Shown here piece by piece: positions 1 through 64,000 of a stretch of 64,000 nt of DNA. Source of the stretch: Schizochytrium sp. TIO01 (lineage: Eukaryota > Sar > Bigyra > Thraustochytrida > Thraustochytriidae); NCBI GenBank assembly GCA_004764695.1, contig SMSO01000004.1, positions 2,243,501 through 2,307,500 of the forward strand, given 5' to 3'. The position numbers and the translations under genes are program-made. The notes beneath the pieces are model-generated. The model was not told where the DNA came from. It saw only the letters and a list, made by a program, of their open reading frames with translations, and searched no databases. Position 1 is the first letter of the stretch; the number at the start of each line of letters is the position of its first letter.

Positions 1-845
1 GCAGCGCTGCCTTCTGCCGCCTTGACAAAAAGATTTTGCGCACAAGTGACAGCAACACCCAGACTAACAAAATGCGGAGCTTGAGGCGCCATTGCTCAAT
101 CCATAAGCCCCAAAATAGGCTCAGAGGTTTCATCACCCTAGAGTTATCGTGTCCGCTCATAACGCAGACGATAAAGAAGATCGAATGAGTCCTTATGCCT
201 GCTTGATGAAAAGGGTCTGTAGGAGCGCAGACACAGAGAAACAAAGATAATGGAACTATTCTCTCATAAGGTATCAGATACTCACTCCATAGTAGATTAG
301 CCCCTCAAAAAATAGCAATGTTCAAAGGGCGTCCTTAGATGAGTAGGTAAAGTAGTTATCTTAAAAAGAGGTCCTCCTCGTAGTATCCGATAGACGCTAA
401 CGCACAAGCACTCTCATTATTTGCAAACAAACAACACGAGACAGGGCAAGGATAAAAATAAAAAGAAGCTTAATTTGGAACAGTAATAGTGGGCAGTGCC
501 TAATTCGTATAACACAGATTACTGAAGAAAACAACAAAATGAAAAGGTAAGAAATAAATTCATTGATTTTGACATGGACGCGATCAGGTTCGATTTTGGC
601 TTTGTGATCACAGGTCACGTTTATGCGAATAATTGCATATGCAAGAACGATCAGTATCGTTTGCTTGCTAGCAAACGCAAAACGTTGAATGCCAGAATTA
701 GATAATGGTGATGTACTAGGAAAGGTAAAGGAGTCAATCAGATCTACTAGAGGCACATACAAATGACAGGATGTGAATTGCTGATCGTCGTGGGGTGTCT
801 ACCACAGGCAATGATGTTAGCCACGACGAGATAGACAAAAACGAT
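1..845. other. Intergenic region downstream of sulfite reductase beta
   Basis: No coding region can be supported here. The short open frames have no recognisable protein character and the sequence is moderately AT-rich. It holds the 3' flank of the minus-strand sulfite reductase beta gene, whose stop codon is at 846-848. Confidence 0.5.
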
Positions 846-3800
846 TTACCAGTAGATGTGGGAGGTACCAGAGGGAGAGCTGGTGTCGTTGTCCTTGGGG
901 TCCTCGACCCAGAAGCAGCGACCGTGGTATACGGCCTCCACAACATTCTTGCGGACAACGAAGTCACCGAAGCGCTCACCGTCGAGGCGCTCCTTGGCGT
1001 ACTGCTCGAAGAGCGGGCGGCAAATGTCGAGGATCTCCTCCTCACTGCAGCCGCGCTTGACAAGGCGAGCCAGACGCTCACCAGCACCACCACCTCCAAG
1101 AAGAAGGTGGTAGCGACCGGGAGCGGTACCAATGAGGGCAATCTCAGCCATGTAAGGACGAGCACAGCCGTTAGGGCAACCAGTGACACGGACCACAATC
1201 TCATCGTTGCGGAGACCGCACTCAGTGATGATGTCGTCCATCTTGTCGATGAGAGTGGGCAAGTAACGGGAAGCCTCAGCCATGGCAAGAGCACAGTACG
1301 GGAGGGAAGCACAAGCCATCGAGGACTTACGAAGGCCAGTGAAGCGCTCGTTGGACACGCCGTACTTGGCGAGGATGTCCTCGATAATCTGCTTGTTCTT
1401 GGGGGAGACCTTGCCAATAACAACGTTCTGGGTGGCGGTCAGAGACATCTCTCCGCCAGTGTTGGCCTTGGCAATCTCGTACAAGCAGGTACGGAGCTTG
1501 TAGTCCGGGTCGTCGCGAACGCTTCCGTTCTCCACAAAGAGAGTGTAGTCCCACATGCCATCGTATCCTTGAGCCCAGCCGTACTCGTCAGAGTTGCTGG
1601 TAAAGAAGATGGGGCCGGCCTTGCCAATCTTGAAGCCACAGATCTCCTCAACCTTGGCCTTGAAGACCTCGAGTCCCATGCGCTCGACAGTGTACTTAAG
1701 ACGGGCGTTCTTACGGTTCTCACGCTCACCGTTGTCACGCTGGACCTTGACGACAGCTTCGGCGACAGCGAGGACCTGGTCGGGGCGCACGGAACCGAGA
1801 ACATCGGCAAGACGCGGGTAGGTGGACTCCTGGCCGAAAGTGGTACCCATACCACCACCGACGGTGACAATGATGTCCAAGAGCTTGCCCTTCTTGATGT
1901 TGGCGATGAGACCCAAGCAGTGGGAGAAAACGTCAACAAGGTTGCGCTCGTTGTTGACTGCGAGGGCAATCTTGAACTTACGCGGGAGGTAGGTAGGTCC
2001 GTAAATCTTCTCCTCCATGACGGTACCGGCGACAATCTTCTTGTCAAGCCAGATCTGAGCGTATGAGAGGCCACCAGCCTGGGGGCGGAGGTGAGCCTGA
2101 AGCTTGCGGGAGAGCTCGTTGAACTCAGCGTGACCGGGTGACTTGCGCCAGTTCTGGTCACCAATGACGTTACGGTTGACATCACCACAGGCAGCGAGGG
2201 TATCCATGGCAGCACGGTTGATAGCCTTCATGGTGTCCTTAAGCTCGCCCTTGATGACACCGTGGATCTGGAAAGCCTGACGGGTGGTAACCTTGAGGAT
2301 CTGGTTGCCAGAGTACTTGGTGATGATGTCATCCATGGCAATCCACTGCTCAGAGGTGGCAACACCTCCGGGAAGACCAATACGGATCATGAAAGAGTAA
2401 GCAAGCTCCTGGTGAGCAGAGATGCGAGCCTCACGGAGCTCACGCTGGTCCTGCTGGTACATACCGTGGAACTTGGTGAGCTTGGTATCCTCAGGGAGGA
2501 GCTTACCGGTGGTGGTATCCTTAAGACCTTCGTCGATCATACCCTGCAAGAAGTTGGACTTGAGCTTGATATCATCGTCAACGATCTGCGGTGCACCGCC
2601 GAGATCCTTGGAGGTGTCAATGGTAACCTCGAGGGCATCCCACACAAGGGGCTCCCACTCACCGAGGGCGGTATCGTATCCATCCTCAGCTTGGTCATCA
2701 CCAAGACCGACGGGTGCAAGACGCTGGGCTCCGAGAGAGGCGAGCTTCTCGTCAACCTCGCGTGCGTTGAGGCAGAAGTACTTGGCGGAGTCATCAGTAT
2801 CCTTACCCCAGTAGTGGGAGTCTCCAAGACCGATAACAGCAAACTTGAGGTCCTCAAGGTTGACGTTGCAGCCCTTGAGGGACTCAAAGAAGTGCTTGCT
2901 GTTGGCACACGGCTCACCCTGACCAGCAGTGGCAAGGACGAGGATGAGGTGCTGCTCCTCGACGAGGTCCTCGGGGTTGACGTCATTAGCCTCAAGGCAG
3001 CGAACCTCTCCGCATCCGGAGACCTCAGCCTTCTTGGCGATCTTCTCAGCAACAGAGGCGGCGTTACCACCATCGGAACCGAAGAGCACAAGGAGGTTGA
3101 GGTTCTTGTTGCCTCCAGAGGTGGCAGCATCTGCGAGCTGGTCGAACTGGGCTGCAAGACGACGCTGCTGCGCGGCCTTAAGGAGCTCATCGTGCTGTGC
3201 GGCACGACGGTTCTCGAGAGTGGCCTCAGGGTCAACAACCGGGTTGGTGGGCGCAGCGTTGGAAAGAATACTGAGCTGCTGCTCGCGCTTGAGGAACTCC
3301 TCGATGGACTTGATTAGCTTGGCCGAATCCAGGGAGAATTCCTCGTCACGGTGTGCCGGGTTCCACCTGTACAAAGGCCATGCACCAGAGTCCACGGCGG
3401 CGGCAGCAACCACAGCGGCGTCGGCGGCCTTGCCAGAGTTCTCAGAGGCGAAGTTCTGCTCGAGGGATGCGAGCACGGACTGGGAGGAAGTGGTGGCGAT
3501 GGAGCTTCTGGGCGCATGTGCGAGGATGATAGAGGGGCCAACGTAGGCATCGGCCTCTGCAAGAGCACGAAGGGACTGGGACTGCGAAGCAAGAGCGGAA
3601 ACAGAAGCGACGTAGGCGTTGCCGTAGTTCATGGCGTAGAGGCCAATGTTGCGCTTCTTGGACTGCACGGGCTGGGCAGGCTGTTCCTCAACAGTGGGCG
3701 GCGCTGCGGTCATAGAGGCGGCGACGGAGACTGCACTCTGGTTGAGGTCAGTCTTTGCACTGTCAGCGTTGCTGGCGTCTTCGGAGGCAGAGAGGTCATC

Positions 3801-6131
3801 GTGGTCGAAGATGATGACGTTGACGTCGGCGCCACTCTTGAGGAGGTGGTGGATGCCGTTAGCGGCGAGGTCCTGGGCCCAGTTGTCTCCGGCAACGATC
3901 CACTCGGAGGCCTTGGGGAGAAGGTCGCGGTGCTCGTACACGAAGGTGACATCTGAGTGGCAGTCCTTCTCGGCAGTAAGGAGACCAACAAGGCGCGGGA
4001 TCACGCGGCCACAGCGCACGGCGTTGTCGTTGCTGCCGTGCCACATTCCAAGGGTGGCGAGGAGCTCCTTAGAGCAGAACTGAGCAGCCTTGCGGTCAGA
4101 GAGCATCTGCTTGACATAGTCCACGAGTCTCTTGCGAGCAATGGCGCGGGCAAGAGTGGCTCCGTAGGAGGCCTCGACGGACTCCATGACAGTCGAGGCG
4201 GTGGCGTCGGAGATAAGCAGACGCTCACCAAAGAGCTGCTGCATGAGGTCGCGGTACGGGAGTGTGCTGAGGTCTGTGGTGGCCGGTGCGGCCTTGGACT
4301 GGGTACCAGAGGCGGAGATGGGGGTCAGCGCAACAGGGCAGAGGTCCTGCGGGTAAGGTGTGGAGGTCTCGTCGTCAGCGTCGACGGAGGTCTTCCAGTT
4401 GGCCTTGGAGAGGTCAATCTGCACGAGGGCATCCTTGACGACGTCCGGTTTGAGCTTGGGAAGGAAGGTAGACATAGCCTCCGGCACAGCGACGGTAGCA
4501 ACGCGAGAGATGTGAGTGTAAGTCTGCGCGTAGTCAGCCTTGGCACCGAGGAGGTATACGCCAAGGAGCTGCATGGCCCAGTTGCTCAAAGCAGCGGCGT
4601 CGCCCACGAGCCGCGTGCCGTTGGCAATGAAGAGCTCGGCACCAGAGGCGACAAGCTTGGCGCGGAAGGCAGGTGTGAGCTCACGAGTGACCTCCTCGAT
4701 GGTCTTCCAGGGCGCATTAATAAGCAGCTTGGTGCCCTTCTGGGACTGGTCAAGAACGTCGCAGTTAGGCAAGAGAAGTACGGATGGGTCGTCTACGACA
4801 ATAACATCTGCGTTGCGAATGGTGTACTCAAAGTGCTTGAGCGCGATGGTGCCAAAGCGGAGCTCAGTTCGTGCAACACCAGACTGGGCACTGACTTGCT
4901 CAACAGCCTGGACCTTGAGGCCCATGACGGGTCCAACAACGGCAGCGAGTGCGTTGCGAGCGGCGGCACCGCTCTTACGGAGAGTCCATGTGACAACCTG
5001 GTCGATGAGGGAGGAGACCTCAGCGTAGGGGACAGTCTTCATGGCGGCCTCAACCTCGGCGACAGAGAGGCGTGCCTTGGGCTTGGGGCTGAGGAGGTTG
5101 TCCTCAATTGCGGTCACGAGACCCGGGTGGTATCCGAGAGCAGCGTGGGGCGCAAGGGAGACACTGATGATCTGCGGGGGCGCGTAGTGAGACTCACCAG
5201 CATGAAAGGATGCGGTGACATCCTTAAAGAGCGGGGTGTCGCCGTTCTTGCACTGGTCAACAACGCAGATTCTGCGAGTGGACTCCGGGAGGGCAGCAAG
5301 AAAGTGGGCTGCGGACCACGGGCGCACCACACGCACGCGGAGCACACCGACGCGCTTGCCAGGGAAGCTGACAGCGGCAGATCCGCAGGCAACGACGACG
5401 GCCTCGGCATCAGAGGGGCCAGAGTACTCGAAGAGACCAGCCTCGGAGCCGCAGACACGCTTGATGCCGGCATCAAGGGCGTGTGCAACGGAGGGCAGGC
5501 CCTGAAGGTCGGTGAGGTCGGAGCGGATCTCAGCGAGGTCCTCGACGGAGCGAAGGTCAACGTGGCTGAGGCCGCTGGCAAGACGAGTAGCGTCCCAGAA
5601 GTTAATGACGGGGGCACCCTGGGTCTCAGAGACGATGTGAGCGACAACAGCGAAGTCGTGGACCTCCTGCACAGAGGCAGCGGCAAGAATGGCAAAGCCA
5701 GTCTCGCGCACGGCCATCACATCACTGAGGTCAGCGGACACGCCACCATCCTCGGCGCGGGAAGCGGCAGAGACGTGGAGCACAACGCTGTTGCCGGCGC
5801 CAAGACGATCGGAGCCGATGGTGTAGAGGTTGCCGGCCATCTTGCGAAGCATCTGGCTTCCAGAGGTGACAGCAACACGGCCGCCCTCCTCCTTGAGCTC
5901 GGCAGCGGTGCTGTCAGCACGCTCTACAACGCGGACAGAGGGCACGGCACCGCTGGCGTTAGGCTTGAGAGCCTTCTGCCACGAGGTCAAGACATCCTCG
6001 GCAATACCGGGAGCGCCGGCCACATCGACACCGGCCTGAACGAGGACGGCATCGCTGAGAGCGTACGCAACATGTGCTGCAGCCTCGCCACCGTTCACAA
6101 GAACGCTGGCAACCTTGTCACCGGAGCCCAT
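846..6131 (-). CDS. Sulfite reductase [NADPH] beta subunit (siroheme hemoprotein, Met5/Ecm17 type)
   Basis: A 1761-residue intronless protein that reduces sulfite to sulfide in assimilatory sulfur metabolism, taking electrons from the flavoprotein subunit. Seen in order: an N-terminal pyruvate:ferredoxin-oxidoreductase-like region (about 1-580); a PFOR C-terminal remnant with NYGNAYVASV at about 835 and PLYRWNP at about 920; a flavodoxin domain from about 1010 (LLVLFGSDGG, LATAGQGEP, VIGLGDSHYW); and a nitrite/sulfite reductase hemoprotein domain from about 1220. The siroheme/4Fe-4S ligands are the pairs C-x5-C (CASLPYC, about 1610) and C-x3-C (TGCPNGCARP, about 1653). PFOR-like plus flavodoxin plus hemoprotein is the fungal Met5 plan; yeast Met5 is about 1440 residues, so this one is longer. 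The ATG at 6131-6129 is the first in frame and matches the start of the PFOR-like homology. Codons are strongly GC-biased, which suggests high expression. The partner subunit is at 17198-20747. Confidence 0.93.
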   Translation of the reverse strand: MGSGDKVASVLVNGGEAAAHVAYALSDAVLVQAGVDVAGAPGIAEDVLTSWQKALKPNASGAVPSVRVVERADSTAAELKEEGGRVAVTSGSQMLRKMAGNLYTIGSDRLGAGNSVVLHVSAASRAEDGGVSADLSDVMAVRETGFAILAAASVQEVHDFAVVAHIVSETQGAPVINFWDATRLASGLSHVDLRSVEDLAEIRSDLTDLQGLPSVAHALDAGIKRVCGSEAGLFEYSGPSDAEAVVVACGSAAVSFPGKRVGVLRVRVVRPWSAAHFLAALPESTRRICVVDQCKNGDTPLFKDVTASFHAGESHYAPPQIISVSLAPHAALGYHPGLVTAIEDNLLSPKPKARLSVAEVEAAMKTVPYAEVSSLIDQVVTWTLRKSGAAARNALAAVVGPVMGLKVQAVEQVSAQSGVARTELRFGTIALKHFEYTIRNADVIVVDDPSVLLLPNCDVLDQSQKGTKLLINAPWKTIEEVTRELTPAFRAKLVASGAELFIANGTRLVGDAAALSNWAMQLLGVYLLGAKADYAQTYTHISRVATVAVPEAMSTFLPKLKPDVVKDALVQIDLSKANWKTSVDADDETSTPYPQDLCPVALTPISASGTQSKAAPATTDLSTLPYRDLMQQLFGERLLISDATASTVMESVEASYGATLARAIARKRLVDYVKQMLSDRKAAQFCSKELLATLGMWHGSNDNAVRCGRVIPRLVGLLTAEKDCHSDVTFVYEHRDLLPKASEWIVAGDNWAQDLAANGIHHLLKSGADVNVIIFDHDDLSASEDASNADSAKTDLNQSAVSVAASMTAAPPTVEEQPAQPVQSKKRNIGLYAMNYGNAYVASVSALASQSQSLRALAEADAYVGPSIILAHAPRSSIATTSSQSVLASLEQNFASENSGKAADAAVVAAAAVDSGAWPLYRWNPAHRDEEFSLDSAKLIKSIEEFLKREQQLSILSNAAPTNPVVDPEATLENRRAAQHDELLKAAQQRRLAAQFDQLADAATSGGNKNLNLLVLFGSDGGNAASVAEKIAKKAEVSGCGEVRCLEANDVNPEDLVEEQHLILVLATAGQGEPCANSKHFFESLKGCNVNLEDLKFAVIGLGDSHYWGKDTDDSAKYFCLNAREVDEKLASLGAQRLAPVGLGDDQAEDGYDTALGEWEPLVWDALEVTIDTSKDLGGAPQIVDDDIKLKSNFLQGMIDEGLKDTTTGKLLPEDTKLTKFHGMYQQDQRELREARISAHQELAYSFMIRIGLPGGVATSEQWIAMDDIITKYSGNQILKVTTRQAFQIHGVIKGELKDTMKAINRAAMDTLAACGDVNRNVIGDQNWRKSPGHAEFNELSRKLQAHLRPQAGGLSYAQIWLDKKIVAGTVMEEKIYGPTYLPRKFKIALAVNNERNLVDVFSHCLGLIANIKKGKLLDIIVTVGGGMGTTFGQESTYPRLADVLGSVRPDQVLAVAEAVVKVQRDNGERENRKNARLKYTVERMGLEVFKAKVEEICGFKIGKAGPIFFTSNSDEYGWAQGYDGMWDYTLFVENGSVRDDPDYKLRTCLYEIAKANTGGEMSLTATQNVVIGKVSPKNKQIIEDILAKYGVSNERFTGLRKSSMACASLPYCALAMAEASRYLPTLIDKMDDIITECGLRNDEIVVRVTGCPNGCARPYMAEIALIGTAPGRYHLLLGGGGAGERLARLVKRGCSEEEILDICRPLFEQYAKERLDGERFGDFVVRKNVVEAVYHGRCFWVEDPKDNDTSSPSGTSHIYW

Positions 6132-6152
6132 TATGAATGGATTAGCGGACTT

Positions 6153-6176
6153 TGACTGACTGACTGACTGACTGAC
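6153..6176. repeat. (TGAC)6 microsatellite in the sulfite reductase beta 5' flank
   Basis: Six perfect TGAC units begin 22 bp upstream of the beta-subunit start codon, so they probably lie in its 5' untranslated region. Confidence 0.9.
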
Positions 6177-6762
6177 GGAGTGAGAGTCTTGAGCTTGCTT
6201 CTTTGTTTAAGAGCAAGGTCAAGAGCGCAAGATCAATCTACAGAAGTAAGATCGATCCACAGCGAAATACTCCACCGGCAAAGTAAAATATGTGACAGAC
6301 GGAGTGGAAATAAACAAACTCGGGGCAGTGGCTGCGAGCGACGCGGCCTGCCTTCCTGCCTGTGCTGGCAAGATCGAACGACCGCTTCGCCTGCGAAGGG
6401 AGCGGGCGCTGCGACGGCTTTTGAGAAGTCCTCGCCGGAGCACGACGCCACGGACGAGGTAGTGGTAGAGGTGGATGGAGTTGCGGGTTTGGCGTCTTCA
6501 CGATCGCCACCGCCGCAGATTCATCGCCTCTTTTGCAAAGTGCAAAAGCTCTACTGTACCTTGTTTTATTCCCATTCACGCAAGTCAACTAAATATCTAT
6601 TCTCTACTGTACGCGTCCTATACTCTACTTTGCTGCTTTCCAGCTAACAAGTAGACAGTGTGATTGAGAAGAAAATTGCTTTCTTTTACAGTCACTAAGA
6701 ACATCTCCAAAAATACTTACTCCTCTGTCTTTGATTTAATAAAATAAAAAATAAAAAAGGGA

Positions 6763-6797
6763 AGAAAAAAAGAAAAGAAAAGAAAAGAAAAGAAAAG
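6763..6797. repeat. A-rich (AAAAG)n tract
   Basis: A run of GAAAAAAAG passing into repeated AAAAG units, purine-only on the plus strand. Similar AAAAG tracts recur near 16.7 kb. Confidence 0.85.
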
Positions 6798-7735
6798 TTA
6801 AATAAAGACTGCTTTCGCTTTGATATATATCTTCACAGTGCCAAGGTACTCCCGCGAGGCCTACAGTACCCACTAGCAGCGTCGCTATTCATAATAATTT
6901 TGAAACAGCATTAAAACCAATGCTAAAGCTCAACAAATCAAACAACTTGCACTTCACCAGAGCAATCGGTCGATCGATCAATCGATGGACAAACTGTGTG
7001 GTTGACCACCGACGTATCGCAGAGCTACGGCTGCTACTGCGATACCTCGGCCGGCGGTGCTTTGCGGCTCCTGACCAGGCTGCACAATCGTCACGGCCAC
7101 AACTATTTCGATCAAAGCCATCAACCCGAACAAAGAAATGAGGAAATGAGCGAAGGCCATTTAAAAAAGCAGTGCGCGCAACACATTCTCAACCATAGTC
7201 ACAGTCATAGCACATCTGCTAGGAGCTCTTTCTTCCCATAGTAAAGGTGCCAGGCGAGTCTACTTCTACCGTTTATCCTAAGTGCCCACTCCCCCTTTCT
7301 TTTCCCCTCTCATCCCCTCACAGGAAATGAATGCCTCAGCAAAATAGACTTGCAATCTCCCAGGAGGGGCTCTCCTATCGTAAACGTTAGGACTCGCTTA
7401 AGGCGAGCGGGACCCTTGCCCACTGTCCGAGGGCGCGGCATCATCGTCACTGATGTGCCGCGGAGCCATCGTCATCCAGAGATCGCAAGCCAAAGCGCAG
7501 GCAAAGCGCAGGCAAAGCTGTGCGGAGGCGGCCCGAAGGCAGGGTTGGGCCCACGAGTTCGCACGGAAGCTCGAGGCGGTGGCCCCTCGCGGCGCTTCAG
7601 TGCGGTCTGCTGCACGATTGGCAGCGGCGAGCGAGCGAAGCCATCCAATCTTTCTGGCTTTTGAAAGTTTTTTTCTTCTTTTTCTTTTCTTTTTGCGAGT
7701 TCGACTTCAAAAACTTGATTTTAATTAATTGTTTG

Positions 7736-7766
<31 letters not shown>

Positions 7767-7767
7767 C
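7736..7767. repeat. (TTC)n microsatellite
   Basis: About ten consecutive TTC units within a pyrimidine-rich stretch that begins near 7660. Confidence 0.9.
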
Positions 7768-10700
7768 AAACTTGTGTTTTCAAAAACTAGTTTTCACGAG
7801 CGCTAGATGGGCGGTAGTGGATAGTAGGAATACAAGAGGCGCTTAGACTGTTGTTGTTATTTGTTTTAATAGAGATAAAATTTTACTCTATGATAATAAA
7901 TGAAGAAGAATCGGTATGAGAAAGGGAATAGAGCAATGCAGGCGGAACTTCAGCTGTACTACCACAGGGTACCTACTATTACTATCACCTGTTTTGCAAA
8001 CTCACTCACTCCATCTCTCAATCAGTCGAAGCTTACTTCCTTCTCCATCTTTGCTTGGCAAAGTTGCAAGTTACAAGGCAGACGTCACTACCTAGGTGGC
8101 AACCTTCCATTACGATTGGCAGCGCCATGGAGCTGTCATGAGCCATCATGGAGGGACAGCACTCCAGCCACTCTGCAGTGATCCACGCGGGTCCCATTTG
8201 ACAGATTATTCGAAGACCATGAATCGCTATCGATTCCTCGTGTTTACTATGGGCAATGCTCTAGGCTGGCGAGGGTCGGGACCACAGAGTGACAGATAAT
8301 AAATGGCACGTTGAAGAAGCAGCTGAGAGCGCGCAGTTCGCAGAGCTCATCATGGTTGCATGTTCTTAGATTATATCTGACATCGGTGATGTTGCGCAGG
8401 GTATCGACACCAACGTCTCCGAGGAATTGTGATGATGGTGACGCCGATCAAGCCGAAAAGGCCGAAGCCGGAACATGAAGAGGGGACAGACAGCCTCTTG
8501 ATTCCTGAAACACTTGCTGACCTCTATATTGCTCGCCATTGCGCGCAAACAACTGCTTCAAGGTAGGTAGCTGGGTAGAAAATCTAAATGTTAGGGCATA
8601 GCCAGCTAAGAAGGTTGGCAGTATTTTCCTCGAACGATGCTCGACCGCAACATTGTCGCTGATTAAAGCGTGTGCCATGAACAAATGCAACTCTAGTATA
8701 AGGATAAAAACGATTTTGGAATGCAAATGGCACTTGATGGCACAACTCTTGTCATTGAGACTTGCTCCGAATTAAATTATGCAGTACCTAGTACTGTGGC
8801 CTGAAAGCGACAAGATGATCACGTTCTGGGCATCTCTTCAGATGTCTATCATATGATGGTCATAAAAGAGGATTGCGAGCGTAGGAGCTGTGCGAATTCT
8901 TGTGCTTCATCGTTAAGAAAAAAACAAATGGAGAATCAAAATTTGCATTCCACAGAAGTCAAATAATCACCATGATGTACTTTGTGTAGCTAGCTACTGA
9001 CTTGCACGGGCAACACATATCTTATTTAAAATGTAACGTTATGTTTGATGAACTCGCAGCACATTTGTCGGCTAATCTCTATTTCGACACATTGCAATAC
9101 CCATAGTTTCTGGCAAAGCGCATGCTTTGGTAAGTTCGAATTGTATACCACCTAGCCTACTTATAGCATCTAATTGTATCCATAGCGTACAACGTAGCTG
9201 TTAGTAGGTAGTCGTTATAATGATGTTAGAGGCCTAAGACTCTGAGAACGTGATGACATCAGCAACATTGATGTTCAACTGCCCCAATGTAGGGTCACCT
9301 GTTGCTTAACCTTTGTTTTCTTCAGCAGGGCTTTCCAAAAAGAAAGAAAGAAAAGTGATTCACGATTGTGAGCATCACAGTTAACTTTTCTTTTTAAATG
9401 AAGCTCTCATTGGTCGCACACACATGCTCCGAATGCGTGAGAGAGGCAAGTTGCCCCGACTTCGTTGCTTTTAAGAAAATCATCTCCTTAATAGAAACTA
9501 AATCAATCTAAATAAGCATCACCCAATGGAGGATGGCAGTAGTACCTAGTTACAGCAACGATCGACAGGGAAGCAGGAGAAGTGGCGCATCATTCTAAAA
9601 GCCTTAGTAGATAGAGTAGAGTACCTGCAGTTTAGAAAGTAAAAATCGGGTTCATTGTTTGCCGTTCATGCTGTCGCAGAATGAGAATTATCGAATCTAT
9701 AAAACAATCCCACAGCCCCTTTTAAATCCCACTTGCTTCTGGCTAATGACAATTGTATTTAACAGAGTTGTCTTTCGAAAGCTTTGTCTGAGTGAGCTGA
9801 TAGACAGCAACGCACTATTGACCTTCGTTATGTGTGCCAACGAACGAAGCACGGACTACGGATTCCGCAGCAGCGAACTTGTTGCTTCGGTGAGATCGTT
9901 AACAAAAAGACTTATAAAACGCCCAAGCGAAATAAACTGGAAGACGTTCGCACATCGGTACAGCGTTGAAGGCTCAATGAGATCCGTTTATTGCTTGTCG
10001 CTCGCGACAAGGTCCTTCAACTTCAAAAAAAAATGTCCTTTTTTTCTAGCTTTCTTTAATTCCTTTTTACATAAAGAATTCTGACCCAGGACCACAACTG
10101 TGTCTAACAATTGTGCCCAAACTTGTCGCAGCCAGCTTCTTTTCAACCTCCCGTCATCACAGGATCTGCGCAGAGCATCTAAACCACCACCGCAGTTGTC
10201 ATTCGTATTTTGTCCCAACGAGGTACGCGCCCCAAAGCTTCCGGACATCAACAGCACAACAGCATACACCATATTTACACATCAAAGCAGCGAGAGCTTT
10301 GTATATATTATCGCTGTTCCTTCGATTCATGGCTGTGTTTTTATGCTTGAATTTCGGTGTGAAGCAACGTATATTCGTCATTCATTCGCCGCATCAAAAG
10401 TATAAGATGTTGCTACTGCTGATACTAAACCAGGATAAACGACATCAACGGCCGCCGAAGTCACATATGACAGGGACAAAATATCATAGTCTCCTCCACT
10501 AAACGCAAATCTGCGCAACGCAAATTGGAAAAACATCACCAATTCTTCGTGCTGACGCTATTTTGAATTTCCTTTTTTTGTCGATAATCTTTTACTTTTG
10601 CAAGTCTTTCACTTTTCTTTTTAAAGTTAAAAATATAAAAGTAATTCTAAAATAAAAATAAAAATATTTTTCTTTTCAAAAGGTACTGATAAAAAAAGTA

Positions 10701-12307
10701 TGTATTATTATAAAGTATAGGTAATCATAGTGCTTTCTATTCTTTAAAACTTAAAGAAAAGAAAACAGGAAAAGAAGTTTCACTAATAAAACAAATAAAA
10801 GGGAAGAAACATAGGTAGGTACGTAGGCTAATTGGGACATCACCACACACTAAAACTTTTCGCGAGAAATCTCGCATGGCGGGTTGCGCAGTCTGCAACG
10901 TCGATGACGTCTTTCGAGACACTAACGTCACTCGGAGCAGCGACCAATCATTCAAACTCATTCACTCCTTTATTCGTGGCGGCGAGGTTCTCGAGAAAAC
11001 CCGCGCAAACTTCAAGCAAGGCATGCATGGCCTTCTAAAGGGCCCATGCTCAGCCAGAAAAGTCTTTCTCGAGCACCTTCTTTATCCATGAGGTGACTCC
11101 TTCTTCTTCTTCTTCTCCTTCTTGGACTCGCCTGAAGTTGCCCTTTTCCACGCAGTTCTATCTGCAGAACCCTTCGGCCCAGCACCGCTAGAACCCCACC
11201 TACCCACAAGCATAGGAATCCCACCTAGAACATCTGGCACCTTCTCAGGAGCCCTGTTTGAGCGTAGAAAACGGCAGCAAAAGCTGTGGCATTTGAAAAC
11301 AACTTGAAGAAGGCAAATAAAGACGCGAGGAGACATAGTGTGGCCTTAAAGGCGGGGCTAACCCTCCTTATTGTGCGAGCTTTCCCTTTCGCCACGCTCT
11401 CTGATGAAGGGACATAAGGAAAGTGACCCACCGAAGGCACGAACGTCAGCATCTGCCGAGCAAAGCCCGATGTCCTCCTCTGCCCCTCATCATGAAGCCG
11501 TTCCCTTTGCTTATTCTGTTATGACGTTCTGCACTGAGGGGCTACAGTATGATCTTACTGAACGTCGGGGTAACCTTTCGAAATACTCTCCGTAATGAAC
11601 CCCCAATTGTTCCCGTGCTGAAAGCCAGGTCACAGGTAGAAGGGGGTATGGAAGACACTTAGTGCGGTGACGTCGCTCTCGGTACTTCTTTTGGAGAAAC
11701 CCCGACCTCTTACGCACTTTGCCTTCCCTGTTTGTCTCTTTCTTTTAAGTCTCTCTATAAAGTCATTTGTTTTCTTCTTTTTTTTAAATGAAAAGTTTTG
11801 TTTTGGTTTAATTTTTAAATATATTTTTAAATATATTTTTTTTTAATAAAGAGGTTTCATTCTTTCTTTTCTTCTAAAGTTATCGTCGTCCATGATGATC
11901 GTCACGATCATTATCGCCCTCTTCTTCTGCTTCTTCCGCCTCTTGCTTGCTTGAGGACCAGCCTCATCGAGAAGTACCACACCGCGGGCCATATCGTGCA
12001 CCCCATATCTTCAGAAAGGAGCGTTGAGCTCCATATGAGTACGCGAGAACCGTGAAAACCCCAGTACGCAGCAAACTCGAGAGGAGGAAAACAAGAATGC
12101 TCTGGAGTCGGCAAGAGAGAAACCGGCTAAGTAAGCTTTCTCTGTGTGTCTTCTTTTGCTTTGGCTGGATTCGCCACTAACCAGATACAGTCAGTCAGTC
12201 AGTCAACCCACTCTTTGCTGCACATTGGAGGAGTTGATCGATGCAGAAGCTTTGAACAACAGGCGCAGCCAACCAACCAGTCCCAAAGAAAGAGAGAACG
12301 AAGGAAC

Positions 12308-12309
12308 AA

Positions 12310-12389
<80 letters not shown>

Positions 12390-12392
12390 AAG
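12308..12392. repeat. (AAAG)n microsatellite
   Basis: About 18 AAAG units ending in a short AG run. The tract is purine-only on the plus strand and could form a triplex. Open frames through it (Lys/Glu-rich on plus, Ser/Phe/Leu-rich on minus) are artefacts. Confidence 0.95.
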
Positions 12393-12820
12393 CAGCGGCT
12401 TTCTCTCCTGCTCCTTTTCTCGAGGCCGAGGACCTCAGCGGAGGCTGGCTGTAGGCTCCGACTACCTTCCGCTTAGGCAGTGCTGAGTCCGTGCCTCGAG
12501 GCGAAGCCTTTGGTCGGTCTCGCTGAGCTATTCCTTCGCTCATTCATTCGCTTAGTCACGAGTTCATGCAATCAATCAATCGATCAATCAATTTGTTTAT
12601 TTATTCATGCGATTGATGATTGATTCGTTCTTTCGTTCGTACGTCCGCTCGCTATTTGTTTCTTTGGTTGGTGGTGACACGAGCAAACTCCCAGACCATC
12701 ATGGTCTCCTCCGCTTCCATGACAGCGATGCGGACAGGAGTTAGGCATATCATATATTCCCACTCCCTCACTCTTCCTATGCACTCCGGGTCTGCGAGGA
12801 ATGCGGCGTAGTGTACCAAT

Positions 12821-12900
12821 GAGATGCTGGTGATGCTGATGATGCTGATGATGACAATGATGATGATGATGATATGATGATGACAATGATGAAGATGGTG
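12821..12900. repeat. Imperfect (GAT)n tract
   Basis: Degenerate GAT/GCT repeats with interruptions. The minus-strand His/Ile-rich open frame across it is a by-product of the repeat. Confidence 0.85.
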
Positions 12901-12970
12901 GTGTCTGTCTGACATTGTTCACTACGGGAGTGAGTGAAACAAACTTGAAAGTTGAAAGTTGAAAATTGAC

Positions 12971-13021
<51 letters not shown>

Positions 13022-13023
13022 AA
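12971..13023. repeat. Second (AAAG)n microsatellite
   Basis: About 13 AAAG units, 0.6 kb from the first AAAG tract and on the same strand. Confidence 0.93.
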
Positions 13024-13950
13024 TGTCAGCACTAGAAAGAAGTAAAAAGTGTTTGCAAATGGTAGTTTCCAACATGACACCTCCGTCTCTCTTTCTGCGG
13101 CTTAGCCCATATTGCGCATGGAGACTGGGCCGGGGAGTCCCGCCCGTGGCGCCGTTTTGTCTTTCGTTTGAAGATTTCCTCGACATTTCTTCGCATCGGT
13201 GACGAGAGGAGGTGTGTAGAGGAGTCCTAAAGGCCTTAGGCCTTGGCAATTGTTTTAAAAAGAGTTTTTAATGTTTTAAAGATTCACTCATTTGGAAAGT
13301 AACTTTTTAGGGAAATACGCTGAGGCCTTTTCTTTTTCTTTTCTTTTCTTTTCAAAACTTTGTTCGCGCAAATCCATACTATCGTAACATAACTAACGTT
13401 GAGGTGAGGGCTTCGAAGAAGCGCTCTGAGGCGGAGACTCCGAGCAGGCGAGTCCACAGCTTCCCTCGCTCCGAGGACAAGGACGTTTTTGTAGGTTTTC
13501 CTTCGGTGCCAAGACTTTTCCCAAGCAGTCCGTTGGGAACGAACTAACTTCAGGAGAGTCAGCTGACTTGAACGAATCCTCCTTCACGGCATTACACTCG
13601 CTCCATCCTACACTTATAAAAACTATACTTTCCTCCACACAAGTCACGAGACACGGGACACAAGAAAGGCGTCTTCTTCTTCCTCTGCCATTCGAGAAAT
13701 GGCGTCTTTGCTGATTCATTTTTCGATGAGATGATGCTCGGGGTCCTTCGTCGTCAACTCCACTGCAACAGAAGCCGTATTATCAATTCGTAAATCGGGA
13801 CTCGTGACAGACGGCCGCGCTTAAATGCTTAACAGACTGGCCGCTCTTATCTGAACTTGTGATTTGCGGCGGAAGAGCATGCGGTCGACCTTGATGACAC
13901 GAAAATGCACATTTTGAAAGGCCGCCAACACGAACGAATACACCCTCAAT

Positions 13951-14012
13951 AAAAACAAACAAACAAACAAACAAACAAACAAACAAACAAACAAACAAAC
14001 AAACAAACAAAC
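13951..14012. repeat. (AAAC)n microsatellite
   Basis: About 15 AAAC units. The minus strand reads (GTTT)n, the same motif class as the TTTG tracts near 28.65 kb and 59.65 kb. Confidence 0.95.
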
Positions 14013-15034
14013 ATAACATGATACCTGCACAGAGTACGTAGTGCCTAACTAGATTCTCCTATAACTATCGTGCGTGGTCCTCGCGTAAGACCTGTGGCTC
14101 TTCTCACGGTGAGTCGAGAGCGGTGCGGCATTCGAATTGCGGGAACTGATCGATGCCTCGTGAAGAAGTATCATGGAGTTGTACTGATTGGTTGATGCGC
14201 AGCTCTGGCCGTGATGGCCGCCATTTGCTTGTGCGAGTTCCAGCCATGACCGACCTTTTTAATCGTCGGGAAGGCGGAGCCCGACGGAAGGATGCAGTTT
14301 GGCTTTTCGAGATGGCCGCCGTTTCGATGGATTCTTACGAAGGTGCACGCATCTTCTTCTTCTCTGGCGATAGGCTCACTCTCAATTTGGTTGGTTTCGC
14401 ACCGCAAGTGCAGGGGTCAATTTTCGGCGCACAACCACCAAAGACCTCCTTGGCTGGCGCAGGCTCGCGACGAACGAATGATGATATGTCGCGGCGACAC
14501 CGTCGCAGCGGCAGAAGGCTTCGCGGAGCCTGTTCTGCAGCTCTCGAAGAAGGCCCAAGTGGCCAGAAGCGGGAAAACACAGGTGTGCTTCTTTCCTGTA
14601 ATCTCACGCATGGCAAAGCCCTGAACTTCTTCTTTGTTTATTTACTCATCTTATCCCACTATTTGTTTTGCTTCTTCGTTTCTTCACTTTCTTTCTTTTC
14701 TTCTTTAAATAATTGATAGTTTAGTTGAAGAGAAAAGAAAGAGCAAAGCGCATATTTTCATTTTTACTTTCTTTCCACGATGGTCGTCAAGTAATAAGGA
14801 GGCAATATGGCGATGATGTGCTTGCGGGACAGGCGGCGGGAGTACCTAGGCCGCTGCTACTGAAGAAGTAGCAGGCGCCGCAGATGCTGCTTAGGTACGC
14901 GTGCCCTCGCACCGTTCCGCGTGTGCTCGCACTCTGCTCTTGTTTGTTGCGGCTTCCACGAAGTTCTGCGCAGCGCAACGAAGTCAGCAGAGCAGTCGGC
15001 GCCATCTGTCGTCGTGGGATGCAACAGATCGCTC

Positions 15035-15164
15035 GATCAATCAGTCAGGCAGGCAGGCAGGCAGTCAATCAGTCAATCAGTCAATCAGTCAATCAGCCGA
15101 TAGTTCGACAGTTCAGTTCGTTCGTTCTTGTCAGCTTTTCTCACGTTGGTTTTCAATCAATCAG

Positions 15165-15202
<38 letters not shown>
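15035..15202. repeat. Compound (AGGC)/(CAATCAGT)/(ATCA)n repeat
   Basis: GGCA units followed by CAATCAGT units (to about 15097), then after a short unique spacer an (ATCA)n run from about 15154 to 15202. Gln/Ser/Asn-rich open frames through it are not real. Confidence 0.88.
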
Positions 15203-15203
<1 letters not shown>

Positions 15204-15274
15204 GCTCTTTGCAAAGAAGGAGAGCTTCGATTGAAGAAGGAAGGAACAGGGAAATTTATGAGTGCATGAGTGCG

Positions 15275-15447
15275 TGAATAAATGAATGAATAAATGAATA
15301 TAAATGAATGAATAAATGAATGAATAAATGAATGAATAAATGAATGAATAAATGAATGAATGAATAAATGAATGAATAAATGAATGAATGAATGAATAAA
15401 TGAATGAATAAATGAATGAATAAATGAATGAATGAATGAATGAATGA
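15275..15447. repeat. (TGAATGAATAAA)n higher-order microsatellite
   Basis: About 170 bp of alternating TGAA and TAAA tetramers arranged mostly in 12-bp super-units, the longest simple-repeat tract in the window. The plus strand contains no C over most of its length. Confidence 0.93.
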
Positions 15448-16554
15448 GTTAGTGAGTAAATGAGACAGTGAACATGCACTGGAGACGGACCGAGACTGAG
15501 TGGTTGCGCTGCATTATCCACCGCATCAGAGTCCACCGGAGTTGCCGCCTCCAAGCGACCCGAGGCCGCTGCGCGAGCCCCAGTTTGCGAGGGCCTCGCT
15601 CAGCCTGCGGAAGGTATTCATTCACCTCCATCGCACCACGTTCATATCTGCCTCCAAAAAAGTCAATCTTTTCATCGACGCCAAAGCAGAGAGAAATTGA
15701 CGACGATAGGAAACAAAACAAAGAGCGCCGCACACTCCTAGCGTTTCTTAAGTGGTCTTAGCGACGGGCAGAGAGATACGTCATCATCTCATTCGTCGAT
15801 CGATCCCGAATCGACTCGAATTTGAATTTGAATTCGAATTTGAATTCGAGCTGACGAGGAATGAAGGACTCAGGATGGCGAGCGAAGCCATCGCGAAGGG
15901 AGCGAGAGGCTTTGACGAGGCGAGAAGATGGCTGACGCTGGAGGAGGCCACTGCGTCAGCGCATGGCCTCTCAGGAGCGAGCGATGATCCACTCGTCACG
16001 CTCTGACTGAGGCTGCCATTCAATCAATCAATCATCTAATCAAACATTCAATCAATTACTTACTTCCTTACGCTCCTTCTTCCTGAAGCCGCGTTTGCCG
16101 ATGTCTGCTCATGCGGAGATGGGAATGGAAGGTAGCAGGGTGGTTAAGGAAAACACCACGGCTTTGTAAATTGTTGTTTTGTTTTCTTTGTTTCAAATTT
16201 GTTTTAAATAAGTTTGTCTGTTTCAAATTTGTTTTCTTTGTTTTGTTTTGTTTTGTTTTCTTTGTGAAAGCAAAGTATTTTGCGGCTGCTTGACGTGAGG
16301 ATTGAAAGAAGACGAAGTCGGGTGCATCGCAAGGAATCGCCAGAGCTAAGCAAGGCCTTCTGCAAGGCTGCGTGATATGGGCAGCGCTTTCAGGAGGGGG
16401 AGAGGGAGGAGGACAGCCATAAACTTTGCTCTACGGCGACGCTTCAAGTTGGAGCTGAGGCCTGTGTATCAAGAGCGGCGCTTGTGCGAGTACGTAGTTG
16501 ACTTGTCTTTTCCAGCGCTGGGCTGAAGAAAACAAAATTCACGTTTTCGAAGAC

Positions 16555-16575
16555 TTTTTTTTTTTTTTTTTTTTT
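16555..16575. repeat. Poly(T) tract
   Basis: A run of 21 T residues. Homopolymers of this length are unreliable in most sequencing methods. Confidence 0.85.
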
Positions 16576-16677
16576 AAAATTTAAATAAAGAATAACAAAA
16601 CAAAGCATTCGTCGAATAAAAGGAAAAGTGAAAAGTAATTTTCATGAAACCTGTTACTGTAGTAGAAAAGGGTTTTC

Positions 16678-16729
16678 AAAAGAAAAGAAAAGAAAAGAAA
16701 AGAAAAGAAAAGAAAAGAAAGAAAGAAAG
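16678..16729. repeat. (AAAAG)n microsatellite
   Basis: About eight AAAAG units passing into AAAG units. Confidence 0.9.
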
Positions 16730-16933
16730 GAGGCGGGAAAAAGTGTTCCCGAAATTCAGAATTCCTTATTTCCAAAACACCTCCCATCATCACACCCGCT
16801 AGCGCCCCCTACCTTTTCGGGTAGCAATCTTAGTCGCAGATTACAGAGAAGCGAGCGATTTGCAAAAGTAAAGTTTTCTCTCTGCCTACCTATAATTTGA
16901 AAGTTGCAAGAGAGGAATTTAAAAATAAACTTA

Positions 16934-16957
16934 GAAGTAGTAGTAGTAGTAGTAGTA
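16934..16957. repeat. (AGT)n microsatellite upstream of sulfite reductase alpha
   Basis: Seven to eight AGT units about 240 bp upstream of the alpha-subunit start codon, so in its promoter or 5' UTR region. Confidence 0.85.
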
Positions 16958-17146
16958 AGGAAGAACTTCTAACCAAAGTAGTTGGTACCGAGTGCTATAG
17001 CGATAGCGTAAATAGCATCCTCCAAAGAATTCGAAGCAGTCAAAGCAAGAGGCTGCAAGCAAACCCGCAACTCGACTCGCTTCGTTGGTCTGCGCGCGCT
17101 AACCCGCTCGCCAGTCCAGCAGTAGCAGCCGCAGCCAACCGCGTTA

Positions 17147-17168
17147 CCCCCCCCCCCCCCCCCCCCCC
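17147..17168 (+). repeat. Poly(C)22 in the sulfite reductase alpha 5' flank
   Basis: An uninterrupted run of 22 C ending 29 bp before the ATG at 17198, so it probably lies in the 5' UTR. The opposite strand carries a G22 run, which can form a quadruplex. Confidence 0.9.
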
Positions 17169-17197
17169 TCTTCACCGTCACTTCCCCGCTCGTAACC

Positions 17198-20100
17198 ATG
17201 GGCAAGGGTCAGGGCAAGGGCCAGGGCGAGATGGATGGTCTCCTGCAGCTCGCAGGAGGCCTCCTCGTCGGCGGCTTCGCTCTCTACAAAATGACCAAAG
17301 ACGACTCCAAGAACAACGCCGACGCCAAGGCACAGCAGCAACAGAAGTCTGCCGTCGTTCTGCCAGAGCAAAAGGCCCAGGCGCCCGGCAAGGTGCAGCA
17401 GCAGGCTGAGCCCAAGCAGCAGCTGCAGGCCAACTCTGAGGCCTCCTCCATCTCCAGCGAGGAGTCTGAGGAGTTCTTGCCCAGCTGGATGAGCCGCAAG
17501 GACCCCAAGACTGGCGTTGAGGAGGTCGGCGGTGCCGTCCCACGCACTGAGACCCAGCAGGCCAGTGCCGCTGACACCAGCGCTCGTGCCGTTATGCAGC
17601 TCTCTTCTGCCAAACCACGCCGTTGCTCGCGTAGCCCAGGCTCGCAGCGACGCTGTCTTCGTCTACGCCGCCGCCGGCGAGGCATACCTTGGCAACACTC
17701 TTGACAAGACCGCGTCCGAGGCACAGGTGCTCGAGATGGAGACCCGCCCTGGCGCAGGTGCTGCCGTCGTAGGTGCTGCCGCCGGAGGATCCCGTGTGGC
17801 AGTTCTTGCCACCAGTGCTTCCATCAAGGCTATGCTCCCTAGCCTCTTCGAGATGGCCGCCAAGTCACTCCCCGTGGTCATCCACGTCGCAGCTCTCTCT
17901 GTTGGCGAGGATAGCCTCGCAATCGCACAGGACCTTAGCGAGATCATGGCCGCTCGTGACACTGGAGTCATCATGCTTGCCTCGTCCAAGGCCGAAGAGG
18001 CCCAGGCTACCGCCCTTTCTGCACACGCTCTCGCTGAGACCCGTGGCGTCCCCGTTCTGCACTTTTTCGACGGCGCCCGTGGCCTTCAGCAACTTACCCC
18101 TATGCGCCTCGTGGCTCCCTCCCTCCTCACTGCGCCCGCTCAACCCGCTGCCCTCGCCCAGCCGGAGGCTTTTGAGTTTGTTGGCAGCCAGAACGCCGAG
18201 GTCGTGATCGTGGCTATGGGTGCCCCCACCAACGTTATTGAGGAGGCTATCTCTATGCGCAGTGCCCACCAGGCCGAGGTTATTGGTGTGCTCAAGGTCC
18301 GCATGCTCCGCCCGTGGTCCGCCAAGGACCTCGTTGCAGCCCTCCCTGCACAGACCAAGCGCATCTGTGTCGTCGATCAGGGCGGCAAGATCGCACCCCT
18401 CTTCGAGGAGGTTGCCGCCAGCATCCACAGCGAGGCCTGGGGCTCTCGCGTCATGCCTCTTTTGCTCTCAGTGCGTCTCCCCGCTCTCGTGGATGGTTTC
18501 ACACCCGCAATGGCACACAGCGTAGTCTCCAACGCCTTGGCGGCTCGCCCCCAACTTGTTATTGGCGCCGAGATTGCTAATGCTTCCGTTGATCTTGACC
18601 TCACGCGGCCTGCAGGCGCTGCTCGCAACATTGTAGCACTCACTACCGCTACCCCGGGAGCTGCTGCTGCTCTCCGTGCCGCTGCTGTGGCCGTGGCCGC
18701 CCAAGCGCACGCACAGGTCTTCGTGTCCGAGGACGTTTACGCAGGTGACGAGGGTGTCGTCCGCGCTGAAATTCGCGTTGGAGCTCCGGGACAGCGTATC
18801 CCTGAATCCTACGCGATCCAGGACGCTGATGTCATTGTTATTGAGCAGCGCGCCCTCGTTGGCGCTGGTGCCCTCGCCGCAGAACTCGTTCGCGATCGCG
18901 GTGTTGTTCTGGTCCTTCCGGATCCCAAGAAGCGCCAGGAGGGCGTTGAGGACGTTCAGATTGAACTCCCCGCCGACGTTCGCACTGAGCTTTCCCGCAA
19001 ATCCGTGAAGCTTGTCACCTTTGACTCCCACGCCTACCTCCGTGAGGCTGCCGAGCGCTCTGTAGAGCCCGTGCCTCTGCAGTCCCTGTACGCTGCTGAG
19101 AAGTGGATGGCTCTTGTCGCTGCCCTCTACAAGTCTGAGGGAGCCGAGCGCTTCACCAACCAGATCGCCAGCGATCTTCGCTCCTCTGTTCGCAACGCCT
19201 CCCGTGCTGCTGTTGGCAACGCTCTCAGTGAGGCCCTCACCACTGGTGTTAGCCGCGTCGAGGGCTACATGGCGGACTCTAGCTTCGCCCTCCGCGACGT
19301 CTCCTTCGGCGGCCCGCACGCCTACATGCCGCGCTCCTCCGCTGGTGCTAGTGGTTCCCAGTTCGAAGGTGCTGACGCTAGCTCCTTTGCCTCTTCCCAC
19401 TTTGGTGGCATGTCCCCGATCCCTCGTGCCCGCGGCTCGGAACTCCGCTTTGTGCCCCGCTTCGAGGTTGCCAAGCCCCAAGAGAGCAAGGCTGCCAGCG
19501 TTGGTGCATCTAATCAGATTACCCAGCTCCAGCGCCACCAGGCTGCTCTTCCCCTCATCTTCCCGGATGCCTTCCAGAAGACCAACGCCATCAAGCCGGC
19601 TTCCCGCGAGAAGGCTTACCAGGTGCGTTTGACCAAGAAGATTCGTCTTACTCCTGGTGAGTACAACCGTGACATCTTCCACCTTGAGTTCGACATTAGC
19701 GATACCGACATCCAGTACCGCATCGGTGATGCTCTCGGTGTGTACCCTGAGAACGACGAGGCTGAGGTTGATGCCTTTATCCGTGAGTACGGCCTTAACC
19801 CCAACGAGTTCGTGTCCTTCCCGTCCCGCGACGGTCAGGTCGAGATCAAGTCTGTGCGTAACATTCTTCTCTCAGAGCTCGACCTCTTCGGTAAGCCCTC
19901 CAAGCGCTTCTACTGTGCTCTCTCCAGCTTTGCTACATCCCGCTACGAGAACCTCAAGCTCTTGCACACTGGTACTGACGACTCTGAGCAGTTCAAGCTC
20001 GGCACCTACGAGACCGTGCGTTTCTCTGATCTTCTTCTTCAGTACCGCTCTGCCAAGCTCACCATCAAGGACCTCATCGAGATTGTGCCGCGCATCCAGG

Positions 20101-20747
20101 CCCGCCACTACTCCATTGCCTCCTCTCAGAAGCTCCACCCCACCTCTGTGCACTTGCTCATCGTCGCTGTTGACTGGGTCACCCCGTCTGGCAAGAAGCG
20201 CTATGGTGCCGCCACTCGCTACTTGAACTCTCTCGACGCAAGCAAGCAGCCCCGCGTCACTGTTGATGTCATTAGCTCTGTTCTTCGCCTCCCGGAGACC
20301 CACGATTCTGCTCTCATTCTCACTGGTCTTGGTACCGGTCTTGCCCCGTTCCGTGCTTTCGTGCAGGAGCGCAAGTGGCTCAAGGAGCAGGGCCATGCCG
20401 TCGGCCCCATCCGCCTCTACTTCGGTGCCCGTCACCGCCGCGAGGAGTACCTCTACGGTGATGAGTGGGATGCCTACCAGGCTGAGGGTCTTGTCGACCT
20501 TTGCCTTGCCTTCTCCCGTGACCAGCCTGAGAAGATCTACGTCCAGACCCGCATGAACGAGGACAAGCTTGTCCTTCGCAAGCTTCTTGCTGAGAATGAT
20601 GCCCATGCCTACATGTGCGGTCCCGTCTGGCCCGTCCCTGATGTCAGCAAGGCTCTCGCTGTCGCTCTCTCCACCACGGATGAACCCGACCATGATGCTG
20701 TCGAGAAGCTCAAGAAGCTCGGCCGCTACTTGCTCGAGGTCTACTAA
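17198..20747 (+). CDS. Sulfite reductase [NADPH] flavoprotein (alpha) subunit, Met10 type, with one frame break
   Basis: Transfers electrons from NADPH through FAD to the beta subunit. The ATG at 17198 lies in a strong context (aaccATGg). The first 138 codons are in one frame and the rest in another. Skipping one A of the AAA at 17612-17614 joins them into 1182 residues and continues the segment that matches the beta subunit's own N-terminus (VARVAQARSDAV versus AAHVAYALSDAV). Domains: an N-terminal extension of about 130 residues with a hydrophobic stretch at about 13-31; a PFOR-like region (about 140-600); a linker; an FAD-binding domain from about 800 with RHYSIASS at about 968; an NADPH-binding domain with LGTGLAPFRAF at about 1043; and a C-terminal -EVY aromatic end typical of this family. 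There is no flavodoxin domain, as in yeast Met10; the beta subunit carries one. The frame break is most likely a sequence error. Confidence 0.9.
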
Positions 20748-22499
20748 GCGAGTGTGTGTTGAATGAAATAAACATCACCACACCACTAACTGTGACCTCC
20801 CCTGCGTAATTCGGATCGTGATGATGGATAGATTTACATACGTGGATGCTCTTCTATTGTTCCCGCGATTTATCATATCATAACTATCGGGGAAGCCTGT
20901 CTTTCACTTTCTCATTCCATTATTTCTCTCCTCCTGATGAAGAAGCTTTATAAACAAACTCAAACACATTTTTGATGATCATGTCACAAACAACACTTCC
21001 TCTTTCTCCTTTACCTAATTCCTAATAGTTCTATCCCCACCAGTCCAAGTGACTTTTTAAGTTATACAACCTTTGGCAACGGGGTAGAAACTCTCAAAAT
21101 TCTCAGCATTTTGTTACCATTATGTGATAGATATTAAGGAATTGTTAATGCTGGTATTCCCTTCTGTCTCATGAGATTCCGATCCCACTTTCACTAGTCA
21201 GGTGTAGCTCCTAACAATCATTCATGAAAAACAAATTTGGTAAGGAATCAAGTCAAAACTGTTATACAGGGTTTTGGTTTGGAATCCCTGTAGTAACGTT
21301 ACTATTGGGTTTAGTGAAGAATCATCTAATTTTGAGCAATGGGAAAGATCCTCTTGAAATCTCGGACGTCTCTATTGATATCTTTCCAAAACGCAGAGAG
21401 CTGTGCTTCATGAATACATATTAGATGGATGATTTCGTTGAAGTCAATGATTTAACTACAAAGGCATGTGTCAAAATGAGCGATGCTAAGGGGATACACA
21501 GAGTGTAGCTTCTCCTTGACAGACAGAGTGATACTCCCTAGAGGCGCGAACTCCAGAGATTCCTCATGATAGGTTACTGCAAGAACCGAATTGTTAAGAA
21601 TATGGCGATCGATAGCCATAGAGAGAAAATGAGACGGGGTATACATCCCCCAAATTGGTCAGAGATCTTCATAGATTTCCATCTCATTTCTGAAAGTCTA
21701 TGTTGCAGAGTCTATGTATTCACTCGACATAGTCAACCTCAGGATTCTTATTCTTCACATCGTAATTGGGCCACCGAGGCCTTGCAAAATTTACTCAAAT
21801 TTTAAAAACAGGTTTTGAATAATTCTCTCTCATTGTTGAGAGTGCTTCGCAATTGGAGTGCCTAGTACTGGTTCCTTCTACTATGCACACCAGGCATCAA
21901 ATGTCTTTTTGCCTATTTGGCTTTTCAAACGCATGAGTTTTACCATCTCAAGGCAACTAGGTAACCTGTTCCTTTTTTTGTTTTTCTATATAAAACATAC
22001 CAAGTATAGAGAATGTCAGAACACAGTACCTTTAATTTTTTTTAATAACTTCTTGTGTTGTGCTTGCTTATCTTCAGAACGGAGAGAATCCCCTCCTATG
22101 CGGTAGGTACTAATTGATTCGTTTTCTTGTTTTGTTTTCTACACTTTTTCTTTTCTTTCCTTAATTTGAGATGGTAGGGAAGGAACGATGTAAACCCTTT
22201 CGAAAGACAAACAGACTTTGCGCAGGCTGAATTGAAGAAACTTCAAATGAACAGTTGTCTCGACGCACTTTTATCAGAAGCATCTAAAAGATTGACGACT
22301 AGAAAAAGGCGCATTCCTAAAGTTTATGAAGAGTCTAAATACAAACTCCCAAAGAGGTTTCGAAAACAGTTCAAAGGCAGCTCACACCCATCTTTATCAC
22401 GTTGTTAATGCTTGGTGAATACAAGGAAGCACTAATTACAACTACACCACATCTTTTCGCTTTCACAACATTTGCGAAATCTCAAAGTAGTCTTCAGCA
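20748..22499. other. Intergenic region between sulfite reductase alpha and the Bro1-domain gene
   Basis: No gene is supported. It holds the 3' ends of two convergent genes, alpha on plus and the Bro1-domain gene on minus. The sequence is AT-rich with only short, unconvincing frames. Confidence 0.5.
20767..20772 (+). terminator. AATAAA polyadenylation signal candidate of sulfite reductase alpha
   Basis: AATAAA lies 20 nt after the stop codon of the alpha subunit. The match is exact but the hexamer is common in this AT-rich DNA. Confidence 0.4.
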
Positions 22500-25219
22500 T
22501 TATCTCCGACCAAAAAATCCACGACGGGAGGAATTCCTGCTCGGAGGAGGAGAGGGGTTTTCAAGAAGGTGGTTGATTGCTCGGTTAAGATCACCATCTG
22601 CGCCGCTCAAAGCTTCTGAGATCTGCTGATCAGAGATATCATCACCCACAATTGCCCGGATTTGAGCAATTTTCTCACTATCACGACCTCCACTAGAGCT
22701 GGTGGCCGAAGAATATCGTGGTGGAGGCGGAGGCGGATTTCTATCACCACCGCTCATGGGATAGGCAGGGGCCGCAGTGGGCACTGTCTGAACAGCAGAC
22801 GGGCCCATCGGGAAGGCCGGGGCTACACCACCTCCACCAACAGCATACGGAGTCATTAGTGGCTGCGACATTTGACGATCATACCCTGGCCGAGACATCA
22901 TACCCGGGTAGACGCCCTGGGGTTGTTGCTGCTGCTGTCCAAGGATACATCCCACCACCAGTGTTGTTGTTGGTGCTGTTGCTGCTGGCGTTTTGTGCAC
23001 GTTTGACAAGATCCGCTTCAAGTTCCTTGCGTTGCATGTCACGAACGTAGCAATGGTCTGCTGCAGTCGTGTCAAGCTGACCAATGCGAGTACGCAAATT
23101 CTGGTAGAACTTTTCGCCTTCTACAATGTAAGTAGCAATCTCTTCAAAGGCCTCGATGGCCTGGTCAATTTCTGCGATGACTCCTTCGCGCTTCAACATG
23201 GCTTCGGACTGCTTCCGCATTTTCATGAATTCAAAGTTTCGATCCAGAATACGACTGAGCATCATCGGCAGATCCTCAATACGACCATCCATCTCAGAAA
23301 GCATTGCAGAGTATTTTTGCACCTCACTATTAATAAGTTTCTGCAAACGACTTTCACTTGAAGCAACTGCGTTCGGTCCACCAGGTGCAGAATTCATGGC
23401 TGCGGCAATAGAATCTCCAGCCGTATCATCCACAAGTTGGCCCTGGAGACCTTCAAGCTCCTGGATGCATGTGCCCAGCTCTACTAGCATTACTGCAAGG
23501 TCAGAACGGGTTTCCTCCACTTCCGGGTTTGCGTCAATGTCTTCTGTGGACGGGAACAGTTGATCAATCTTGAACTTGGGAAAGCTAAGAATCTCCATCT
23601 TTTCACGGTTTGTGTCGAGCTTGTCCTTCAGCACGTTGTCAGAGGCGCGAGCTTCAGAAAGAAGGCTGCGATACCGTGAGATATCACCTCGCATGTGAAG
23701 ACTGAGGTTTGCAGAGGGTGTGACTGTCCAAAGTTCGCCCCAAGTTGTGCGACAACGAGTGTCTTCTTCTTCCTCCTCACCAAGTTTGGCTTCAATTGTA
23801 CGAAGTTGTTGATCAATACCTGAAGCCAAGGCTTCGTTATCCTGCAACGAAATTTCTAGCCCAGCGGTCCCGCCGCGGGAATTGACGCTATTCTCAATCC
23901 GGCTCCATACGGCATCGGGCAAGCCATCCTGGGAGGAATCACCTGCTTCCACAGCCGCAGGCAACCCGGCCTCGGAGAGGCGAAGCTTAACATCTTCACA
24001 TGCATCCTGCACCTTGTTACCATATTCTTCGACCAAGTGTGTTAAATGACTCTTGTACAAGGTTTCAGCTTCTTGCATGACAACAGGAAGCAGGCCTGCA
24101 AAAATACTCTCTTCGTAGACGTCGCTTCCACGCCGCGTGGCATAAGAGATATCATGGCTTCCCCAACAGACCATCAGCTGGGGCAATTGGCTTTGCAAGA
24201 GCGGCCATTGGCGGATCCGCGAGCGATTTGACTGATGGAATCACCTGCATGTAAATGCGATTATTGTCTTCGGATGCTACGTCAAGGCGATCATGGATTA
24301 CCTTGCGCAGATGACGAATCGTCTCCAACATGGAAGCTGGCACTCGGCCTTGCTGACCAGCATAAATTGCGGCTTCACAAAGCTCACTGGCGTATCCTAA
24401 ACGAGCAATTTCCTCGCCATAGCCCTCCGTAGTTTCCTCAGCACGTTGATGAACTACTTTGGCGTATTGGAACTGCGTTGATGCCTGGAAGCAGCGGTAC
24501 TGAAAGTCGATATGAACGGCCCATGTTGGATCAAGTGTAGAGGCAAGAGAACCACTCCGAGAAGCGTCCAACGAGTGTCTGTACCAGTCACAGGCCTGGG
24601 CCGAGAGCTTGGCAAGAATGGCTGGTTTGTGCTCATCACGTATGGCCTTTTCGTAGAAACATGCCTGTGCTTGAGCAAGCATGAGATTACACAGCATGTC
24701 GAGGCCCTCGGGAGACATGTCTGAAAGGGTCGGCCCCAGCAATCGGTGCCCCACCACCTCGTCGCGAAGGTAGTGGTAGATACCAGCAGCACGCTGAAAA
24801 AACACACAGGCCTTCTTCAGACCGCCCACATCACTGCGATCTTGTACCATACCCTGATGCGACAAAACTGAACCAAGGTTGAAGAGTACGGAGGCACGCT
24901 CGAATTCAAGTTGAGACATGGACATTTTCTTCTGTGGGCGTAAGGCATCGTACCAAACAAACGTAAGTTTGAGGCCGCCTTCGCCGAGTGGGAAGCGAGG
25001 TTCCACATCACCGAGCATGGTCAGATAGCTCTCCATAGCGTCCACGGAGCTATCCGCGGCGCCCGCGGCATTTGCAACGCGCTCGCGTGTAGTGCTGAGC
25101 CTTTGAATTGATCCTGCATGCTTGTCAAGTTCTTCAGGACTGTAGTTAGATGAAATATAGCTTCGCAACGGACCCGACCAGTCCACACCCTTCGTCTCTT
25201 TCAGTGGTACTGCCAACAT
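22500..25219 (-). CDS. ALIX/Bro1-like ESCRT-associated protein with C-terminal UBA-like segment (two frame breaks)
   Basis: Predicted adaptor in endosomal/ESCRT-III membrane remodelling. Reading from the ATG at 25219, a BRO1 domain (about 1-350) breaks at the GGGG at 24161-24164; dropping one base continues into an ALIX-type V domain, a coiled-coil region at about 365-735. Dropping one base of the doublet at 22941-22942 then continues through a Gln/Pro/Gly/Met-rich tail (about 745-845). The tail is followed by a UBA-like helical segment (IRAIVGDDIS...LNRAINHLLENP, about 848-885) and a basic end (RRGFFGRR). The corrected protein is 905 residues. BRO1-V-Pro-rich is the animal/fungal ALIX plan, where the V domain binds YPxL-type motifs; the UBA-like segment is not part of canonical ALIX. 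The upstream TTG is not used as start because an ATG follows five codons later. A very short intron at either break is possible but no good GT-AG pair is visible. Confidence 0.85.
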
Positions 25220-27167
25220 CTCAGAGTAAGCCAATCAAACCAAACCTCCCTTACTTCTCAGTAGTCCGAGGGTATCTATCTTCAACGTTTGCCCCTTGCT
25301 TCTAAGGAGACTGCTTGCTTCACTGCGCGAGAAGCAAGGAAGTTTGCTCTTTGTTTTAGATTTTGCAAGGCCCGGAACTCGACAAAAGTCACTCAAGTGC
25401 TCAAGTGCTTGCCCAAGAAGAAGAAAAGAAGCAAAAGAACTCGCGTAGACTTCTCAATCCCAGCCTGCTTGTTTCGCGTCTGCCGTGGAGTTTGGCCCTC
25501 AGAAAGTAAGATGGAGGTACCTTCTACCTCTAAATCTTTGAGAGAGTGAGCGAGGGAGCGAGTAGGTTCAAGCTGGACTTCTTGAGCTTCTGCTCTTTCG
25601 TCGCCACCTGCTGCAATCCAAGTCGCCCTGTAAATAAGGCTCCGGGTTTGATGCCAGAAGTGAAGACGCCGGCCCTCGCAAGCGTGCTACCTCGCCCCGC
25701 GTACCTTCACGCCCAGGCAAACAGTTGCGCGCTTGTGCCGGCTCGAGTGCGATGTAGATTTGGTCGCAAGTGGAACCTCAGCTGTCGATAGCCTATTGTG
25801 CCGCTCCCTATAACCCATTGTATGCAAAGACTCCAAATAGGCTATTCTGCCTCCAAGTAGAGCAAACCAGATACTTTGTATCCTTCCCTGAAAAGAAACC
25901 AGCGCAGAGAAAGAGAAAGGAAGGAAAGCAAAAAGAACGATGTATTATTACTATTAGTGAACACATCGTAGGGAGGCTGTATTAGCAGATACCCTAATAG
26001 TCCTCCTCATAGTAAAGAGACGATACGATCGATACACATTCATACATAGTACATAGTGGATAGCAGGTACTTAGGCACTTCAATAGAAGCGATGTCAGAA
26101 GAGGACGGTCCATTCCAATGTGGCACTCTCCAACTTTAGAGAAAGGCGTGCGACACGACGGTACTAGACAAAACTAGTGCACGAGTGAGTGAGTGAGTGA
26201 GTGTGTGGGTTTCTCTCTGCAACGTGTTATGGGTGTTCTAAACGCATATTTTATCTTCTAATCCCATTTGGCATAAAACGTGGGTGTAGTAAACCTATAA
26301 GTTTATAAAAAGTAGAGTGCTGGAAACTTGGAAACACGGAAAAGGACCTGGAACTTCAAGTGCTAACCTGCATCCATGATCTATCTATAAATAAAAGGTA
26401 ACAGGAGGAGTCTAAGAGTGATAGCAGGCAATCGATCACAAAATAGGGCTTCAAGTTGAACTATTTCAGGACTCAATAAGTTTGTTTCGTGTGACTGCCT
26501 GCCTGCTGATTTGCTTTGACAAATCAGGTCATCTTTGCTCGCAGCAGATACGTATGTGTGATGGTGAGACGACACACCTTAAATCAAGACTGCAGACTAC
26601 CTTAATATTGAGGCACACTTTGCAATCATAAATTCCTTTTGAGCCCTACTTGCAAATGTGAATTGGAAAGAAGTAGGAACTTCGGAGGGGTATTTAAAAA
26701 GTTATGCTCATGTGGACTTGCTTAGTAAACTGCTATGAAAATGCCTAGGTCAGGAAACTCGGGTGATGTGTAAGGTACGTAGTAGGACTCGACTAAAGCA
26801 CGAGTCGTGTTTAGGCAACCAAACTAAATAGGGATTTGCTCACATCAGAGCAGCCCGACACCTCCTCGCCAAACCAACTTCGACGAGCTTGACGTAGTGA
26901 GGTGAGGACTGCAGAAGCCCGCCTTAGGCTGTGCAGAGGAACGCCCGGCTCTGGCCTTGTGGGCTAGACGAGGCGGAACTCGCTGCAAGCGCTCCGTTTC
27001 ATCCTAGGTGTAGATCAATCTTTGTGTGCACGTGCCGGCGGTCTCCTGCGCGTCTAGGGTCCAACAGTAGTCAAGACCTTGCAGAAGAACTGGGCCCCAA
27101 AGGCTCAGGACCTGGAGGGGGCTTGGACGATACAAATCCATCAGTGCTTTTTTGTAGAAATTAAAAC
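25220..27167. other. Divergent promoter region between the Bro1-domain and rhomboid genes
   Basis: 1.9 kb without a supportable gene. It contains a short (GAGT)n run near 26185 and must carry both divergent promoters. No convincing TATA box was picked out. Confidence 0.45.
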
Positions 27168-28562
27168 ATGTCATCTCTCAGCCACCGCCTGGGGCGTTGT
27201 AATAGCAGTAGCGACAGGAAGTCAGTTGATTCAGAGTTTTCAATTGCATCGCCTGTAAATTCACCACAAGGGGCGATCCATGCAGAGGTAATTACCAATC
27301 GCCGAGACAGTGATGTAGCACGGGATCTTTCCGACACCTTGAATCGTCGACGTGAGGACTCCGATTCGGACATTATGGCTACACGCATGCGCCAGGAGCA
27401 TTTCGACGCTGAAGAGCGGTCGATGGCAGACCGTTCAAGTGTTCGTGACGCTCAGCTTGCAGCAGCTATTTATCATGGCGAGATGGAAGACCGTAATGAA
27501 ATTGACGGTCGTTACGGAAGCATCGATTATGTCAAGGAGCACGAGTACACTCCTTGGTTTAGCCGCGTAATTACTGTTGTTCTATGCATCATGATGTTAG
27601 TGGAAATTGGGGTTAACAACTGGGATATTGAGTCGCTCCAGGTGAACCCATTGATAGGTCCCTCAACAGATACACTTGACAAACTCGGTGCTAAGGACAC
27701 TCCACTAATTCTTGAAGGGCAGTTTTGGCGCTTGCTCACAGCGATGCTTTTACATGCAGGAGTTATCCACCTTGTTTTCAACCTCATTGCGATGTATAAT
27801 GTTGGCTTTCCGCTTGAACGTGAATTTGGAACGCTCAAGATTGCAATAATTTTTGTTACTTCGGGTTTTACAGGCGACCTTCTTTCATCCATCTTCCTGC
27901 CTCAAACGCTTTCTGTAGGCGCATCGGGTGCCATCTTTGGCCTCTTTGGCGCAGCCTGGGCTGATCTTCTGCAAAACTGGTCTTTGTATGGGGAACACGC
28001 AAAGTGGGTTCTGCTTCAGCTGATTCTTGCCACAATTGTCAATCTTGTGTTAGGCCTTCTTCCGTTTCTAGACAACTTCGCACACTTTGGTGGTCTTTGC
28101 TGTGGTATGTTCTTTGGGTTTACCTTGCTCGTACAGGACCGTTACGATATCTGGGGAAGTCGCAAGACGAGGAAGCCATACCAGGTAGTTGTCCAAGGTT
28201 GTGCTATTGTGACCATCCCAATCATGTTCATTGTGCTTATTCTTGTGTTGTACCTTCAAGTTGATGTGAGTTCTGGGTGCAACTGGTGTTCGTACATCAG
28301 TTGTGTTCCAATGCCTCCAGGAGCAAGTGACGAAAATCTGTGGTGGGACTGCACAGAGTGCTCAACATCTGCAGATGTTGAAATTGTATTCACTGATGTA
28401 AGTGCAGGCGACTATGAGATCACCTGCCCTGATTTGTCTGTTGTTTCAGTCAGCGGTTCCGATGATCCCAAATACACGCTTGCTGAAATTCAAGAAGCAA
28501 GTGACAATGATGATAGCTCTTTACTTCGTGCCGTGTGCAAGTACCTCTGTTACGACAGCTAA
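27168..28562 (+). CDS. Rhomboid-family intramembrane serine protease
   Basis: A 464-residue polytopic protease that cleaves single-pass membrane proteins within the bilayer. A hydrophilic, charged cytosolic N-terminus (about 1-128) precedes the first membrane segment (about 131-148). The rhomboid core carries H201-x3-N205 (HLVFN), the catalytic serine S253 in GASGAIFG and the catalytic histidine H306 in NFAHFGG, so the Ser-His dyad is intact. FWRLLTAMLLHAG around 187-198 is the usual rhomboid WR motif followed by the start of TM2. After the core a further membrane segment (about 346-365) leads into a C-terminal domain of about 100 residues with eight cysteines (CNWC, SCV, DCTEC, TCP, CKYLC), probably lumenal or extracellular. 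It most resembles eukaryotic secretory-pathway rhomboids. Organelle and substrate cannot be told from sequence. No intron is needed. Confidence 0.92.
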   Translation: MSSLSHRLGRCNSSSDRKSVDSEFSIASPVNSPQGAIHAEVITNRRDSDVARDLSDTLNRRREDSDSDIMATRMRQEHFDAEERSMADRSSVRDAQLAAAIYHGEMEDRNEIDGRYGSIDYVKEHEYTPWFSRVITVVLCIMMLVEIGVNNWDIESLQVNPLIGPSTDTLDKLGAKDTPLILEGQFWRLLTAMLLHAGVIHLVFNLIAMYNVGFPLEREFGTLKIAIIFVTSGFTGDLLSSIFLPQTLSVGASGAIFGLFGAAWADLLQNWSLYGEHAKWVLLQLILATIVNLVLGLLPFLDNFAHFGGLCCGMFFGFTLLVQDRYDIWGSRKTRKPYQVVVQGCAIVTIPIMFIVLILVLYLQVDVSSGCNWCSYISCVPMPPGASDENLWWDCTECSTSADVEIVFTDVSAGDYEITCPDLSVVSVSGSDDPKYTLAEIQEASDNDDSSLLRAVCKYLCYDS

Positions 28563-29250
28563 ACAAAACCGCTCCTACTTCATTCTGTATGTGTCTGTGT
28601 GTTTCTATGCTAGATTATTTCAATTAGTTTTCTTTTGTTGTGTAAGGTTGTTTGTTTGTTTGTTTGTTTGTTTGTTTTACCTCAAAGAAAGTCTTACAAA
28701 GATCAAAATTATATTTGTTACATATGATAGCTAGCTTGATAATGTACACACATTTGGGATGCTCGCGTAAAATTCATGACTTTAAAGATTGTTAATCCTA
28801 ACTAATAGTTTTTCTTTCTTTTATTTTTTCCGTGAATTTTTACTCTCTATTATTGACATTATTTTCAACGGTAAAAGTGACACGATCCTTATTCAATGAA
28901 TGTGACTGGTTTATGAAGTGTACATCATTTTTTAAAAATATGCAATGGGTCGGATAATAAATGTGCAGAATTTCCAATTGAAATGTTAATATGCTACAAA
29001 GGGTTGTCAGGACCCAAACTGTGTACTGATGAAAAAACATTCAAGACATATTGTGGTTTTTGCTTAATGTTCGATATGCCTCTCTGGCCATGTTGCCACG
29101 TAGTCGATGGGCTAGTATTTGGGCTCGGAACCAACGCCACCTTCTTGAATTCCAGTCTGGGCACGTACAATAAGTACCCTCACCTCTCAATATGGATGCA
29201 CCCAAATGAATATACCGATGATTTATTACCCCGGTACTGTGAAGTTAGTT
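28563..29250. other. Convergent 3' region between the rhomboid and fucosyltransferase-like genes
   Basis: AT-rich 3' flanks of two convergent genes, with a (TTTG)n run at 28650-28677. A plus-strand frame at 28983-29324 has no recognisable features and runs into the 3' end of the minus-strand gene. Confidence 0.5.
28650..28677. repeat. (TTTG)n microsatellite
   Basis: Seven TTTG units in the rhomboid gene 3' flank. Confidence 0.88.
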
Positions 29251-30852
29251 TTACTCTACAAGCAAATTTGCTTTTGGCTCCTTGCGCATACGAGCAATGT
29301 ACTCTGAGAAGGAAGACCCTTTGAATCCAATATAAATAAAAGCCCGTGCACAAATTAATTGCTCAACAATACCAAGGATATCGTTTTGCAAGCGATTTTG
29401 TTCAGGTTTTGGAAACACCGCGTGCAATCTTTCTAATACAGGTTCTGGGATATCAGCTGATAAGAGAACTTGAAAACTGTGGGTGAGATTTGCGAAAACT
29501 TTGCGGCTAATTGTAGGCTTGGTGGCAATGTAAACCTGCTGAAACATTTCGTGTCTCAGATCTGCCTCTGCGATTGCAAGCCAGATCTCCCGGAGAAGGT
29601 AGCCACCGGGATCAATAATTGCTTGGTTCGAAGGCAAGTACTTGGTGGAAAACCCATTTGCATGCTGGATTTTAGGAGCCGCAGTTGAAGGACTCATGGC
29701 GAGTTTATTCTCCCCTTCTTGAGAATTCTTTTCATTATTGTAATATGACTCCTGGGCAGCCTCTGTTGCATTCGCTCGCCGTTCCTCCCACTTTTCACCG
29801 TGGTCGCTCGGCCGGGAATGCACCGCAACGTAATTCCTTCCCAAGCCCAGGCTATTGGCCACATCCAGTGATAAAGCTCGGAAAAATGGAGCATAGCGAA
29901 TAAACGGGAACACCTCATACTCAAAGTGTCGCGAAAATCGTTGCCACATGGTCGGTCCAGCAAAATAAATGACACGAGCCGGATGAGTTACAAGCGCGGT
30001 AATGTTGTCCAACGTCAGGGGTGCCTTTCGCCTTTCTGATCGTGTTTGCTCTACAACATACCATTCTTCCTCCGTCGGAAAACTAGTGTGGAGGATCTCA
30101 ATAATGTTTTCAAAAGTAATTTCAGCCGCAAAGGCCTCTTGGTAATTTTGAATGAACTCGAAATCAAGAATACGATCCATGGCCATAGTTTCATTGCCAT
30201 CTAGTTTGTTGTAGTTTTTGTACATACTTGAGTGACGACCTGCAGGGGGCACGATGCAGATTCTATTCAGAAGCTTACAAATCCGAAGGGCTCGCTCGAG
30301 AATAATCCTTTGATTGTTGAATCCTCCACTTGGTTGAAATACGAACCATTTTCGCGACTTCACGTCAGCTGGGCTCAGTTCCTCAAACCTTTTGCCGTTG
30401 TGCGTCCTAGGTGCACCTGCAAATCTATCCGCAAGAAACTCTGAGGAAGATTTTGCCTCCTGCTGATGATGATGCCTCAAATCTTGGCTCGGGTACAGCC
30501 TTGGGATTTTCACTTGTTTCTCCGCTCGGTGATATTTTGCTGGTTTCGAAGAGTGCTGTCTCTGTTGCTCCTGGACTTCAGTGTTTGGGTGTTGACTACT
30601 TTCAAAATATCTTGGCTGGGCCTGCTGCAAGAGGTCGGTGTTAAGTGCTTGAGGCAACCAGCTTGCTGCAGGGTTTTCTGCAGAGCCTCCTGTCGATGAG
30701 AGCTCCTGGGGACGCGAGTGAATTGTTGCAAAGTACTCCATCAGAGTCTCTGCGACAAGCAACGCCAGGCCGACCACGACGAGCATATGCGCACAGCGCT
30801 TCCATCGCCGCGCAGCAGACAAGCTGGGCGTGTGTGGGTTTATCGGCTTCAT
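29251..30852 (-). CDS. Type II membrane O-fucosyltransferase-like glycosyltransferase
   Basis: A 533-residue protein with a short basic cytosolic N-terminus, one membrane anchor (about 22-42, MLVVVGLALLVAETLMEYF), a low-complexity stem rich in Gln/Ser/His and a lumenal catalytic domain from about 168. The domain opens with FVFQPSGGFNNQR (about 170-182), the N-terminal signature of the GDP-fucose protein O-fucosyltransferase superfamily. It continues with VAVHSRPSD (about 346), corresponding to the H-x-R-x-x-D donor-binding motif, and ends with a DILGIVEQLICARAFIYIGFKGSSFSEYI-like block characteristic of the family C-terminus. The anchor-stem-catalytic layout fits a Golgi or ER enzyme. Acceptor and even the sugar are inferred from family only. 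The ATG at 30852 is chosen over an upstream in-frame TTG. Confidence 0.8.
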   Translation of the reverse strand: MKPINPHTPSLSAARRWKRCAHMLVVVGLALLVAETLMEYFATIHSRPQELSSTGGSAENPAASWLPQALNTDLLQQAQPRYFESSQHPNTEVQEQQRQHSSKPAKYHRAEKQVKIPRLYPSQDLRHHHQQEAKSSSEFLADRFAGAPRTHNGKRFEELSPADVKSRKWFVFQPSGGFNNQRIILERALRICKLLNRICIVPPAGRHSSMYKNYNKLDGNETMAMDRILDFEFIQNYQEAFAAEITFENIIEILHTSFPTEEEWYVVEQTRSERRKAPLTLDNITALVTHPARVIYFAGPTMWQRFSRHFEYEVFPFIRYAPFFRALSLDVANSLGLGRNYVAVHSRPSDHGEKWEERRANATEAAQESYYNNEKNSQEGENKLAMSPSTAAPKIQHANGFSTKYLPSNQAIIDPGGYLLREIWLAIAEADLRHEMFQQVYIATKPTISRKVFANLTHSFQVLLSADIPEPVLERLHAVFPKPEQNRLQNDILGIVEQLICARAFIYIGFKGSSFSEYIARMRKEPKANLLVE

Positions 30853-33800
30853 CCTTACCCACGTGCAGCAGCGTTGCCTTGCAGCATCCACGGCTGCCCA
30901 GTGATTCAAGTTTGAGTGTGCCTTTGTGCTTCCGCAGAGCCCGAGTCGAAGTCTGTCTCAAGTCTCACTAGAAATTGTTTTCAACTCATCAATTTCTTTT
31001 AAATTAAAAGAGAGAAAAACAAACAAGGGTCCATTTTCTCCTATGCCCACACTACCTTTTACCTTAATGGTACCCACGGCTTTTTCATTCTCTTTTTTCA
31101 AACTTCCATTTGGCTACGAATTAGGAAGAAGAAGGTGTCCGCTGTTCTTTTCTAATTTCTTTCATCAAGTTTTTCTTGCAGTCTTGCCTTGCCAAGCTGC
31201 TTGCTCCTTTCTCTTGTAACTAGGCCTCGACATTCGTTCGCTCCCGGCAAACTCGCGACCCCGAGGTCCTGCCTATGGTTTTGGCCGCTGCTCAAGCATA
31301 TTGAAAGCGCCCGCCATCTGCATGGCATCGAGGGCGGCAAAGGCATTTCCGCTGTTATGGCTCTCCCTCCTTCTATTCATTACATCTTCTCTTCTCTCCT
31401 CTTCTCTTCTCTTCCTTTCTCTCGCGTTTCTTCTCACATGACTGTAGTAGATGCCTACCCAGTGCTAGCCTTTCCAGTAGCACCCTCTACTGCCATCGAG
31501 TATACGGTGCGGGTGGTGCGTTTGCACAAGACCGCGCGAGGACCCTTGCTTTGCTCTGCTTTGCTTTGCTTTGCTTTGCTTTGTTTTTGCCGGTCTGTCC
31601 GTACGTCTGCCTGTTCATGTTATGAGGCGCTTTGGAGCCAAGGACCACTTCAAGAATGCAAGACATCCTAAGCACCTAAATAAACTCCCGGGGAACAAAG
31701 CACGACTCGGGGGTGAAGTCCGTAGTATAATCTGCTCTGGCACTGTTTACATCTAGCGAGAGCTCAGCTGTTGTCCTTTTTATGAGCCGCAGCAGTAACG
31801 CTCTGCTCTGCCACCGATCATGCACATCAGAAAAGATTCAAGCTCAATTGACTTTTGTTTGCTTCGATTAAGTCTGTGTGACGATAACGCCATATATCAT
31901 GTATCATTCCATTTGATCTGGTCTGCCGATCTGATTTCAAGGTCCCCAGAGTCGACAAGAATTATGCATCAGCTTAAACCTAAAACGTTAAAATGTGCGA
32001 TCAGAGTCCCAGGTTTACCTCTCCTTTCGAGCGCACGGAGGTGCCTGGGGAATGGGATCTACTTGCAAATTGCAAGGCGAGTGGGTAGCTAGGGGAACTT
32101 GAGAGCCTGAGGTCTCCTTTTACTTGAGAACGCCGTCTTTAAATGTCAGGTACCAAGGCAGTGCTACGTCACACCGAGCAGTTAGATGCCCGTACTGGCT
32201 TGGCTCCGATAAATGGCTGTCGCAGGTGGCAGTGCACTTGCATTTTGGGTCCTTTGTACTACGCTCTGCTTTTCAAGCTCCTCCAAGCAGTCGGCTAGGC
32301 ATTCAGGCCCTCGCCAAAACCGCCCGAGTTGTGCGAAGTCTTCTCTTCTCCTGCAACTTGCGTGCGACTGCTTCGCTCATGCGGTCCATCTTGACGCATT
32401 CTCTTCTCGTTCAGGAGATCAGGCGCCTTTGCAAAGCAAGATCCACTCGATGCTGGAACATGATAGAAAGATGCTAATGAAGGCCAAAAGGATGGAATCT
32501 CGAACGTGGTCTTCTTCAGTCGCCGTTGTGCGATACGGCAGTTGCGGAGAGGATAACTCCTCAGCATCGGAAATAGGCCCAGTTCAAGGAGAGCTGTTTG
32601 TTTGGCGAGTACTCTTTCCTTTTTCTTCAACGTTACCTCTGCAGTCACATCACGAGGTCCGGTATTAGGAAATCTCCACAGCGACTTGACAGAGGGTCAC
32701 CCTTTCAGAACGAATATGGACTAGCTAACTAGTAGTAGTGCATAGCATTGTTGATTTTGGTTTTGTTTCTCTCAAGCTCCCCTGAGGATCATACTTTAAT
32801 AAACTTTATAAATTGTAAGAAATCAAAAGTTTGTTCCCAAGGACTCTTTCTTTTGCTCCTGAGTAACGTGGTTCTGGGTGGAGTCAACAGATGGAGTTTA
32901 CAAACGTTCCCGTACTCACTCCAAGTGAAAAGCCGGGAACCTGAAGACGCCCTTGAGCCCTGAAAACCCTCCAGAGCTGACTAGGTAGGTAGGTACCCTA
33001 GGGAGCCTTTCGAAGATTTACTATTTTAATTCAGCCTGTAATCAGGTAGATAGATAGATACCATCGAAACTGAATGATTGAATGATGTTGAATGATTGAT
33101 CGATTGAATGAAGTTGAATGATTGATCGATTGAATGATATTGAATGATCTTATGATCAAAAGAATCAACAAATGACTTGGAATGAATGAATGAATGAATG
33201 AATGAATGACTCTCAGTAAAGATCTTATCATCATCTCCGAACGAAAGGCTTTGCACTCAGCTTCGTATCGGCTAGCTATAAACCTCGCAAGCTTTATAAA
33301 AACTTGATGAGCTGGCTAAGTGAAAGTTGAACTTGATTGTTTATATTTGTAGGTGGGTGTGTAGGTGCTCCCATCGTAGGTCGTAGGTCGTAGGTTGTAG
33401 ATTGTAGGTCGTGGGGCACAAGGCACAAGGCACGGATCGCCGAAGCCTCGGCTGCTTTATGATAGCTTTCATTCTTGGAGTTTGTCGTTCGGGCAAGTGA
33501 AAGTTCTGCACAACCAACATTCTTGGCAGCGAAATGGGCTTAGAAAGAAAGAGCCGCGTGTTGAGGTAGAGATCATGTTCGAGCTGTTGAGATTAATGAG
33601 AAGCACTATCACTGGGTGGTCAGAGCGGAGGCTTACCCTAGAAATCTTGTGACTTGAAGAAAATGCAAGGCAAATGTAAAAGCGACCTTTTGTTTTGGTG
33701 TTCTTCAAGTTGTTTTTGTGAAGATGCTACATCATTACTATATACTCAATAGTAGTACCCAACTAGTTCGCAGCGCCGTGCCACTTTCATCACTATGAGT

Positions 33801-36355
33801 TCGAGCGATTCTTTGGGTACGCAGACTGTGCTCCTATCATGGATTGTTGGATTGCTTCGACTTTTATGACAGCCAAAGCAAGTAAGTATCACCGCTGATC
33901 GAGACTCTGGGGCAGCGAGCCACGTGTTGACACAAGACTTAGCATATGCAATGAATCAGAGTGGTTTGGTGGCCGCCTGTTGATGATGTGACAGTATGCA
34001 GTTAGCTACCTTAGTCTATCGAGCTGTCCATTTATTTCACTGCTTCCGGCAGGTGTTCCTTGGTCTCTTCGTCCTGTTGATATGTCATATTAGTGCAGCA
34101 TAGTTAAAATCAATTTCAAAATGCGGACAGACAAACTGCAATATATACATTCACCACTGCAACTCACAGAAGGAAATCGAACACTTTCTAGCAAGATAGT
34201 GGCTTGAATAAATGAACGTGAATGAATCCATTTTGAGAAGCAGTGTAAGTCGTGGGCAATAGAGTAGGCCTAGCTATGCCTTACTACCATTGAAAATCCC
34301 TTGACTGACCTTAGAGTACATAGAGCTGAACCAATTGTGGAATTTCAACTAATGCATTGATCAAATGAGTAAACCGATACGTCGAACGGCCCGCGTGTGA
34401 CAAATGAAGTACCGTCCCTTGTCGTAAACGCATAAGAGCACATGGAAGTGAGAACAATGGAGTATTTTAGATCATGCTTTCTTATTTTTTGTTTTCTTTG
34501 CAATGAGCAATAGTAAGTACTAGGTATTCCTGTTAACTCTTCAGGACATCCTGCTTGGGGGTTTTAGGGCCCTGCTTTATGGAACACAATCTCCTCCTAG
34601 ACAGTGCTCAAGACGCTCGCATAATGTAAGTAGTTTGCAAAGATTTCTGGCCAAGTAGTACATCTGCATTCTTGGTAGCCAATAGCTATTCGTGGCGATC
34701 CCTCTACCTTTTTATGTCAATAAAAAAATTCAAGTCAAAGAATCGGGCAAACAAAGGCATCACGTACTAACCTTTTAAAATGTACAAGGAAGAATCAATG
34801 GTAGGTCGGGTCTATCGACAAGGATCTTGCTTTTTATGCCACAGATCTGCATTTTCCTCTTTGCCTGGTTTTTAGAAGAAATGTGTTTAGGAAATGATAG
34901 ATCATGACTTGCTGGCCATTGCTGACTGGTTGCGGGAATATCTCAAATTGTTTTGATGATTCACCCATGAAAATAGAAAAGAATGTATTTAAGAAGCTGC
35001 AAGGTGCCTGCTCTACAGGGAAAGAACCATGCAATACAGCAACCTTTAGCCTGAGGTAAAACTGCACTTCCAACCCCCGAGTTTTTCGATAGACCTGTGA
35101 AAGATTAGTGATGTAACATCCAGCTAGGTGTCTTATCCTAACTCTTCGGTCTTAGACGCTGTGGCCCGACACGATACATTCATTCTGTTTGTATGCAGGA
35201 CCTCGAGAACCTAAAGATCATTTTTTTTTCTCTATCCCCCTCATAAGCAGGCTTCTGTACATCACTTCACCAAAGTTCATCACCTTGTCAGACTACCTCT
35301 ATATGTTCCACTACACAAGCTAATCTGTAATATAGACACCTTTTGCTTTTCTAATCTTCTTTTACTTTCTATTCTAAATCATGTCTAGCAGAGGATTTTG
35401 CCCTCTAATCTACTGTTAGACTGACAATTTAAGAGTTTTATGGTAAGCTCTTTTTTTTTTAAACGTCCGTACTTCGTTTTGCGAGCCCTTGGTTCTTGGT
35501 TGACCATCAGAATGCAGAAAGCTAATGAGCAGCCGGAGATTGAACGAGAGGATGTGGGTAAGGATTTTTGAAAGCATGACACGACTTAAGGAGGCATTGT
35601 GTACTTAGGCTTATAGAGGTAAAAATCTGCTGATGTTGGAGATGAACAGCCAGGTGAGCTGGTTCAGGTCATAATTAACAGACTATTTCAGACTTAAACT
35701 ATTACACAGAACACAAGGGGCTGGGTGAACTGGCTTCCTCAACCATTAATCCAAGTCTTCCTTTATATGTTTCCTTGGTTTTGTGGCGCACTTTTATACT
35801 AGAGTTCCCTTGACTCCGCACCTTTGATAGTCACTAATATACAGAGATTAATAGGTTAGGACTGACAATATTGTGCTAAGGAGTCTAGTAAGGTATGTGG
35901 GTAAGCTCGGCACAACGTCAAAACTAATGTCATGCAGTGTTGTGATCTTTAACTCGATCTCATTTAATTTCATGTTTTGGAAAGCTTTATGTACCTTCGT
36001 CAAAAGTTACATCTGAAACTAAGTATTCTTCCACTCGTAACAGCGATCAACCTGGAGAATTGCGTAAATGTCTTCTCGTAATTGTGGACGACGCATATGT
36101 TTAGCGATTATGTGAAGACTATTGTGCTGTTAAAATACAGACTCGCTTTACGCCCCTGCCACATGGTACGAATGGCCTTAGATTGGCCTGGAACAACTCC
36201 TGCATGGAAATACGTTTTTCATTCATTGCTTTAGAACATGAAACAGGGGGCAAGTTGGCTCGTGAATGCATTAGATCAATATGACGGAAATAATTAGATT
36301 ATGAACGATGTGATCGGCATACATATTGTTGTTACAATGTTGACTAGGAAATAAA
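30853..36355. other. 5.5-kb intergenic region without a supportable gene
   Basis: Open frames up to about 160 codons (31189-31671) look like chance: no motif, low complexity and a (TTTGC)n-derived segment near 31.56 kb. Short repeats include (AATG)n at 33181-33208 and GTAGGTC-like repeats near 33380. It contains the promoter of the fucosyltransferase-like gene at its left edge and the 3' flank of the acyl-CoA dehydrogenase at its right edge. Confidence 0.45.
33181..33208. repeat. (AATG)n microsatellite
   Basis: Seven AATG units inside a wider region of degenerate TTGAATGATTGAT-type repeats (33070-33150). Confidence 0.88.
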
Positions 36356-37714
36356 TCAGAGTTTAGCGAGAACCTCAGGGTCTGTAGGTGGGTTGCGTTT
36401 GTGCACAGGACCACGATGAATATAACCTGGAAGGTTATAAAGGGAGTGCTTGTTGCGTTTTTGATCACGCAGCTCGAGCCGAGCAACAGTGCGCCAATGA
36501 ACCTCATCAGGCCCATCTGCAAAACGCAACCAACGAGCTCCGGAGAAGGCCATAGGAAGAAAGCTGTCTTGAGAGATGCCCATGGCTCCATGAACCTGCA
36601 TAGCTCGGTCACAAATTTGTTGAACCACAGCAGGCACAACAGCCTTGCACATCGAGAGCTCTTTACGGACCTTCAGATTACCATCTACATCCAGGCGGTG
36701 AGCAGTCTGACGAACCAGCATGCGCGCCATGTCAAGCTCTGCGCGGCACTTGGCAATATCCTGCAAAATTGTGTCAAAGTCGGAGAGTTTTTTGCCAAAG
36801 GCAACGCGACTCTCAGCACGGTTACACATAGCAGCAATAGCGCGCTCAGCAGAGCCGATCAGACGCATGCAATGATGGATGCGGCCGGGCCCAAGGCGTG
36901 CCTGAGAAATTTCAAAGCCTTTGCCTTCGCCGGCAAGAACGTTCTCAATTGGCACAATGACATCCTCAAAGAGAATCTCTACATGGCCCTTGGGTGCGTC
37001 AGAGTCTCCAAAGGTTTGCATAGGGCGCACAATTGTAATGCCTGGGGTGTCAGCAGGAACAAGAATCATAGACTGCTGCTGGAAAGGGGCAGCATTGGGA
37101 TCTGTTTTGCCCATAAGGATGAAAATCTTACAATGGCTCGACCCCGCTCCCGTGATCCACCACTTACGACCATTGATAACATAATGCCCTCCGCGACGCT
37201 CGATGCTTATGCTAATGTTGCTGGCATCACTACTGGCGACCGCAGGCTCAGTCATGGCAAAAGCAGACTTAATTTCTCCATCAAGGAGAGGCTTGAGCCA
37301 CTTGGCTTTCTGCTCGGCATTGCCATAACGAGCAATGGTTTCCATGTTTCCAGTATCAGGAGAGGAGCTGTTCGTTGCCTCAGCAGCAAATTCCATGTGG
37401 GAGCTTGTACCCAGGATTTCGCAGATTTCGGCATACTGCTCATTGTTGAGGCCGGCTCCTTCATAACCTTCACCTGCCATACGTGCGGTATCGTTAGGAA
37501 GCCAAAGGTTCCAGAGACCCTGCTTTTTGGCCTCTGCCATGAGCTCTACAAGAATTGGAGCGTAACGCCACTGGTCAGCAGGGAGGTGTTCCATGGCCTT
37601 ATTCTGCTCCGCAAAGAGCTGCTCGTTGGGGTAGATGTGCTCATGCATAAACTTCCACACCTTATCCTTGAGCGCCTCAAACTTGCTCGTCTCCATAGCT
37701 TCTGCGAGAACCAT
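36356..37714 (-). CDS. Acyl-CoA dehydrogenase, ACAD10/11 (IBR3) type, with PTS1-like C-terminus
   Basis: A 452-residue FAD enzyme that introduces a 2,3 double bond into acyl-CoA. Seen: the FAD/substrate signature FAMTEPAVASSDASN (152-166), WWITGAG (185-191), QVHGAMGIS (373-381) and RFADGPDEVH (397-406). In the last motif D400 aligns with the catalytic glutamate of MCAD-type enzymes, as expected for the ACAD10/11 class. The protein is the dehydrogenase part only; the kinase-like (APH) domain fused in animal ACAD10/11 and plant IBR3 is absent. The C-terminus is -LAKL, a good type 1 peroxisomal targeting signal, and no mitochondrial presequence is evident. It is followed upstream on the same strand by a hydroxyisobutyryl-CoA hydrolase and a quinone oxidoreductase with similar C-termini. 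The start ATG is at 37714-37712. Confidence 0.92.
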   Translation of the reverse strand: MVLAEAMETSKFEALKDKVWKFMHEHIYPNEQLFAEQNKAMEHLPADQWRYAPILVELMAEAKKQGLWNLWLPNDTARMAGEGYEGAGLNNEQYAEICEILGTSSHMEFAAEATNSSSPDTGNMETIARYGNAEQKAKWLKPLLDGEIKSAFAMTEPAVASSDASNISISIERRGGHYVINGRKWWITGAGSSHCKIFILMGKTDPNAAPFQQQSMILVPADTPGITIVRPMQTFGDSDAPKGHVEILFEDVIVPIENVLAGEGKGFEISQARLGPGRIHHCMRLIGSAERAIAAMCNRAESRVAFGKKLSDFDTILQDIAKCRAELDMARMLVRQTAHRLDVDGNLKVRKELSMCKAVVPAVVQQICDRAMQVHGAMGISQDSFLPMAFSGARWLRFADGPDEVHWRTVARLELRDQKRNKHSLYNLPGYIHRGPVHKRNPPTDPEVLAKL

Positions 37715-38962
37715 CTTGCCTAGCTGATTTCGCTCGTTTCAAGATATTTTCGTCCCTGTCGAGGTTTGCGGATTGCTCGCCTACGAACTTCAAGTTCATA
37801 AGCTTTTTCTTACATACTAGTACTACTACCAGAGCCGATAGATACTCCTAACCACCCTAGGACTTATCCGCTAGTACATCTTTTAAAGACAAGTCAGTTG
37901 CTCTCTTTTCCTGTGTGCTTGCGATTCAAGTTCAAGTTGTTGACAAAGTTTGCAGTGCATTACTGTGGAGTAGTAGTAGTAGTAGCTTTCTCCATGCCAA
38001 ACTTGCAGCAACATATTGACTTTGGGAAAGGAAACGAAACGAGGGCAAAAGAAGAAGGTAATCTTCGCACTATTTCCTGAAAGATACTAGTACTAATCTT
38101 TCGCCGGTGTAGGACTAGCAGTCCTCTGTAATAATACCAGTAAGAGTGGAAATTTAATCTCAGTCCGACTTCTTTCATCCCAATCCTTACTTCGCTCCGC
38201 TCATGGCCAACGAGCGGACTCTGTTTTCATTTAATTCATTGCCTCTTTTCTCAAAACATGGCTTGACGAGTAAATCTGTTCGCGCAGGTTTACAGTGCGC
38301 ACCGTCCGGGACGATTCGGGCGTACTGATGGTGATTTGTCTCAGGTTTGATTCATATCATTCCTGTCATCGATTGCAATGATTGTGGAGGTGTGGTAGTA
38401 GTACCTAACTATCTACTAGTCATGATTTTTTCCTAAATAATCAATCAGTGGTCAAGTGTTTTTGCTTGAGTTTTTTTAACCAAGTTATTAAAAAGATGAA
38501 CTCAATACCTCTGACTACTAGTGAGGATGTCTGTTGGATTACCTATTCTACGTGGTATCTAGCTAGAGAGTACTTGACATGAGCTTTAATTTGCGAGCAA
38601 GTACCTACCATGTTTTGCACGGTGATCTTCACAAAGGAGAGTTCAGGAAAAATTAAAATTAAATTTGGTGCTACTCTCAATAGCTAGAGGTTACTACTAT
38701 CAGTTACTTCGCTTTAAATCAGAACATATTAGCCTTTTTTTTCTTTCTTTTTTAAAAATCAACTATTGCTTAATTATGGTTGTGATGCGACGGAAGAGGT
38801 GCCTGTGAGCTAACTTTGAATACTTGGGAAGGGAGTCCACTTAAAACAGTGCCCGCGTCTACTTGGTGTTGTGCCAACTTCATTCGCACTTAATGAATAG
38901 GTCTTATATTTTAAATCCAACTTTTAGCATAAAGACATGTAAATAATAAACGGTGATGGTTC
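37715..38962. other. Intergenic region between acyl-CoA dehydrogenase and hydroxyisobutyryl-CoA hydrolase
   Basis: AT-rich 1.2 kb with no supportable gene. It contains the promoter of the acyl-CoA dehydrogenase at its left edge and a short (AGT)n run near 37970. Confidence 0.5.
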
Positions 38963-40124
38963 TCAAAATTTGCTCTTGTGCATGGATGAATGCAAGGGCA
39001 TAGGGGTCAAGTCCCCTGTCAAATGGGATTTTGGAAGGGGCTCTAAGTAAGCTTTGATTGTCTCGGCGGATATAGGTGGGTGCCTCCATTGTGGTTTGTT
39101 ATCCTTATCCACCAAGACAGCCCTCACCCCTTCGAAGAAGTCACTGTCTGTATCTTCCAATAGTCTTTGCACGATGCGGTACTCGCCGACGAGAGCGTCC
39201 AAGAGTGTAACTTCTGGTTGGCTGTGTCTGTGAAAGACCTCAAAGGTGATCTTTAATGAGGACGGTGACCGTGCCTTCAACATCTCCAGCGTCTCCTTGG
39301 CGAACGCAGCATCATCCTCAGCAGCGCTCTCCACGGTCGCCCTTAGCTCTGCAAAGATTTCCTCCACGGAGCGCATTTCCATCGTAAAGCATCTCTTCAG
39401 GACATCTTCGTGCTTCTTCAAGCGTGGCACCTCATCTATCCCCCATGCCAGCTCCCTCATAAGCTCCTCCACAGTCTCCCTTGTAAGCCCTTCGCGCCTT
39501 CCAGCCTCCTCTAGTCGTGCGCAGAGCTGCGAAATATCCTCCGAGCGAATGGCGTGTGTAGCAAGTCCTGTCCACAAGCAGTCTGCGGGGCCAAGATGTG
39601 CGCCTGAGAGCGAGATGTAGAGACCCACGTGGGCTCCCCTCTGAATACGTGGGAAGAGCAAAGGAGGCACCAACATCAGGCACAAAGCCGATGTTGGTTT
39701 CGGGCATAGCAAAGCGCGTGCGAGGCGTGGCAACGCGGAAGGCTCCATGCAGAGAGAGACCAACGCCGCCGCCCATGGTGACCCCATCCCAGAGCGAGAT
39801 CTGCAATAGGCCGGCGTCACGGAGGTTACCGATGAGCGCGTTGAGGCGGTACTCCTCGAAGAAGAAGTCAGCGTGAGCTCGACCACAAGACAGAGCACTC
39901 GAGCGAGCGGTAACAACGTCGCCACCAGCACAGAAAGCTTTACCTTCGCCGCGAAGAATCACACAAGCTGGGCGGGTGGAATCGTCGCGAGCCCAATCGG
40001 CAAACCAGCTTTGCAGCGGCAGGATCATGTCCAGGTTAAGTGAGTTGAATTTTGCCGGTCGACGCAGAGTCACCTGTGCGATAGCACGGTTAGGGAGGAC
40101 ATCTAGGGTCACGGGAGTGGACAT
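38963..40124 (-). CDS. 3-hydroxyisobutyryl-CoA hydrolase (HIBCH/CHY1 type), one frame break
   Basis: Hydrolyses 3-hydroxyisobutyryl-CoA in valine catabolism; a crotonase-fold enzyme. From the ATG at 40124: ILRGEGKAFCAGGDV supplies the oxyanion-hole region, and MGGGVGLSLHG is followed by MPETNIGFVPDVGAS with the conserved Glu and Asp of HIBCH. Here the frame breaks at the TTT (plus-strand AAA 39660-39662). Dropping one base gives VGASLLFPRIQRG and continues to the family's C-terminal SPSSLKITFE and EGVRAVLVDKDNKPQW blocks. The corrected length is 386 residues, the usual size. The C-terminus is -KSKF, a weak PTS1-like tripeptide, and the N-terminus has no mitochondrial presequence. Plant CHY1 is a peroxisomal relative. 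Confidence 0.9.
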
Positions 40125-40559
40125 TGCAAGCAATTGAGGTGTGAAGCCAAGAGTGCTTGCGCTGATTTGATCGGTCAATTCAAAGGTTGGAAATGAAATG
40201 GTATTGCTAGTTTCGTTCTTCCTCTGCTCTTTTCTTTCTTTTCTTCTTTCTTTTTTGTACTTCCATATCTATCTTACTTAGCACCAACTAATTAAAAAAT
40301 AATAATAGTTTAAAAGTTAATGAAGTGATTCTTTAATTTTTCTAGCTAGCACGTAATGTGCTTATTCGCTAGGATCGGGCCTATTGGCACTTCTGCTTCA
40401 TGTAGTGATGCTTTGTCTGGCTCGGGAAAGATGGTTCTTCAGAGAGCACAAGACGATTGCGTATAAACAAGACTGTGAAGTTCTCTCATGTGTTCACTAA
40501 CAACAGTACATGACACAGAATAAGCAAACAAACAAAATATAAAGAGTTTAAATTCTCAT
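40125..40559. other. Short intergenic region between hydroxyisobutyryl-CoA hydrolase and quinone oxidoreductase
   Basis: 435 bp that serves as promoter of the hydrolase and 3' flank of the oxidoreductase. It has a CTTTTCTTTCTTTT pyrimidine tract near 40235 and no other visible feature. Confidence 0.5.
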
Positions 40560-41736
40560 TTAAAGCTTAGAGCTCGTGGGCATGGTTGCATCAGAAGAGC
40601 AGATGACCACAGCTTTGCCCGTGACTTTACGCTCCATTAGGTCGCGAAGGGCACGGCCTGCTTCTTGAAGAGGATAAGTCTGTGTAACAAGCGGACGCAG
40701 CTTCCCTTGTGAAACCCAGTCAAGTAGAAGCTCAATGTTCTGACGGTGGAGTTGAGGTTCTTTCTCAGTGAATGCACCCCAGAACACGCCTACAATGGCA
40801 GCGCCTTTAAGGAGAGCAAGGTTAAGTGGGATACGCGGAATCTGACCTCCAGCAAATCCAATGACGAGGCTTTAAGTGACAAGAAGGTAGCCCCGTGTTT
40901 ATTTGTATCACACCGTTGCAAAGTCAGCAACAGGGAAATCATGCAAAGATAAAATGCAGTGTGTTAGTCTATGAATACAATTTAAACCCCCTACAATTTA
41001 GCTCTGCTCTGAATGAATACTTTCTAACTTACTATCGACCCTTCCACGCCAATGAGCGAATAGCTGGCTCGGCGAATTTATCTCCAACAGGGTCGTAGAC
41101 AACATCAACACCACGACCCTTTGTGATTTCGCGAACTCTTTCCTTTAGATCTTCCTTTGAGTAGTTGATGAGGTAGTCAGCACCATAGGAACGGCATACC
41201 TCGAGCTTCTCGGGAGTTGATGCAGCTGCAATAACTGTGGCACCCATCGCCTTGGCAATGTCCACAGCAGCAATGCCCACACCGCCTGCTGCTCCTAGAA
41301 CAAGCACAGTTTCGCCGGCCTTAAGATCAGCACGCTGCATGAAAGCATGAATTGTAGTGCCATAAGTCATCATGATGCCACTGGCAGTGGCATCATCAAC
41401 AGCATCCGGAACCTTGACGAGTTTAGACTCGGGTGCCACGACTTGCTCTGCGAAAGCACCCCAGCCGGTCATGCAAGTGACTCGGTCGCCAACCTTGAAG
41501 TTCGAGACTCCAGGCCCAGTCTTAGCAATGACTCCCGAACACTCACCTCCTGGTGCAAACGGCATGGTGGGCTTGAATTGATATTTTCCTTGGATGATCA
41601 AAACATCAGGGAAGTTTACACCAGCACATTTGACGTTCACGAGCACCTGGCCCTTGCCAGGCTCTTGCAGCTTCAAATCGCCAACCTTGAGATCCTCGGG
41701 CGTACAAAACTTATCTACTACAATACCGCGAGCCAT
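40560..41736 (-). CDS. Zinc-independent quinone oxidoreductase (MDR superfamily), two exons, PTS1 C-terminus
   Basis: NADPH-dependent quinone/enone reductase of the zeta-crystallin/QOR-like type. Exon 1 is 41736-41033 and exon 2 is 40869-40560. The 163-nt intron (41032-40870) has a GTAAGT donor and an AG acceptor and splits the Tyr codon in GRYLVIGFAGGQ. The spliced length is 337 residues, typical of the family. Motifs: AGVNFPDVLIIQGKY, FAPGGECSGVI and the Rossmann segment VLVLGAAGGVGIAAVDIAKAMGA. The catalytic zinc ligands of alcohol dehydrogenases are absent. The protein ends -TSSKL, a canonical peroxisomal targeting signal. The start ATG at 41736 is preferred because the homology begins there; a longer in-frame start at 41784 would add 16 unrelated residues. 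Confidence 0.92.
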
Positions 41737-41981
41737 TTTCCTCCTGCACTGATCAGCTCCTGGTTTCCGCAGTAGGCAGCGCAAACTCCCGATAGGTTTT
41801 TGGAGTCTAGGTTTCTACAAGTTTAATGTATCTCACTATTTCTGATTTTTAGACCGAGCCAAGTCCGCTGCTCGTCCGCTTGGGAAAAGAATTATAACTA
41901 CTGTTAATGTCTTTTTCCGTCCTTGCGTTTTTCAATAGTACTGTAATATATGATGACTTTTAGTCTACTGTTTACTATATA

Positions 41982-42060
41982 GCTGTGATGGCCGAGCGGT
42001 TAAGGCGCCACGTTCAGGTCGTGGTCCGAAAGGGCGTGGGTTCGAGTCCCACTCACAGTA
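41982..42060 (+). tRNA. tRNA-Leu(CAG), copy 1
   Basis: A 79-nt cloverleaf with discriminator A. Acceptor GCTGTGA pairs with TCACAGT, the D arm is TGGCCGAGCGGTTAAGGCGCC, anticodon stem CCACG/CGTGG encloses loop TTCAGGT (anticodon CAG), there is a long class II variable arm, and the T arm is GTGGG-TTCGAGT-CCCAC. Internal A and B boxes are intact, there is no intron, and a T-run that can terminate RNA polymerase III follows within about 10 nt. Confidence 0.97.
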
Positions 42061-42208
42061 CATTATTTTTGATTTTTTTTAACCTCCCAACCTTCGTGCT
42101 ACTATCACTATCTCACTGTAGATTCTGTCCTTTTGTTTTTCCATATAGGCTCAGTCTAGTTTTACTAAACGGTTTTATAAGTAAGCATAGGGCTATGACA
42201 ATCATCTT

Positions 42209-42287
42209 GCTGTGATGGCCGAGCGGTTAAGGCGCCACGTTCAGGTCGTGGTCCGAAAGGGCGTGGGTTCGAGTCCCACTCACAGTA
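42209..42287 (+). tRNA. tRNA-Leu(CAG), copy 2
   Basis: Identical over all 79 nt to the copy at 41982-42060, 148 bp downstream on the same strand, with unrelated flanks. A T-run follows as RNA polymerase III terminator. Confidence 0.97.
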
Positions 42288-42649
42288 TTGTTTTTTAATT
42301 ATTTTTTTTTCTCGGATATGCTTTGTTTTTTTAATTAAAAAAATAATAGGATTTAACATTTTTGAGTTGACTCTGGTAGAGGAACCGGATTGCCTCAATT
42401 TTAATATCTGTCAGGGGAGGGGGGGTATCTAACAAAATGATGAATCTTCTCCCTTTCACCAGGGATAACAAAACATTTGATTAACGAAGGAGTACTAGGA
42501 CAATAATTTGTATCTGTAAACTTTTTGTCATTCAAGGAGTGAGAACTTTCATACAAGCTCAACGCAAGTGGATAAAGAAAATCGAGTATAGTTTTGAGAG
42601 CCCATTAACTATACTCCTGGGGAGAGAATATAGGAGAGAACAGGCGAAA

Positions 42650-43620
42650 ATATTGGGGTTAATTCTATCTCTCCTCACGAAAACATTGTGTTGGCGAGGT
42701 TTCTGATATGCATTTTATAAATTAAATCGCTTTGACTGCGGGATGTGAGATGACATTTAGCTTCAAATCTAAAAGCCTTTATGATTTTTCTGGTTTTTAG
42801 CAAGAACACACAGTGATGAATCTTCTCTACTTCCACTGAAAATAAATAAGTCTACTGCCACTGGGTCTCCTCACAAGGTATATACAAGAGAGCTTTATAA
42901 TAACAATCGTTATATTTGTATATTTAAATCGCAAAGAAACTAATACCAGAGAATTCTCAACAATTCGCGAACTTTGGCAAAACTACCCAGGTTGCTGCGC
43001 TTGGACCAATCAAAATGACACAATATTAGACAAGTGAATGAAAAGCATTTCGGATAGAAAAGTATTTCCTGGTTTTGAGATATTGCCTTTAAGAATTAAT
43101 ATTTCATAAATAAATAATCAATCAAGGAAAGTATTGCAGGATAGCTTGTGCTGTGAAGCATGCAGAGGTAGTCTGACAAGGATGGTGAACTCAGGAGAAA
43201 GAGAAAGAGGATGATATATGAGTTATTGGGATTTCGAGTCTGGATACAGGCAGGGATGAATGTATGATGTCGTTGGACAGGAGAGCTAGGTTAGGTTAGG
43301 TTAGGTTATGTTAGGCAGTAGCTGTATGTTTCTTCAATAGAAAGCAAGCAATTTTGAGCATATTCTCAAAACTTTTGGGACGAAGTAGGAGAAATGGTCT
43401 CAAGTTTAAAGTTACTCGATAACAACTAGTGCAAAACATCTACTCAGCCCATCCAAAAAAATGTTTGAGGTTTTTTCTTTAGTTGATTTAGCGTTTTAAG
43501 TATTTTGATAAAGGAACACCCTCCAAAATACTGAATCCTCTATAAATGGTGGGTTGGTTCACAGCAGCTTCTGAACTTCACTTGATTTGACTACAATGTA
43601 GTCTCGGCCTCATTTTGACC
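42650..43620 (+). repeat. Diverged direct repeat flanking the MFS gene, left copy
   Basis: Shares many collinear blocks with 45645-46360 in the same orientation. Examples are TTGTGTTGGCGA near 42688 and 45660, GCAAGCAATTTTGAGCATAT at 43345 and 46101, GAGAAATGGTCTCAAGTTTA, and TACTGAATCCTCTATAAATGG at 43530 and 46271. The copies differ by many substitutions and small indels, plus one 213-bp block present only here (43132-43344). It is non-coding in all frames, and its origin (duplicated promoter, gene remnant or old mobile element) is unknown. Confidence 0.8.
43132..43344. mobile_element. Candidate 213-bp MITE-like insertion
   Basis: Present only in the left copy of the duplication. It is bordered by the 5-bp direct repeat GAAAG (43127-43131 and 43340-43344), while the right copy has a single GAAAG at the matching place, giving an apparent empty site. 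The insert starts TATTGCAGGA and ends TTTCTTCAATA, a weak imperfect terminal inverted repeat. It contains a short (TTAGG)n run at 43287-43308. It has no coding capacity. Confidence 0.45.
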
Positions 43621-43770
43621 TTTCTTTTTCATCAAGTAGCTGGAGTATCACCGTCAAGTCGTGGATGCTTGAGACGTTCTAAAAGTCTAGCAAAAAAAAT
43701 TCTGGTTATCTGTACATTTGAAGGGTTGATTTACTCATCTCTTTTAGTTACTTCTTTTTTTGCTGATTGA

Positions 43771-45267
43771 CTATGTAATTGCCACTGATGTATTTGAATA
43801 AGCTTTCTCTTCATCTACTTGTTTACAATCGCTTTCTTTATGTAGTTGAGGTATACTGCCATCTGGCAAAGGTCTGCCCATTTGAGAGCATGATTCTTGA
43901 ACATCATTTGCAGGTATATACCGTTCAGATAGCACTTGCAACAAAAATGTAAGCACCCCAGTACCAACCCCCAATAGGCCAGATGAAAAGACCTCTCCAT
44001 GACTCCAGATACTATCTGCTATGAAAGCTCCTACAGCCCGGCCCAAAAAGTGGCACTGGTAATTCATGGCCAACATGGTCGTTCGTTGGTGATCAGGAAC
44101 AAACGACTCTGCTAAAGCAATTTGTGCAACAAATGCGGCTTCTCCAGGTAAGTAAATAATGGCGGCAAGCGCAACACCAGCAGCATACGAATGCCGTGCA
44201 GCGAGAATAAACATTCCAATGGCTAGAGCGAAAAACAAGCTAGAGATTTTGATAGTAGCTGGAAGTCCAATGCGATCTGAGATAAAAATCACCCACATGT
44301 CTCCGGCCAGTTCTGCTGCACCAATAGCGAAGGTCGCTGCACCCATATTCTCGGCATTGACATTATAGTATTTTAAAGCCCAATCTGTGAAAGCAAGGAA
44401 CATAAGATTGTGTCCTATATTCAACACCAGACTTGACAAATTGAACATTAGTGGGCCAATCGAAAACACACAAGCGTATATTGACGTAGTGCGAAAATAC
44501 GCCCAGCTAAGTTTGTTCATTTGAAATAGACCGCTTCTGCGTATTGTCGTTCTGCTTTGACGTTCACACGGGAGTGAGGATGCATTGTTATAATCTCTGC
44601 TCTCATTATGTTCAACAAGCTTGTTTTCGGATACCTCACCATTTCCATCGCGTCTGTTAATACGAAGGTCGTCAGGAAATTTATACCACAGTTCAACGAA
44701 AATAGGAAGCATAAGCCCGCATAAGATACCCCACATTGTTCGCCATTCTGTATATTCATAGATGACACTGAGAATTGGGACAAGTGCAAGTGTTGCGAAT
44801 GCCCACCCTGTCTCAGCTACTCCAGTTGCAAACCCGAGCTCGTTAGGGTCCGTTTGCTCCACGACTGCAGATTGAGTGGCGACCATGAATACTGTTGCGA
44901 ACAAAGAGGAAATTATACGCGCGATAAAAAGAAGCGGGAGCGAGGGGGGACAGAGCACTAGGCACGAGAATATGAATACCATGGACCATGCGGCAATCGC
45001 TAAGGCGCGATTCCCGTAGCGATCTCCGAGCGATCCCACAAGCCCAGCACCAACGCTGCTTAGCTCACCTGCAGCTAGAATATAGTTCATGTCTTTCTCT
45101 GCTACTCCCCAGTCTTGAGCTAAGAAGTTCTTCAAAGGATAGAGCACGCGAATGTTACCATAGAGCAGTACTCGAGTGAGCAAAGCCAAATAGACCAGTC
45201 TTGATGGCTTTTTCGTTCGAAGTGCTCGCAGCCCTGTCGAGCATTTGCTTGGGAAGGAAAAGGTCAT
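43771..45267 (-). CDS. Major facilitator superfamily transporter
   Basis: A 498-residue integral membrane protein with the two six-helix bundles of the MFS. The N-terminal bundle holds the loop 2-3 signature GSLGDRYGNRALAI. A hydrophilic central loop (about 195-255, rich in Asn, Arg and Glu) separates the bundles, and the second bundle begins near FRTTSIYACVFSIG. The cytosolic C-terminal tail is about 45 residues and polar. The ATG at 45267 (MTFSFPSK) is chosen because the further upstream in-frame start is TTG. The substrate cannot be predicted. The gene sits between two copies of a diverged non-coding duplication, which suggests the locus was once duplicated. Confidence 0.88.
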   Translation of the reverse strand: MTFSFPSKCSTGLRALRTKKPSRLVYLALLTRVLLYGNIRVLYPLKNFLAQDWGVAEKDMNYILAAGELSSVGAGLVGSLGDRYGNRALAIAAWSMVFIFSCLVLCPPSLPLLFIARIISSLFATVFMVATQSAVVEQTDPNELGFATGVAETGWAFATLALVPILSVIYEYTEWRTMWGILCGLMLPIFVELWYKFPDDLRINRRDGNGEVSENKLVEHNESRDYNNASSLPCERQSRTTIRRSGLFQMNKLSWAYFRTTSIYACVFSIGPLMFNLSSLVLNIGHNLMFLAFTDWALKYYNVNAENMGAATFAIGAAELAGDMWVIFISDRIGLPATIKISSLFFALAIGMFILAARHSYAAGVALAAIIYLPGEAAFVAQIALAESFVPDHQRTTMLAMNYQCHFLGRAVGAFIADSIWSHGEVFSSGLLGVGTGVLTFLLQVLSERYIPANDVQESCSQMGRPLPDGSIPQLHKESDCKQVDEEKAYSNTSVAIT

Positions 45268-45644
45268 CTTTAAGCAACACACTAGGTAAAGAGACCTCTC
45301 CCAAGGCTGGGCCTTCAAGAGAATAGACTCTCCAGTGTTATAAACCTCTCGTTGCTGCTGGGCATAGGGTGTAAAACAGCGTCAGCAAGGGACCAACCAA
45401 GTGTCCGAGAAAGGAGGATTGGCGTTTGTCAAAATTAAATTATGAAGTAAGATGTACCTAGGTACCACATAGGCACTACACAGGTTCTAGCAACCAACTA
45501 ATCAGAGGCTACTCCTATCAAATCAACCCTTTGACTTGGGTAAAAAATAATGTCAAAACACAACCACTACTGCTTAACTAGAAAAGCGGATGGGAGCGAG
45601 ACCATACAAGACAATAGGCAAAAGTCGAGGCAAAATCCTATATT

Positions 45645-46360
45645 TCCCCATGAAAATGTTGTGTTGGCGAATTTTCTGATGTGTACTTTATGAAATATAT
45701 TGCTTCAGCTGTGGTGGGCATTAAGCTATAAATCTAAATTCTTCTTGAATTTTGTTGCTGATTTTGACCAGAACACAAAGTGATGACTCCCATCTAGTAA
45801 TGCTTCCACGATAAATACTATTTAAGGGTAGGTACCATCGCTGGGTCTTCTCACAAAGTAGTTTAATGGAATGACACATAATATATAAATGCAATTATTT
45901 ATAAGCGCATACCAGACTATTGTTTACAACTTGAGAACCTTGCACAGGTTTTTCCACTTAAACAATCGAAAGAATGAGATATTTAGATAAGTAAGTGAAT
46001 GGAGGAGACTTTGAATAAAGGCTATTTCATGGTTTCAGATATTGGCTTAAAGATTTTGTTACCTCAAAGGAAAAAAACTGATTCAGGAAAGCAAGCAATT
46101 TTGAGCATATTCTCAAAAGTTTTTGGACACAGATGGAGAAATGGTCTCAAGTTTAATGTTATTCGATAACAACTAGGGCAGACTATCTACATCTTACCTA
46201 CTCAAACCATCCAAAATGATTATTTGCAGTTTTTGCCTTAGGACTTATAAGCATTTTGCACCCCCCAAAATACTGAATCCTCTATAAATGGCCAGGTGAT
46301 TTACAGCAGCTTCGGAACTTCAGTTGGTGTGAATACGATGTAGTCGCAGCCCCGTTTTGA
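45645..46360 (+). repeat. Diverged direct repeat flanking the MFS gene, right copy
   Basis: Partner of 42650-43620 in the same orientation, lacking the 213-bp insertion. Both copies retain a CCTCTATAAATGG block (here 46279-46291) followed about 15-20 bp later by CAGCAGCTTC. Confidence 0.8.
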
Positions 46361-48948
46361 GCTTTTATTTGCAACCCGAGTACCTGCAGCACCACCAGTA
46401 CGTATCCTCGAATAAAGAGTTCGGAAAATGAAAGATCATATTTAGCAAACATTAAAATGATATGAAGTGAGGCTCGTATGCATCGTTCTTGCGAACAGAT
46501 TGGAGTCGATAGACTGGCTATGAGTGAGGTTTGCAGAAGAAAAGCTGGGGAATTTTGTTTGTAGGCTTAATTCGTGGATTTATTAATTGAATACCAACCG
46601 CAGAGTCTGGAAACCCAATGAATTCAGAAGTGTCATTATTTTGCTCATGAATTCTACATAGCAAATCCCAAGTTAGGAGAAGTAAGTTAACGTAAAGCTG
46701 AGTGGTTCTGTTAGAACATCGCATGTTTGAGCAAACTAGCCAGGCCAAACTATCAAGTTGAAATGTTTGCAGATATATCGTGTAGAAATTGTCAGAATTT
46801 AGCCCGCAAATGTGAGGCCTCATGGCTACAATTGTCCCAAAATTCAAATCAATTGAAAGTATTTCAACACTTGAATTTTATATGATTTATATCTGCTTCA
46901 TCATTTTTAAAAAAAACGGGGAAAAAAAGGAGTAAAACTTTGACTTCTAATAGTGATATTCTTTCTAATATTTTGAATCTATTGTTGCCATTATTTATTC
47001 GTTGTTTGTTCATTTCGAAGTAATCAAAATCAAATCCTTAAATTTGAGTATGACTATGCCATTTTGATCGCTAGGGTGGGGATTCTCCTATTCCTTTCCC
47101 CTCTAAAAGCTAATACGACACGATCTATCTAGAGGGATAACTTCCAGTTTACAAAGCCACTTCTTCCTACAATTGAAGTGCTGCGAGCTTTGCGAACAGG
47201 ACTATACAATGGATTGTATAGGGCGTCGTCTGCCAAAATGCATATCCACTTTCTTCTGATACCTAGAGGTAGTTGGTATTGTAGTACTTTCTAGCAAGTC
47301 TTTCAGAGTATGGACGCATACATGTTTGTCACACGGATGAACGAACGCTCTATACCTCGATACTTGCATGGAAGTGTTTTAATAGACATTGCAGCAGTCC
47401 TTCTATATACTTTGAACCGGATTATTGAATGTCTTGTCCGAGATTAAGAATAAATGAGGTTGTAACAAATTTCTATCTAACTTCATTACAGATAAGAGCC
47501 GTCACCCTCAGCCGGCTGCTCCATCCTCCATATCACAGCGCTCTATTTGCCTTCTTAGGTTGTATTTCTTTCTGCCATGAGAACACAGCAACAACAAAAA
47601 AATATATTGTGTAAACACCAATTTCTCCTGAAAGTATTTGATGAACTTGAATGAGAAAGGTTATGCTTGTGCATAACTAGGCGCGGATAGGCTGGCACAA
47701 ACCTAGATTGCAGAGTTAAATACTGATAATTAAGAGGTGTCTTTCTAGATTTGGATGTCTCAAGTTGATTTCAGCTCCTGAAGGTTCCTAGCGCTAAAAG
47801 TGCGTACAGAATATTGCATGCGGAGTCAAAAGATTCAACTTTGGGTGCCTTGGTAAACAAATTGATAGCCGAGAATAACTTTCACCATTATATATATTAA
47901 TCTTTTAGAGACTCAACGGCGATTTAAAATAGTTGCTTCTTTTCCCTCGGACGCTGCAGGCTCGACAAAAGTAACAACATGCAATAAGCACCATGGTAAC
48001 AAAAAGCCGCGCTATAGAGCGCAAATAATCCATTTTTACATAACGCCTCTGAGTGAGTTGGTATAATTTAGACCTCACCTCTTGCTAGTTAGTATTGACC
48101 TGGCACGAAGTTGATAATGAGATGATAAAATATGCACCATGATGTGTATGCTTTCTTCGAAGAACGCATGGCATGCTTCTTTAACTACTAGAACCAGGAC
48201 TGCGCAGCTTCAACTTTCAGGAATTACGCAATACAGTCCTGCCACAGTCGATATGTCATAATCCTGAAACTGACAAACTCTTTTTCTGTTTCCTTTTTTC
48301 AGCAATTGATTTAAGCCACAGAACGTCATCCACTATTGTCTCCCTTTAATACACTTACTATGAGTTTAAATACATGTTAGTTCACTTTTATCCCAAGTTT
48401 TCTTCTAGGCCTACTCACTTTTTCTTTTTTTTTCTCTCTCTTTTTCTTTTCTGGGGGAAAGATCCGTTTATGAAAACGGAAGCCAACTTGTCTATTTGAA
48501 AATGGTTACCAAAAGTCGCCGTACTAGGGATGGGAGAGGCATTAGACACTCCAATCGAAGATTTTGAAATAATGAAATATCACTATCCTCATATTGGTAT
48601 GGCGATAGGCTGAACCTCTGTTTGTATTACATTTACAAAGTATAAGAATATATATGCAAAGTACAAGTAAATCTTGTTGAAGTACAGTATTAAGCCTGCC
48701 CCGCCTGTACCTCGTGCGAGCTGCTCTTCGTAGACGGAGTAACACAATATTGAATTCCTCTTATACTTTTTGTATTTCACTGCCAAGAACACCATTGGTC
48801 TATTGCGTAAAGCAGAGATACCACTCAGGTCTCTCCATAAGAGAATACCATACTTTTTTTAATTAAAGAGTTTTGTTTTGTTTTTGCTTTTGTTGGAGCG
48901 CGGAACTTACCTTGCCATACATCACACACCGGGAGCTGGATAAATTGA

Positions 48949-48958
48949 TTTATATAAC
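48949..48958 (+). promoter_or_regulatory. TATA-like element upstream of the PT-repeat protein gene
   Basis: TTTATATAAC about 150 bp before the ATG at 49106. The position is plausible for a TATA box with a long 5' UTR, but the match may be chance in AT-rich DNA. Confidence 0.25.
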
Positions 48959-49105
48959 TGTTTAGTCGAAAGACTTTCCACTACTCCCCATCTCGGCAGA
49001 TTGTCTTTGAAATGCGATTTACTACATGTGCGTGAACATTTAGCGCATAGATTTGCCAGCAAACCTGAAAGGTAATCAATCAATCAATCAAAACACTCTC
49101 AAACC

Positions 49106-52100
49106 ATGCGAGCCCCTCAGAGATGGTTTGCCCCTACTCTTGCTGCTCTAGTAGCGATAATTTACATGGTAAAGGCTGACAAACCTGCTGAAGGCCTTGC
49201 TCAGAATCTAGCAACTGATTTTGAAACTGCAGCATCTATAGATAGCCGGAAACTCTTTACATTGGCTGCGAATGGTCCCGGAAAGGGCGGTCATAGAGTT
49301 GTGAAAGACCGAAAACTATCGTCATCCAAAAATAACAACAACAATGGCAACAACAATGGCAACAACAATGGCAACAACAATGGCAACAACAATGGCAACA
49401 ACAATGGCAACAACAATGGCAACAACAATGGCAATAAAAAGTCACCCACGCCAAGACCCACGCCAAAACCTACGGAACTTCCAACCACAAGCCCAACCTC
49501 CCTAAGCCCAACGCAAAGCCCGACTCAAAGCCCAACCAAGCTTTTTACAAGTGGTTCATACAATGCTGATCTCTGCAACTGCAATAATGCTACAATCAGA
49601 ATTAGATGTGACAATAAGCTTCAGTTCCGCCAATACGAATTGACGGATGACGCTTATGTCGAAGAGCCTAGCGAACGCACTGGTGATTGGGATTTGGAGA
49701 ACTGGCGAGAGACGTTCACTACAGTTGTCGATCTTTCTGGTAAGACCCATTTGGAATTCGAATGCAAAGATGTTTCCGATGTCGGAGGCTTTGTGGCAGA
49801 AATTGAGGCTTGCGGATACCGGTTCATCACAGATGAAAGTGTTACTATTGAAAGTGACCCCAGCCCATATGAATGGTTTATCAACCCTGACAAGTCTGAC
49901 TCCTCATCTTCAACCCTTGTTTACGAGGCTATGGGCTCTGGTAAGTGGGGAAGTACTGGCAGCGGACTCAAAGATGAAGATACATTTTGGGTTTGGAATG
50001 ACAACAACCTCAATACCATGACATTTGGTTTCAATTTGGAATGCCCTAGTGATGAGTGCACCTCTGCAACAATTAAGGCTCGGTGTGACAATTATCTGCA
50101 ATTTCGACAATACGAATTGTCCGACGACAGCTTATTTGTGGAATTAGCGAGCGATCGTACAGGAGAATGGGACATCACAGAATGGGAAAACACATTCACT
50201 AAAACTATCAATTTGACTGATAACACACATCTTGAATTCGAATGTAAAGATGACGGTTCTACTGGAGGCTTTCAAGCCGTGATTGATGCATGTGGAACAC
50301 GATATTTAACGAACGGATCCACAGTAATTAATGCAAACCCTGATTCTTTAGAGTGGTACATCGAACCAACTCTAACAGATGCATCTTCAAAAGATTTAGT
50401 GTATACTCAGAATGGTAACGGTGGCTGGGGTCTACCAGCTGAGGGTCTGACTGATACAGATGTATACTGGGTGTGGAACGGGGAGACTTATAACACGATG
50501 ACATTTGCCTTTAACTTCGGACGGGCTCGCTATTTTACAAATGCTCCAACAACTCCTTCGCCCACTGATGCACCTACGAACGCTCCAACAACTCCTTCGC
50601 CTACGAATGCACCTACGAATGCTCCAACAACTCCTTCGCCCACTGATGCACCTACGAATGCTCCAACAACTCCTTCGCCCACTGATGCACCTACGAATGC
50701 TCCAACAACTCCTTCGCCTACGAATGCACCTACGAATGCTCCAACAACTCCTTCGCCTACGAATGCACCTACGAATGCTCCAACAACTCCTTCGCCTACG
50801 AATGCACCAACGAACGCTCCAACAACTCCTTCGCCTACGAATGCACCTACGAATGCTCCAACAACTCCTTCGCCCACTGATGCACCTACGAATGCTCCAA
50901 CAACTCCTTCGCCCACTGATGCACCTACGAATGCTCCAACAACTCCTTCGCCTACGAATGCACCTACGAATGCTCCAACAACTCCTTCGCCTACGAATGC
51001 ACCTACGAATGCTCCAACAACTCCTTCGCCTACGAATGCACCTACGAATGCTCCAACAACTCCTTCGCCCACTGATGCACCTACAGAAGTGCGAGTATCG
51101 GAGACTGACACGAATTCTCCAACTTCAGCTCCAACACTTGCAAGATGTGATATCACCAAAGTTCAACTGTCCGGTGGTAAAACACTGTCAACTGAAAAAG
51201 GGGTCGGGAGTATTGATGCTTGCCGTGAGCTTTGTATCGGCGTAGATCAATGTACGGGCTATTCGTGGAACTCAAAGAGCAAGGTATGCTTGCTCAAATC
51301 TGGGACTTTTAAGCTGAAGAAAAACAAGAAATCAATCGCAGGCACCTTTGTTTGCCCTTCGCCAAGTTCTTGTTATTCACAATTCTACATGTACAATGGA
51401 GCGTCTCTCCTTAAGACAGGTAACATCGCCTCCGTAGAAGAGTGCGCAGAGATTTGTTACAGTACTTCTAGTTGTGTAGCTTGGGTATATCAAGCAAGTA
51501 AAGAAATGTGCTCTCTTCGTAAGAGCGCTGGTAAGAAAAAATCTACAACTGCTGATTTCATCACTGGTCTTACGGCAGGGTGTACTCCAACCGCATCTCC
51601 TACCTCCTCTCCCACTGAAGACTCTTCTTCAACTTCTGATGACGGCACCATAGCACCCACTGCGGCACCAACACTCAATTCATATGGGTTTTCTGTCATC
51701 CCGTGTGGCCCAAAGGTCAATGATGTATTGTTCATTTTGGACTCTTCTGGTTCCGTGAGCAGTACAGAATGGGCCCAGTTAACAGAGTTTATCCAGGCTC
51801 TCGGAAGTGCGTTTCAGGTCGGTTCTACTAGCTCGGACTCTCGCCTGGCAGCTGTTCGTTTTGCCAGTAGTGTGACTACTTTGTGGGATTTTGATTCAAC
51901 GATTGCTACTTCACAAAGTCTGTTTCAAACTACCATGGAGACAGTACCCAGAGTGAGCTCTGGCACTGGTACTGGCGGTGCGTTAATCAGGGCACAGAAA
52001 ATCTTTGCGAACACCGAAATTCGTTCTGGACTTGATCGAAGGGTCGCAATTATTCTTACAGATGGAAATCCCACCAAAAATACCGATTGCAAGGCTAACG

Positions 52101-52342
52101 GGTACCCGAAGAACCCCAAAACGTGTGCCAAGAAGGCAGCTGCAGATTTACGTAAGGGTGCTGACGGGATTCTTGGAACCGATGATGACGTATATCTGGT
52201 TTTTGTGCGCATAGGAAACGGAGTCAATGCCGCAGCATTTGGATCGGTCGAGGACCTCCAAGTTCAAGCAGATGCAGATGGTCTGATGTCAATTTCTGAT
52301 GAAATCATCTCTGACGTGTGTGACATTGACTCTTCATCCTAA
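49106..52342 (+). CDS. Secreted modular protein: duplicated unknown domain, PT repeats, two PAN/Apple-like modules, vWA domain
   Basis: 1078 residues, intronless. Residues 1-24 form a signal peptide. An (NNNG)n tract (about 76-112) and a Pro/Thr/Ser linker follow. Two tandem copies of an unrecognised domain of about 155 residues (about 152-310 and 311-475) share RCDNxLQFRQYEL, RTGxWD, THLEFECKD, GGFxAxIxACG and FWVWN/YWVWN motifs. Next come 14 copies of a 13-residue NAPTTPSPT(D/N)APT repeat (about 479-660), two cysteine-rich PAN/Apple-like modules (about 680-750 and 754-830) and a von Willebrand factor A domain (about 870-1065) with an intact DSSGS metal-site motif and ILTDGNPT. No transmembrane segment or GPI signal is seen at the C-terminus, so it is probably secreted or wall-associated. 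PT linkers with adhesive modules are typical of stramenopile surface proteins; an adhesion or carbohydrate-binding role is inference. Confidence 0.9.
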   Translation: MRAPQRWFAPTLAALVAIIYMVKADKPAEGLAQNLATDFETAASIDSRKLFTLAANGPGKGGHRVVKDRKLSSSKNNNNNGNNNGNNNGNNNGNNNGNNNGNNNGNNNGNKKSPTPRPTPKPTELPTTSPTSLSPTQSPTQSPTKLFTSGSYNADLCNCNNATIRIRCDNKLQFRQYELTDDAYVEEPSERTGDWDLENWRETFTTVVDLSGKTHLEFECKDVSDVGGFVAEIEACGYRFITDESVTIESDPSPYEWFINPDKSDSSSSTLVYEAMGSGKWGSTGSGLKDEDTFWVWNDNNLNTMTFGFNLECPSDECTSATIKARCDNYLQFRQYELSDDSLFVELASDRTGEWDITEWENTFTKTINLTDNTHLEFECKDDGSTGGFQAVIDACGTRYLTNGSTVINANPDSLEWYIEPTLTDASSKDLVYTQNGNGGWGLPAEGLTDTDVYWVWNGETYNTMTFAFNFGRARYFTNAPTTPSPTDAPTNAPTTPSPTNAPTNAPTTPSPTDAPTNAPTTPSPTDAPTNAPTTPSPTNAPTNAPTTPSPTNAPTNAPTTPSPTNAPTNAPTTPSPTNAPTNAPTTPSPTDAPTNAPTTPSPTDAPTNAPTTPSPTNAPTNAPTTPSPTNAPTNAPTTPSPTNAPTNAPTTPSPTDAPTEVRVSETDTNSPTSAPTLARCDITKVQLSGGKTLSTEKGVGSIDACRELCIGVDQCTGYSWNSKSKVCLLKSGTFKLKKNKKSIAGTFVCPSPSSCYSQFYMYNGASLLKTGNIASVEECAEICYSTSSCVAWVYQASKEMCSLRKSAGKKKSTTADFITGLTAGCTPTASPTSSPTEDSSSTSDDGTIAPTAAPTLNSYGFSVIPCGPKVNDVLFILDSSGSVSSTEWAQLTEFIQALGSAFQVGSTSSDSRLAAVRFASSVTTLWDFDSTIATSQSLFQTTMETVPRVSSGTGTGGALIRAQKIFANTEIRSGLDRRVAIILTDGNPTKNTDCKANGYPKNPKTCAKKAAADLRKGADGILGTDDDVYLVFVRIGNGVNAAAFGSVEDLQVQADADGLMSISDEIISDVCDIDSSS
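49330..49436 (+). repeat. (AACAACAATGGC)n coding minisatellite
   Basis: Nine or so 12-bp units encoding Asn-Asn-Asn-Gly, nearly perfect at the DNA level, within the secreted PT-repeat protein. Confidence 0.92.
50541..51087 (+). repeat. 39-bp coding minisatellite (14 PT-repeat units)
   Basis: Fourteen tandem 39-bp units encoding NAPTTPSPT(D/N)APT. Units come in two main types, differing by CCCACTGAT versus CCTACGAAT, in the order D N D D N N N N D D N N N D. High DNA-level identity indicates recent expansion. Units are multiples of 3 and lack stops in two other frames, which produces long spurious frames. Confidence 0.95.
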
Positions 52343-52621
52343 ACAGAAAACATTAAACCTAAAGTATATCTACTCTAATTTTGTTTTGTTTTTTCTGAAA
52401 ACAGGGAAAGCCTCTTTGAGAATCCATCAAACCAATACTGCAAAGTTATTCCAAAGAAATTTACTCTTGACACTGGTCACGTTGATTACCTCACGAATTT
52501 GACTCACTTTATGATCAAATATCTCCCTTCTTCACATATACACTTACCTTTGTAAAAAGTTTACATTCCAATTTCATGTATATATTGTTCATTACTATCA
52601 AGAAATGATATCTGGTCAGAT
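52343..52621. other. Intergenic region between the PT-repeat protein gene and tRNA-Gly
   Basis: AT-rich 3' flank of the secreted-protein gene with no other feature. Confidence 0.5.
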
Positions 52622-52692
52622 GCGTCAGTGGTTTAGTGGTAAAATAGCTGTTTGCCATGCGGCTGCCCCGGGTTCGATTCCCGGCTGACGCT
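52622..52692 (+). tRNA. tRNA-Gly(GCC)
   Basis: A 71-nt cloverleaf. Acceptor GCGTCAG pairs with CTGACGC, the D arm is GTGGTTTAGTGGTA, anticodon stem GCTGT/GCGGC encloses loop TTGCCAT (anticodon GCC), and the T arm is CCGGG-TTCGATT-CCCGG. No intron. A T6 run starting near 52697 follows as RNA polymerase III terminator. Confidence 0.97.
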
Positions 52693-54063
52693 TTCTTTTT
52701 TAGAGGAGTTAAAAAAAAACTCTTTTTATTTTTATAAAAATCTGACAGTACTAGGATATATTAAGTAGGTACACTATCATAGTAGTAAATATGCAGTAGT
52801 ACTTCTCCAAAGTACTACTACGTCTCTAAATGGAAAGTGTGGAGGACTAATCCATCGAGTCCCTATTCCTTTCCTGGGAACAAAACAAAGGAGGAACGAA
52901 ATTCAGAAATGATCAAACTTTCTTCATTTGTCTTGGGCAGGTAGAACCCTTACTTTCGCTAGCTTTCTATACCTCTCAAAGCTCAGGAGCAGGGAAGCAA
53001 GTGCAGTGTTGTCTTGACAATTAATTGAAGTACAACAGCTAAATATGTACATAGGTATGTATCTATAAGTAGAATGGTCACAATCCCACTCCCTAGACCT
53101 GGACAAGATGGACCTTGTCAGCAGTTCCTGAATGTTAATGCTAACCATTCTTTTCCTTCATTCCTCTATCTACGCTATCTCTTGGTGAACGCCTCACCCT
53201 AATTTGCCATAAAATTGCAGAATGCAAAGAAAGTTCTTTGCATCTTAAAGAAGCGTCTGCGACCACCTCATTGTCACTCTAGTCGATCTGCATACAAAAT
53301 GGTGATCGGAATGCAAACTTTGCCCTGCGCACAAGTGATTTCGTCGATGAAAATAAGTACTGCAGCTTCCACGAGGGAACAAGCTCAATGACGTATATCA
53401 TTAGCATGCGTTCAAGGAGGTTTAGACTCTGCACAATGATGTTGCCTGTTTTTTAGTTGTTCGAAAGGGAAAAAAAATAAAGAGGAAAAAAAAAAAGGAG
53501 GAAAAAAACATTCAACACCGGGGCTTCGCATGCAGTCCCCTATCATACTACTGACCCGGCCCTACGCGACTTTACTTCTCAGTGCGAATGAGATGAGATG
53601 TTACCCGCGTGGTATGATCGAATGTACTATTGGACAGGTGTATATTGAATATATACAGAGTATTAAATGGGTTGTTGTTGTTTACTTCTCATAGTAGGTA
53701 GTGCTAAGAGATACTATTGCTGGAACTTCTGGAGCAATATCACTGCAAAAAATATTCTAGTAGTAATAGTCTTGAAAGAGCGAGAAAGAAAGGAGGTCAG
53801 CACATGCAGAACCAGAGGCTGAGTAGGGAAGGTTAGGTTCAAACTAGTAAAATATCCTTTTACTTCGAGAGCATATCTCCTTCTTAGGGGAAACCATAGT
53901 AACTCAGTAAGTCAGACACCATGTGCACAACCCCGATGACTTGCAGCTTTACGTCCAGCAGGTTCGAAACCTTCTGCAACGACTGGGACTGTGCCACGAG
54001 CTTCGCTAAGAACGTACACGCACGCGCACGCTGGTTGAAGTTTAGATCTTTCCTTACTGCACG
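52693..54063. other. Intergenic region upstream of the LRR gene
   Basis: No gene is supported. An open frame at about 53917-54006 (DDLQLYVQQVRNLLQRLGL) looks protein-like and could be an upstream exon, but no donor site follows it before the stop at 54007. The promoter of the LRR gene should lie here. Confidence 0.4.
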
Positions 54064-54171
54064 ATGTCAGACCACCCAGATGTTGTCGATGCCCTTGAGC
54101 AGCTTCGGAATGGCGCTACAGCATTGTCGTAGGTTAACATGGTACTCTCGGTCGGTCGGTCGGTCGGTCGG

Positions 54172-54225
<54 letters not shown>

Positions 54226-57200
54226 GCTTGCTTGCTTGCTTGCTTGATTCATTGATTCATTGATTCATTGATTATGCATTAATCAAAGAGGAAAATGACA
54301 ACACAACAAAGAGGAAATCCTAAAAGCCAACCTAGATCACTCACGTTCACGCCTGCATACGTGCCTCTCATGCAATGTAATATATTGCTTGCCATCATTC
54401 AATCAATTCGACAGTCTTTCTTGGAAAAATATCGGCGACGAGGGTGCCAAGGCAGTGGCTGCGGCGCTGAAAGAGAACCAGTCGCTGACATCACTTGAGT
54501 AAGTTGTCTACGCAACACCGTAGCGTATGGACTCGTTTGTACATGATGCTTGGTTTGTTGTTTGGTGGGTGGGTCGGTGTTGTTTTGCAAGTTTATGCAA
54601 TCTCTTGTTTGTTTGATGGATGGATGAGTTGTCTGTTTGAGTGAGTATACATCCATCGAACAAAGAGCAAAATGACAACACAACAAAGATAAATGCCGAA
54701 AGCCAACCTAGCTCACTCACGTCCATGCATGCATGCGTGCATCTATTGTAATATGTAACGTGTAATGTATTTCTTGCCCTCATTCAATCAAATCGACAGT
54801 CTTTTCTACAACCGCATCGGCGACGAGGGCGCCAAGGCAGTGGCTTCGGCGCTGAAAGAGAACCGGTCGCTGGCATCACTCAAGTAAGTTGTCTACGCAA
54901 CACCGCAGCTCGTGGACTTGTTTGTACATGATGATTGGTTTGTTGTTTGGTGGGTGGGTCGGTGTTGTTTTGCAAGTTTATGCAATCTCTTGTTTGTTTG
55001 ATGGATGGATGAGTTGTCTGTTTGAGTGAGTATACATCCATCGAACAAAGAGCAAAATGACAACACAACAAAGATAAATGCTTAAAGCCAACCTAGATCA
55101 CTCACGTCCATGCATGCATGCGTGCATCTATTGTAATATGTAACGTGTAATGTATTGCTTGCCATCATTCAATCAAATCGACAGTCTTTCGTGCAACAAA
55201 ATCGGCTCAGAGGGCGCCAAGGCAGTGGCTTCGGCGCTGAAAGAGAACCGGTCGCTGACATCACTTGAGTAAGTTGTCTACGCAACACCGCAGCTCGTGG
55301 ACTTGTTTGTACATGATGCTTGGTTTGTTGTTTGATGGGTAGGTCGGTGTTGTTTTGCAAGTTTATGCAATCGCTTGTTTGTTTGATGGATGGATGAGTT
55401 GTCTGTTTGAGTGAGTATACATCCATCGAACAAAGAACAAAATGACAACACAACAAAGATAAATGCTGAAAGCCAACCTAGATCACTCACGTCCATGCAT
55501 GCATGCGTGCATCTATTGTAATATGTAACGTGTAATGTATTGCTTGCCATCATTCAATCAAATCGACAGTCTTAGAAGCAACGATATCGGCTCAGAGGGC
55601 GCCAAGGCAGTGGCTGCGGCGCTGAAAGAGAACCGGTCGCTGACATCACTCAAGTAAGTTGTCTACGCAACACCGCAGCTCGTGGACTTGTTTGTACATG
55701 ATGGTTGGTTTGTTGTTTGGTGGGTGGGTCGGTGTTGTTTTACAAGTTTATGCAATCGCTTGTTTGTTTGATGGATGGAAGAGCTGTATGTTTGAGTGAA
55801 TATACATCCATCGAACAAAGAGCAAAATGACAACACAACAAAGATAAATGCTGAAAGCCAACCTAGATCACTCACGTCCATGCATGCATGCGTACATCTA
55901 TTGTAATATGTAACGTGTAATGTATTTCTTGCCATCATTCAATCAAATCGACAGTCTTGGAGGCAACAATATCGGTGACGAGGGCGCCAAGGCAGTGGCT
56001 GCGGCGCTGAAAGAGAACCGGTCGCTGACATCACTCAAGTAAGTTGTCTACGCAACACCGCAGCTCGTGGACTTGTTTGTACATGATGCTTGGTTTGTTG
56101 TTTGGTGGGTGGGTCGGAGTTGTTTTGCAAGTTTATGCAATCGCTTGTTTGTTTGATGGATGGATGAGTTGTCTGTTTGAGTGAGTATACATTCATCGAA
56201 CAAAGAGCAAAATGACAACACAACAAAGATAAATGCTGAGAGCCAACCTAGATCACTCACGTCCATGCATGCATGCGTGCATCTATTGTAACATGTAACA
56301 TGTAATGTATTGCTTGCCATCATTCAATCAAATCGACAGTCTCGCTAGCAACGAAATCGGCTCAGAGGGCGCCAAGGCAGTGGCTGCGGCGCTGAAAGAG
56401 AACCGGTCGCTGACATCACTCAAGTAAGTTGTCTACGCAACACCGCAGCTCGTGGACTTCTTTATACATGATGCTTGGTTTATTGTTTGGTGGGTGGGTC
56501 GGTGTTGTTTTGCAAGTTTATGCAATCGCTTGTTTGTTTGATGGATAGATAAGTTGTCTGTTTGAGTGAGTATACATGCATCGAACAAAGAGCAAAATGA
56601 CAACACAACAAAGACAAAATGCTGAAAGCCAACCTAGATCACTCACGTCCATGCATGCATGCGTGCATCTATTGTAATATGTAACGTGTAATGTATTGGT
56701 TGCCATCATTCAATTAAATCGACAGTCTTTCGTGCAACAAAATCGGCTCAGAGGGCGCCAAGGCAGTGGCTGCAGCGCTGAAAGAGAACCGGTCGCTGGC
56801 ATCACTCAAGTAAGTTGTCTACGCATCAGCGCAGCTCGTGGACTTGTTTCTACATGATGCTTGGTTTGTTGTTTGGTGGGTGGGTCGGTGTTGTTTTGCA
56901 AGTTTATGCAATCGCTTGTTTGTTTGATGGATGGATGGGTTATCTGTTTGAGTGAGTATACATCCATCGAACAAAGAGCAAAATGACAACACAACAAAGA
57001 TCAAATGCTGAAAGACAACCTAGATCACTCACGTCCATGCATGCATGCGAGCATCTATTGTAACATGTAACGTGTAATGTATTGCTTGCCATCATTCAAT
57101 CAAATCGACAGTCTTTATGGCAACAATATCGGCTCAGAGGGCGCCAAGGCAGTGGCTGCGGCGCTGAAAGAGAACCGGTCGCTGACATCACTTGAGTAAG

Positions 57201-60200
57201 TTGTTTACGCAACACCGCAGCTCGTGGACTTGTTTGTACATGATGCTTGGTTTGTTGTTTGGTGGGTGGGTCGGTGTTGTTTTGCAAGTTTATGCAATCT
57301 CTTGTTTGTTTGATGGATGGATGAGTTGTCTGTTTGAGTGAGTATATATCCATCGAACAAAGAGCAAAATAACAACACAACAAAGATAAATGCTGAAAGC
57401 CAACCTAGATCACTCACGTCCATGCATGCATGCTTACATCTATTGTAATATGTAACGTGTAATGTATTGGTTGCCATCATTCAATCAAATCGACAGTCTC
57501 GCTAGCAACGAAATCGGCGACGAGGGCGCCAAGGCAGTGGCTGCAGCGTTGAAAGAGAACCAGTCGCTGACATCACTTGAGTAAGTTGTCTACGCAACAC
57601 CGCAGCTCGTGGACTTGTTTGTACATGATTCTTTGTTTGTTGTTTGGTGCGTTGGGTCGGTGTTGTTTTGCAAGTTTATGCAATCGCTTGTTTGATAGAT
57701 GGATGGATGGTTGCGTTGTCTGTTTGAGTGTGTATGCTTTCATCGAACAAAGAGCAAAATGACAACACAACAAAGATAAATGCTGACAGCCAACCTAGAT
57801 CACTCACGTCCATGCATGCATGCGTGCATCTATTGTAACATGTAACATGTAATGGATTGCTTGCCATCATTCAATCAAATCGACAGTCTTAGAAGCAACG
57901 ATATCGGCTCAGAGGGCGCCAAGGCAGTGGCTGCGGCGCTGAAAGAGAACCGGTCGCTGACATCACTTGAGTAAGTTGTCTACGCAACACCGCAGCTCGT
58001 GGACTTGTTTGTACATGATGCTTGGTTTGTTGTTTGGTGGGTGGGTCGGTGTTGTTTTGCAAGTTTATGCAATGGCTTGTTTGTTTGATGGATGGATGGG
58101 TTGTCTGTTTGAGTGAGTATACATCCATCGAACAAAGAGCAAAATGACAACACAACAAAGATAAATCCTGAAAGCCAACCTAGATCACTCACGTCCATGC
58201 ATGCATGCGTGCATCTATTGTAATATGTAACGTGTAATGTATTGCTGGCCATCATTCAATCAAATCGACAGTCTTTTGTGGAACGATATCTGCTCAGAGG
58301 GCGCCAAGGCAGTGGCTGCGGCGCTGAAAGAGAACCGGTCGCTGACATCACTCAAGTAAGTTGTCTACGCAACACCGCAGCTCGTGGACTTGTTTGTACA
58401 TGATGCTTGGTTTGTTATTTGGTGGGTGGGTCGGTGTTGTTTTGCAAGTTTATGCAATCTCTTGTTTGTTTGATGGATGGATGAGTTGTCTGTTTGAGTG
58501 AGTATACATCCATCGAACAAAGAGCAAAATGACAACACAACAAAGACAAAATGCTGAAAGTCAACCTTGATCACTCACGTCCATGCATGCATGCGTGCAT
58601 CTATTGTAATATGTAACGTGTAATGTATTGGTTGCCATCATTCAATCAAATCGACAGTCTTTGGGGCAACAATATCGGCTCAGAGGGCGCCAAGGCAGTG
58701 GCTGCGGCGCTGAAAGAGAACCGGTCGCTGGCATCACTCAAGTAAGTTGTCTACGCAACACGGCAGATACCGCAGCTCATGGACTTTTTTGTACTGATGC
58801 TTGGTTGTTGTTTGTTGGGTGGGTTGGTGTTGTTTTGCAAGTTTATGCAATCTCTTGTTTGTTTGATGGATGGATGGGTTGTCTGTTTGAGTGAGTATAC
58901 ATCCATCGAATAAAGAGCAAAATGACAACACAACAAAGATAAATGCTTAAAGCCAACCTAGATCACTCACGTCCATGCATGCATGCGTGCATCTATTGTA
59001 ATATGTAACGTGTAATGTATTGCTTGCCATCATTCAATCAAATCAACAGTCTTTATGGCAACTATATCGGCTCAGAGGGCGCCAAGGCAGTGGCTGCGGC
59101 GCTGAAAGAGAACCGGTCGCTGACATCACTATCGTAAGTTGTCTACGCAACACCGCAGCTCGTGGACTTGTTTGTACATGATGCTTGGTTTGTTGTTTGG
59201 TGGGTGGGTCGGAGTTGTTTTGCAAGTTTATGCAATCGCTTGTTTGTTTGATGGATGGATGGGTTGTCTGTTTGAGTGAGTATACATCCATCGAATAAAG
59301 AGCAAAATGACAACACAACAAAGATAAATGCTGAAAGTCAACCTAGATCACTCACGCCCATGCATGCATGCGTGCATCTATTGTAATATGTAACGTGTAA
59401 TGTATTGGTTGCCATCATTCAATCAAATCGACAGTCTTGGAGGCAACAAGATCGGTGACGAGGGCGCCAAGGCAGTGGCTGCGGCGCTGAAAGAGAACCG
59501 GTCGCTGACATCACTTGTGTAAGTTGTCTACTCAACACCGCAGCTCGTGGACTTGTTTGTACATGATGCTTGGTTTGTTGTTTGTTGGGTGGGTCGGGGT
59601 TGTTTTGCAAGTTTATGCAATCTCTCGTTTTTGTTTGTTTGTTTGTTTGTTTGTTTGTTTGTTTGTTTGTTTGTTTGTTTGTTTGTTTGTTTGTTTGTTT
59701 GTTTGATGGATGGATGGATGAATGGATGGATGAATGAGTTGTCTGTTTGAGTGAGTATACATCCATTGAACAAAGAGCAAAATGACAACACAACAAAGAT
59801 AAATGCTTAAAGCCAACCTAGATCACTCACGTCCATGCATGCATGCGTGCATCTATTGTAATATGTAACGTGTAATGTATTGGTTGCCATCATTCAATCA
59901 ATTGACAGTCTTGAATACAATAATATCGACGACGAGGGCGAAAAGGCAGTGGCTGCGGCGCTGAAAGTGAACTGGTCGCTGACATTACTTGAGTAAGTTG
60001 TTTAAGCAATAGCTCGTGTACTGGTTTGTGCATGAGACTTGGTTGGTTTGTTGCGTCGTGGGTTGTCTACTGTGTTGTTTTCCCGATGTTTTTCTTCGCG
60101 TCATTGCAAGTTTGTTGCGGAATTGTTTGTTTGATTGATTGTGGATGTAACAAAGAACATGATAATATCAGAGAATAAATGAAACTGTACTGGCAATACT

Positions 60201-60595
60201 GTGGGTGCCTTTTGATGACGTGAAATTGTTAACTGACGAACGGAGTTGATGTCATTTGGTTTTTACTGATCCTTAGAATGTCCGATGGGTTGACGGATGA
60301 AATGTACAAGGAGCGCCAGTTTAATAAAGAAATTTATTCTGCAAAGGTAAGAAGGAAAATGCTTGAACATATATCTCGTGAGCTTCGTTGTATACATGTT
60401 ATAAACGATGCACTTTCTATACCGTTTTCAGTAAAGCGTAGTATTCTTACACAAGCTTGGCCTGCGAACAGGTCTGGTATGCCGAGTTCAAAAGAGGACT
60501 ATATTGCTGCGCAGAAAGTAGAGCTTGATTTGCTGGAAGCTGCAAACGTTGCCTTTCATGCAACATTGGGCTGTCTAGGCCCTTACATATTATAA
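54064..60595 (+). CDS. Leucine-rich-repeat protein encoded by 15 interchangeable one-LRR exons
   Basis: Spliced model of 547 residues. Exon 1 is 54064-54128 (starts MSDHPDVVDALEQL). Fifteen 84-nt exons start at 54415, 54800, 55185, 55570, 55955, 56340, 56726, 57112, 57497, 57887, 58272, 58658, 59050, 59435 and 59909. The last exon is 60277-60595. All introns are GT-AG, most with GTAAGTT donors and CGACAG acceptors, and all coding junctions are phase 2; the total of 1644 nt is exactly 548 codons. Each middle exon encodes one 28-residue RNI-type LRR (L-x-x-N-x-I-G-S/D-E-G-A-K-A-V-A-A-A-L-K-E), the class found in NLRC, RanGAP and ribonuclease-inhibitor proteins. The modules vary almost only at the two residues after the first Leu and at the residue after Asn. 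The last exon encodes about 106 residues of an unrecognised, partly helical tail. There is no signal peptide or membrane segment, so an intracellular protein is likely. LRRs imply protein or ligand binding; the partner is unknown. Confidence 0.85.
54149..54246 (+). repeat. (GGTC)n and (TTGC)n microsatellite in intron 1 of the LRR gene
   Basis: About five GGTC units followed by about 18 TTGC units with one variant. It replaces the first half of the otherwise conserved intron; the second half of this intron is homologous to the array introns. Confidence 0.9.
54415..59992 (+). repeat. 385-bp tandem exon-intron repeat array (15 units)
   Basis: Exon starts are spaced 385, 385, 385, 385, 385, 386, 386, 385, 390, 385, 386, 392, 385 and 474 bp. 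Each unit is one 84-nt LRR exon plus a near-identical 301-nt intron that includes GGTGGGTGGGTCGG, a TTTG/GATG-rich part and CATGCATGCATGCGTGCATC. Neighbouring introns differ by only a few per cent. The last unit is the most diverged in its exon, and its preceding intron is expanded by a (TTTG)n tract. Confidence 0.95.
59632..59705 (+). repeat. (TTTG)n expansion inside an LRR-gene intron
   Basis: About 18 TTTG units where other introns of the array have two or three. This accounts for most of the longer spacing (474 bp) before the last LRR exon. Confidence 0.93.
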
Positions 60596-60599
60596 TAAA
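60594..60599 (+). terminator. AATAAA polyadenylation signal candidate of the LRR gene
   Basis: AATAAA overlaps the TAA stop codon (60593-60595). Such overlap is possible but the signal is unproven. Confidence 0.35.
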
Positions 60600-63500
60600 A
60601 GAAGTTTTAAATACCTTAGTTTTTGTTAAACCTTGTTGCTTGTATGTAGAACTATGTGAAGGATATTACTATTTTATAGATTCATAGGATTTTGAATGTG
60701 CTAGAAAATATTAATTATCATAATATAGAGCGTGTAGGTGATGGAAACATTTTCATTGAATACTAAGATTGACAATTTAAGAAGCGAATAAATTAAACGC
60801 TACAAGAGTCATAGACAACATTCTGAAAGACGTTGGAGAACAATACACAATTAGTGAACGCGCATGCAGCAACCAGTGATTTTCAAGAAGTGAAGTGAAA
60901 AATTGTCGTAAAGCTCAAATCCCCGATGTTTGCATTTTGAAAAAAGTGCTTGAGGTTCATTGCATGGATAAAATATAACCTGACGTTAAATAGTGCCTTA
61001 TAAGTCCATAATTCTTCATACATATCCTGGAGTGTGGATGTGAAGGTAAGTTTAGAAGTCGTTTTCAAGTTTATCAAATCCCTGAACCCAAATTTTTGGT
61101 TAGTATTTATTAAAGTATTACTCGAGCTTTAGCTTTTTTAAGCACATGGTTTGCTCGTGACGACCTTTCCAAGTTTGACAAGGCTCGATAAATCATGGAA
61201 ATGCAACAACTTCTGAAGCAACGTCTATGGGGAAGCTTGACCATTGTTTTTCTATAACTGCCAGACAAAATATTTAATGATACATGTGATTTAATAACTA
61301 ATAACTTGTTGCAAAATGATAAATAATGAGAATGTGAATCCCTTCTCCAACAAGGATGGCGTCGTTGTGCATTGTTGTGCGTTGAAGGAAAATGATGTTG
61401 CAGGCCTCATTCAGTACCAAAGCCATATCTATCCAGGTGTCTTACCCAAATGTAAATTAACGCCACCCTTCAATGCGAAATCTATGTATTCAGTTTGTCT
61501 GTGTCTAGAAACTCAATAAACTCAATACTATCCTTTTCCCTTTCACACTTTTCATCAGGTCTCACTGCCCACCTCACTAGAGTTCGTTCTTTTGTCAGAC
61601 TAACTCTGTGCGCTCCATTGCAGAAGCTAATATGTAATAGCTATAGTTATTAAACCTGAAGTTTTGTATCCTGGAAAAATATCATGATATAGACTGTTTT
61701 CAAATCAACGAAAGAGCTAGGAGAAACATGTGATCACGCAAAAGCTCGAGCAGTCAAAAGTATCATGGTAATATCTCTAACAAAGTTTGCTGCACTTTAA
61801 CGCCTCATTTCTGGTCTACTCTGATTACTTTTTCGATAAACTCAATAAGCAATCTCTTTTTTACCGCAGCTTCTATCGCCCTATATCAAGGGATAAAGAT
61901 GTAAGAGCTGCGTACGGCATGTAATCCACCGGGCATCTGGGGCCCAATGGTGTGGGCATCTGACGCCCAGTAGTGTGGGCACTCTTCATGAGGTAGACGC
62001 CCGTCGTATAAATTGTCTGGGAGAGCAGAGCCTTACCGTGGATGCGTTGCCTTCCTTCTTCTTTTCCTTTCACGACCTCCATTGCTTGGACGGCTCCACA
62101 TACTAGTCTGCTTCACAAGTTAACGACGAAAGTAATTGTTTTGAGTTATGCACATTCAATATGAAAGCAAAGGGATTGTAGTATTATTAGCCGTGGAGTT
62201 GTATAGTGCAGCAGAACTTTCTAGTTTCGAGATGACCTGATCTTGTTTGATCGTGTCAATAAGTTAATACACCAATGACCTGCGCTCAAATGGAGCTGAA
62301 GGAAACAATCACGTTTGGTATGAAACCCAATTGAAAATTCAAAGCAACAACACTGATCACAACTAGTTCTCAAGAAACCCGAACATTTATGGCTCAACGA
62401 CAGTGTCGGGTGTCTAGGTTTTCGTAGCTGTACTTAACAAGAGTTTACCGGGGATAACACCATCCTGATGGGCTCTGCTACTCCGATGATAAGCTTGAAG
62501 ATATACTAAGATGGAGTCGAGCAGCATTGCATCAGCCTCTAAACTTGCCCTCAAATCCTCACGTTCAAAGCAACTCTTTCTTCTTTATCTGGTCCCAACG
62601 TTCATCTTGCTTAGACAAATCTTCAGTATTTTCACTCTGACCAAACATTTGAAACACTTTGTGAATGTTTAGAAAGATGGCTTATAACCCATTTTTCTTC
62701 TTGGACCATTTTCACTCTTAGCGCACTGTTTTGCGACTCATTCTAAGCCTCATCCGATTACTTCTTTAGTTCAATCAGTGTCGCGTTCCCTAGTTGATTG
62801 GAAGGCAATCGGAGAGAAGAAAGAAAGGATCTGAGCAAGGATAGGCTAGCCTTCAGAATGGTGAACGAAGAGGTTGCGTGCGTGGAGCGCAGTCGCAGCT
62901 CTTTAAGAAAACTAAGCTCATGTGAGTCAGATAGGTTAGCTATGTGTAAGGTAGGAAGACTTGGCTTATATGGCCGGTGAGACTTGAGTGATTCACTACT
63001 TTGGGTGTTTTCAAAAGGGCATTCTTGCTTTTGGAGCTTCTTCTTCTTGGAGAGTGTGCAATTTCCTTGTTGCACTTAAGCGTGCACAATAAGAGGACTG
63101 CTTTTTAACTCTAAAGGATTTTCGATTGAAAGATATTTCTTTAAACATTTCTTTTCAGATGGAATAGTCAAAGAAATCTTTAACTTGAAAGAAGCTAAAA
63201 ATTTCTCTTTTAAAATAATTAATTATTATTATTACTATAAATATGGAATATAAGGCGAATCAATTCAATAGACAACTTGTATTGAAACGGTCTAGAGGGC
63301 GAGGACCTCAGTAAGAATTATCTTTTCTAACGTAGTTGTAATGACCTTGGGTCAGCAGGTGAGGATGCAAGAGCTTTCTTCGATCTTCAAACTGCCACAA
63401 GCAGCCTGTGACAAGGAGCCTGTGACAAGGAGCCTTGGACTGAACGAGATTATGATTGAGACGTCCTTGTAGATAAACCCCTGTGAACGTGCACATAATT

Positions 63501-64000
63501 GGTTGGTAAGTTTCAATACTGTGCAAGGGAGGAGTTTATCTTTCGTGTAGTTCGAAATCGGCTAGTTTTTCTTAACCTTGTATTTGTTGCTATCCTGTTC
63601 AGGGTATTTTCAATTTTTTTTCAAGTCATAAATATATATATATTCCTATTCGTCTTAGTATCACGGTACTTCAACTGTTCATGCAGCAAACATGATCCCA
63701 AAATACCAGATCAAGTTTTTGGAAGAAATTCCCCACAGCGATTTACACTTTTAAAATTTAAAGAAACTCCAGTTGAGAATATTTGGAAATTTCCAAATTT
63801 GCCACCGTTCATTGGTCTTTTCAAACCTCCAAAACAAGCGAACACTTGCAATATCGATCCACATATTCTGTGTCGGAAGGCCCTTGTTCAACGCGGCCAC
63901 TGAACGGGAAACCGTCAGAACAGAACAGAACAGTTGACAAGTTCCAACTGTTGCCGGTTTTGTGAGTTCTCGAGGTGGCGCGAGGAAGGGTGTGTGCGGA
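60596..64000. other. Right-end region without a supportable gene
   Basis: AT-rich 3.4 kb with only short frames. The longest, 63499-63903, has a hydrophobic first half and a non-repetitive second half but no motif I recognise, so it is not called. Small local duplications occur at 63403-63434 (CTGTGACAAGGAGC twice) and 61937-61980 (GTGTGGGCA motifs). Confidence 0.45.

Follow-up and report, generated by a model that had tools for sequence, protein, structure and literature searches.

A candidate LRR recognition repertoire encoded by arrays of single-repeat exons in the thraustochytrid Schizochytrium sp. TIO01

Agnathan VLRs are secreted or membrane-bound, LRRNT/LRRCT-capped and somatically assembled. 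Vertebrate NOD/NLRC exons, to our knowledge, do not occur as near-identical tandem copies that carry hypervariable codons. Brown-algal LRR-ROCO genes were reportedly studied by Zambounis et al. in 2012. In brown-algal LRR-ROCO genes each phase-2 exon encodes one LRR, as in the genes described below, and, as we propose for those too, tandem LRR exons are shuffled, with selection on concave-face residues (detected there by site models) and a proposed role in immunity (PMC11378527). The LRR genes of Tetrahymena likewise encode one LRR per fixed-length phase-2 exon and undergo ectopic recombination; their repeat units span about 350 bp and have introns whose length is specific to each species, most species carry over a thousand such genes, the youngest are subtelomeric and pericentromeric, and an association with a LINE-like element is reported (PMC6564038). 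Most of these genes are reported to be under purifying selection, and word searches of that text for positive selection, diversifying, variable positions and concave found none.

Here we describe an LRR gene and its relatives in Schizochytrium sp. TIO01, starting from the window, the whole 64,000-nt stretch of contig SMSO01000004.1 that was analysed. Judging from sequence analysis, we think it fairly likely that the family is a germline LRR recognition repertoire that arose through the shuffling of exons, gene conversion and diversifying selection.

The gene and its family

The window locus holds a single plus-strand gene (54064-60595) whose 17 exons encode 547 aa in a frame free of stops, with a short exon first, then fifteen 84-nt LRR exons and then a 105-aa tail, joined by introns that are phase 2 throughout (Table 1). 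The initial annotation placed the array at 54415..59992, and the array is real, but the gene is larger, with exons at 54064-54128 and 60277-60595 added. Its reading of 15 exons of exactly 84 nt is borne out, each encoding one 28-aa RNI-type LRR between AG/GT borders (15/15), and all fifteen of its module readings, from SW/KN to EY/NN, were reproduced. The 385-bp period it gave applies to 8 of the 14 steps but not to the others, which measure 386 bp (three steps), 390, 392 and 474 bp, the last being long because of a TTTG microsatellite.

Table 1. Positions in the window of the LRR gene's exons and of neighbouring features
Feature	Position	Strand	Remarks
5S rRNA gene	53507..53625	-	Rfam RF00001, 92.9 bits; head-to-head with the LRR gene, ~440 bp upstream of the ATG
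Coding exon 1	54064..54128	+	65 nt, ends in phase 2, donor GTAGGT; MSDHPDVVDALEQLRNGATALS with split codon
LRR exon 1	54415..54498	+	SW/KN
LRR exon 2	54800..54883	+	FY/NR
LRR exon 3	55185..55268	+	SC/NK
LRR exon 4	55570..55653	+	RS/ND
LRR exon 5	55955..56038	+	GG/NN
LRR exon 6	56340..56423	+	AS/NE
LRR exon 7	56726..56809	+	SC/NK
LRR exon 8	57112..57195	+	YG/NN
LRR exon 9	57497..57580	+	AS/NE
LRR exon 10	57887..57970	+	RS/ND
LRR exon 11	58272..58355	+	LW/ND
LRR exon 12	58658..58741	+	WG/NN
LRR exon 13	59050..59133	+	YG/NY
LRR exon 14	59435..59518	+	GG/NK
TTTG x19 microsatellite	59630..59705	+	in the intron 3' of LRR exon 14
LRR exon 15	59909..59992	+	EY/NN, scaffold diverged
Last exon	60277..60595	+	105-aa tail, stop TAA

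A Pfam scan matched LRR_6 to 15 stretches of the 547-aa protein, and the protein has PDB sequence matches to ribonuclease inhibitor and NLR LRR domains. We assign it by sequence to the RNI-type (ribonuclease-inhibitor-like) LRR proteins, which have 28-29-aa repeats, and the family proteins are probably cytosolic, solenoid-shaped members of this class. Among the 10 Pfam families listed for the protein at E <= 1 there are no LRRNT or LRRCT caps, no NACHT or NB-ARC and no ROC domain. For the 105-aa tail the Pfam scan gave no family, and none of 58 protein-database candidates scored. Another window protein, taken to be lineage-specific, had no scored relative among 3946 candidates.

The tail type of the window gene is found at 39 loci in the 64-Mb genome, the window locus counted, and 28 of these are no more than 100 kb away from the end of a contig. 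LSU rRNA and a TTAGG telomere are found at the contig end, which is reminiscent of Aurantiochytrium, where rDNA is reportedly subtelomeric (so Collier et al. in 2023). A 5S gene is listed at most 500 bp away in 25 of 31 near-full upstream flanks of the family. The initial annotation proposed looking for its 385-bp unit elsewhere, and the unit of the window array does recur genome-wide, with at least 394 matches. Of 30 arrays or fragments retrieved, 17 gave complete models. All of these are open and on the same phase (one, C33:4823200, with an LRR match of unfit borders omitted from the model); the number of modules ranges from 4 to 20, and both the N-terminus and the tail, about 105 aa long, are conserved. 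The first-exon type of the window gene is present in 21 of 30 loci, the window locus again counted. From 323 LRR-exon matches, 317 exons were extracted after exclusion of six with unfit borders; 314 of these, like all 15 exons in the window, measure 84 nt and contain no stop, while the other three (87 or 90 nt) all contain stops and were excluded from the counts, leaving 314 modules. A 1763-aa frame on C35 with a tail-like match was dropped, as it extends into a stretch reading N.

Some family members are damaged, as indicated by the off-length, stop-bearing exons and by two of the 39 tails (C21, C6) that appear broken, and some tail matches are partial or contain a stop. Such damage could be taken as the mark of an assembly artefact or a decaying pseudogene family, as could the contigs that are short or end near an array (C23, C29) and the nearly identical copies C5 and C30. 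We consider this extremely unlikely, given that module order differs among arrays on many contigs and that every complete model and every 84-nt exon is open.

Hypervariable codons among homogenised introns

Across the 314 modules, LRR codons 7, 8 and 10 are hypervariable. Among 295 exons from 27 arrays (without the near-duplicate arrays C30:5516158 and C23:58900 and one array lacking a usable intron), diversity reached 0.600 at variable sites (bootstrap 95% interval 0.572-0.622), compared to 0.055 in the scaffold and 0.087 in introns, a variable-to-intron ratio of 6.9 (5.5-9.3). The per-site comparison of exon and intron that the initial annotation had suggested pointed the same way in every one of the 24 arrays that have five or more exons and four or more introns. 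In the window array, the nine variable bases have a diversity of 0.525 and a Ser/Asp codon one of 0.514, with 0.044 in introns and likewise 0.044 at the exon sites that remain once the variable bases, the Ser/Asp codon, the split codon and the base preceding it are set aside. This Ser/Asp codon, the third after variable codon 10, and the intron-split codon thus vary too, for the most part among two or three states, a correction to the claim of variation only in ligand-facing codons. The second base of position 10 has a low diversity of 0.119, and the residues favoured at variable codons are Ser, Gly, Asn, Glu, Asp, Arg, Lys and Tyr. Introns are similar both within arrays (0.077 difference) and between them (0.087), and those inside the window array differ, as first described, by a few per cent (mean 4.35%, 91 pairs of following introns). 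The proposal of an amplified and homogenised recognition-type module in a protist is supported, and the codons predicted to lie on the concave face are considerably more diverse than introns.

Recombination among these units is extensive: the type of a module is largely uncoupled from the intron beside it, and linkage fades within about 20 nt, with a z-score of 18.1 for codons 7-8, 1.1 to 4.4 when the paired sites are 6-18 nt apart and -1.0 to 1.5 at greater distances, values that are not strictly comparable between sites of unlike variety. The uncoupling is incomplete, as modules with both flanking introns within 1.5% of each other differ at 2.96 of 9 variable bases (27 pairs), rising to 4.48 within 2% (126 pairs) and 5.22 within 3% (918 pairs). 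This bears on the initial argument from units 3 and 4, for which about 10 changes in the intron and 7 in 12 variable bases were claimed; the intron count is close (3.65%, about 11/301), but the variable bases differ at 6 of 9. Few intron changes beside many exon changes do not in themselves argue for a difference in rate, since the link between introns and variable codons has largely been broken by recombination, and the case is instead carried by per-site diversity and a silent-site control.

In the sister genes C25 and C27, nine modules are in register. Of their 81 variable bases 41 differ, whereas the introns do so at 53 of 2388 bases; other exon sites differ at 46/675, more than introns, and the 5' side at 45/957, with 5/897 on the tail side. 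The excess at other exon sites and on the 5' side suggests that conversion tracts may explain part of the change. As a control, three copies of a sister subfamily that are 3.9-5.1% apart have identical residues at 15 of 15 corresponding positions (five LRR exons readable in all three). Variable codons are also unchanged between C5 and C30 (11 modules) and between C7 and C23 (7 modules), pairs that are nearly identical where they overlap, and in a four-module block common to two genes, yet about 2.6% of alignment columns there differ.

Silent sites and the case for selection

Diversity at the first bases of positions 7, 8 and 10 is 0.674, 0.621 and 0.668, while silent T/C diversity at their third bases is 0.195, 0.143 and 0.106 (0.185, 0.137 and 0.100 without two near-duplicate arrays). 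The third-base pyrimidine (T, C and T, respectively) is kept in 66/74, 132/143 and 152/161 two-fold codons, and no stop occurs among 942 variable codons where about 49 would be expected. Haplotype pairs one step apart, which are not independent, are synonymous in 13 of 173 cases, against an expected 19-23%. A naive all-pairs count puts pN/pS at variable codons at only 1.13, but change is saturated there, and we do not rely on such Nei-Gojobori counts for that reason. Silent third bases at variable codons are in turn 2.5-4.5 times as diverse as intron T/C sites (0.043), so that part of the excess reflects age or hitch-hiking. Replacement change at the putative contact residues nevertheless exceeds both silent and intron change.

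These data bear on two ways of doing without selection for variety. One is that the three codons are rewritten by a targeted mutator or by templated mutagenesis, comparable to diversity-generating retroelements or deaminases. The restriction of variation to a few codons, with neighbouring bases nearly invariant, including the intervening Asn codon, is what such a process would leave, and modules 3 and 4 of array C36 differ at 8 of 9 variable bases and 0 of 68 scaffold bases between flanking introns that are both within 1%. That pair is one of eight at the 1% limit, which differ on average at 4.25 of 9 bases and include two with identical variable codons, and it could also have arisen by conversion from a paralogue with near-identical flanks. 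The lack of stops, the rarity of silent change where replacement is saturated, the pyrimidine kept position by position and the four-module block left unchanged all speak against such mutagenesis, which we regard as very unlikely. The initial annotation had left diversifying selection and targeted variation side by side; the absence of stops and third bases far less varied than first favour selection on residues over random targeted mutation.

The other is relaxed constraint with concerted evolution, where three residues drift freely and conversion evens out the rest. Homogenisation is evident in the likeness of introns within and between arrays, and a pN/pS near 1 is what drift would give. 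However, the introns should be about equally free and experience the same conversion, yet are about seven times less diverse, and the silent sites of the very same codons are far less diverse than their replacement sites. Together with the lack of stops and the biased choice of residues, this makes free drift improbable in our view.

A putative repertoire and its known counterparts

The window locus is one member of a multigene family, and the symmetric phase and fixed length of its module exons allow modules to be gained, lost, skipped or exchanged without a break in frame. In the germline repertoire that we favour, ectopic recombination and gene conversion among near-identical units, aided by subtelomeric position, would homogenise introns and scaffold and shift modules between arrays, while diversifying selection would create and maintain variety at residues 7, 8 and 10, on the predicted concave ligand face. 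The repertoire would then bind partner molecules that are non-self or variable, and the tail might be a domain for output or assembly. A role outside defence is also conceivable: the proteins may tell self from non-self, serve recognition in mating, mediate adhesion or bind an internal client that itself diversifies, for instance a protein of a virus or transposon. The Pfam families listed include no effector domain from any known immune pathway, and allorecognition fits diversified LRR arrays too. We hold this possible, if rather unlikely.

Much of the interest of the system lies in units that are near-identical outside a few codons, which lets selection, conversion and mutation be told apart at almost single-codon resolution. 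We doubt, but entertain, that the subtelomeric arrays act as an anticipatory repertoire and are altered while a clone grows, by mitotic ectopic conversion among dozens of near-identical arrays and perhaps frame-neutral exon skipping. Each cell line might then have its own concave faces, amounting to adaptive-like recognition in a unicellular stramenopile. Thraustochytrids are culturable, which would let clonal change of the repertoire, or its response to pathogens such as viruses, be tested.

The likeness to VLRs and NLRs drawn in the initial annotation holds in principle only. VLRs share with this family hypervariable residues on the LRR concave face (predicted here), but the window protein has neither their LRRNT/LRRCT caps nor the NACHT/NB-ARC nucleotide-binding domain of NLRs among the Pfam families listed. 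A single 28-aa RNI-type LRR is also encoded by each exon of the LRR domain in most vertebrate NOD and NLRC genes, with exon borders inside the beta-sheet and frame-preserving exons open to alternative splicing (PMC6642158), although no NACHT domain is listed for the window protein. Brown-algal LRR-ROCO genes have 72-bp exons and a C-terminal ROC GTPase (PMC11378527), in contrast to the 84-bp RNI modules and unrelated tail found here, with no ROC domain listed, and Tetrahymena LRR exons measure exactly 90 bp (PMC6564038) rather than 84. The window array nevertheless shares with both the tandem arrangement of symmetric phase-2 exons that each encode a single LRR. It is of the same kind as the brown-algal ROCO and Tetrahymena arrays, in a different gene and probably another lineage, and would add a further gene family, and probably a further protist lineage, to the recognition repertoires built from single-LRR phase-2 exons.

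Architecture, genomic spread and 5S linkage

The array in the window (C3:2243501-2307500, in a genome of 64.06 Mb on 37 contigs) is a single 17-exon gene whose joined frame of 547 aa ends in TAA and whose sixteen introns are all in phase 2. Pfam places LRR_6 in 15 stretches of the protein, and NACHT, NB-ARC, ROC and LRR cap are absent from the ten families listed for it at E up to 1; by sequence it is related to PDB entries such as ribonuclease inhibitor, NLR-type LRR domains and ciliary-complex LRR proteins. The initial annotation had read the variable residues correctly in all 15 units. The 385-bp period that it claimed holds for eight of the 14 steps, and the remaining steps differ, the longest because a microsatellite stretches it.

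Features of the window LRR gene and its neighbors
Feature	Position	Remarks
Uninterrupted 1761-aa frame	846-6131 (-)	presumably resembles a flavodoxin/sulfite reductase fusion
tRNA-Leu(CAG) pair	41982-42061, 42208-42288	about 150 bp apart
Uninterrupted 1078-aa frame	49106-52342	no scored relative in protein search for residues 140-470
39-bp repeat tract in 1078-aa frame	50536-51084	PTNAPTTPS type
5S rRNA gene	53507-53625	head-to-head with LRR gene
LRR gene, exon 1	54064-54128	first coding exon
LRR gene, fifteen LRR exons	54415 to 59992	84 nt each
LRR gene, last exon	60277-60595	ends TAA

Further arrays, for which the annotation had proposed a search, were sought across the genome with one unit as query, giving at least 394 matches. 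A search with the 105-aa tail encoded by the last exon returned 54 matches: 39 loci carry this tail type, including two on contigs C21 and C6 that are broken or in pieces, and 7 loci belong to a diverged sister type at 36-40% identity; the rest are second pieces, partial, stop-bearing or weak and were not counted as loci. Part of an eighth sister copy was added by a second search. Among the arrays or fragments retrieved, 30 were readable, some of them interrupted by N stretches or truncated at the edge of the retrieved sequence, and 17 of these yielded complete gene models (one omitting an LRR match with unfit borders), all with an open frame; the other 13, most with one end missing from the retrieved sequence, were not modeled as complete genes. 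Among the papers listed in searches of the open-licence literature for LRR arrays or thraustochytrid LRR genes, no description of this family was found, a weak sign of its novelty.

Of the 39 tail loci, 28 are no more than 100 kb away from a contig end, a count that on some contigs considers the low end alone. Near the end of the window's contig, beyond the window, an LSU rRNA gene is followed by a TTAGG telomere (positions 1-811 and the 3' end of the retrieved stretch L054), and the window gene is thus subtelomeric, about 18 kb from the contig end. Across the family, 5S rRNA genes are placed head-to-head with the LRR genes: one is listed within 500 bp in at least 25 of the 31 near-full upstream flanks (those spanning most of the query, out of 49 matches), a lower bound, since the 5S list holds 47 scored among 2196 candidates and missed the window's own copy, which was added by hand. 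The three sister-type copies retrieved have a 5S gene as well. An 11-module gene occurs in two nearly identical copies, C5:1792356-1798807 and C30:5516158-5522609, each with a second, weaker 5S match; their identity sets in near the 5S gene, as though 5S served as a breakpoint of subtelomeric exchange.

Hypervariable codons in a homogenized array

The 323 LRR-exon matches yielded 317 exons, of which 314 are 84 nt long and free of stops; all three off-length exons contain stops. Across the 314, codons 7, 8 and 10 of the module take 41, 31 and 28 different forms, encoding 20, 17 and 15 residues, and the intervening codon 9 encodes Asn in 293. In the window array, per-site diversity is 0.525 for these nine variable bases and 0.044 for introns, in keeping with the exon-intron disparity first proposed; the Ser/Asp codon, third after codon 10, reaches 0.514, and other remaining exon sites 0.044. 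Over 27 arrays (295 exons and 266 introns, after removal of two near-duplicates and of another array that has no usable intron) the values are 0.600 for variable bases, 0.055 for scaffold and 0.087 for introns, a variable-to-intron ratio of 6.9 (95% limits 5.5-9.3, arrays resampled). Variable bases are also more diverse than introns in each of the 24 arrays that have five or more exons and four or more introns. In RNI-type LRRs the residues corresponding to codons 7, 8 and 10 face the concave side, and those of the family proteins probably do so too.

The closely related genes C25 and C27 share a first-exon peptide and differ at 5/897 bases on the tail side and 45/957 on the 5' side; over nine modules in register, 53/2388 intron bases differ vs 41/81 variable bases and 46/675 other exon sites, 18 of the latter in the Ser/Asp codon and last three bases. 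In modules 1, 2, 3 and 8, hand-picked as separated by few steps and read by eye, nine differences fall on variable bases and eight of these replace a residue, and modules 3 and 8 have seven further differing sites each. Conversion tracts and point changes may both lie behind these differences. By contrast, the C5/C30 and C7/C23 pairs are nearly identical over their overlap, and a four-module block common to C23 and C17 shows no change at its variable codons even though about 39 of 1500 alignment columns differ, gaps included.

The sister subfamily has 7-8 copies, with LRR exons at irregular distances. Three of these copies (L051, L052 and L053) are 3.9-5.1% apart; a motif search found seven LRR exons in one, with border phase as in the main family. 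At the five LRR exons in frame in all three, residues are identical at 15 of 15 corresponding positions. This agreement suggests that hypervariability is a trait of the tandem, homogenized family and not of every gene of this plan, but the comparison is only indicative because it sets orthologous sister modules against partly shuffled main-family modules.

Recombination, selection and mutation

Variable codons differ by about 0.6 at every following-intron distance from 0.3% up, dropping to 0.28 in the 33 pairs closest in that intron, near-duplicate arrays among them. With near-duplicates left out, pairs whose flanking introns both lie within 1.5%, 2% and 3% differ at 2.96, 4.48 and 5.22 of nine variable bases (27, 126 and 918 pairs). 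Because the difference falls when both introns are close, the uncoupling of variable codons from introns is large but incomplete. For the three pairs of identical modules in the window (3/7, 4/10 and 6/9), the introns diverge to roughly the extent seen in other pairs. Among 276 unique exons, codons 7 and 8 are strongly linked (z 18.1); linkage is weak for sites 6 to 18 nt apart (z 4.4, 3.8, 3.3, 2.3 and 1.1) and close to zero elsewhere (-1.0 to 1.5), values only roughly comparable as the sites are unlike in variety. Near-duplicates aside, just two runs of at least two identical modules (one of four, one of two) are common to different arrays, and five more are repeats within one array. These patterns point to extensive exchange on the scale of single modules or smaller.

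No stop occurs among 942 variable codons, vs about 49 expected from base composition. If random targeted mutation rewrote these codons, it would scramble silent bases as well, yet these are little changed: in two-fold pyrimidine codons, silent T/C diversity at positions 7, 8 and 10 is 0.195, 0.143 and 0.106 (0.185, 0.137 and 0.100 without the two near-duplicate arrays), vs first-base diversity of 0.674, 0.621 and 0.668. Second-base diversity is 0.53 at 7 and 8 and low (0.12) at 10. The favored silent base is position-specific (T, C and T, respectively), so descent rather than general codon bias explains the silent pattern. Among the 173 pairs of haplotypes separated by a single base, 13 are synonymous, vs 19-23% expected, although pairs are not independent. 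The all-pairs pN/pS of 1.13, low because change is saturated, counts against a replacement excess, as does the diversity of silent sites in the variable codons, which is 2.5-4.5 times that of T/C sites in introns (0.043); the variants are thus also somewhat older than the introns.

A putative repertoire among known LRR systems

Our data establish the family, its gene architecture, homogenized introns, codon-level diversity, large recombinational uncoupling and scarce silent change. On sequence grounds, it is probably a germline-encoded recognition repertoire, its proteins acting as putative binders and the 105-aa tail as a putative output domain. That the repertoire varies clonally during growth seems very unlikely.

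Among known systems, human NOD and NLRC genes mostly carry one 28-aa LRR per exon, according to PMC6642158. PMC6564038 describes thousands of young Tetrahymena LRR genes with 90-bp phase-2 exons, the youngest subtelomeric and pericentromeric, with repeat units of about 347 bp in T. thermophila. Brown-algal ROCO genes, as portrayed in PMC11378527, shuffle 72-bp phase-2 exons that each encode one LRR, and their concave residues are under positive selection.
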